Source: a virus
Virus record (IMG/VR): IMGVR_UViG_3300000101_000094
Span: 1-30,543 of that record
Reading direction: 5' to 3' (one strand)
Length of the DNA stretch: 30,543 bases
The notes beneath the pieces were generated by a model, which searched no databases, was not told where the DNA came from, and saw nothing but the letters and a program-made list of their open reading frames with translations. The translations under genes were made by a program, and so were the position numbers. Positions 1 to 30,543 of this stretch are shown here, one piece after another; the stretch's first letter is position 1; the number at the start of each line of letters is the position of its first letter.

Positions 1-1
1 C

Positions 2-199
2 AAAAGGAAAATTTCAAAAGATTCTGGAATTTTTATGGTTTACACAAGTCGGTATAACGGTTTAGCAATTACAACTGATTTGAACGAAATACCTAATCAC
101 AGTTTAGTAAGGGAATTTAAAAGTTATGAAGAAGCAAAAAAGGAAATTGATGCAAGGGCTCTCGATAAAACAGGCTTCGATATTAAACATTCTAATTAG
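2..199 (+). CDS. Hypothetical protein, 3' end only
   Basis: An open frame runs from the window edge to a TAG at 197-199 and encodes the last 65 residues of a protein whose start lies upstream of the window. The visible part is hydrophilic, with a charged helical stretch (EEAKKEIDARAL) near the C-terminus. Its codon use looks like its neighbours', and it continues through the region where another frame could open at 126, so this frame is preferred there. No family recognised. Confidence 0.6.
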   Translation, partial: KRKISKDSGIFMVYTSRYNGLAITTDLNEIPNHSLVREFKSYEEAKKEIDARALDKTGFDIKHSN

Positions 200-224
200 T
201 TGCGTGAATGCTGAAGAGATGGCA

Positions 225-557
225 ATGTTCATATCAAACTTGCCAAAAAGTGATCAAGAAGTCGCTGATAGTATACTTTTACTTTTACACCTAGAATCTA
301 TGGAAGACAAATGGAAACTGGAAGAAAAGGAAGAGTTTCCAGAAGCTTCAATACATTTGAAAAAGTTTGATAAAGCTGGTGAACGTAGAATGATAGCGAA
401 ATGGATGGATGATCAAATGGAATTGCCATACCCTACTGATGAAGAAATAATAAAAGCATTTGATGAAAATCGTGACCCATTTGAAGATCCAATTTACTTA
501 AAAAGATTAAATGATTATTATGAAAAAAATCCAGAGAAGAAAAGGAACTCAATATGA
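225..557 (+). CDS. Hypothetical acidic protein (about 110 aa)
   Basis: A small, highly charged soluble protein of unknown function with helical, Glu/Lys-rich character (for example the KWKLEEKEEF stretch) and no signal peptide or membrane segment. The frame is open from 126, but that start would overlap the upstream gene by 74 nt. ATG 225 is preferred because GAAGAG at 213-218 lies six bases before it; GTG 204 and ATG 219 are alternatives. Its stop overlaps the next start (ATGA at 554-557), suggesting coupled translation. Confidence 0.55.
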   Translation: MFISNLPKSDQEVADSILLLLHLESMEDKWKLEEKEEFPEASIHLKKFDKAGERRMIAKWMDDQMELPYPTDEEIIKAFDENRDPFEDPIYLKRLNDYYEKNPEKKRNSI

Positions 558-691
558 AAACAGTAATACCACCAATTGATTCATACAAAGAATGTATTAA
601 ACAAATTGATAGATTAGTATGGGGCACAATTATTTTTAATTCAATTACTATTGGTTTAATCGGTATCATTCTTATAAATGTGTGGTCTTAA
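554..691 (+). CDS. Small single-span membrane protein (45 aa)
   Basis: An ATG at 554 overlaps the previous stop (ATGA). The 45-residue product has a hydrophilic N-terminal half with PPIDSYKECIKQIDRL, then one hydrophobic segment of about 20 residues (WGTIIFNSITIGLIGIILIN) reaching almost to the C-terminus. It is likely an inner-membrane peptide with a cytoplasmic N-terminal domain. Tight packing between two coupled genes supports it being real. Function unknown. Confidence 0.55.
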   Translation: MKTVIPPIDSYKECIKQIDRLVWGTIIFNSITIGLIGIILINVWS

Positions 692-692
692 A

Positions 693-839
693 ATGATACC
701 TTTCAAATTCTTTCCATCACCAGTTTCTACAACTGATCCAAAATACTCAACAAAGTATTCACAGAAGATGAAAAAAGTAACACCAATTGAAAAGAAAACA
801 AAACGTCAACCAAAAGGCAGATTTGATCAATACGCATAA
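693..839 (+). CDS. Small basic protein (48 aa)
   Basis: Starts one base after the preceding stop and ends in a TAATG overlap with the oxygenase gene at 839. The product is 48 residues and strongly basic in its C-terminal half (KKVTPIEKKTKRQPKGR), with Ser, Thr and Tyr in the N-terminal half. It has no hydrophobic segment and could be a nucleic-acid-binding or regulatory peptide, but nothing identifies a family. Perfect fit in the coupled gene string is the main support. Confidence 0.5.
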   Translation: MIPFKFFPSPVSTTDPKYSTKYSQKMKKVTPIEKKTKRQPKGRFDQYA

Positions 840-1324
840 TGAATATAAAAATTGAAGATAATTATTGTAGTGAAGAAGTTTTAAAAGATTTAAAAAAAAT
901 ATTTGCAGACAACTATTTCCCATGGTACTATCATGAAAATAAAACTACTCAACCAGATGATGGTCTTTACCAGTTTGTTCATGTTTTATATGAAATAAAT
1001 GTGCCAACGTCTAATTGGTTTCCTAATGTAGCTAAAGTTCTAGCAAATAAAAATCCAATATATGTTCGTATAAAAGTCAATCTACAACCAGATATTAATC
1101 GTGGTGCTCAATCTGGATTTCATAATGATATGGCTTTATATCCAGGTCATACAACATCTATACTTTATATGAATACAAATAATGGTTATACAATATTTGA
1201 AGAGAGTGGGCAAAAGATCGAGTCAGTTGAAAATAGATTGGTAACTTTCCCATCACATTTAAAACACGCAGCTATTGAAAGCACAGATTTGCCTCGAATC
1301 GTGATGAATTTCAATTATTATTAA
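839..1324 (+). CDS. 2OG-Fe(II) oxygenase-like protein
   Basis: 161 residues with the organisation of small phage 2-oxoglutarate/Fe(II)-dependent dioxygenases. A HxD pair sits at H95-N-D97, a distal histidine in the LKHAA segment (H143) and an arginine at R153 in the LPRIVMNFNYY tail that would bind 2-oxoglutarate. These give the double-stranded beta-helix facial triad. Such enzymes are common in T4-like marine phages; substrates (protein, nucleic acid or small molecule) are usually unknown and cannot be inferred here. It ends the first small-gene string; a promoter follows immediately. Confidence 0.8.
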   Translation: MNIKIEDNYCSEEVLKDLKKIFADNYFPWYYHENKTTQPDDGLYQFVHVLYEINVPTSNWFPNVAKVLANKNPIYVRIKVNLQPDINRGAQSGFHNDMALYPGHTTSILYMNTNNGYTIFEESGQKIESVENRLVTFPSHLKHAAIESTDLPRIVMNFNYY

Positions 1325-1345
1325 TGTTGTATAAAAACAACAGGC

Positions 1346-1374
1346 TTGACATTTGAGTGTTTACTTGTTAAAAT
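1346..1374 (+). promoter_or_regulatory. Sigma-70 type promoter
   Basis: TTGACA at 1346-1351 and TAAAAT at 1369-1374 with a 17-bp spacer, in the short gap between the oxygenase gene and the ParB-like gene. Predicted transcription begins about 25 nt before the ATG at 1406, whose ribosome binding site is GAGG in TATGAGG. Probably an early promoter used by unmodified host RNA polymerase. Confidence 0.75.
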
Positions 1375-1405
1375 GATATTATATTAATTAAATTATGAGG
1401 TTTTT

Positions 1406-2632
1406 ATGTTTTTACCACCAATAGAATATTCGCAATATAAGTTGAAGAAGATAAATGAATTAACACCATCTTCTAATTTAGATTTCGTAAATACAGAACA
1501 CGCAGCTGCAATTCATTTTGTAGGGCGTAAAAAATTAAAACTTAGTGATGTTTACAATCCATCATCTGATAAAGATGGTAATCACAATAGAGAAAAAGTC
1601 ATTTCACCTTCAGATAGACAAAAGTTGAAAGACTATCTTGAACAGCATGGTTGGGACACAGCTGAGAAATTACCAATCATACATTGGTGTGAATCAAGTA
1701 AGAGGTGGTGTTTAGTAGCAGGGCACCACAGAATAGATGCTCTATACACAATGTACATAGAGGACAATCCAGATTTTGAGTTTTGGTTTGAGGTTTTTGA
1801 GTTCGATAATGCAGTAGCAAAAGCTGTTGTTGGAGGTCGAACTAATGATGAAAAACCTCATGTTAAACAAGAAGAAAAGGATATCGAATCTTGTTTGATT
1901 GATTTACATATTCAAGGTAAATTACCCAATGATGAAAATGACGTACTTAAAATTATCAAAGATATGAGTCCCTCTTCTAAAGAAGCTGGTAGAACCAAAA
2001 TTTTAAAAAGAGTTTTTGGTGCGTTAAATAAAAAAGTAAAGTTTGAACTCTTAGATGCAAAATTAATCAAACAACACTTATATGGTGAGGGTCCTAACAA
2101 AGCAGGTAAAAGATATACAAATGCACCTGAGTGGGTTAATGGTAAACCCGAGAATTCGACAGATGTTGTTAAAACGAGAGATTATCCAAATGGTGAAAGA
2201 ATAGTCAATATTGTCATGAGAGGTAATATGATTGATAGAGATGTAATTGCAGCTGTTGCCAGAAATGAATTTCAATTTGGTTGTAGAAGTAGATTGTATG
2301 TTCATTTAGGTGAGAGGCCTAAAAATAATGATGATTTAGTGAAAAAAAGATACAATCTTTTGGAATCAATTCATAAAGCACTAGACAGGATGTCATTAAA
2401 CAGGAATAAATTAGGTAATAAAAATAGATGTAAATGGAATACAACTAATGGTCTTTGGGATATGATTATCAGTATCAATTTTTTTGTGCAAGATACAGAG
2501 TTTGATGATGTATCTAAGTTTATCTCTGCTTCTGAGGTTGACAGACAATATAAAAAGTACCAGAAAGGCCACTCTTTCAATAAAGTTCATCCTTTAGATA
2601 ATGTGATTGAAATACAGAAAAAGATTGCGTGA
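1406..2632 (+). CDS. ParB/Srx-fold domain protein
   Basis: 408 residues. Residues 102-113 (CLVAGHHRIDAL) match the hallmark G-x-x-R-x-x-A/E box of ParB/sulfiredoxin-fold domains, which bind or hydrolyse nucleotides and are found in ParB, phage ParB-like nucleases and DndB-type proteins. The preceding region (SPSDRQKLKDYLEQHGWDTAEKLPIIHW) is also typical of that fold. The rest is largely basic and helical and not recognised; it could be DNA-binding. First gene after a consensus promoter, so probably expressed early. A role in DNA processing or host takeover is inference. Confidence 0.65.
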   Translation: MFLPPIEYSQYKLKKINELTPSSNLDFVNTEHAAAIHFVGRKKLKLSDVYNPSSDKDGNHNREKVISPSDRQKLKDYLEQHGWDTAEKLPIIHWCESSKRWCLVAGHHRIDALYTMYIEDNPDFEFWFEVFEFDNAVAKAVVGGRTNDEKPHVKQEEKDIESCLIDLHIQGKLPNDENDVLKIIKDMSPSSKEAGRTKILKRVFGALNKKVKFELLDAKLIKQHLYGEGPNKAGKRYTNAPEWVNGKPENSTDVVKTRDYPNGERIVNIVMRGNMIDRDVIAAVARNEFQFGCRSRLYVHLGERPKNNDDLVKKRYNLLESIHKALDRMSLNRNKLGNKNRCKWNTTNGLWDMIISINFFVQDTEFDDVSKFISASEVDRQYKKYQKGHSFNKVHPLDNVIEIQKKIA

Positions 2633-2844
2633 TAAATATAATACTACGTTGGGGTGGTGTCTTTTGCATTATGTTAGGTGCAACATTTGTTACCTTCAAC
2701 ATACAACCTTTTAGTGTTATTTTTCTTAGTTTAGGAACATTCTTATATTTGATATATGCTTATATCGTAAAAGATTGGGCATTGTTTATTATGAATATGT
2801 TTTTGTTTTTAGTTTATGGTGTAGGAGTTTTCATAAGGGTCTAA
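2629..2844 (+). CDS. Small integral membrane protein
   Basis: 71 residues, starting at a GTG that overlaps the ParB-like gene's stop (GTGA at 2629-2632). Almost entirely hydrophobic, with two to three predicted spans separated by short turns and one charged turn near VKDW. It directly precedes the gene for a membrane-anchored cell-wall hydrolase, so a holin-like or accessory lysis role is possible, but no holin family signature is visible. Function unproven. Confidence 0.6.
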   Translation: MINIILRWGGVFCIMLGATFVTFNIQPFSVIFLSLGTFLYLIYAYIVKDWALFIMNMFLFLVYGVGVFIRV

Positions 2845-2845
2845 T

Positions 2846-3472
2846 ATGGAAAAGAAACAGTATCATACAATCTTAGGTGCAGTTATATCTCTAAGCCTAC
2901 TTACTATTTTAATTTTTTATCTTTATTTTGATATAAAATATCAAAGAGACAAACAAGTCTTTGTTGAAATAAATCAGATTAGAGAGAGTATTGTTAAAAT
3001 CAAAGAGCTGAATATTGAACAACAAGATAAAATAGATGATTTAAAAGACAAGTACGAGTTGATCACAGTTCCAGATCCAGTAACATACAAATCAATTGAT
3101 TTATTCTGTTTAGCAAAAAATATTTACCATGAAGCAGGCGTAGAAAGTGACTTTGGTAAAATAGCTGTAGCACAAGTTACTCTTAATAGACTTAGAAGTG
3201 GACGTTGGGGCGATTCAATCTGTAAAGTTGTTATGGCTCACCATCAATTCTCATGGGCAAATAATCGTTCAATTCGTTGGAAACATCCTAAAGGTCCTCT
3301 TTGGAAAAAATCGAAACAAATGGCATATAAAATTTTAAGCCGTGGTCTTGAGTTGAAAAACTTTCAACACGCACTATATTATCACGCTGATTATGTAAGT
3401 CCAAATTGGGCGGCGCCAAAATATAGAATAGATAAAATTGACACACACATTTTTTACAAAAAAGCTTTATAA
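2846..3472 (+). CDS. SleB-like cell wall hydrolase with N-terminal membrane anchor
   Basis: 208 residues. Residues 10-30 form one membrane span, likely a signal anchor, followed by a coiled-coil-like linker (about 35-72). The catalytic domain (about 86-206) matches the SleB/Hydrolase_2 lytic transglycosylase fold: CLAKNIYHEA with the probable catalytic Glu at 96, VTLNRLRSGRWGDSICKVV, QFSW at 134-137 and ALYYHADYVSPNWA. It would cleave peptidoglycan from the periplasmic side and is the best lysis candidate (signal-anchor endolysin) here. It follows a small membrane protein gene by one base, like a holin-endolysin pair, although the partner is unproven. Confidence 0.78.
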   Translation: MEKKQYHTILGAVISLSLLTILIFYLYFDIKYQRDKQVFVEINQIRESIVKIKELNIEQQDKIDDLKDKYELITVPDPVTYKSIDLFCLAKNIYHEAGVESDFGKIAVAQVTLNRLRSGRWGDSICKVVMAHHQFSWANNRSIRWKHPKGPLWKKSKQMAYKILSRGLELKNFQHALYYHADYVSPNWAAPKYRIDKIDTHIFYKKAL

Positions 3473-3482
3473 GAAAAATTAT

Positions 3483-3899
3483 ATGATGAATAAAAGTGAT
3501 GCTCCAGAGAAATATGATGGATTCTATTTTTTACCAATAATAGATGATGAAGAAGAAGGCTTTGATTTCAAATATTTTAGTGTAACTGAAAAAAACGCCT
3601 CGCACGAACCAATCGAAAACACAAAACTAGGCGATAAGTATCACATTTGTTTGCTAAAAACGAGTAAAATGAATAATCCAGAGTTTGATTGCTCATTTGA
3701 AGCAATTTTAGGCGACCCTGTGGGCTATATAATGAATCTTACAGGTCACGGAGTCTACGGAGCAATCATTCGTAAGACAAAAACTTCAGGCAAATGGTTT
3801 GAAACCTACTTGACAAACATTAAACTAAGAATGTATAATAAAAAAGTAACAAATATGTTGAAATCAATTCTTGGAGATAAAATAAATGAGTCCAAATAA
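3483..3899 (+). CDS. Hypothetical protein
   Basis: The frame is open from 3438, but that start lies inside the hydrolase gene. ATG 3483 or 3486 just after its stop is preferred, giving about 138 residues. The product is soluble and acidic in its first third (IIDDEEEGFDF) and basic toward the C-terminus. No family recognised. A TTGACA/TATAAT pair lies in its 3' part and may serve the next gene. Confidence 0.6.
   Translation: MMNKSDAPEKYDGFYFLPIIDDEEEGFDFKYFSVTEKNASHEPIENTKLGDKYHICLLKTSKMNNPEFDCSFEAILGDPVGYIMNLTGHGVYGAIIRKTKTSGKWFETYLTNIKLRMYNKKVTNMLKSILGDKINESK
3810..3839 (+). promoter_or_regulatory. Possible intragenic sigma-70 promoter
   Basis: TTGACA at 3810-3815 and TATAAT at 3834-3839, separated by 18 bp, inside the end of the 3483-3899 gene. 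Both hexamers are perfect. Transcription would start about 40 nt before the ATG at 3886. Spacer is one base longer than in the other promoters here, so this is less certain. Confidence 0.45.
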
Positions 3900-4170
3900 C
3901 AAAAAGAAACTATTTAACGACCTTGAAGAAGGCAAAGTCGAAATTATTTTTGAAAAATTAAATAAAGAGCGTAGAAAAATGATATGTACGCTAAATCCGG
4001 GTGCTCTTGTAGCAAAATTTGGCACAAAAATGAAAACTGAGCCAAAATTTGATGCAAATACGAAAGCTCAACCCGTTCTTGATCTAGAAAAGCAAGAATG
4101 GCGCTCATTTCGTTGGGATTCTGTTAGAAATTACACTACAGCTACACTTACAGAAAAGGAAACAGCATGA
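3886..4170 (+). CDS. WYL_2 (DUF2693) SH3-like barrel protein
   Basis: 94 residues matching the short phage family WYL_2/DUF2693, an Sm/SH3-like beta barrel: a basic N-terminus with EEGKVEIIFEKLNKERRKM, then ICTLNPG, and a C-terminal DLEKQEWRSFRWDSV block, which is the most conserved part of the family. Members are common in T4-like phages and thought to bind ligand or nucleic acid, but no specific role is known. It overlaps neighbours at both ends (14 nt upstream, ATGA downstream). Confidence 0.65.
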   Translation: MSPNNKKKLFNDLEEGKVEIIFEKLNKERRKMICTLNPGALVAKFGTKMKTEPKFDANTKAQPVLDLEKQEWRSFRWDSVRNYTTATLTEKETA

Positions 4171-4481
4171 AATATGTGATCGAAACGCTTGAGATCACAA
4201 GAAACTACTATGTAATTGAAGCTGATAGTGAAAAGCAAGCAATTGAAGCATCAAAAGTTGGTATGGACAACTGGCATGAACAATTACCAACGGTTTTAGT
4301 GAACTGCTCAGAAATGGATGAGAATCAAATTCGTTATTTGTCAAAAAAACAATTTTGGAATGATGTTTATACAAAAGTTGATGAAAAAACAGGTATAGAT
4401 ACTATGTATGAGTTAAATAAAAAGACAAATTATAGTAGGGAAGATTCATACGACACTAAATTAGAAAATAAAGAGGATTAG
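4167..4481 (+). CDS. Hypothetical protein
   Basis: 104 residues; ATGA overlap with the WYL_2 gene. The N-terminal half (KYVIETLEITRNYYVIEADSEKQ) has the alternating pattern of a small beta-alpha domain resembling DpnD/PcfM-type folds, where a beta strand is followed by a helix beginning DSEKQAIEA. The C-terminal half is charged and low in complexity. Last gene before the non-coding stretch that carries pqqA. Confidence 0.55.
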   Translation: MKYVIETLEITRNYYVIEADSEKQAIEASKVGMDNWHEQLPTVLVNCSEMDENQIRYLSKKQFWNDVYTKVDEKTGIDTMYELNKKTNYSREDSYDTKLENKED

Positions 4482-4581
4482 TGTTTATACTAAGATCATA
4501 TGAAACTCATGATTTTCTTTATATCATATATCACTAACATTTACTAAATTATTATATAACCCATTTAATATAGGAGGCATT

Positions 4582-4659
4582 ATGAATAAATGGACTAAGC
4601 CAGCAGCGACTGATTTAAGATTTGGATTTGAAATCACAATGTACGTTGCATCTAAGTAG
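4582..4659 (+). CDS. pqqA: PqqA, precursor peptide of pyrroloquinoline quinone
   Basis: A 25-residue peptide, too short for ordinary gene callers. It starts NKWTKP and ends with [15 protein letters not shown], matching the bacterial PqqA consensus. The conserved Glu (E17) and Tyr (Y21) have the exact E-x-x-x-Y spacing whose side chains are cross-linked by the radical-SAM enzyme PqqE and become the PQQ skeleton. A perfect AGGAGG lies at 4572-4577, and the gene has its own terminator at 4678-4701, so it looks built for strong independent expression. No pqqB-E genes are visible, so it would depend on host enzymes. PqqA is consumed in the pathway, so an extra copy could raise PQQ supply. Confidence 0.88.
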
Positions 4660-4677
4660 TATTATTAGCTAACGATA

Positions 4678-4701
4678 CCCCGCTTAGGCGGGGTTTTTTT
4701 T
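4678..4701 (+). terminator. Rho-independent terminator after pqqA
   Basis: Six-base GC stem ccccgc/gcgggg (4678-4683 with 4688-4693), four-base loop, then eight T (4694-4701). Located 18 nt after the pqqA stop and 15 nt before the PiT gene start. It isolates pqqA from the downstream gene, or lets only some read-through pass. Confidence 0.9.
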
Positions 4702-4715
4702 GGGATAGAAACAAT

Positions 4716-5675
4716 ATGGACGTTATGACTCTCTGGATGGCAGTAGGTTTTATTTTTGCTGGTTACGCTGTAATTGCAAATGATTCTGTTCAAACACTTG
4801 GAACATGGATTGCTTCTAATAAAGAAAGATTTAATTGGAAAATTCTTTGGGGATTTGCAAGTGCAGTATTACTTTATACATTATGGTTTGGTTGGTATAC
4901 TAATGGTGGTGATATAAGTTATGGCCGATTAAACAAAATACCTTTTCAAGAGATTCAATGGTATCATGCAATGGCACCAGGTATCCTATTAATACTAACC
5001 AGAGTAGGTATTCCAGTTAGTACAAGTTTTCTCGTATTGTCAGCTTTTGCCTCGTCATTTGTATTAGAAAAAATGTTGATGAAGTCTATGATGGGATATG
5101 CAGTTGCAGCTGTAGCAGCCTATCTTATTTGGATTATAGTTTCAAAAATACTTAATGAGTTTGATCATGTCAAGGAAGAACATAAAAGGTACTGGCGAAT
5201 AGGCCAATGGTTTACCACAGGTTGTTTATGGTTTACATGGCTTGGTCATGATATGGCAAACATAGCTGTATTCCTTCCTAGAGTGATTCCATGGGACTTA
5301 ATGGTTGCTATATCATTATTATTTGTAATGGGTTTAGGTTTTATGTTTCGTGAAGGTGGGGGTAAAATTCAACAAATAGTATTATCAAAACATAATACTA
5401 GATATGTAAGAAGTGCAACAATCATTGATGGTGTTTACTTTATTATATTATGGTTTTTCAAAGAGCTAAACGATATACCAATGTCAACAACATGGGTATT
5501 TGTTGGGTTACTTTGTGGTCGTGAACTTGCAATGGCTACAGTTACAGGTAATGGTAAATTTAAAGTAGTCTTTCCTATTATCACTAAAGATTTTTTTAAG
5601 ATGATGATTGGATTAGGTGCTTCAGTAGGCATAGTTCTTTCAATACATTACATAATAGTACCGAATGGATTTTAA
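4716..5675 (+). CDS. PiT-family inorganic phosphate permease
   Basis: 319 residues, mostly hydrophobic, about eight membrane spans. It shows the internal duplication of PiT transporters. An ANDSVQTLGTWIAS motif (21-34) is mirrored by GHDMANIAVFLPR (177-189), and a GIPVSTSFLVL segment (98-108) is mirrored by IPMSTTWVFVGLL (254-266). In PiT proteins these form the cation and phosphate site. PiT permeases import metal-phosphate with protons or sodium, so this may help phosphate uptake for phage DNA synthesis. It is shorter than many bacterial PiT proteins (about 400-500 aa), lacking a long central loop. It lies just after the pqqA terminator; no own promoter was seen. Confidence 0.72.
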   Translation: MDVMTLWMAVGFIFAGYAVIANDSVQTLGTWIASNKERFNWKILWGFASAVLLYTLWFGWYTNGGDISYGRLNKIPFQEIQWYHAMAPGILLILTRVGIPVSTSFLVLSAFASSFVLEKMLMKSMMGYAVAAVAAYLIWIIVSKILNEFDHVKEEHKRYWRIGQWFTTGCLWFTWLGHDMANIAVFLPRVIPWDLMVAISLLFVMGLGFMFREGGGKIQQIVLSKHNTRYVRSATIIDGVYFIILWFFKELNDIPMSTTWVFVGLLCGRELAMATVTGNGKFKVVFPIITKDFFKMMIGLGASVGIVLSIHYIIVPNGF

Positions 5676-5914
5676 TGAACATTAGAGATAGAAATATTAC
5701 AATACTTAAAAATAATTTAAACGGTGACGATAAGATTACTATAAGTAGAACAATCTCAGATATAGAAAACTTAACTGTATTTGTGCATTATAAAAAACAA
5801 TGTGAGTCAATAAGCCATTGGACTGTTGGTGAGTTCTTAGATTTTGTTGAGAATGAATTACACTTCACCCAATACAGAGATGTTCTAAAAGTTGTTAACC
5901 GGCAGCGAAACTAG
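5675..5914 (+). CDS. Hypothetical protein (79 aa)
   Basis: Starts at a TAATG overlap with the PiT gene. A 79-residue soluble protein with no recognised family; its C-terminal half ([27 protein letters not shown]) looks helical. Its last 20 bases overlap the end of the minus-strand erpA gene, so the two transcription units converge with no spacer. No obvious terminator lies between them. Confidence 0.6.
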
Positions 5915-6299
5915 AACCACACCCACAAGTTGCTTTGGCGTTTGGATTTCTTATTACAAATTGTGACCCATTAAGATCATCTTTATAATAGATTTCTGAA
6001 CCAACCAAGTAACCATAACTCATACTATCTACTAACATAGTGACACCAAACTTTTCTACTTTAGTATCATCTTCTTCTATCTCTTCAGCAAAAGAAAAGC
6101 CATATTGAAATCCAGAACATCCTCCTCCTTGTACAAATACTCTTAACATCATTCGAGAAGCTTCTTCACCACTTTCCCTAATTAATTCTTTTACTTTTTT
6201 AGCTGCACTCTCAGCAAGTACAAATGGAACCGGCATTTCTTGTTCTGGCATTTTTGCTAAAGGATCCATCAATTGTAATGTTTCTTGATTAACTTCCAT
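5895..6299 (-). CDS. erpA: ErpA/IscA-type iron-sulfur cluster insertion protein
   Basis: 134 residues of the A-type Fe-S carrier family. The three invariant cysteines are present: C61 in [11 protein letters not shown] and C125/C127 in TCGCGSSFA. The QFVIRNPNA segment before the CxC is typical of ErpA from beta/gammaproteobacteria rather than generic SufA. A-type carriers accept Fe-S clusters from a scaffold and pass them to apo-enzymes in the cytoplasm. The first 25 residues are an extra N-terminal extension. AAAGGA precedes the start, and the gene overlaps the upstream gene's stop by 11 nt. Last gene of the minus-strand operon and a likely host-derived metabolic gene. Confidence 0.88.
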
Positions 6300-6633
6300 A
6301 TTCGATTCCTTTTTTTATCCATTCTCTTACAGCTATTTTGAATTGTTCTCTAGCTTCAGGAACTAACATTGAAGCAGTTTTACTTATTACAATATATTCT
6401 CTTTCTTCATCATATAAAACATGAACTAATATATTTTCTCTTACTTGTACTGGTCTATAATATTCATGTTTATTTGCTTTGTCAATTTCTGCTTTAATTA
6501 AATCCCATCTTGGTGCTTGTGGATTACCACTAAAAGGACTTCCACATGAAGCCGCTGTTGCTTCATTAGCAATAAAAATTAAACCACTACATAATACAAA
6601 CCACATTGTAAACATTACTAATAATTGTTTCAT
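6289..6633 (-). CDS. Exported hypothetical protein
   Basis: 114 residues with a clear signal peptide: MKQ, a hydrophobic core to about residue 21, and probable cleavage after EATAA (about 28). The mature part is about 86 residues with one cysteine just after the cleavage site and a charged mixed alpha/beta body. No family recognised. Its start overlaps the cytochrome gene's stop (TAATG) and its end overlaps erpA, so the three are translationally coupled; a periplasmic role near the cytochrome is plausible. Confidence 0.65.
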
Positions 6634-7004
6634 TATTTCACCATATATTTTGCATCTTTAAGATACGCAGCTAAATTATTTATTTCTTCATCAGTCAATG
6701 ATTTTGCCATCATTATCATTAAAGCTGAATTAGGTCCTATTTCTTTACCACTTCTATATGTTTCTAATCTATCTTTTATATAAGACATTTCTTTACCTGA
6801 TATTTTAGGATAACTGGCTGCACCTTTACCGGCAGGTCCATGACAATTCTTACAATTTACATTGTATCTTTTTTCACCAGCTACTTTGTCTCCAATGCTA
6901 GTATCTTGAACGCTATTACTTGCTAATACTTGTGTTGATGTAAAGATCCAAATAAAAAGTATAAACCAAATTGGTATTACAATTGCATTTATTATCCTAA
7001 TCAT
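6633..7004 (-). CDS. Exported mono-heme c-type cytochrome
   Basis: 123 residues. A signal peptide or anchor covers about 1-29 (ends TQVLASN). The heme attachment site CKNCH is at 51-55, followed by GPAGKG as in class I cytochromes. The distal region ALMIMMAKSLTDEEINNLAAYL supplies the axial methionine (M96, M98 or M99) and the C-terminal helix usual in c553/c4-type domains. It would carry electrons in the periplasm between a dehydrogenase and the terminal oxidase, and heme attachment would need host Ccm proteins. Coupled to neighbouring exported genes by ATGA and TAATG overlaps. Cytochrome c is rare in phage genomes; the partner is unknown. Confidence 0.87.
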   Translation of the reverse strand: MIRIINAIVIPIWFILFIWIFTSTQVLASNSVQDTSIGDKVAGEKRYNVNCKNCHGPAGKGAASYPKISGKEMSYIKDRLETYRSGKEIGPNSALMIMMAKSLTDEEINNLAAYLKDAKYMVK

Positions 7005-7318
7005 CTACCTCTCCTTAAAACATTCATTGAACTAGGGCAACCAAAACCTGGTCCCACATTATTACTTTCTATATGTGGTTCAGGCCTTTTACCATTTTTC
7101 CATCTAGCTGGACAAGTGTATATACATTGAAACCCACCATCAGATAATTTCTTTTTCTGTTTGATATAACACCACATATCATCTCTACGATCTTTCTCTC
7201 TTTGTATCTTATTAATTCTTTCACGTTTTTTTGCTTCAACAGGATCAACACCTCTTGGTGGTGGTACCGCACCTACACTAAAGCTTAAGACTATGAGAAG
7301 AAGAAAAAGTTTCTTAAT
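7001..7318 (-). CDS. Exported cysteine-containing protein with non-canonical start
   Basis: A 105-residue frame with no ATG, GTG, TTG or CTG at its 5' end. It opens at ATA (7321-7319) or ATT (7318-7316) with GGGAGG six to nine bases upstream, inside the end of the adhesin gene. The N-terminus IIKKLFLLLIVLSFSVGA is a textbook signal peptide, so initiation must be at or very near this point. The mature part is charged (EAKKRERINKIQREKDRRDD) and then has four cysteines (WCYIK, FQCIYTCP, GFGCPS), suggesting disulfides in the periplasm. The stop overlaps the cytochrome start (ATGA). No family recognised. Confidence 0.6.
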   Translation of the reverse strand: MKKLFLLLIVLSFSVGAVPPPRGVDPVEAKKRERINKIQREKDRRDDMWCYIKQKKKLSDGGFQCIYTCPARWKNGKRPEPHIESNNVGPGFGCPSSMNVLRRGR

Positions 7319-10023
7319 TATACCGGACCTCCCGTTGCACCGCCAATAGAATATTTTTCTTCTGCTGTTTGAACTTTACTTTGTTTATATCTTACAATTA
7401 CAACACCTGAACCTCCGGCTGATCCCCCAGCTGGTGAAGCTGGTGTGTAACCACCTCCACCTCCACCACCTCGATTCGCAATTGCATCTACGGTTGCAGC
7501 TTGAGAGGCGCCATTAGCTCCACCTCCGAAACCACCTATTCCTCCGGTAACACCATTCGGTGTTGAACCAGCACCTCCGCCACCGGCATAACCTACCATA
7601 TCTCCTGATATGTTGAAAGCTAAACCTCCACCTCCAGGTCCGTTACGGGCAGCGGCATGACCTGTACTACCTTTTCCACCAGCACCGCCTCCGCCACCTG
7701 AAGCACCCCAATCTACGATTACACCACCACCTCCTGAACTACCTGCTCCTCCAATTCCGGTAGCAGCTTGAAAACTTAATCCTGCAAGTGCTCCAGGTCT
7801 AGAGGCTCCTGGTCCTCCAACACCGCCACCTCCAGAACCACCACCTCTACCTCCTGGTCCATCATAGTGACCACCGCCTCCACCTCCGAGTGCTGTTACT
7901 GAAAATGCAACAGAGTTTGATCCGTTAGCTCCAGCAGTATTTGGTGGTCCGTTTCCTGCAGCTCCACCAGCACCAATAACAACTGGGTATCCTGTACCGC
8001 CTGTTACTGATTGTTGTTCTCTATAAACTAACCCACCGGCGCCGCCACCTCCACCATTATAATTACCACCTCCACCACCGCCACCACCTACGATTAGATA
8101 ATCTACTTCCATATCTTCTGAAGGTGTAAATGTTGCAGGACTATTAAAAGTATGCACTCTATAACCATCACCCGGAAGGCTTATAGTTCCGCCAGTTGAT
8201 GAACCACCTTGTGACACAATTCCTGGTTGGTTAGTTCTAGCGTATCTTACAATTACAACACCTGAACCGCCAGCTTGGCCAACAGCACTGGGCGCACCGC
8301 CTCCGCCTCCGCCACCACGATTTGCTGTGCCAGCAGCTCCCCCAGCACCGCCACCTCCTATACCTCCTGCACCAGGTGTAGCAGCTCCACCTCCGCCACC
8401 ACCTGCATAAGCAACAGTAACAGCTTCATTTTCAAAATTAGAATAAAATCCATCGCCACCTTTTCCACCTGTACCAGCAGATCCCTCATGACCTGCTTGA
8501 GTTGCACCACCTCCACCAGCAGGTCGATTGGAAGCTGGAGCACTAGCGCCTGCTGTTCCTTGATGATCAGTACCAAGACCACCAACATTAGGTCCGGTAT
8601 ATCCAGCACCGCCGCCGGAACCTCCACTCATACCACGTCCGTGAGTACCTGGATTATAACCACCCCCACCACCTCCACCACCTTGAGCATAGTAAGTATC
8701 ACCGAAACCTGAATTAGCACCGTTAGCTCCAGCAGAGGTAGCTGTAGCAGGAGAAGAACCTGCTCCTCCATCACCAACTGTTATAGTATATGATGTTCCA
8801 TCTGTAACTGCTATTCCTTGTTTTAATAAAACACCACCTGCACCACCGCCACCGCCATTACCATTTCCACTACCTCCACCTCCTGCAATAATTAAAGCTT
8901 CAAGCGAACCATCAAAATCTGGAACAAAAGTTCCAGATGATGTAAATTTATGAACAGCATAAGCATTTGATGTTGTTTTTGTACCGCCAGTAGATCCTGG
9001 AAAACCGTTTGCAGTTCCAGTACCCTGTGTTGAATTGTAACTTATAATAATTCGTCCTGAACCGCCTGCACCTCCAGCAGAACCAGGATATCCTCCACCG
9101 CCTCCGCCTCCACCACGATTCGTAGTGCCTGCAACACCTGCTACACTAGCATATCCTCCATTACCGCCACCACCGGCTCCGCCTTGTGGAAATCCTGGAA
9201 GTCCAGCCGGTGAGCTGCTAGCTGGACCATATATTCCTCCGCCACCTCCACCTCCATAAGCAGTAGATGTGAAATCTATACTTGAATTTACTCCTGCACC
9301 ACCATGAGAAAAACCCATTTTTGGAACTGAACCTCCAGGACTACCTCCAATACTATCACCGCCTGGTGCTCCAGCACCTCCGCCTCCGCCACCAGCTCCA
9401 AGAGCTGCTCCAGCTGAATCACCTCTACCACCATCATGACCCTCTACTGGAAAAATAAGACCTTTATTACCGAAACCACCATCTCTATCAGCTGCATATC
9501 CTCCTGCACCTCCGCCTGAACCACCTAAAGCTCCGTTTTCAGAGTTTGGAGAACCACCGCCTCCTTGAGCACCATACCCTCCACCTGATGAACTAACAGT
9601 TGCGAACATAGAATTAGTTCCGTTTGCACCATTTGTTCCATCACTTCCAGTTCCTCCGCCAGCTCCTCCACCACCAACAGAAACATTGTATGTTGTATCT
9701 TCTGTTACATAAAGTATACCTTGTCTAACACCACCTGCACCTCCACCACCACCTAAGTTACCTGCACCTCCAGCACCTCCGCCAACTACAAGAAAATTAA
9801 CAAACCCATCAAATTTAGGAACAAAAGTGGCTGAACTATCAAAAGTGTGAACAGCAATAGAACCATTAACTGTTTGAGTTCCGCCAGTTGAATTTGTGGC
9901 TGCGTTTGCAGTTGGAACGCCGCCTTCTGAAAAAGTAGTTAATCCTACAGGATATTGATAACCTGTTGGCCGAGCTATATTTTTTTTTGAGAATAAACTA
10001 AAATTTCCATATTGATCAGCCAT
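7318..10023 (-). CDS. Glycine-rich tail adhesin/fibre-like protein with three repeats
   Basis: 901 residues built of three homologous units (about 46-335, 343-600, 606-880). Each begins TGGT...VHTFxSxxTFxP, then a beta segment ending LIVGGGG, runs of GGGGGAGG separated by short loops, and closes with GGSGVVIVRY or GGSGRIIISY. Such glycine-rich domains form polyglycine II bundles in phage receptor-binding proteins (for example S16-type adhesins) and in pelagiphage tail proteins. The probable role is host surface recognition. The base composition is unlike its neighbours because of glycine codons. Frames seen on the opposite strand inside it are shadows. Confidence 0.72.
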   Translation of the reverse strand: MADQYGNFSLFSKKNIARPTGYQYPVGLTTFSEGGVPTANAATNSTGGTQTVNGSIAVHTFDSSATFVPKFDGFVNFLVVGGGAGGAGNLGGGGGAGGVRQGILYVTEDTTYNVSVGGGGAGGGTGSDGTNGANGTNSMFATVSSSGGGYGAQGGGGSPNSENGALGGSGGGAGGYAADRDGGFGNKGLIFPVEGHDGGRGDSAGAALGAGGGGGGAGAPGGDSIGGSPGGSVPKMGFSHGGAGVNSSIDFTSTAYGGGGGGGIYGPASSSPAGLPGFPQGGAGGGGNGGYASVAGVAGTTNRGGGGGGGGYPGSAGGAGGSGRIIISYNSTQGTGTANGFPGSTGGTKTTSNAYAVHKFTSSGTFVPDFDGSLEALIIAGGGGSGNGNGGGGGAGGVLLKQGIAVTDGTSYTITVGDGGAGSSPATATSAGANGANSGFGDTYYAQGGGGGGGGYNPGTHGRGMSGGSGGGAGYTGPNVGGLGTDHQGTAGASAPASNRPAGGGGATQAGHEGSAGTGGKGGDGFYSNFENEAVTVAYAGGGGGGAATPGAGGIGGGGAGGAAGTANRGGGGGGGAPSAVGQAGGSGVVIVRYARTNQPGIVSQGGSSTGGTISLPGDGYRVHTFNSPATFTPSEDMEVDYLIVGGGGGGGGNYNGGGGGAGGLVYREQQSVTGGTGYPVVIGAGGAAGNGPPNTAGANGSNSVAFSVTALGGGGGGHYDGPGGRGGGSGGGGVGGPGASRPGALAGLSFQAATGIGGAGSSGGGGVIVDWGASGGGGGAGGKGSTGHAAARNGPGGGGLAFNISGDMVGYAGGGGAGSTPNGVTGGIGGFGGGANGASQAATVDAIANRGGGGGGGYTPASPAGGSAGGSGVVIVRYKQSKVQTAEEKYSIGGATGGPV

Positions 10024-10165
10024 ACATTTTTCCTTTATGTTTCATATAACCTTGTTTCGTTTGTCTTTTACGATCTGAGTGTTTACCTGCACCCGATTTA
10101 GGAGCATTTAAATGTACTAAATTTCTTTGTGTAATTTCTTTTTTAAAATCTTTTAACTTCTTCAT
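10016..10165 (-). CDS. Small basic protein (49 aa)
   Basis: A 50-codon frame filling the gap between the EF-hand gene and the adhesin gene. Its ATG (10165-10163) overlaps the upstream stop, and its TGA overlaps the adhesin start by eight bases. Very basic and hydrophilic (KKLKDFKKEITQRN, then GKHSDRKRQTKQGYMKHKGK). No hydrophobic segment. It may be a virion-assembly or nucleic-acid-binding peptide; no family recognised. The perfect coupling and absence of internal stops support it. Confidence 0.6.
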   Translation of the reverse strand: MKKLKDFKKEITQRNLVHLNAPKSGAGKHSDRKRQTKQGYMKHKGKMYG

Positions 10166-10506
10166 TTTTTATTCATCCAAGCAGTAACACCCATAAATGC
10201 ACCAGCAACACCAGCAGCCGCAATAAAATAAGTTGGAGCCATAGTTGCAAGTAAGTCAGCTGATTTAGTTAGACCTATAAGTTCACAAAACATAATACAA
10301 GCTGGATAACTTATCATTCCAATTAAAGCATACCACGCCATCATTCTTTGATGTTTTTGCCTTCTATTAGCTCTTTCAATATCTTCAATCTCTTTTATAT
10401 CTTTTATTTCAGCGTCTGTTATTTCACCATCTTCATCAATATCATATTTCTCTAATACTGATCCTGGTTGTAATCTTTTTCCTTGTGTTGTTTTGGCTTT
10501 TACCAT
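10162..10506 (-). CDS. Membrane protein with an EF-hand calcium-binding loop
   Basis: 114 residues. A canonical 12-residue EF-hand loop occupies 22-33 (DIDEDGEITDAE): acidic positions 1, 3, 5, Gly at 6, Ile at 8 and Glu at 12. It is followed by a charged helix (34-55) and two hydrophobic segments (about 57-78 and 88-110). The arrangement suggests a membrane protein with a calcium-sensing cytoplasmic or virion-interior head. It is located between a membrane protein gene and the adhesin in one operon, so it could be structural or holin-like; neither is proven. Confidence 0.62.
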   Translation of the reverse strand: MVKAKTTQGKRLQPGSVLEKYDIDEDGEITDAEIKDIKEIEDIERANRRQKHQRMMAWYALIGMISYPACIMFCELIGLTKSADLLATMAPTYFIAAAGVAGAFMGVTAWMNKK

Positions 10507-11061
10507 TTACTTATTCTCCGAACTTGCTACAATTTTGTTTTCTTGGTCTTGAAAAGCTGGAGCACTTAATATAAATCCTATTGACCACCACATCGCCCAT
10601 GCTGTTAATATTATAGCTGTGCCTCCAATTACTGAGTGTTTAACCATACTAAGAAACTTTTTTCGCCTTCTTAACTGTTCATAAACTTGTTTTTCTCTAC
10701 TGGCTTTTATCTGGCGCCTTTTAAAAATAAATTCCTTATACCCATCAGCCCCTAAATGTTGTAAAGCTCCCCAATAAAACATATGCTTAATTTCTTTCTC
10801 CATTTCCTGCAACTTCTGTTTTGCAATTATATGATCAAATGCTTCAGAAGTTGCTGATTTAGCAAAACCTATTTTCTCGAATAAACCAGGTTTATTCTCC
10901 GTTTCATTTTGACTCATATGTTCATGTACATCTGCCACATGACCAGCCCATTTACTTAACTGGTTGTAGACATTTTGAACATCTTGTCCTAACTGTACAG
11001 CCTTCTTTACTCCATTAAAAGCAGCTCCTGCCAGCGCTAACGCTGATACCGGATCTATCAT
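10507..11061 (-). CDS. Hypothetical membrane-associated protein
   Basis: 184 residues. The N-terminus (MIDPVSALALAGAAFNGVKKAVQLGQDV) is an amphipathic/hydrophobic helix; the middle is long, helical and charged; one membrane segment lies near 143-165. First gene of the minus-strand operon, preceded by GAGAGG and by a CATAAATA late-promoter-like motif 74 nt upstream, so probably expressed late with the adhesin. It may be a virion or lysis-related membrane protein; no family name can be given. Confidence 0.6.
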   Translation of the reverse strand: MIDPVSALALAGAAFNGVKKAVQLGQDVQNVYNQLSKWAGHVADVHEHMSQNETENKPGLFEKIGFAKSATSEAFDHIIAKQKLQEMEKEIKHMFYWGALQHLGADGYKEFIFKRRQIKASREKQVYEQLRRRKKFLSMVKHSVIGGTAIILTAWAMWWSIGFILSAPAFQDQENKIVASSENK

Positions 11062-11134
11062 GTTTGCCTCTCAAAAATAATTTAGGTCATATATTATGAA
11101 CCCATGACAAACACTTCTGCCCAACCAACGCTGT

Positions 11135-11142
11135 TATTTATG
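11135..11142 (-). promoter_or_regulatory. Late-promoter-like CATAAATA motif
   Basis: The minus strand reads CATAAATA, one base from the T4 late promoter element TATAAATA, in the gap between divergent genes. It faces the minus-strand operon starting at 11061. The same eight bases occur before the gp54-like gene and before gp48 in this window. Confidence 0.55.
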
Positions 11143-11167
11143 TTAATATTTTTTCTATATACCTGAT

Positions 11168-11857
11168 ATGAGTACACTAAAAATGAAAAAAATTAAACGA
11201 TCTATCGTTAAACCTAGAAGCCAAAGTAAATTAGATGATAAAAAAGCGGACCAACTTTTGAGTTGGTACAGCACCGAAAAATCGTCTAAATTTGCCTTTA
11301 ATCGTATCAAAGGACATATGAAAAAAAAATATAAGGTTAATGCCTCGGAACAGGCAAAAACTATGCCACCAAGATTTGGCTATATTTGTTGTATGCTTGA
11401 AGATAAAAAAGAACTACCAGATTCTTGGCAGAAGTATTATGATAGTAATGTAAACGAACTTTTACAGAAAATAAAAGACAATCCCATTCTAGAACCAGAG
11501 AAGCCTAAAATAACAATTCAAGATCGACTAAGAATGAAAGCTGATGATTGCATTGGTGAGTTAGAAGGCCAAGTAGATGAAGTAATGGACTCTGATTTTC
11601 AAGTAAAACCATCTGCTTTAGAGATTCTTAAAAAATTTGGTATGAAATCCATGCACACTAGATTTATTAAGAAATGGGCTGAAAATGAAAAAGAAGAATG
11701 GGAAGAAGCTTTATTAGGTAAAGATGAAATACTAACAGAGGCATATGGTTTGCCTAAATCAAAGTTAAAAAAAATGGTCGACTATTATAATTCGGTAATA
11801 GAAGATTGTTCAAAGATAAAAAGCTTGACAATTAAGAAAACCAATGTTAAGGTATAA
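11168..11857 (+). CDS. Conserved-type phage protein of unknown function
   Basis: 229 residues, strongly charged and predicted helical, no signal peptide or membrane span. A basic N-terminus (KMKKIKRSIVKPR) is followed by a central block IQDRLRMKADDCIGELEGQVDEVM and a C-terminal EKEEWEEALLGKDEI segment. Similar proteins sit next to DNA-replication genes in T4-like marine phages. It precedes RNase H by two bases and is probably co-transcribed with it. A nucleic-acid-related role is only inference. Confidence 0.6.
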   Translation: MSTLKMKKIKRSIVKPRSQSKLDDKKADQLLSWYSTEKSSKFAFNRIKGHMKKKYKVNASEQAKTMPPRFGYICCMLEDKKELPDSWQKYYDSNVNELLQKIKDNPILEPEKPKITIQDRLRMKADDCIGELEGQVDEVMDSDFQVKPSALEILKKFGMKSMHTRFIKKWAENEKEEWEEALLGKDEILTEAYGLPKSKLKKMVDYYNSVIEDCSKIKSLTIKKTNVKV

Positions 11858-11859
11858 GA

Positions 11860-12708
11860 ATGATAATATTCGACTATAACCAAGTTGCCATCTCTAATTT
11901 GATGGAACAAATAGGATACTCTAAAACAGAAGTTGAAGAGGGTCTTGTCCGACACATGATACTTAATACAATTAGAACTTATGTGAAAAAATTTAAAAAA
12001 ACATATGGACCTGAAATAATAATTGCCTGCGATAATAGAAATTATTGGCGTAAACAAATATTTCCTAATTATAAGGCATCAAGAAAAAAAGTTCGAGAAG
12101 CATCAGGCCATGATTGGAATATGATATTTGAATGTTTAAATAAAATTCGTGATGAACTGAAAGAAAATGCACCATATAAAGTAATTGAGATTGATACCTG
12201 TGAAGCAGATGATATTATAGCTACACTTGCTACAAAATATTCATCTAATGAAAAGGTCATGATTTTATCAAGTGATAAAGACTTTGCTCAATTACAGAAA
12301 TTTAAAAATGTCGATCAGTTTTCACCAATATTAAAAAAACATATTAAAGAAGAGTTACCTAAGTTACAATTAAAACAGTTGATTATTCGTGGTGATAAAA
12401 CTGATGGTATACCAAATATACTTTCAGCTGATGATGTATTTGTTACAGGTGGTCGCCAAAAGCCAATTACAAATAAAAAGATTATTAATTGGTTGAATGA
12501 AAATCCTAAAGATTTTTGCAATGAAGATATGTATCGTAATTATACAAGAAATGAAACTTTAATAGATTTATCAAAAGTTCCTGAAGAGCTTAAGGAAAAG
12601 ATACTACATAGTTATGATACATTTCAAGTTAAAACAAAACAACACTTTATGAATTATATGATAAAGAAAAGACTTAAAAATTTATTGGAAGTTATTGATG
12701 AATTTTAA
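11860..12708 (+). CDS. rnh: RNase H / 5'-3' exonuclease (T4 Rnh-type)
   Basis: 282 residues with the FEN/5' nuclease acidic motifs of T4 RNase H: D5 in IIFDYNQ, D58 in ACDNRNYWRKQIFPNYKASR, the EADD cluster at 115-118, SSDKD at 137-141 and GDKTDGIPN at 178-186. The basic stretch after D58 is the usual arch/bridge region. In T4 this enzyme removes RNA primers from lagging-strand fragments together with gp32. Length is close to T4's (305 aa). It is followed by a DUF6433-like gene. Confidence 0.9.
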   Translation: MIIFDYNQVAISNLMEQIGYSKTEVEEGLVRHMILNTIRTYVKKFKKTYGPEIIIACDNRNYWRKQIFPNYKASRKKVREASGHDWNMIFECLNKIRDELKENAPYKVIEIDTCEADDIIATLATKYSSNEKVMILSSDKDFAQLQKFKNVDQFSPILKKHIKEELPKLQLKQLIIRGDKTDGIPNILSADDVFVTGGRQKPITNKKIINWLNENPKDFCNEDMYRNYTRNETLIDLSKVPEELKEKILHSYDTFQVKTKQHFMNYMIKKRLKNLLEVIDEF

Positions 12709-12729
12709 AGTATAATATGAGAGGTTTAA

Positions 12730-13164
12730 ATGAGTTCTGAAAAATTATATTCCGAGATATTTGAAGATTTTGATAAATGTGAAACTAAAAAAGAAAGAAT
12801 AGGATTACTTAGAAAATTTGGTGATAGAATATTTATTAACTTTTTAGAATATGCTTTTAATCCTAACATTGAATTCGATAAAGAGTCCTTTCCATCAACT
12901 TATAGACCGGCAGTAGAACCAGCTGGTTTAAATTTTAGTTATTTAAATCTAGAGGTACCAAAACTTTATAGATTTATAAAGAACCACCCATCAAGAGCTC
13001 CAGGACTTACTGAAGAGAAACAAAGGAGACTTTTAGTAGTTGTTCTTGAATCTTTACACGCTGATGAAGCTAGAATCCTTGTGCATTTATTTGATAAAGA
13101 TTTAAAAGTAAAACATCTCACCAAAAAACTTGTACAAGAGGCCTTTCCGGAAATTCTTATATGA
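12730..13164 (+). CDS. DUF6433-like conserved phage protein
   Basis: 144 residues resembling a conserved family of T4-like marine phages (I recall it as DUF6433; this needs a profile search). Typical parts are LNLEVPKLYRFIKNHPSRAPGLTEEKQRRLLVVVLESLHADEARIL, a helical domain with a basic patch. Good ribosome binding site GAGAGG before ATG 12730. The gene overlaps the next start (ATGA). Function unknown. Confidence 0.6.
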   Translation: MSSEKLYSEIFEDFDKCETKKERIGLLRKFGDRIFINFLEYAFNPNIEFDKESFPSTYRPAVEPAGLNFSYLNLEVPKLYRFIKNHPSRAPGLTEEKQRRLLVVVLESLHADEARILVHLFDKDLKVKHLTKKLVQEAFPEILI

Positions 13165-13478
13165 AGATAGTTGTTGTTGCAGGTGCATTTAATCCACTCA
13201 CATCAGCTGATATTACTTTTTTTGATGAATCTGCTAAACATGGTAAATATTTGATAGTTGGTATATATTCTGATAATTGGTTGAAAAGAAACTCAAAGCA
13301 CTCACATATACCGTGGGATGATAGAGCTCAGGTGGTAAGAGAAATAGATAGTGTAAATGGGGTTAATTTTTTTAATGATGATGATGATTCAGTCACGGAT
13401 TTGCTAATCAAAGTTAGAGGTTGGTATCCAAGTGATGAAATCATTTATATTGATGATAAAGGAAAAAAATATTTATGA
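13161..13478 (+). CDS. Degenerate, truncated cytidylyltransferase-like protein
   Basis: 105 residues resembling RfaE/TagD-type nucleotidyltransferases: MKIVVVAGAFNPLTSAD, then LIVGIYSDNWLKRNSK, PWDDRAQVV and a C-terminal strand EIIYIDD. The normal active-site HxGH is replaced by TSAD (residues 14-17), removing both histidines. The chain also stops before the usual C-terminal GGDR-type segment. It is therefore probably not catalytic. It may be a nucleotide-binding or regulatory relic, or may work with the next genes. It sits in an ATGA-coupled string with a glycosyltransferase. Confidence 0.65.
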   Translation: MKIVVVAGAFNPLTSADITFFDESAKHGKYLIVGIYSDNWLKRNSKHSHIPWDDRAQVVREIDSVNGVNFFNDDDDSVTDLLIKVRGWYPSDEIIYIDDKGKKYL

Positions 13479-14269
13479 AAGTAGCCGTAGTTACACCAAC
13501 GATAGGTCAAGATTGTTTGACAACGTGTTTAGAATCAATACAAAATCAAGAGTATCTTGACATAGTTCATTATGTTTTTATAGATGGTGAAGAACATAAA
13601 TCCGCCTGTGAATGGGCTATAGGAAATAGAGAAAGATTAAAAAAAGAAATTAAAATACCAGTTAAAACAATATCACTACAAGATAATGTTGGAAAAGGTT
13701 GGTATGGGCATAGAGCGTATTCTGCCTGTTCTTTTCTTGTAAATGCTGATTTAATATGTTATCTTGATGAAGATAACTGGTTTGAACCAGATCATGTAAA
13801 ACGATTAGTGGAGAAAATAAAAGATGGAGCAGATTGGGCGTACTCATTACGAAAAATTTATGATCAGAATGAAAAGTTTGTATGTGAAGATAATTGCGAA
13901 TCCCTTGGTAAATGGCCTGTATATTTTGATGATCAAGTATATCACATTGACACCTCATCTTTTATTGTTAAGCGTGATATTGCTACTAGCATTGGACACT
14001 CTTGGTACGGGCAATGGGGTGCTGATAGACAATTTTTCCACAACTTGAAGTTACAATATCCAAATTATACCTGTACGAATAAACATACCTTATGCTATCG
14101 CTTAGATAATAATACAGGTAAAGGTGAGTCTAATCCCAATTCGGTTGGTAAAGATTTCTTTGATAAAGGTAACTCTCAAAACAAAAAAAGATATAATGGT
14201 AAATATCCTTGGACAAAAGAAGTTGATACAATAGCTCACATTGGACCACAAATATCAATTATAAAGTGA
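13475..14269 (+). CDS. Family 2 glycosyltransferase
   Basis: 264 residues with a GT-A fold: MKVAVVTPTIGQ at the start, SIQNQEYLDIVHYVFIDG, NVGKG and the metal/UDP-binding DED at 98-100 in CYLDEDNW. A later WYGQWGADRQFF segment may be part of the acceptor site. It would transfer a sugar from a nucleotide donor. Together with RmlC-like and GalE-like genes downstream it forms a sugar cassette that could modify host LPS/capsule, phage proteins or DNA. ATGA overlap with the upstream gene. Confidence 0.78.
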   Translation: MKVAVVTPTIGQDCLTTCLESIQNQEYLDIVHYVFIDGEEHKSACEWAIGNRERLKKEIKIPVKTISLQDNVGKGWYGHRAYSACSFLVNADLICYLDEDNWFEPDHVKRLVEKIKDGADWAYSLRKIYDQNEKFVCEDNCESLGKWPVYFDDQVYHIDTSSFIVKRDIATSIGHSWYGQWGADRQFFHNLKLQYPNYTCTNKHTLCYRLDNNTGKGESNPNSVGKDFFDKGNSQNKKRYNGKYPWTKEVDTIAHIGPQISIIK

Positions 14270-14278
14270 TAATATATT

Positions 14279-14782
14279 ATGCAAGTTGATTTCACAGAAT
14301 TAAATAATGTTTTTGTACTTACACCACCAGCTATATTTGAAGATTTTAGAGGACACAATATAGAGTCTTTTAATAAAAAGGTGTATGAAGAAACCATAGT
14401 AGTAAGAGATTGGGTTGTTGATAGTATAAGTTCATCAAGAAAACACGTTTTGCGTGGTATACACGGTGATGATTGTACAACTAAACTTGTTTCATGTTTA
14501 TATGGTTCTATTTACCTTGTTGTTTTAAATAATGATCCAGAGTCACCTCAGTATAAACAATGGGCATCTTTCACATTATCAGATGCAAATAAAAAACAGG
14601 TTCTAATACCACCTAAATTTGGTAATGGTCATGTTGTTATGTCTGACCATGCTGTGTTTAGTTATAAATTAGACTCTTATCATAATTATAATAATCAATT
14701 TACAATTCGTTGGAATGATGAAGAAGCTCACAACATTTGGTGGCCAGTTAAAAAACCAATTACTTCACTTAGGGACTCATGA
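14279..14782 (+). CDS. RmlC-like dTDP-4-dehydrorhamnose 3,5-epimerase family protein
   Basis: 167 residues of the RmlC cupin family: FEDFRGHNIESFNKK, then HVLRGIHGDDCTTKLV with the probable catalytic base H62, LYGSIYLVVLN, IPPKFGNGHVV, and a C-terminal NIWWPVKKPITSLRDS like the RmlC end. Slightly shorter than bacterial RmlC (about 180 aa). It would epimerise a 4-keto sugar nucleotide. ATGA overlap with the GalE-like gene supports a shared pathway. Exact sugar unknown. Confidence 0.75.
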   Translation: MQVDFTELNNVFVLTPPAIFEDFRGHNIESFNKKVYEETIVVRDWVVDSISSSRKHVLRGIHGDDCTTKLVSCLYGSIYLVVLNNDPESPQYKQWASFTLSDANKKQVLIPPKFGNGHVVMSDHAVFSYKLDSYHNYNNQFTIRWNDEEAHNIWWPVKKPITSLRDS

Positions 14783-15717
14783 GAGTTTTAGTTACAGGTG
14801 GTGCAGGTTATCTTGGTAAACACATAGCAAAAGAATTAAATCAAGCTGGTCATTTTGTTATATGTTTAGATAAGGAAAATACTGACTGTAAATACTATCA
14901 CAGAAAAGTTATTCAAGACCTTAGTAAAGAACCAAGAGAATTAGTACCGATTCTACGATCTGGTGTTGATACGGTTTTTCATTTAGCTGGTCGAATAGAA
15001 ATTAGTGAATCGTATGACCAACTTATACAATTTTGGGAAGATAATGTTAATGGTACTATACAGTTAATTAAGTTTATGAAGGTATTTGGTGTAAAAAATA
15101 TAGTTTATTCATCAAGTGCTGGTGTCTATAAGGCAAAAGATAGACCTCTAAAAGAAACTGACGATATAGCGTTTAATAATCCATATGCAAATACCAAAAT
15201 AGCTGCTGAAAGTCTTATTCGTGATTCTGGGCTGAATCATGTAATATTTCGTTTTTTCAATCTTGCTGGTGCAGATCCAGATGGTGAAATGGGTGAATGT
15301 CATGAACCAGAAACTCATCTAATACCAGTAATTTTTAATAAAATAAATAACTTTGTGATAAACGGAGATACCTATAATACATCTGATGGCACCTGTGTTC
15401 GTGACTATGTTCATGTAACTGATATAGCAAAAGCACATCTAAGTGCTAGAGATTACCTTAATAAAGGTGGTAAGTCTGACACTTTTAATTTAGGGTTTGG
15501 TGCTGGGTATTCTATAAAAGAAATTATAGCACTAATTAGAGATTATTGCAGGTTAGATATAAGATACGAAATAGGTAAAAAAAGAAAAGGTGACCCATCT
15601 AACTTAGTCGCAGATATTTCAAAGGCTAGTGATATTTTAAATTTTCGACCAAATTATGATATTGTTGAGATAATACGAACAGCATACGATTGGCACAAAA
15701 AGAATGTCAAAAGATAA
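14779..15717 (+). CDS. NAD-dependent epimerase, GalE-like
   Basis: 312 residues of the extended short-chain dehydrogenase family. The NAD-binding TGGAGYLG is at 6-13, SSSAGVY at 111-117, and catalytic Y136 and K140 in YANTK. The segment RFFNLAGADPDGEMGECHEPETHLIP and the later CVRDYVHVTDIAKAH match UDP-glucose 4-epimerase closely. It probably interconverts UDP-hexoses for the neighbouring glycosyltransferase. Full length compared with GalE (about 330 aa). Overlaps clpP by 14 nt. Confidence 0.85.
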   Translation: MRVLVTGGAGYLGKHIAKELNQAGHFVICLDKENTDCKYYHRKVIQDLSKEPRELVPILRSGVDTVFHLAGRIEISESYDQLIQFWEDNVNGTIQLIKFMKVFGVKNIVYSSSAGVYKAKDRPLKETDDIAFNNPYANTKIAAESLIRDSGLNHVIFRFFNLAGADPDGEMGECHEPETHLIPVIFNKINNFVINGDTYNTSDGTCVRDYVHVTDIAKAHLSARDYLNKGGKSDTFNLGFGAGYSIKEIIALIRDYCRLDIRYEIGKKRKGDPSNLVADISKASDILNFRPNYDIVEIIRTAYDWHKKNVKR

Positions 15718-16264
15718 AGATAATGATGACATTGAAAAGACGTTATTAGAAAGAAATATATATTTTCTAAACGGAGAAATAACTTCAGATTCAGCAAATG
15801 AATTAATACGCTGGTTAATTTACCACAATACAGATAAAAAAATAAAAAAAGAATTGTCGATATACATTAGCTCAGATGGTGGTAGTTTGATTGACGCTTT
15901 TGGTATTATTGATATGATGTATACATCACCACATAACGTAAAGACCATAGCAGTTAGTTCAGCTTGTTCAGCTGCTTTTTATATTCTTATATCAGGTACC
16001 AAAGGCCATAGATACTCTTGTCCTTTAACAACTTTAATGTGTCATGAATTTTCAAATGAAATCAATGCAAAATATCATGACATAAAATCTTGGGTGAAAG
16101 AAAACGAAAGTATTAAAGATCGAACATATAATATACTAGAAAATGCTGGTGTGGATAAAACATTAATTAATAAAAAATTTTTATTACCTAGTGACTTTTA
16201 TATGTCACCTCAACAAGCATTTGAGAATAAAGTTATAGATCACATTTTAGGAAGGCACAAATGA
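15704..16264 (+). CDS. clpP: ClpP-like serine protease
   Basis: 186 residues of the ClpP/crotonase fold. Catalytic candidates are S89 in SSACSAAFYIL, H114 in MCHEFS and D164 in LPSDFYMSPQQAF, in the correct order and spacing for ClpP. The nucleophile context ACSAA differs from the usual ASMGA, a variation seen in phage ClpP-like proteins. No ClpX or ClpA is nearby, so it could use a host unfoldase or process phage proteins by itself. Its start overlaps the GalE-like gene and its stop overlaps a small ORF (ATGA). Confidence 0.78.
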   Translation: MSKDKDNDDIEKTLLERNIYFLNGEITSDSANELIRWLIYHNTDKKIKKELSIYISSDGGSLIDAFGIIDMMYTSPHNVKTIAVSSACSAAFYILISGTKGHRYSCPLTTLMCHEFSNEINAKYHDIKSWVKENESIKDRTYNILENAGVDKTLINKKFLLPSDFYMSPQQAFENKVIDHILGRHK

Positions 16265-16401
16265 TTAGTCAACAAAAAATATTAAAAACCAAAAGAACAA
16301 AACTTACACAAAAATCTGAAGTTGTAAAACATGAGAAAATGAAACATCATGATAAATCAACATACAAAAATTTTAAGGAGGAAGTAAGGTATGAAAACTA
16401 A
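16261..16401 (+). CDS. Small basic protein (46 aa)
   Basis: ATGA overlap with clpP, 46 residues, very rich in Lys and polar residues (LKTKRTKLTQKSEVVKHEKMKHHDKS). No hydrophobic segment or known family. It overlaps the next small gene by 11 nt, and the AAGGAGG that serves that gene lies within it. Support is positional: perfect coupling and no internal stop. Confidence 0.45.
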   Translation: MISQQKILKTKRTKLTQKSEVVKHEKMKHHDKSTYKNFKEEVRYEN

Positions 16402-16570
16402 AGCCGAGGTCGATCAAAGAATAAATGAACTTTATAGTCAAATCTCTACATCAAGAGCTGGTGTAAGTGAGTTACAAAATGAAATATCGGATTTATTAAA
16501 ATTAAAATTTGATGATAAAGGTAGACAAATTTTTGAACAGACTGACCATAGAGGTTTATTGCAAGGGTAA
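16391..16570 (+). CDS. Small helical protein (59 aa)
   Basis: ATG 16391 has a strong AAGGAGG nine bases upstream. The 59-residue product contains a coiled-coil-like helix (AEVDQRINELYSQIS, then VSELQNEISDLLKLKF) followed by a polar tail. It is too short to be called automatically. It ends 30 bases before a consensus promoter and is the last gene of the RNase H to clpP block. Function unknown. Confidence 0.55.
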   Translation: MKTKAEVDQRINELYSQISTSRAGVSELQNEISDLLKLKFDDKGRQIFEQTDHRGLLQG

Positions 16571-16599
16571 TGTTGCAAAAATACAACATAAATTAGCTG

Positions 16600-16628
16600 T
16601 TGACATTTCATCAATATGCCTATAAAAT
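16600..16628 (+). promoter_or_regulatory. Sigma-70 promoter of a structured RNA
   Basis: TTGACA at 16600-16605, TAAAAT at 16623-16628, 17-bp spacer. The predicted start, about 16635, coincides with the first base of an eight-base helix, so the RNA would begin directly with structure. No coding region follows until 16914. Confidence 0.8.
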
Positions 16629-16634
16629 GGTTTT

Positions 16635-16819
16635 AACAGTTGAGATAGTTCTAAAAGATTGTAAGTCTTAAATCAAGCATATCAAGTCAGATAAATCGAA
16701 ATGGTAGTTAGGTAGAAACATAGTAGTAACAACTGTTTGAGATAAAAAGTTGTCGGCGGAGGACGAAAAATCTCCTTCTTAAGAGGCCAAGACAATACCT
16801 AACTACGAAACTTTTTTTT
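16635..16819 (+). ncRNA. Unidentified structured RNA with pseudoknot-like pairing
   Basis: Within this gene-free region 16635-16642 (AACAGTTG) pairs perfectly with 16730-16737, and 16704-16713 (GTAGTTAGGT) pairs perfectly with 16797-16806. The two helices interleave, so they form a pseudoknot if both exist at once. Between them sit smaller hairpins: about 16657-16671; and 16750-16757 with 16786-16795, enclosing a GGAG/CTCC stem at 16758-16775. The last helix is followed after five bases by eight T (16812-16819), giving an intrinsic-terminator end. Length about 185 nt. No T-loop, CCA end or glutamine-riboswitch core was seen, so it was not assigned to tmRNA, tRNA or a known riboswitch. Confidence 0.65.
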
Positions 16820-16882
16820 GTTTGTTGGAGTAGTAATACAAGTTGAATGACGATTCTTAGTCTTGGTGAGCCTCCAACAAAC
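16820..16882 (+). other. Long perfect hairpin between RNA and next gene
   Basis: GTTTGTTGGAG (16820-16830) pairs with CTCCAACAAAC (16872-16882), 11 bp, enclosing a 41-nt loop that can itself fold (GAAT/ATTC around 16846-16857). A T-rich stretch follows (16884-16897). It begins immediately after the T tract of the upstream RNA. It may be a second terminator, an RNA-processing site or a leader element of the gene at 16914. Confidence 0.6.
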
Positions 16883-16913
16883 ATTTTATTTTTTATTGAG
16901 GATTAAATATATT

Positions 16914-17210
16914 ATGATGTTTCACACAGGTCAAAGATGGTCTAAAAAGACTAGAAAGATGTTATTAAAAAACAAGACTAAAAAAGTCAAATTAATAGCT
17001 CGTAAATCTCCTATTGATACATCAATCTGCCCTCCTAGGCAGACTTACAGACATCCATCTCTCAATTCTGGTGCAGGTGTGGCTGTTAAAAAAGACAATC
17101 AAGTTTATACTGGTAGTAATATGAAAGGCATTGGTACGTTGCATAAAAGCAACGCTGTGCCTATTTTTACGGATGAAGAAGCAAAAGATCAGGCAAATAT
17201 GAGAAGATAA
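16914..17210 (+). CDS. Hypothetical basic protein
   Basis: The frame is open from 16863, but that start lies inside the hairpin region. ATG 16914 (or 16917) is preferred, preceded by TGAGGA, giving about 98 residues. The N-terminal third is very basic (RWSKKTRKMLLKNKTKKVKLIARK), as in nucleic-acid-binding peptides. The middle has ICPPRQTYRHPSLNSGAGVAVKKD. No family recognised. A structured leader and a promoter at 16600 lie upstream. Confidence 0.6.
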   Translation: MMFHTGQRWSKKTRKMLLKNKTKKVKLIARKSPIDTSICPPRQTYRHPSLNSGAGVAVKKDNQVYTGSNMKGIGTLHKSNAVPIFTDEEAKDQANMRR

Positions 17211-17213
17211 TGC

Positions 17214-17242
17214 TTGACAATTGGGCAGTATACCTGCATTAT
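17214..17242 (+). promoter_or_regulatory. Sigma-70 type promoter
   Basis: TTGACA at 17214-17219 with a weaker -10 CATTAT at 17237-17242, 17-bp spacer, immediately after the stop of the preceding gene and about 30 nt before the ATG at 17276, which has GAGGTG as ribosome binding site. Confidence 0.6.
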
Positions 17243-17275
17243 AGAAGAATACATTATAACTATGAGGTGATTTAA

Positions 17276-17728
17276 ATGGCGAAAGTTAAATACAAACCGT
17301 ATCAAAAACTACTTATTTTGTTTTTTAATAACAAAAACGAAAAAGGTAGATCCAGAGTTACAGTAGACGAAATAGTAGCTACTATGTCTGATCAAATTCA
17401 TATGTACAGATTATCAACATACATTTGGCATATTAAAGTGAATGTGAATGGTGTTGTAAGAAGTATTCGTGGTGACACACCAGAAACAAAGCGAAAAGTT
17501 ATTGCTTATGAATTATGTAATGTGAATGAGGTTGCGGACAGACTCAAAGTAATGGGTATTATGGATGCTAGTCAAACTTTCATTGACGTACCAGTAACCA
17601 CAAACAAAAAGTTTCGACCTAAGACTAAAAGTCCAAAGATTGAAAAATTAACTGATTTGAATGCTCAATTAACTGATGCTTTGAAAACTGATGAAACAGT
17701 AGAAACAGTAGAAGAGAGGGTTATATAA
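17276..17728 (+). CDS. Possible winged-helix regulatory protein
   Basis: 150 residues. The N-terminal region resembles an OmpR-type winged helix: a first helix (KPYQKLLILFFNN), VTVDEIVATMS, then MYRLSTYIWHIKVNVNGVVRSIRGDTPETKRKVIAYEL, where the usual order is recognition helix and beta-wing ending in an IRG turn. The C-terminal 40 residues are low-complexity and acidic. It sits directly behind its own promoter, as expected for an early regulator. Similarity is by eye only. Confidence 0.45.
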   Translation: MAKVKYKPYQKLLILFFNNKNEKGRSRVTVDEIVATMSDQIHMYRLSTYIWHIKVNVNGVVRSIRGDTPETKRKVIAYELCNVNEVADRLKVMGIMDASQTFIDVPVTTNKKFRPKTKSPKIEKLTDLNAQLTDALKTDETVETVEERVI

Positions 17729-18489
17729 TGAAACTAGCTTCTATTGCTCTGGCTATGACAATAGCTACAGGTGCTCTTGCCTCTGAATATTCAGAATGGC
17801 CAATGGCTAAATCAAAAAATTCTATTGAAGCTCAAGGCATTTATTATTTTGGTCCTGAAACTTCAGAAAATTTGGCTTGTTCATTAGCCGAAGAAAGAGC
17901 TAAAGAAGCTGCCATTTTAGGGAAAGTTGGTGAGATTGTTGAACTGATGGAAGTACAAAGTTGTAACAATGAAAATTGTGATACGACCAGAGATTTTGCT
18001 AACACTCTAACTGGTGCTATACGAAAGATTATTTCTAGAAAAATTGAAAGAATTATTGAGCAAGGTAAATCATCTTGTATTGTAACGATTCAAGCTGAAG
18101 TTGATGAGGTAAGAAATCAAACAGTCTTTTATATACAAAATGATTCTTTTCAATTTAAAAATAATGAAGATATACAATTTGTAGGTGTTGCAAATAAAAA
18201 AGGTAAGGTTATTGTTTTTCATCAATCTGACACCGTTTATACAAAGTTTTATGAAACTACTGTAAACAAAGTAGGTAGTCAATTCAAAATACCTAACAAT
18301 GGTAAAAAAATAATCGCAAAATTACCTGAAGGTAAAGATTTGTCTAAAGAAAGATTGATGTTTTTGTTTTTAGAGGTTGACATTCCAGTAAAACAGGCAT
18401 ATACTCATAATGAGATACAGAAATTTGTAGAAAATATACCTGTATTACAAAGGCGTGTTGTTTATCATTCAACTGAAATTGTGAGGTAA
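17728..18489 (+). CDS. Exported periplasmic protein, weakly FlgT-like
   Basis: 253 residues with a signal peptide (about 1-18, ending GALAS). The mature N-terminus (SIEAQGIYYFGPETSENLACSL, followed by AEERAKEAAILGK) resembles the N-terminal domain of flagellar T-ring/FlgT-like and related LPS-assembly-type proteins, where a strand is followed by a helix rich in Ala and Glu. Cysteines at C55ish and in SCNNENCD could pair. The 18650 gene looks LPP20/FlgP-like, so the two could be partners. Start overlaps the previous stop (TAATG). Assignment weak. Confidence 0.5.
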   Translation: MKLASIALAMTIATGALASEYSEWPMAKSKNSIEAQGIYYFGPETSENLACSLAEERAKEAAILGKVGEIVELMEVQSCNNENCDTTRDFANTLTGAIRKIISRKIERIIEQGKSSCIVTIQAEVDEVRNQTVFYIQNDSFQFKNNEDIQFVGVANKKGKVIVFHQSDTVYTKFYETTVNKVGSQFKIPNNGKKIIAKLPEGKDLSKERLMFLFLEVDIPVKQAYTHNEIQKFVENIPVLQRRVVYHSTEIVR

Positions 18490-18491
18490 TT

Positions 18492-18653
18492 ATGAAGTAT
18501 ATTATGATGATCTTGTGTTCACTATCCTTAATTGGTTGTGGCACAATAGGTGGTGCAGTAGATGGTGCTGGCGATGATTTAAATGCAGCTGGTAAATATA
18601 TAAAAGAAATTGGTAAGGAAGATGTAACCCTTTTTGGAAAGGATATAAGATGA
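18492..18653 (+). CDS. Entericidin-like small lipoprotein
   Basis: 53 residues; a lipoprotein signal peptide (MKYIMMILCSLSLIGC) with lipobox LIGC gives a lipidated Cys at 16. The mature sequence GTIGGAVDGAGDDLNAAGKYIKE has the pattern of entericidin EcnA/EcnB peptides (C-x-T-x-x-G...GxD+...AG..I). Entericidin B is bacteriolytic and A its antidote, both small envelope lipoproteins. Here it may stress the host envelope, assist lysis or act in exclusion. It has no partner of the same kind nearby. Overlaps the next start (ATGA). Confidence 0.6.
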   Translation: MKYIMMILCSLSLIGCGTIGGAVDGAGDDLNAAGKYIKEIGKEDVTLFGKDIR

Positions 18654-19243
18654 ATAAAGCATTAATAATTTTACCCCTAATACTAGCTCTATCTGCTTGT
18701 AGTAGTATAAAGTATGATACAGGTCTAGAATTCAAAGCGCCAGAGTTTGGCGGTGGTGATCAAGGCGATCAAGTAAACTATCCAGATTGGTACGACAAAC
18801 TCGAAGCAGATGAAGATAATCTCCATGCAGTAGCTACTGAGTTTTCAAATGATTTTCAGTTTTCAGTAGATAAAGCGATGTTATCAGCTAAACGAGAACT
18901 GGCATCAAACTTTTCTTCCCATGTAGAAGCAATGATGAAAGATTTTACATCAGAGTTAGGTGATGTTGACATTTCAACCGCCAATGATATAAACAGAACT
19001 ACTAAGTTGGTTATATCAAGAGTTAATCTTGTTGGTGTACAAAGAACTGGCTTTAAAGTGGTACATGAGAAAGCTGGTTATCGTGCTTTTGTAAAGCTCA
19101 AGTATAATTCTTCTTTATCGAATAAACTCATACTTCAGCAAATCAACCGCAATAAGAAACTCAAGGCTAAGCTTGAAAGTACCGAAAAGTTTAAAGAGTT
19201 AGAAAATTCTATTGAAAAGATCAATAATGGAGATGTTACATAA
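18650..19243 (+). CDS. LPP20-like outer-membrane lipoprotein
   Basis: 197 residues with a lipoprotein signal (LILALSAC, lipidated Cys about 17). PDWYDKLEADEDNLHAVATEFSNDFQFSVDKA and the following AKRELA resemble LPP20/FlgP-type domains, which begin with a P-x-W motif and a helix. The middle and end are helical and charged (KLKAKLESTEKFKELENSIEK). It follows the entericidin-like gene with ATGA overlap. It is likely placed in the host outer membrane after infection, perhaps for exclusion or structural remodelling; role unknown. Confidence 0.55.
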   Translation: MNKALIILPLILALSACSSIKYDTGLEFKAPEFGGGDQGDQVNYPDWYDKLEADEDNLHAVATEFSNDFQFSVDKAMLSAKRELASNFSSHVEAMMKDFTSELGDVDISTANDINRTTKLVISRVNLVGVQRTGFKVVHEKAGYRAFVKLKYNSSLSNKLILQQINRNKKLKAKLESTEKFKELENSIEKINNGDVT

Positions 19244-19244
19244 A

Positions 19245-19820
19245 ATGAACATATTTTATTTACACAAAGATCCTCAAGAGTGTGCTAGATTACATTGTGA
19301 TAAGCACGTTGTAAAGATGATTATAGAATATGCTCAACTCTTATCAACAACTCACCGAGTATTAGATGGTGAGTTGTTTTTTGATAAGTCTAAAAATGGT
19401 CGTAAATTAAGAAGGTTTAAATTACTTGATGAAAGAGACCAGAAACTTATGTTGGCTGTTCATGAAAATCACCCATCAAATATTTGGTTAAGAAAATCAA
19501 GAGAAAATTATATGTGGCTCTGGAAAATGTGGTATCACTTAAATAGAGAATATACATATAGATATGGTAAGATACATTCTTGCATGAGATTGTTGATGGA
19601 TTTAGTAGAGGCACCAAAGAATATACCAAAGGGTAAATTTACACCGCCTACACCAGCGATGCCAGAAGAGTGTAAAATTACCGGTGATTCTCTAGGATCG
19701 TATCATAAGTATTACATAGAGAAGAAAAATTATTTCGCCAAGTGGACTAAAAGAGAAATACCATCTTGGTATACTGAAGGACTAAATAAATATAATGCCA
19801 ACATACCTATTTCACAATGA
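19245..19820 (+). CDS. Conserved phage protein of unknown function
   Basis: 191 residues from ATG 19245, the first Met after the previous stop; an earlier Met at 19212 would overlap it. MNIFYLHKDPQECARLHCDKHVVKMIIEYAQLLSTTHRVLDG is a conserved start seen in proteins of T4-like marine phages and giant viruses. It is rich in His, Cys and aromatic residues (CARLHCDKH), and HENHPSNIWLRKSRENYMW follows. Function unknown; the Cys/His cluster could bind metal. Its last 26 bases overlap the next gene. Confidence 0.65.
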   Translation: MNIFYLHKDPQECARLHCDKHVVKMIIEYAQLLSTTHRVLDGELFFDKSKNGRKLRRFKLLDERDQKLMLAVHENHPSNIWLRKSRENYMWLWKMWYHLNREYTYRYGKIHSCMRLLMDLVEAPKNIPKGKFTPPTPAMPEECKITGDSLGSYHKYYIEKKNYFAKWTKREIPSWYTEGLNKYNANIPISQ

Positions 19821-20103
19821 AGATACCGGCGAATTTTTTGAAGATTTTATATCTAATTCTCGCCGAGAAACCCTACTCGAAAAAAATCCCCACATTCATC
19901 AAGTACCCACACCATTTGCAATTACGTCAATGACTGGTAATATGCACTCTAAAGTTCCTGATGGATTTAAGGAAGTTTTATCTAAAGTAGCAGAAGCTCA
20001 CCCAGAAAGTACAGTAGGCCAAAGATATGGCAGAAAATCTGTTAAGGAGGCTAGAACAGGACAAATTATAGAACGTCATTTAGGTAAGTGGCGTAATAAC
20101 TAA
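19795..20103 (+). CDS. FmdB-like small protein lacking the zinc-ribbon cysteines
   Basis: 102 residues. MPTYLFHNEDTGEFFEDFIS has the MPTY opening of FmdB-family regulators, but the usual CxxC pairs are replaced (no cysteine in the protein), so no zinc ribbon can form. The rest (PDGFKEVLSKVAEAHPES, then RYGRKSV) is like a conserved phage relative. The ATG at 19795 lies inside the end of the preceding gene. It is likely a phage-specific derivative; function unknown. Confidence 0.55.
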   Translation: MPTYLFHNEDTGEFFEDFISNSRRETLLEKNPHIHQVPTPFAITSMTGNMHSKVPDGFKEVLSKVAEAHPESTVGQRYGRKSVKEARTGQIIERHLGKWRNN

Positions 20104-20156
20104 TTTGAGTTCCATTTAGATTATGTTAATTTTAGCAAAAACTAAAAGGAGAGTAT

Positions 20157-20399
20157 ATGTCAAAAAGTTCAATGCAAAGAAAACCTAAAAAATCAACATC
20201 TAATAAAGCTATTAAACCCGACAATAATGGTGTGATAGATGAAAGATGGAGTGATCGAAGTATTGCAAAGAACAGAGAGGCTTATAAACGAAAACATTGT
20301 CCATGGGAATCTCAAGGATTAACAAAAGGAGAATGGCTTGAAGCAGGTTTTAAAAAATATAAAGAAAAATGGGGTGGTAGAACCGAAGAGGCGGCTTAA
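20157..20399 (+). CDS. Hypothetical small basic protein
   Basis: 80 residues, ribosome binding site AAGGAGAG ahead of ATG 20157. Basic and hydrophilic N-terminus (KSSMQRKPKKSTSNK), then RWSDRSIAKNREAYKRKHCPWESQGLTKGEWLEAGFKK, which looks like a small helical DNA-binding or adaptor domain. It precedes a nuclease gene by four bases. No family recognised. Confidence 0.6.
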   Translation: MSKSSMQRKPKKSTSNKAIKPDNNGVIDERWSDRSIAKNREAYKRKHCPWESQGLTKGEWLEAGFKKYKEKWGGRTEEAA

Positions 20400-20403
20400 A
20401 TAA

Positions 20404-21093
20404 ATGTTAGATGATGAATTTAAACAAAGTAAGTTCAAAGAATTAGACTTTGACTTAAAAACACGAACCACAGAGGAAGGTAGGCGTTACCTAACACCAA
20501 GTGGTGATGCCTACCCATCTGTTACCACAGTTTTATCTGAATACAATAAAAAATCAATTCTAGCTTGGCGAGCAAGAGTTGGAGAACAAGAAGCAAATAA
20601 AATATCTAGAATCGCCGCTGGTCGTGGAACTAGAGTACATTCATTATGTGAAAATTACCTTTTAAACAATTTACCTGAAAATAAAGTACGTTCTTTAATG
20701 CCTGATGTTCAACAAATGTTTTATAGTATAAAACCAATTATGAAAGAACGTATCGGTAATGTATATGCAACAGAACAAGCTTTATATTCAGACTCTTGGA
20801 GATTGGCTGGTCGAGTAGATTGTATAGCTGATTGGGATGATCAAATGGCTATAATAGATTTTAAGACCTCTAGTAAGCCAAAAAAAGAAGAATGGATCAC
20901 AAACTATTTTATGCAATGTACGGCTTATGCTGAAATGTTTGAAGAATTAGTACCAACTGATAAGCCATTGAAACTTGTTGTTTTGATAGCTGTATATAAT
21001 GAAGAACCCCAATGCTTTATAAAAGAAAAAGATGATTACATACAACCACTTAGGCAATATGTTGATAGTTATTGGGCCAAATTAAATGGTTGA
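20404..21093 (+). CDS. PD-(D/E)XK exonuclease, RecB/Cas4-like
   Basis: 229 residues of the phage RecB-like nuclease family. Visible motifs are YPSVTTVLSEY near the start, RGTRVH at 74-79, E124 in YATEQALYS, GRVD with D139, IDFKTS with D152 and K154, and Q171 in the YFMQCTAYAEMF helix. These make the complete metal-dependent active site. It may process DNA ends in recombination-dependent replication or degrade host DNA. It ends inside a TTGACA promoter hexamer (21090-21095). Confidence 0.82.
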   Translation: MLDDEFKQSKFKELDFDLKTRTTEEGRRYLTPSGDAYPSVTTVLSEYNKKSILAWRARVGEQEANKISRIAAGRGTRVHSLCENYLLNNLPENKVRSLMPDVQQMFYSIKPIMKERIGNVYATEQALYSDSWRLAGRVDCIADWDDQMAIIDFKTSSKPKKEEWITNYFMQCTAYAEMFEELVPTDKPLKLVVLIAVYNEEPQCFIKEKDDYIQPLRQYVDSYWAKLNG

Positions 21094-21118
21094 CAATTCA
21101 TAAATCAGTAGATATAAT
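21090..21118 (+). promoter_or_regulatory. Perfect-consensus sigma-70 promoter
   Basis: TTGACA at 21090-21095 and TATAAT at 21113-21118 with a 17-bp spacer, both hexamers perfect. It overlaps the end of the exonuclease gene and reads into the membrane peptide, gp33 and gp59 genes. Confidence 0.85.
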
Positions 21119-21150
21119 GGTGTTATATTATGAAAAAAGTGAGGTAAGAA

Positions 21151-21363
21151 ATGCCGTTTATTACTGAAACAGTTGAAGAAACAATTAGTGATTTAAAAAC
21201 ACAAACAGATGATCTTGTAAACACAGGTGATAAATCTGATGTTGTGTTTGTTATATTGATTGTAGTGGTATTGTGGGCTTTTTCAAGGTTCACGGCTATC
21301 ATTTTAAAAAGCGTAGGTGCAATAATTGTTGCACTTGGATTATATACTTTATTTCTAACTTAG
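21151..21363 (+). CDS. Small membrane protein (70 aa)
   Basis: A polar N-terminus of about 28 residues (ITETVEETISDLKTQTDD, then LVNTGDKSD) is followed by two hydrophobic segments (31-45 and 51-69) with a short basic turn. First gene after the strongest promoter in the window, with GAGG ribosome binding site, so abundant early synthesis is likely. Could disturb or mark the host inner membrane; no family recognised. Confidence 0.6.
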   Translation: MPFITETVEETISDLKTQTDDLVNTGDKSDVVFVILIVVVLWAFSRFTAIILKSVGAIIVALGLYTLFLT

Positions 21364-21373
21364 GAGAAGTGCG

Positions 21374-21874
21374 GTGGCAAATTTAAAAATTGAATACACA
21401 AGTGATAATAATTCTGTTATTATCAATAAAGAAGTTGATGATCTAATAGACATTATTAATCTTCAACATGATTTTCAAAACTTAATTGAATCAGATTTTC
21501 CATCTGAAGCTTTAGATGTTGATAATGAAGATGAAGATGAAAACAACAACAATCAAATGAAATTTCAATTTGATGGTCAAACACTTATGACAACTGATAG
21601 CGATAGTATATATTATAGTAATGGTCAAGGCCAATTAAATGGTCAACATGGGTCAGCTACTGATACAAAGACAACTTGGGAAAAAGTTATAGACCAAGAA
21701 CTTGTTTATAGACAAAATGAAGAGAATGAAAAGGCTGCATTACAATCAACTTGGCCTTTTCCATCAGATAGACCTGCTGAAGCTACTCTAAGAGTAGATA
21801 GTCCTAGTGATGAGAGTATACCATCATCTCCAAATGCAACGGACTACCGCAATCTTTATTATGGTGGTGCATAA
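21374..21874 (+). CDS. Hypothetical acidic protein
   Basis: 166 residues starting at GTG 21374, with TAGGAG in the stop region of the preceding gene as binding site. Very acidic and Asn/Gln-rich (DVDNEDEDENNNNQ) with Ser/Pro-rich C-terminal third. Likely partly disordered. Located between a membrane peptide and gp33, in the same transcript. No family recognised. Confidence 0.55.
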   Translation: MANLKIEYTSDNNSVIINKEVDDLIDIINLQHDFQNLIESDFPSEALDVDNEDEDENNNNQMKFQFDGQTLMTTDSDSIYYSNGQGQLNGQHGSATDTKTTWEKVIDQELVYRQNEENEKAALQSTWPFPSDRPAEATLRVDSPSDESIPSSPNATDYRNLYYGGA

Positions 21875-21877
21875 TAT

Positions 21878-22102
21878 ATGGCTACAAAAGATGAAATGAA
21901 AAAGTTTGCTGTATCCATAGAAGAAAAAGTTTCAACCACAGATTATACTTATATAGAAGCAATTGTAGAATACTGTAAAGAAACTGAATTGGAAATAGAA
22001 GTAGCCGCCTCACTTGTAAATGCTAATTTGAAATCTAAAATTGAGTTACAAGCAAGTGAATTAAATTTATTAAAAACTAAAGATTCAAAGTTACCTATAT
22101 GA
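21878..22102 (+). CDS. 33: gp33, late transcription co-activator
   Basis: 74 residues matching the short gp33 of T4-like marine phages: MATKDEMKKFAVSIEEKV, then YTYIEAIVEYCKETELEIEVAASLVNANLKSKIELQASE. T4 gp33 binds the beta-flap of RNA polymerase and the sliding clamp to activate late promoters with gp55. Its C-terminal hydrophobic end (LPI) fits the clamp-binding tail of the family. Genomic order 33-59-32 is the T4 order. It implies clamp-dependent late transcription, consistent with the CATAAATA motifs. Confidence 0.85.
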   Translation: MATKDEMKKFAVSIEEKVSTTDYTYIEAIVEYCKETELEIEVAASLVNANLKSKIELQASELNLLKTKDSKLPI

Positions 22103-22707
22103 CCGGTTATGAAACATTTGCTCTTTTCAACTCGTTGAAGCTACACTTTACAAAAGATAGTTTTGATTATTTTAAGTATGGTGGTAAATCTAGAGTATCA
22201 GTTAATGCTTTTGAAAATAGGAAAGATAAATGGTTTTTCTACAAAATCTCAAGGAGATATATAAAAAGAGAAGAACTAATTTCATTTGTCATAGCGAATC
22301 TTTTAGAAAACGAAAACTTATGGATCGGTGATTTACTGGAGGAAAAGTCAAACACAGTATATTTAAAAAGACAAAAGGTTATACAATCTCTATCTTACAC
22401 TTTTAAAAATGATTGTTTAAATTTATTTGAGGGTTTAGAAAATCCGAATGATGTACTAAAAACATCTGGTGACTACCCAATATTACTAAAAAAGGCATTA
22501 CAAAAGGAAGTTGAGATTGAAACCATATGTATTTTAAATTCGATCCTAAAGTTTTTTGGAACTTGGAATAGAAAGATAACTGATACTATTAGATGGCCTG
22601 AATATTGCCGAAAAATAATCAAGTATGCCCCATTTGTAAAGTATAATGAGGTACAATATAAACTTGTTTTAAAAGAGGTTATAAATAAAGAACATGAAAA
22701 AGTTTAA
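22099..22707 (+). CDS. 59: gp59, replicative helicase loader
   Basis: 202 residues aligning along its length with T4 gp59 (217 aa): TGYETFALFNSLKLHF, RKDKWFFYKISRRYIKREELISFVIANLL, LWIGDLLEE and the C-terminal helical domain ending FVKYNEVQYKLVLKEV. In T4 it binds forked DNA and gp32 and loads the gp41 helicase. ATGA overlap with gp33; lies upstream of gp32, its physical partner. Overlaps the next gene by 14 nt. Confidence 0.85.
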   Translation: MTGYETFALFNSLKLHFTKDSFDYFKYGGKSRVSVNAFENRKDKWFFYKISRRYIKREELISFVIANLLENENLWIGDLLEEKSNTVYLKRQKVIQSLSYTFKNDCLNLFEGLENPNDVLKTSGDYPILLKKALQKEVEIETICILNSILKFFGTWNRKITDTIRWPEYCRKIIKYAPFVKYNEVQYKLVLKEVINKEHEKV

Positions 22708-23242
22708 AACACTATACAACGAATCTAGCTTAAGCAGAGTACATTCACACACTCAAGGCAGAAACATTGGTATGATTACTGCTCACCGTGGTGAGAATAC
22801 ATCTGGTGAAAATAAATCTAGAAATAAATCTTTAGAGAAAGATATTCGTAAAGCTGGTCACGGCTTCATACGAGTAAAGGGCCGTTATATCGAAAATCAT
22901 GGCACACCACAAGCAAGACCAGTTGATGAACATTCTTATCTAGTTGTTGGTAAGAAAGGTAAAGATGGTGGTGAATTAAAAGGTTTTCTCAAGAAACATG
23001 GTGAAAAATATGGACAAGATTCTGTATTACACAAATCACATGATTCTGATGAAGCTCATTTACATGGTACAAAAGAAGGTGGGTATCCAGGTAAAGGTAA
23101 AAAAGAAAGTGTTGGAAACTTCCACCCAAATCGTGCAGGAGAATTTCATACTGCTATGAGAGGGCACAGAACATTTGCATTTGAACAAGTGAACTTTATA
23201 ACACCAATTTCATTTTCTTCAAGGCAAGAAACCGAATTTTAG
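22694..23242 (+). CDS. Hypothetical protein, possibly DUF3293-related
   Basis: 182 residues, Gly/His/Lys rich. MITAHRGENTSGENKSRNKSLEKDIRKAGHGFIRVKGRYIE followed by HSYLVVGKKG has the arrangement of DUF3293-type proteins (AHNP-like start, conserved Asn-Arg-Asn block, then a strand with SYLV). A variable His-rich C-terminal half follows. Function unknown. Its start overlaps gp59, and its stop shares its last base with the gp32 promoter. Confidence 0.55.
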   Translation: MKKFKTLYNESSLSRVHSHTQGRNIGMITAHRGENTSGENKSRNKSLEKDIRKAGHGFIRVKGRYIENHGTPQARPVDEHSYLVVGKKGKDGGELKGFLKKHGEKYGQDSVLHKSHDSDEAHLHGTKEGGYPGKGKKESVGNFHPNRAGEFHTAMRGHRTFAFEQVNFITPISFSSRQETEF

Positions 23243-23270
23243 TTGACACCTAAAATAATTTATGTTATGA
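23242..23270 (+). promoter_or_regulatory. gp32 promoter
   Basis: TTGACA at 23242-23247 and TATGAT at 23265-23270, 17-bp spacer, starting at the stop codon of the preceding gene. The predicted leader is about 50 nt and contains three tandem 11-nt repeats before gp32. Confidence 0.8.
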
Positions 23271-23284
23271 TTATGTGGATAAGT

Positions 23285-23317
23285 CGTTTATACTCCGTTA
23301 ATACTACGTTAATACGA
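23285..23317 (+). repeat. Three tandem 11-nt repeats in the gp32 leader
   Basis: CGTTTATACTC (23285-23295), CGTTAATACTA (23296-23306) and CGTTAATACGA (23307-23317) stand head to tail; the last abuts the ribosome binding site AAAGGAA (23317-23323) of gp32. T4 gp32 represses its own mRNA by binding a leader with a pseudoknot and AU-rich repeats, so these are likely translational operator sites. Inference from position and known T4 regulation. Confidence 0.65.
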
Positions 23318-23327
23318 AAGGAATATT

Positions 23328-24209
23328 ATGAGCAGTTTTGCAAACCTCAAGAGGGATCGCAACTCTTTAGCTAAGCTAAATAAAGCGATACAATCTTCAG
23401 CTGCACCAGCTGAAGCTGGTTCCAGAGATGATACAAGATTCTGGCAACCAACAGTAGATAAATCTGGTAATGGTATGGCAGTTATTCGTTTTTTACCTGC
23501 ACCACCATTAGATGGTGATGATTCATTGCCATGGGTAAGATTATTCTCACATGGTTTTCAAGGTCCAGGTGGTTGGTACATTGAAAACTCCCTTACTACT
23601 TTAAACCAAAAAGATCCAGTAAGTGAATACAATTCAGTTCTCTGGAATTCTGGTATTGAAGCAAACAAAGATATTGCTAGAAAACAGAAGCGTAAGCTTT
23701 CTCACATATCAAATATTATGGTCGTTTCTGACCCATCTAATCCAGAGAATGAAGGTAAAGTTTTTCTTTATAAATTTGGTAAGAAAATATTTGATAAACT
23801 TTCAGAAGCAATGAATCCTGAGTTTCAAGATGAAACAGCAATCAACCCATTTGACTTTTGGGAAGGTGCTAACTTCAAGCTTAAGATTCGCAAAGTAGAA
23901 GGTTATCGTAATTATGATAAGTCTGAATTTGCAAGTCCTAATGCTTTATTTGATGGTGATGAAGATAAGTTGAAAAAGCTTTTCGACCAAGAGTATTCTT
24001 TAAAAGAGTTTGTTTCTCCTGGTAACTTCAAATCTTATGATTTACTCAAAGCTAGATTAGATAAAGTTTTAGGTATTGATGGTACTGATTTACCAAAAAC
24101 TAAGGCTGAAACAAATGTAATTACAGATGATGAAGCATCTACGTTTGATACTTCAGAAGTAACTGAAGAAGATGATTTGAATCATTTTAAAGATTTAGTG
24201 AATAACTAA
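23328..24209 (+). CDS. 32: gp32, single-stranded DNA-binding protein
   Basis: 293 residues colinear with T4 gp32 (301 aa). A basic N-terminal cooperativity domain (FANLKRDRNSLAKLNKAIQ), an OB-fold core with FQGPGGWYIENSLTTLNQKDPVSEYN, ISNIMVVSDPSNPENEGKVFLYKFGKKIFDKL, WEGANFKLKIRKVEGYRNYDKSEF, and an acidic C-terminal tail (TEEDDLNHFKDLVNN) for protein contacts. It coats ssDNA in replication, recombination and repair. No cysteine is present, so the T4 zinc finger is absent, as in cyanophage-type gp32. It has its own promoter, a repeated leader and a terminator. Confidence 0.93.
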   Translation: MSSFANLKRDRNSLAKLNKAIQSSAAPAEAGSRDDTRFWQPTVDKSGNGMAVIRFLPAPPLDGDDSLPWVRLFSHGFQGPGGWYIENSLTTLNQKDPVSEYNSVLWNSGIEANKDIARKQKRKLSHISNIMVVSDPSNPENEGKVFLYKFGKKIFDKLSEAMNPEFQDETAINPFDFWEGANFKLKIRKVEGYRNYDKSEFASPNALFDGDEDKLKKLFDQEYSLKEFVSPGNFKSYDLLKARLDKVLGIDGTDLPKTKAETNVITDDEASTFDTSEVTEEDDLNHFKDLVNN

Positions 24210-24235
24210 ATTGTTCACATTATGAACATTTTGAA

Positions 24236-24259
24236 CCCCGCTTCGGCGGGGTTTTTTTT
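24236..24259 (+). terminator. Rho-independent terminator after gp32
   Basis: GC stem ccccgc/gcgggg (24236-24241 with 24246-24251), TTCG tetraloop, then eight T (24252-24259). Same six-base stem as the pqqA terminator. It overlaps the end of the convergent tail lysozyme gene by two bases. A weaker hairpin (GTTCA/TGAAC, about 24213-24227) precedes it. Confidence 0.93.
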
Positions 24260-25898
24260 AGGCGTAATTTTCTGATGGGTTTATACTAGAATTATCTTTT
24301 GCAATAACATCATTTTGCACATTAAGGCTTCTATTATTGTTTGATATATTGTTTACAATCATAGGTGTTTTTGGTTTTCTTTGTTGACTATGAGCCGCAC
24401 TAATTGATGATGAACCTGAAGCAATATCATCACCAGTTGGTCCTTTTATATCACCTTGTTCAATCATTGCAACTATTTTTGGTGCTCTTATACCAACTTG
24501 TCCATACCATTGACTATCTTCAAGACCTCTTGCAGCTGCTGTAAAATTACCCTCTCTCAAAGCCTTAGATGTAACTGGCCATTCTGGCCACCATTTACCC
24601 ATGTTGAAACCTAAATCTATCATAGCTGCTTGACCAGTATAATTAGCTTTATTATAACCAGGTGTTCTCTCAGCTATTTTTTTATGATGAGCATAATCTT
24701 CTTCAAACATTTCATCAATTTCTTGTTTACTAAATTTTCTATTCATACTATCGGGTAAAGATTTACCATCACCAATTAAATGTCCATAACCAATGGTCCA
24801 TAAACCCTCTGAATCTTTATATGGTTTATCACGGTAACCTTCGTGTTGTTTAATCATTGCTTTAATATCTTCATCACCAATTATTTTTGTAACCGTTTTT
24901 TTCTTTGCAGGATCTTCAGTTATAGGTGTTGGTTTTGTTTTTGGTTCTTTTACACCAGATTCTTCTTGTATCTCTTCAATTGCTTTAAGTTTTCTTTCAA
25001 GTTTTAATTCAATAAGTCTTTGGTTTGCTTCTTCTTGTAATCTGGCTCTTATCTTTGCATCTTCACCTCTAGCTCCAATTTTTTCAAAAAAAGATACATC
25101 TATTAATTTATCCTCTCTTTTTAATTCTCGTATGACTTGTTTTCTAAGTTTTTTTCTTCGTCTTTCTGATACCTCTTTCTTTTTTTCTTGTTCAGTTTTT
25201 GGTATAATTAAATCGGCAAAAGGAATTTTTTTTATTGCAGACATTACTAATTCATACCCTTTTTTAAGTAAATTTACAACAGGGCTAAAAAAATTAACAA
25301 CCTTAGAAAACATTGCTGTTACTCTTTCTCCTATTTTACTAAAAAACTCACCTACATTCTCAGCAAAATCTTCATATAACGGCTTAACTTTTTCTTTTAA
25401 ACTTTCAACTGCATTTATAAAAACGTCTTTTATTTTTTGAGTATATTCTGTAAATTTTTCTTTAAGTATTTTAGGAATATCTTTCATTGTTTCCATTATT
25501 TCATCTTTAAAATTTTTAAAGACAACTGCCATAAGACCACCGATGGCTAAAACACCAACTAATATTTTAAATATTTTACCAGGTTTTAACATATCTTTTA
25601 ATGATTCAAAGAAACTTTTTTTCTTTTTACCACTTGTTACTTGAGTTACACCTTCATCTTTACCTAATTCAACTTCTAATTTCTTCTCTCTCTCTTCTTC
25701 TTTTAAAAAGAAAGCATCTTGTTTTTTAGATGGGTCAACATCTCTACCTTCTAAAACTATTGCTAGATTTTGACCTGCGACATTCAAATCTCTGGCTATA
25801 CCAGAGAGAGCCATAAAGTTTTCACCAATACTTTTTAATACTTTTTCTTTTTCGGAGGTATTTTTTTCTACGTTATCTAAAAGGTCTTTAAGTGCCAT
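24258..25898 (-). CDS. Tape-measure paralogue with GH24 lysozyme domain
   Basis: 546 residues. The N-terminal 80 (KVLKSIGENFMALSGIARDLNV) repeats the region of the upstream 548-aa protein; then a membrane-like segment (about 110-127), helical tape-like region, and a T4-lysozyme-type domain (about 340-487). The catalytic triad is E353, D362, T368 with the same spacing as E11/D20/T26 of T4 lysozyme; WYGQVGIRAPKIVAMIE ends it. A Ser/Asn-rich tail follows. It probably digests peptidoglycan when the tail penetrates; in T4 this function is in gp5. It overlaps the upstream gene by one base. Confidence 0.72.
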   Translation of the reverse strand: MALKDLLDNVEKNTSEKEKVLKSIGENFMALSGIARDLNVAGQNLAIVLEGRDVDPSKKQDAFFLKEEEREKKLEVELGKDEGVTQVTSGKKKKSFFESLKDMLKPGKIFKILVGVLAIGGLMAVVFKNFKDEIMETMKDIPKILKEKFTEYTQKIKDVFINAVESLKEKVKPLYEDFAENVGEFFSKIGERVTAMFSKVVNFFSPVVNLLKKGYELVMSAIKKIPFADLIIPKTEQEKKKEVSERRRKKLRKQVIRELKREDKLIDVSFFEKIGARGEDAKIRARLQEEANQRLIELKLERKLKAIEEIQEESGVKEPKTKPTPITEDPAKKKTVTKIIGDEDIKAMIKQHEGYRDKPYKDSEGLWTIGYGHLIGDGKSLPDSMNRKFSKQEIDEMFEEDYAHHKKIAERTPGYNKANYTGQAAMIDLGFNMGKWWPEWPVTSKALREGNFTAAARGLEDSQWYGQVGIRAPKIVAMIEQGDIKGPTGDDIASGSSSISAAHSQQRKPKTPMIVNNISNNNRSLNVQNDVIAKDNSSINPSENYA

Positions 25899-27544
25899 TA
25901 GATTGCTACCCCTAACGCCTTATTTAATGTTGAATCGTAAACATCAGCAGGTTTGCCTTTGCCACCACCACCTGTACTACCTTGACTATTATTATTAATA
26001 ATACGGTTCATCATATCACCTATATCAGGAACAGATTCCATTCTTTGACTTTCAGATAATTGAGATGATTTTTGATTCATTTGACTTCCGCTTGATGGTT
26101 CTGGAGGTGGGACTTCTACTGGCTTCATATTATAAGTATCGCTTGTGGTAGGCGTGTTCATACTCGACCCAAAATTCTTAAACATATTAGTGAGAGAGTC
26201 ATTTGTTTGTTGCACATTTTCAGCTCTTGATTCTAGTGTTGATTCTTGACCTTTAAATCCACTAAATTTTTGTGACAAATTTCCCATCATGTCCATAATA
26301 CCTTGCTGTTTATTGGGAGAATCTCTTAATTGTTGCACACCAACTTTAAGTTCATTTACAACTGCATCTTGATCTATATTATTTTCAGATGATACTGGTG
26401 ATGATCTTTCTAAATTTGATGGGGAATAAGATACATTAACAGCACCAGTTTCCTCTGTGGTTGGTGTTTCAGCTGATTGTATATTCTCTTTTATTTCCTC
26501 TTTGGTTGGTGTTTCAGCTGATTGTATATTCTCTTTTATTTCCTCTTCACTTATGTCAGCATCAATAGCAGGTGGTGTTGGCACACTATCTGTATCTATC
26601 GTTTGATCTGGTCCACTTTTAATTTGCATATCATCAGGTAATACTTTATTGAGAGTTTCTATTATGAAGTTTTTAAAACTATTAAATATCTCTGAAATTT
26701 TATTAAAAATAGGATTAAAAAATGTTTCTATCTTACCATATATGTTTTCAAGCGTTTCCCTACCAAAAAATCCAAATGTGAGAAATTTTAATATACCGCC
26801 AAGGCCTGCCATAATAGCGCTCTTTAGACTCCCAGTTTCTTTATAATCTTCAATAGCATCTGTAAAAAATTTAAATAAACCAAGAACTATTGTAACTGGA
26901 AGAAAAGCTCTTTTGCCCACATTCAAAGCTCCTTTAAGAACTTTTTTTAACATTGCTTTAGAAAATATTTTTTTAAGAGCTGCCTTAATCCCATTACCGA
27001 TTGCTCTAATCATGCCAAAAATACCACCACCGCTCTTAGCATCACCAGCTTCTTTTTCAACCACTTTTTCTGGTCCACCAGTTTGTGCCTCTAAATCAGC
27101 TTCTCTTTGATCTTGTGTCTTAAAAAATTCATCAGCACCAGTTTTCTTTTCACCGCCTTCAATCTTTACGAGCTTTTGCATATTTTGTCTTAACACATTT
27201 ACATCACGAGCAATTCCTGGTAAAGACATTGAATTTTGTGCTATACTTTTCAATATAGACATTTCTTTAGCTGAACCCTCTTGAACGGCTTTAGTTACTT
27301 GAGTTACGGATCCTGCGAGTTCTTTTTTCTTAACATTATCATCTTTGTCTTTCCCACCACCAAGAGCTCTACGGCCTAATACTGAAATTATATCATCTCC
27401 AGGTAAAGCAGCTGATACTATACTTTTTCTACTAAATTTACCAGCAATATCTTTACCAACTCCTTTGGCTGCCGTGCCTAGACTACTTACAAGACCGCCA
27501 CCACCTTCTATGGATGACATATATTTTTTGGCAAAATCTACCAT
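25898..27544 (-). CDS. Tail tape-measure-like protein (gp29-type candidate)
   Basis: 548 residues, long and helical, with a hydrophobic middle (about 175-300, several membrane-prone helices) and a disordered Ser/Pro/Gln-rich C-terminal part, the usual make-up of tape-measure proteins. Residues 98-150 (ILKSIAQNSMSLPGIARDVNVLRQNM to FFKTQDQREADLEA) are shared with the following lysozyme protein. It immediately follows gp26 and the -1 frame ORF, the expected place of a tape measure. T4 gp29 is 590 aa. The identity is inferred from position and composition. Confidence 0.55.
   Translation of the reverse strand: MVDFAKKYMSSIEGGGGLVSSLGTAAKGVGKDIAGKFSRKSIVSAALPGDDIISVLGRRALGGGKDKDDNVKKKELAGSVTQVTKAVQEGSAKEMSILKSIAQNSMSLPGIARDVNVLRQNMQKLVKIEGGEKKTGADEFFKTQDQREADLEAQTGGPEKVVEKEAGDAKSGGGIFGMIRAIGNGIKAALKKIFSKAMLKKVLKGALNVGKRAFLPVTIVLGLFKFFTDAIEDYKETGSLKSAIMAGLGGILKFLTFGFFGRETLENIYGKIETFFNPIFNKISEIFNSFKNFIIETLNKVLPDDMQIKSGPDQTIDTDSVPTPPAIDADISEEEIKENIQSAETPTKEEIKENIQSAETPTTEETGAVNVSYSPSNLERSSPVSSENNIDQDAVVNELKVGVQQLRDSPNKQQGIMDMMGNLSQKFSGFKGQESTLESRAENVQQTNDSLTNMFKNFGSSMNTPTTSDTYNMKPVEVPPPEPSSGSQMNQKSSQLSESQRMESVPDIGDMMNRIINNNSQGSTGGGGKGKPADVYDSTLNKALGVAI
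26461..26546. repeat. Two 41-nt direct repeats within the tape-measure-like gene
   Basis: Copies at 26461-26501 and 26506-26546, offset 45 nt, encode two copies of EEIKENIQSAETPT in the linker (about residues 334-362). In-frame duplication, so it likely arose by slippage and extends a flexible linker. Confidence 0.7.
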
Positions 27545-27748
27545 TTATCTTCTAGCCTTATTCATTTGTTTTTGCATTTCTATTCTTTCATTTTCTTTTT
27601 TAATATGATCTGTAAGTAAATGAATATAAATGTTTCTCTCCCATGGCATCATATTTTCTAACTCAGTTAAACTGTATTTGTGGTACTGCATTAAAGCGAA
27701 GTTTGTTTCAAAATAATTCTTTAATGTATCATAACGAAAGATCAGACG
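27545..27748 (-). CDS. Overlapping -1 frame extension of gp26 (tail assembly chaperone T-like part)
   Basis: A stop-free frame of 67 codons starting at the gp26 slippery site and ending just before the tape-measure-like ATG. It has no ATG, GTG or TTG near its 5' end (CTG at 27745-27743 only; first ATG is 20 codons in). It encodes RLIFRYDTLKNYFETNFALMQ..., then SLTELENMMPWERNIYI and a charged helical tail. Related small proteins stand at this position in T4-like marine phages, and the LPWER-type motif recalls tail-chaperone C-terminal parts. Either a -1 frameshift fuses it to gp26 (about 304 aa) or a non-standard start is used. Confidence 0.65.
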   Translation of the reverse strand, partial: RLIFRYDTLKNYFETNFALMQYHKYSLTELENMMPWERNIYIHLLTDHIKKENERIEMQKQMNKARR

Positions 27749-28458
27749 AAAAAACTCTGTATACCTTTAACAGTAATATTTTCTTCATGACCGCACTTCT
27801 CACATTTAAAATCTAATTCTTTTTTAATTTCTGGCATTGTATCAAAAAAGTTTTTAAATTTTTCTAAATCTTTTTGTTGCATACTATCAACAAATTCTTC
27901 TAATTCTTTTGGTGTAGTATCTTTTGCATAATACACCTGATCTTCATCATAAACATAATCAATACAATCAATTAATATTTTCATCATGGCATCATTATCA
28001 TTTAATTGATCAACTTTTTCAAATATCTCAAAAGTTGGATATTTCAAACAAACACCTAGTTTATCAGTAAGAGGTATTTTATTTTCATGACCCTCATGTA
28101 TTGTGGGTTCAATTTCTAAAATGTTCACATCAAACTCTACAACATGATTACATTTTTTTTCTTCAACCATTTGATTACATTTATACTTCAGATTCACCAC
28201 TTCTTCGACTGATCTAGCTCTTAAATTCATAAAGAGATATTCCAAATCAAAAGATGGTAAACTGTTTACATCTATTTCATCAACAATACAGTTATTTAAA
28301 ACTTGTCTAATTGTTGATACCATTTCTTTGGAATCTTCAGACTCAGAAGCCATTAAAAATAATTTTTGCTCTTTGACCAAAAATGGTCTAAATTTTACTG
28401 CTTTGCCAGTTGATAAGAGTTTTACCTCAAATACCGGTGTATCTAACTTTGGTAACAT
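27742..28458 (-). CDS. 26: gp26-type baseplate/tail-assembly chaperone protein
   Basis: 238 residues of the T4 baseplate family (PF12322 type): LPKLDTPVFEVKLLSTGKAVKFRPFLVKEQK, YKCNQMVEEKKCNHVVEF with C94/C103, and a C-terminal CEKCGHEENITVKGIQSFF with C219/C222, probably a zinc site. T4 gp26 (208 aa) acts in hub assembly and is absent from the mature baseplate. It is followed by an overlapping -1 frame and then the tape-measure-like gene, the layout of lambda G/GT/H, so a tape-measure chaperone role is plausible. Ribosome binding site AAAGGTG. Confidence 0.78.
   Translation of the reverse strand: MLPKLDTPVFEVKLLSTGKAVKFRPFLVKEQKLFLMASESEDSKEMVSTIRQVLNNCIVDEIDVNSLPSFDLEYLFMNLRARSVEEVVNLKYKCNQMVEEKKCNHVVEFDVNILEIEPTIHEGHENKIPLTDKLGVCLKYPTFEIFEKVDQLNDNDAMMKILIDCIDYVYDEDQVYYAKDTTPKELEEFVDSMQQKDLEKFKNFFDTMPEIKKELDFKCEKCGHEENITVKGIQSFFV
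27748..27754 (-). promoter_or_regulatory. Slippery heptamer U-UUU-UUC for -1 frameshifting
   Basis: In gp26 frame the end reads AGT TTT TTC GTC TGA. The T-TTT-TTC heptamer has the X-XXY-YYZ form in the zero frame, with the stop codon one codon later, which would enhance slippage. A -1 shift enters the 67-codon frame downstream. Seen in sequence; use is inferred. Confidence 0.6.
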
Positions 28459-28470
28459 AATTTTTCACCT

Positions 28471-29271
28471 TTATGTAAATATTCTACTAAAATTACTTCC
28501 TACTTTATTTGAAGAGGCGAAAGTTCTTAAACCGCCTCCAATAAGAGATGCAGCTTTATTTCCTAATATACTAGCTGCAGCCTTACCTGCATCAAATCCA
28601 CCATCATATTTCACCTCATATTTTTGATATGCAAATGAAACACCTAATCTATGAAAACCATCATCACTCCAAGACAATGCCATTGGAGCTATGCCAACAG
28701 GAAAAGCATCTTGTAATTCTACAATATAAATTTGTTTGACTAAATCATCATATTGTATAATTTTTATATTTGTATAATATCTACTACGATCACCTTTTGG
28801 AAATCTCATATTATTTGTATCAGATGGCATAATACATTCCATGTATCTTTCAAATAACTTTCTCTCATAGAATTGATTTGAAACTATAAAAGTTAAATTA
28901 ATATCTGAATACATTTTTTGATATGGTACTTTAAAAATTGGACCATATATCTTAACATCAGCCGTTTGAAATGTTTTTCCTGGTAACTCAGCAGCTTCAC
29001 ATTGTAAAGCTAAGTATCTTGATAAAGCACTATTAGATGTTTTAGAGTAATCATTACCTTCATTACCACCACGACCTAAAGCTTCATTAAAAGCGTCTGA
29101 TACATCACCAATTATAGAGTTTGGAAAGTTTAATATCTTTTCTATGATACTATTACCTACAGCCTGATTTACATATGGTGGTATAGGTAATATAACCTCA
29201 AATCTAGATGGTTTTGCTGGACCATCTTTTGCTGACATATTTGCTAAAAACAGATTGGGTGAAAATGACAT
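28471..29271 (-). CDS. 54: gp54-like baseplate tail tube initiator / tube-fold protein
   Basis: 266 residues. The core (LALQCEAAELPGKTFQTADVKIYGPIFKVPYQKMYSDINLTFIV, then YYTNIKIIQYDDLVKQIYIVELQDAFPVGIAPMALSW and HRLGVSFAYQKYE) has the tail-tube beta-sandwich pattern shared by gp19 and gp54; length is nearer gp54 (320 aa) than gp19 (163 aa). It would start tube polymerisation on the baseplate. A CATAAATA late motif lies 28 nt before the start. gp54 versus another tube-fold protein cannot be decided by eye. Confidence 0.65.
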   Translation of the reverse strand: MSFSPNLFLANMSAKDGPAKPSRFEVILPIPPYVNQAVGNSIIEKILNFPNSIIGDVSDAFNEALGRGGNEGNDYSKTSNSALSRYLALQCEAAELPGKTFQTADVKIYGPIFKVPYQKMYSDINLTFIVSNQFYERKLFERYMECIMPSDTNNMRFPKGDRSRYYTNIKIIQYDDLVKQIYIVELQDAFPVGIAPMALSWSDDGFHRLGVSFAYQKYEVKYDGGFDAGKAAASILGNKAASLIGGGLRTFASSNKVGSNFSRIFT

Positions 29272-29299
29272 TACTTTTCCTTAATGATTAGATTTAAAG

Positions 29300-29307
29300 T
29301 ATTTATG
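29300..29307 (-). promoter_or_regulatory. Late-promoter-like CATAAATA motif
   Basis: The minus strand reads CATAAATA 28 nt upstream of the gp54-like start and immediately after the gp4 stop (29308-29310). Same motif and same 28-nt distance as for gp48 on the other strand. Likely drives the gp54 to lysozyme run. Confidence 0.65.
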
Positions 29308-29724
29308 CTAAATGCCTAATTCTTTTTCAGTTACAATCTTAAATAACCACCCATGTTCACGACAAAATATATCGGCAGCTCGCCATTTCTCTTGATTTAT
29401 AGCATATGTAGCGGCTTCTTGTAGAAATTTTTTTGTTCTTCTTTTCTGTTTCGGTTTTTGAGTTTGATGAAATGGTTTCACTTCTATCATAAAAGTTTGT
29501 TCTTTTGTTTTTACAATAAAGTCTGGAAAATATCGGTGTACTCTTTCATCAATAGGTGATCTATAACGCACAAACAACTCTTCAGATGACCACCAGACCA
29601 CTTTTGGTTGATTATCTAAATATTTCATTACACGGAGTTCCCATGATGATCTATAAATGACATTATTTGGGTCACCTTTGTATTTCTTTGGGTTTTGGGG
29701 TCTAAATCGTCCTTTATATGACAT
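29308..29724 (-). CDS. 4: gp4, head completion protein
   Basis: 138 residues close to T4 gp4 (150 aa): SYKGRFRPQNPKKYKGDPNNVIYRSSWELRVMKYLD, WWSSEELFVRYRSPIDERVHRYFPDFIVK and FMIEVKP. The E...PDF...E-V-K pattern is that of PD-(D/E)XK/TnsA-like nucleases. gp4 acts on filled heads before tail joining, probably trimming DNA ends. Its start codon lies within the CATAAATA motif of divergent gp48. Confidence 0.85.
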   Translation of the reverse strand: MSYKGRFRPQNPKKYKGDPNNVIYRSSWELRVMKYLDNQPKVVWWSSEELFVRYRSPIDERVHRYFPDFIVKTKEQTFMIEVKPFHQTQKPKQKRRTKKFLQEAATYAINQEKWRAADIFCREHGWLFKIVTEKELGI

Positions 29725-29729
29725 AAATA
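29722..29729 (+). promoter_or_regulatory. Late-promoter-like CATAAATA motif
   Basis: CATAAATA on the plus strand, 28 nt before gp48 ATG (29757). It overlaps the start codon of divergent gp4. Third copy of the motif in the window. Confidence 0.65.
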
Positions 29730-29756
29730 ATATCTAGTCAATGTAAAGGAAACAAT

Positions 29757-30543
29757 ATGTCACTTTTTAGCTTCGGAGATATAAAATTTAACAAGGGTGA
29801 CCTAACACGCAAAGGTCCTCTCTCAGCTCTTACAAAGAGTGAATACGAAACTAATAATCTAAGATATCCAATAGATATTGGTAATGCCGATAAAGGTCAT
29901 TACATGGTTTTTTATGTTCGTAAACAAGATAAAACAGAAGCTGGAGGTGGTCAAAATCCTGTAAGTCCAGAAGCTTTAGTACCATCCGTGGGTGCAATAG
30001 ATGGTCTTTCAGCAAAAGCGAAATCATTGACTTCAGGTGGTATAACAACAAATTTTTCTTCAGCCACAAGTAAAATTCCAGGTATAGGTAATATAGATAC
30101 AAGTATAGGTGGTGATTTAGTAGGGAAAATTCAAAGTGGCATAAGTCAATTAGATGGTGCAATGGGAGGTGCATTAAGCGGTATTCAAAGCTCATTGGGG
30201 AAAGTGTCTGGTAATATACAAGGTGGACTCAAGAATGTTTTTGGATCCACAACATTACCAAAAGGAGGTGATTCAGCACAATCTAGGTCCGTTATACAAA
30301 ATAACGTGGCAGCAGTAAAAGGCGGTAGCTTACAGTTTCTCAAAACAACAAAGAGAACATCTGAAGCAATAAGCTTGTATATGCCAGATACCCTAATGTT
30401 TAATCAGACACAAAGTTACGATCAACTGAATATTGGTGGCGGTTTACCTGGTCAGCTCTTAGCAGCTGGTGAAGCAAATGCTGATGCAATAAAAGCCGGT
30501 TTAGCTGCTGGAAAAGAGGGTGATATGTCAGCAGGTCTAGCTG
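29757..30543 (+). CDS. 48: gp48, baseplate tail tube cap (N-terminal 262 residues)
   Basis: Starts SLFSFGDIKFNKG; RYPIDIGNADKGHYMVFYVRKQDK (about 42-65) is typical of gp48 in T4-like marine phages, followed by a Gly/Ser-rich linker and TKRTSEAISLYMPDTLMFNQTQSYDQL, also conserved. T4 gp48 (364 aa) caps the hub and begins the tail tube with gp54. Ribosome binding site AAAGGAAA. The gene runs out of the window. Confidence 0.72.
   Translation, partial: MSLFSFGDIKFNKGDLTRKGPLSALTKSEYETNNLRYPIDIGNADKGHYMVFYVRKQDKTEAGGGQNPVSPEALVPSVGAIDGLSAKAKSLTSGGITTNFSSATSKIPGIGNIDTSIGGDLVGKIQSGISQLDGAMGGALSGIQSSLGKVSGNIQGGLKNVFGSTTLPKGGDSAQSRSVIQNNVAAVKGGSLQFLKTTKRTSEAISLYMPDTLMFNQTQSYDQLNIGGGLPGQLLAAGEANADAIKAGLAAGKEGDMSAGLA

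Follow-up and report, generated by a model that had tools for sequence, protein, structure and literature searches.

The gene 26 homologue of a marine T4-like phage and the open stretch that follows it in the -1 frame very probably form a single gene for a tail assembly chaperone of the G/GT type known from lambda, expressed by -1 frameshifting. We favour this reading because it is consistent with the gene layout, the slippery heptamer, the selection acting on the -1 frame and the homology to T4 gp51, and the same evidence supports the G/GT-like layout claimed in an earlier sequence-only reading of this DNA. The analysed stretch, called the window here, comprises 30,543 nt of record IMGVR_UViG_3300000101_000094, a 30.5-kb genome fragment. 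One gp26-like place lies within this fragment, and a second, full-length gp51 gene of the T4 type may lie elsewhere in the genome. The 238-residue gp26, the putative short chaperone form (TAC-N), is encoded on the minus strand at positions 28458-27742, and the 3' end of its gene reads AGT TTT TTC GTC TGA, as had been described. The heptamer T TTT TTC, of the X XXY YYZ form, occupies positions 27754-27748 in the gp26 frame, one codon ahead of the zero-frame stop TGA (27742-27744), in the phase required for tandem -1 slippage. By itself the heptamer is uninformative, since TTTTTTC is common in the AT-rich window (27 observed versus 22.7 expected occurrences), and its rarity was therefore rejected as evidence.

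The informative feature is the conservation of the heptamer in related phages, which the sequence-only reading had proposed to examine by alignment. Scans of IMG/VR with queries from different clades and annotated phage genomes provided 257 gp26-bearing loci, including the window, and the gp26 stop was readable in 254 of them. Of the 254 loci, 250 have TTTTTTN in the correct phase with a single codon between it and the gp26 stop, as TTTTTTC in 240, TTTTTTA in seven and TTTTTTG in three. The two rarer variants turn the zero-frame phenylalanine into leucine, so that the X XXY YYZ form is retained despite the change of amino acid. Among other Phe-Phe pairs in open reading frames of the same loci, T.TTT.TTC was used in 16 of 370 (4.3%). 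Judged from the sequences, which come from related and not independent loci, the fixed position of the heptamer is far beyond chance against this background. The slip site lies at the same codon position in marine metagenome phages, cyanophages and phages of Rhizobium, Aeromonas, Vibrio and Cronobacter. Relatives that have an ATG start for the second frame and no conserved heptamer, which would speak against a slip, are not the prevailing pattern, as the heptamer is conserved and an early ATG is absent from most relatives. The four exceptions are the T4-type phages RB3 and Octan and the Ackermannviridae-like phages LIMEstone1 (locus L092) and Vibrio K441 (L087), the latter two of which have A ATT TTC and A CTT TTC, respectively, in place of the canonical heptamer. 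In both LIMEstone1 and Vibrio K441, the gp26 stop is closely followed by a start codon, which in LIMEstone1 overlaps the stop as TAATG. Lacking the canonical heptamer and having this start, they may produce the second piece by another route.

The -1 frame begins with CGT at position 27748, continues with CTG ATC TTT CGT and extends over 67 codons to the TAA at 27547-27545. The whole piece, designated TAC-C, thus lies at 27545-27748 on the minus strand, with a pN/pS of 0.16-0.18, and the predicted fusion product has a length of about 304 residues (237 + 67). The 250 heptamer-bearing loci were reduced to 103 representatives with less than 90% gp26 identity. The -1 frame is open across its first 50 codons in all 103 representatives, while both other frames contain stops in every one of them, and the first residue after the frame change is arginine in nearly all loci. 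Within the window's clade (28 representatives), pN/pS over codons 2-16 is 0.16 in the -1 frame and 2.28 and 1.05 in the other two frames; these 15 codons span the stretch from the gp26 stop to the first possible start shared in the clade. Within this clade no ATG precedes codons 18/19, and a TTG occurs at codon 8 in some of its members. Purifying selection upstream of any shared start is not explained by an independent start. On the evidence of substitution patterns in these sequences, the -1 frame is coding from the slip site onward. The frame had been described as 67 codons long and devoid of a standard start; the length is correct and the first 19 codons are indeed startless, but an internal ATG is present at position 27691, which opens a 48-residue reading frame.

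The internal ATG offers a start for a separate gp51, and the best-surviving alternative is that gp51 is a short independent protein, made after re-initiation or through internal initiation, and never fused to gp26. Starts of this kind occur in other lineages: in cyanophages of the S-PM2 type an ATG is found three codons into the frame, and the S-PM2 record annotates gp51 there, and Rhizobium phages and LIMEstone1 have overlapping TGATG or TAATG starts. We nevertheless regard a separate gp51 as improbable, because the conserved -1 coding begins directly at the heptamer, ahead of any shared start, and because the start positions vary between the groups whereas the heptamer is fixed. A protein initiated at 27691 would omit the conserved RLIFRYDTLKNYFETNFAL. 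Furthermore, the gp51 of T4-type phages is itself a full-length, fusion-like protein. In RB3 and Octan, gp51 combines an entire PF12322 domain (1-201/202) with a C-terminal tail piece homologous to the -1 product of the window, and gp26 is short, contains PF12322 alone and lacks the heptamer. The T4 type therefore has two genes, a short gp26 and a long gp51, where the window's kind has one gene and a slip; the separateness of T4 genes 26 and 51, which the sequence-only reading had taken as given, is confirmed in these two phages.

The reading as one frameshifted chaperone gene is also borne out by the protein families. The window gp26 matches PF12322 (T4_baseplate, E 4e-63) and residues 7-232 of the 282-residue baseplate hub profile phrog_150 (E 1.5e-67), and the -1 product matches residues 230-281 of the same profile (E 1.5e-7). 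The adjoining matches show that gp26 and the -1 product join seamlessly within one known family. In addition, the -1 product matches phrog_634, annotated as the "baseplate hub assembly catalyst" gp51 (E 9e-26). NCBIfam contains no family for gp26, and the sole sequence match among solved structures, a fimbrial fusion protein, was rejected as implausible. A phylogenetic tree groups T4 26 with the N-terminal domain of 51, weakly (74/64, long branches). The AlphaFold2 model of the window gp26 has a pLDDT of 87, and a BFVD search with it finds the T4-like gp26 family. Among the 50 matches listed in a fold search of the PDB, a probability above 0.1 is reached only by 3fgx, 3klu and the HK97 tail assembly chaperone 2ob9, and none of the matches is significant by E-value (0.88 for the best chaperone). 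The listing names only 2ob9 as a chaperone, and we take 3fgx and 3klu to be phage tail assembly chaperones as well.

A change of frame at the heptamer might instead be caused by RNA polymerase slipping on the run of six T residues, rather than by the ribosome. The run is present in AT-rich DNA, but its codon phase relative to the gp26 frame does not vary among the 250 loci that bear it, and only tandem slippage by the ribosome requires such a phase. Six residues are few for a polymerase to slip on efficiently, and we consider this explanation even less probable than a separately started gp51. That a sequencing or assembly error split one gene has a negligible probability, given that 250 loci from many different assemblies share the layout, those of the isolates S-PM2, Syn1, P-HM1 and Aeromonas Ah1 among them.

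Eight nucleotides upstream of the heptamer, a Shine-Dalgarno-like purine run, AAAGGT (27763-27768, minus strand), could pair with 16S rRNA and is a candidate 5' stimulator. Purine-rich runs are found at the equivalent site of relatives, as GAAGGA, GAGGGA and AAGGGT; the Lys-Gly codons of the run are conserved at the protein level too, as part of a conserved glycine motif. Downstream of the heptamer, single-sequence folding without pseudoknots detected no significant structure in the window (z +0.2), and consensus folding, also without pseudoknots, detected none in the window's clade. A strong hairpin is located a few nucleotides past the heptamer in several cyanophage groups. In Prochlorococcus-type phages (loci L093, L144 and L187 and their relatives) it has the form GCCCTC...GAGGGC and is a candidate stimulator. 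Because such hairpins are lineage-specific and restricted to some cyanophage groups, a conserved 3' hairpin was rejected as the stimulator. Stimulatory RNA structures 3' of a slippery site help frameshifting and are not required for it.

The -1 frame is directly followed by a gene encoding 548 residues (25898-27544, minus strand), the ATG of which (27544-27542) comes immediately after the TAA. In most loci, a large gene begins -17 to +3 nt from the -1 frame stop. The sequence-only reading had the frame end right before a tape-measure-like gene; the adjacency holds, but the label comes from the position, size and hydrophobic stretch of the product, and a family search returned no tape-measure match to it. 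The next gene (24258-25898, minus strand) encodes a 546-residue paralogue with a C-terminal phage lysozyme domain (PF00959, E 6e-13). The two products share a module of about 200 residues (hhalign E 8e-44; BLASTP E 4e-9), and a tandem pair of genes encoding about 520-710 residues each is conserved downstream in the window's clade. Neither product is clearly related to gp29 of RB3 (probability 11-16%), and either of the two may be the tape measure protein. On the other side of gp26, the window encodes a protein with a TnsA-like endonuclease domain (PF08722, E 4e-19; 29308-29724, minus strand) beside the tail genes, and in Synechococcus phage RN05-S an annotated TnsA-like endonuclease immediately precedes gp26. 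Elsewhere in this T4-like fragment there are a cytochrome c gene (PF00034; 6633-7004, minus strand) and an iron-sulphur cluster assembly gene (PF01521, Fe-S_biosyn; 5895-6299, minus strand), which are possibly host-derived metabolic genes.

Based on the arrangement of the slip site, the -1 frame and the gene that follows, a mechanism of expression can be proposed. Most ribosomes would stop at the TGA of gp26 and release the 238-residue TAC-N. A minority would slip back by one base on T TTT TTC, where both phenylalanine tRNAs can re-pair with UUU, and would continue into the -1 frame to produce the 304-residue fusion, TAC-NC, with the "gp51" piece at its C-terminus. The short and long forms would then cover the putative tape measure protein, the gene of which follows directly, and bring in the tail tube subunits. 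We infer that the slip takes place in vivo at some rate and that the products act as chaperones. By analogy with lambda (PMC5009743), the fusion is presumably the minority product, the tape measure protein is presumably the target of both forms, and the ratio between them probably matters. A point that runs counter to a chaperone role is that the gp26 of LIMEstone1, which is also one of the phages without the canonical heptamer, is annotated as a confirmed structural protein, whereas the lambda G and GT proteins are described as absent from virions (PMC5009743). We also speculate that in the marine clade slippage alone, perhaps together with the upstream Shine-Dalgarno-like run and with no conserved downstream structure, sets the chaperone ratio, and that the chaperone has two clients, tape-measure-like paralogues encoded in tandem, of which one carries a lysozyme domain; we hold this extended scenario to be rather unlikely.

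The closest known systems are the gp26/gp51 proteins of T4-like phages, which belong to the same families (PF12322; phrog_150/phrog_634) and have the same order of TAC-N followed by TAC-C. In T4 the short form (26) and the long form (51) are encoded separately, whereas the window has one gene and a slip. The slippery heptamer of lambda is G GGA AAG, unlike the T TTT TTC of the window; no sequence similarity between lambda G/GT and the window pair was shown, and the relation by fold, seen with a predicted model, is suggestive only. The abstract of the study by Vladimirov and colleagues reportedly names genes 26 and 51 and describes the frameshifting as conserved in several T4-like groups, T4's own not among them. 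In that study, gp26/gp51 were reportedly recognised as the tail assembly chaperones of this phage group (Vladimirov, Gautam and Davidson 2022, Virology 566:9-15). Citing that work, two later papers state that some T4-like phages encode the short form and the fusion in two different genes (PMC10885494) and that poly-T slippery sites occur in T4-like TAC-N genes (PMC12846349). The sequence-only reading had presented a link between T4 genes 26 and 51 and the lambda chaperone principle; the reading holds, but it is not new, as T4-like tail assembly chaperones were published in 2022.

The same arrangement bears on earlier annotations. In 2010, cyanophage gp51 was noted as missing about 200 N-terminal residues and Aeh1 as being without gp51 (PMC3037559), and gp26 together with the slip can supply the missing part in both cases. 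The heptamer is present in Aeromonas phage Ah1 (L086) and in two close relatives (L176 and L177), followed in each by the -1 frame, for which the Ah1 record has no annotated gene. Many records place gp51 at an arbitrary start or omit it, and these could be corrected. The tail assembly chaperone loci of Vandenendeviridae and Andersonviridae, such as that of phage Adele, likewise have a conserved -1 frameshift at a T-rich site ending TAC-N and a downstream open reading frame mis-annotated as a separate gene (PMC12846349); their slippery site is GTTTTT, whereas that of the window is TTTTTTC. Since frameshifted chaperones of T4-like phages have already been reported, the window locus is a real case of an already known kind.
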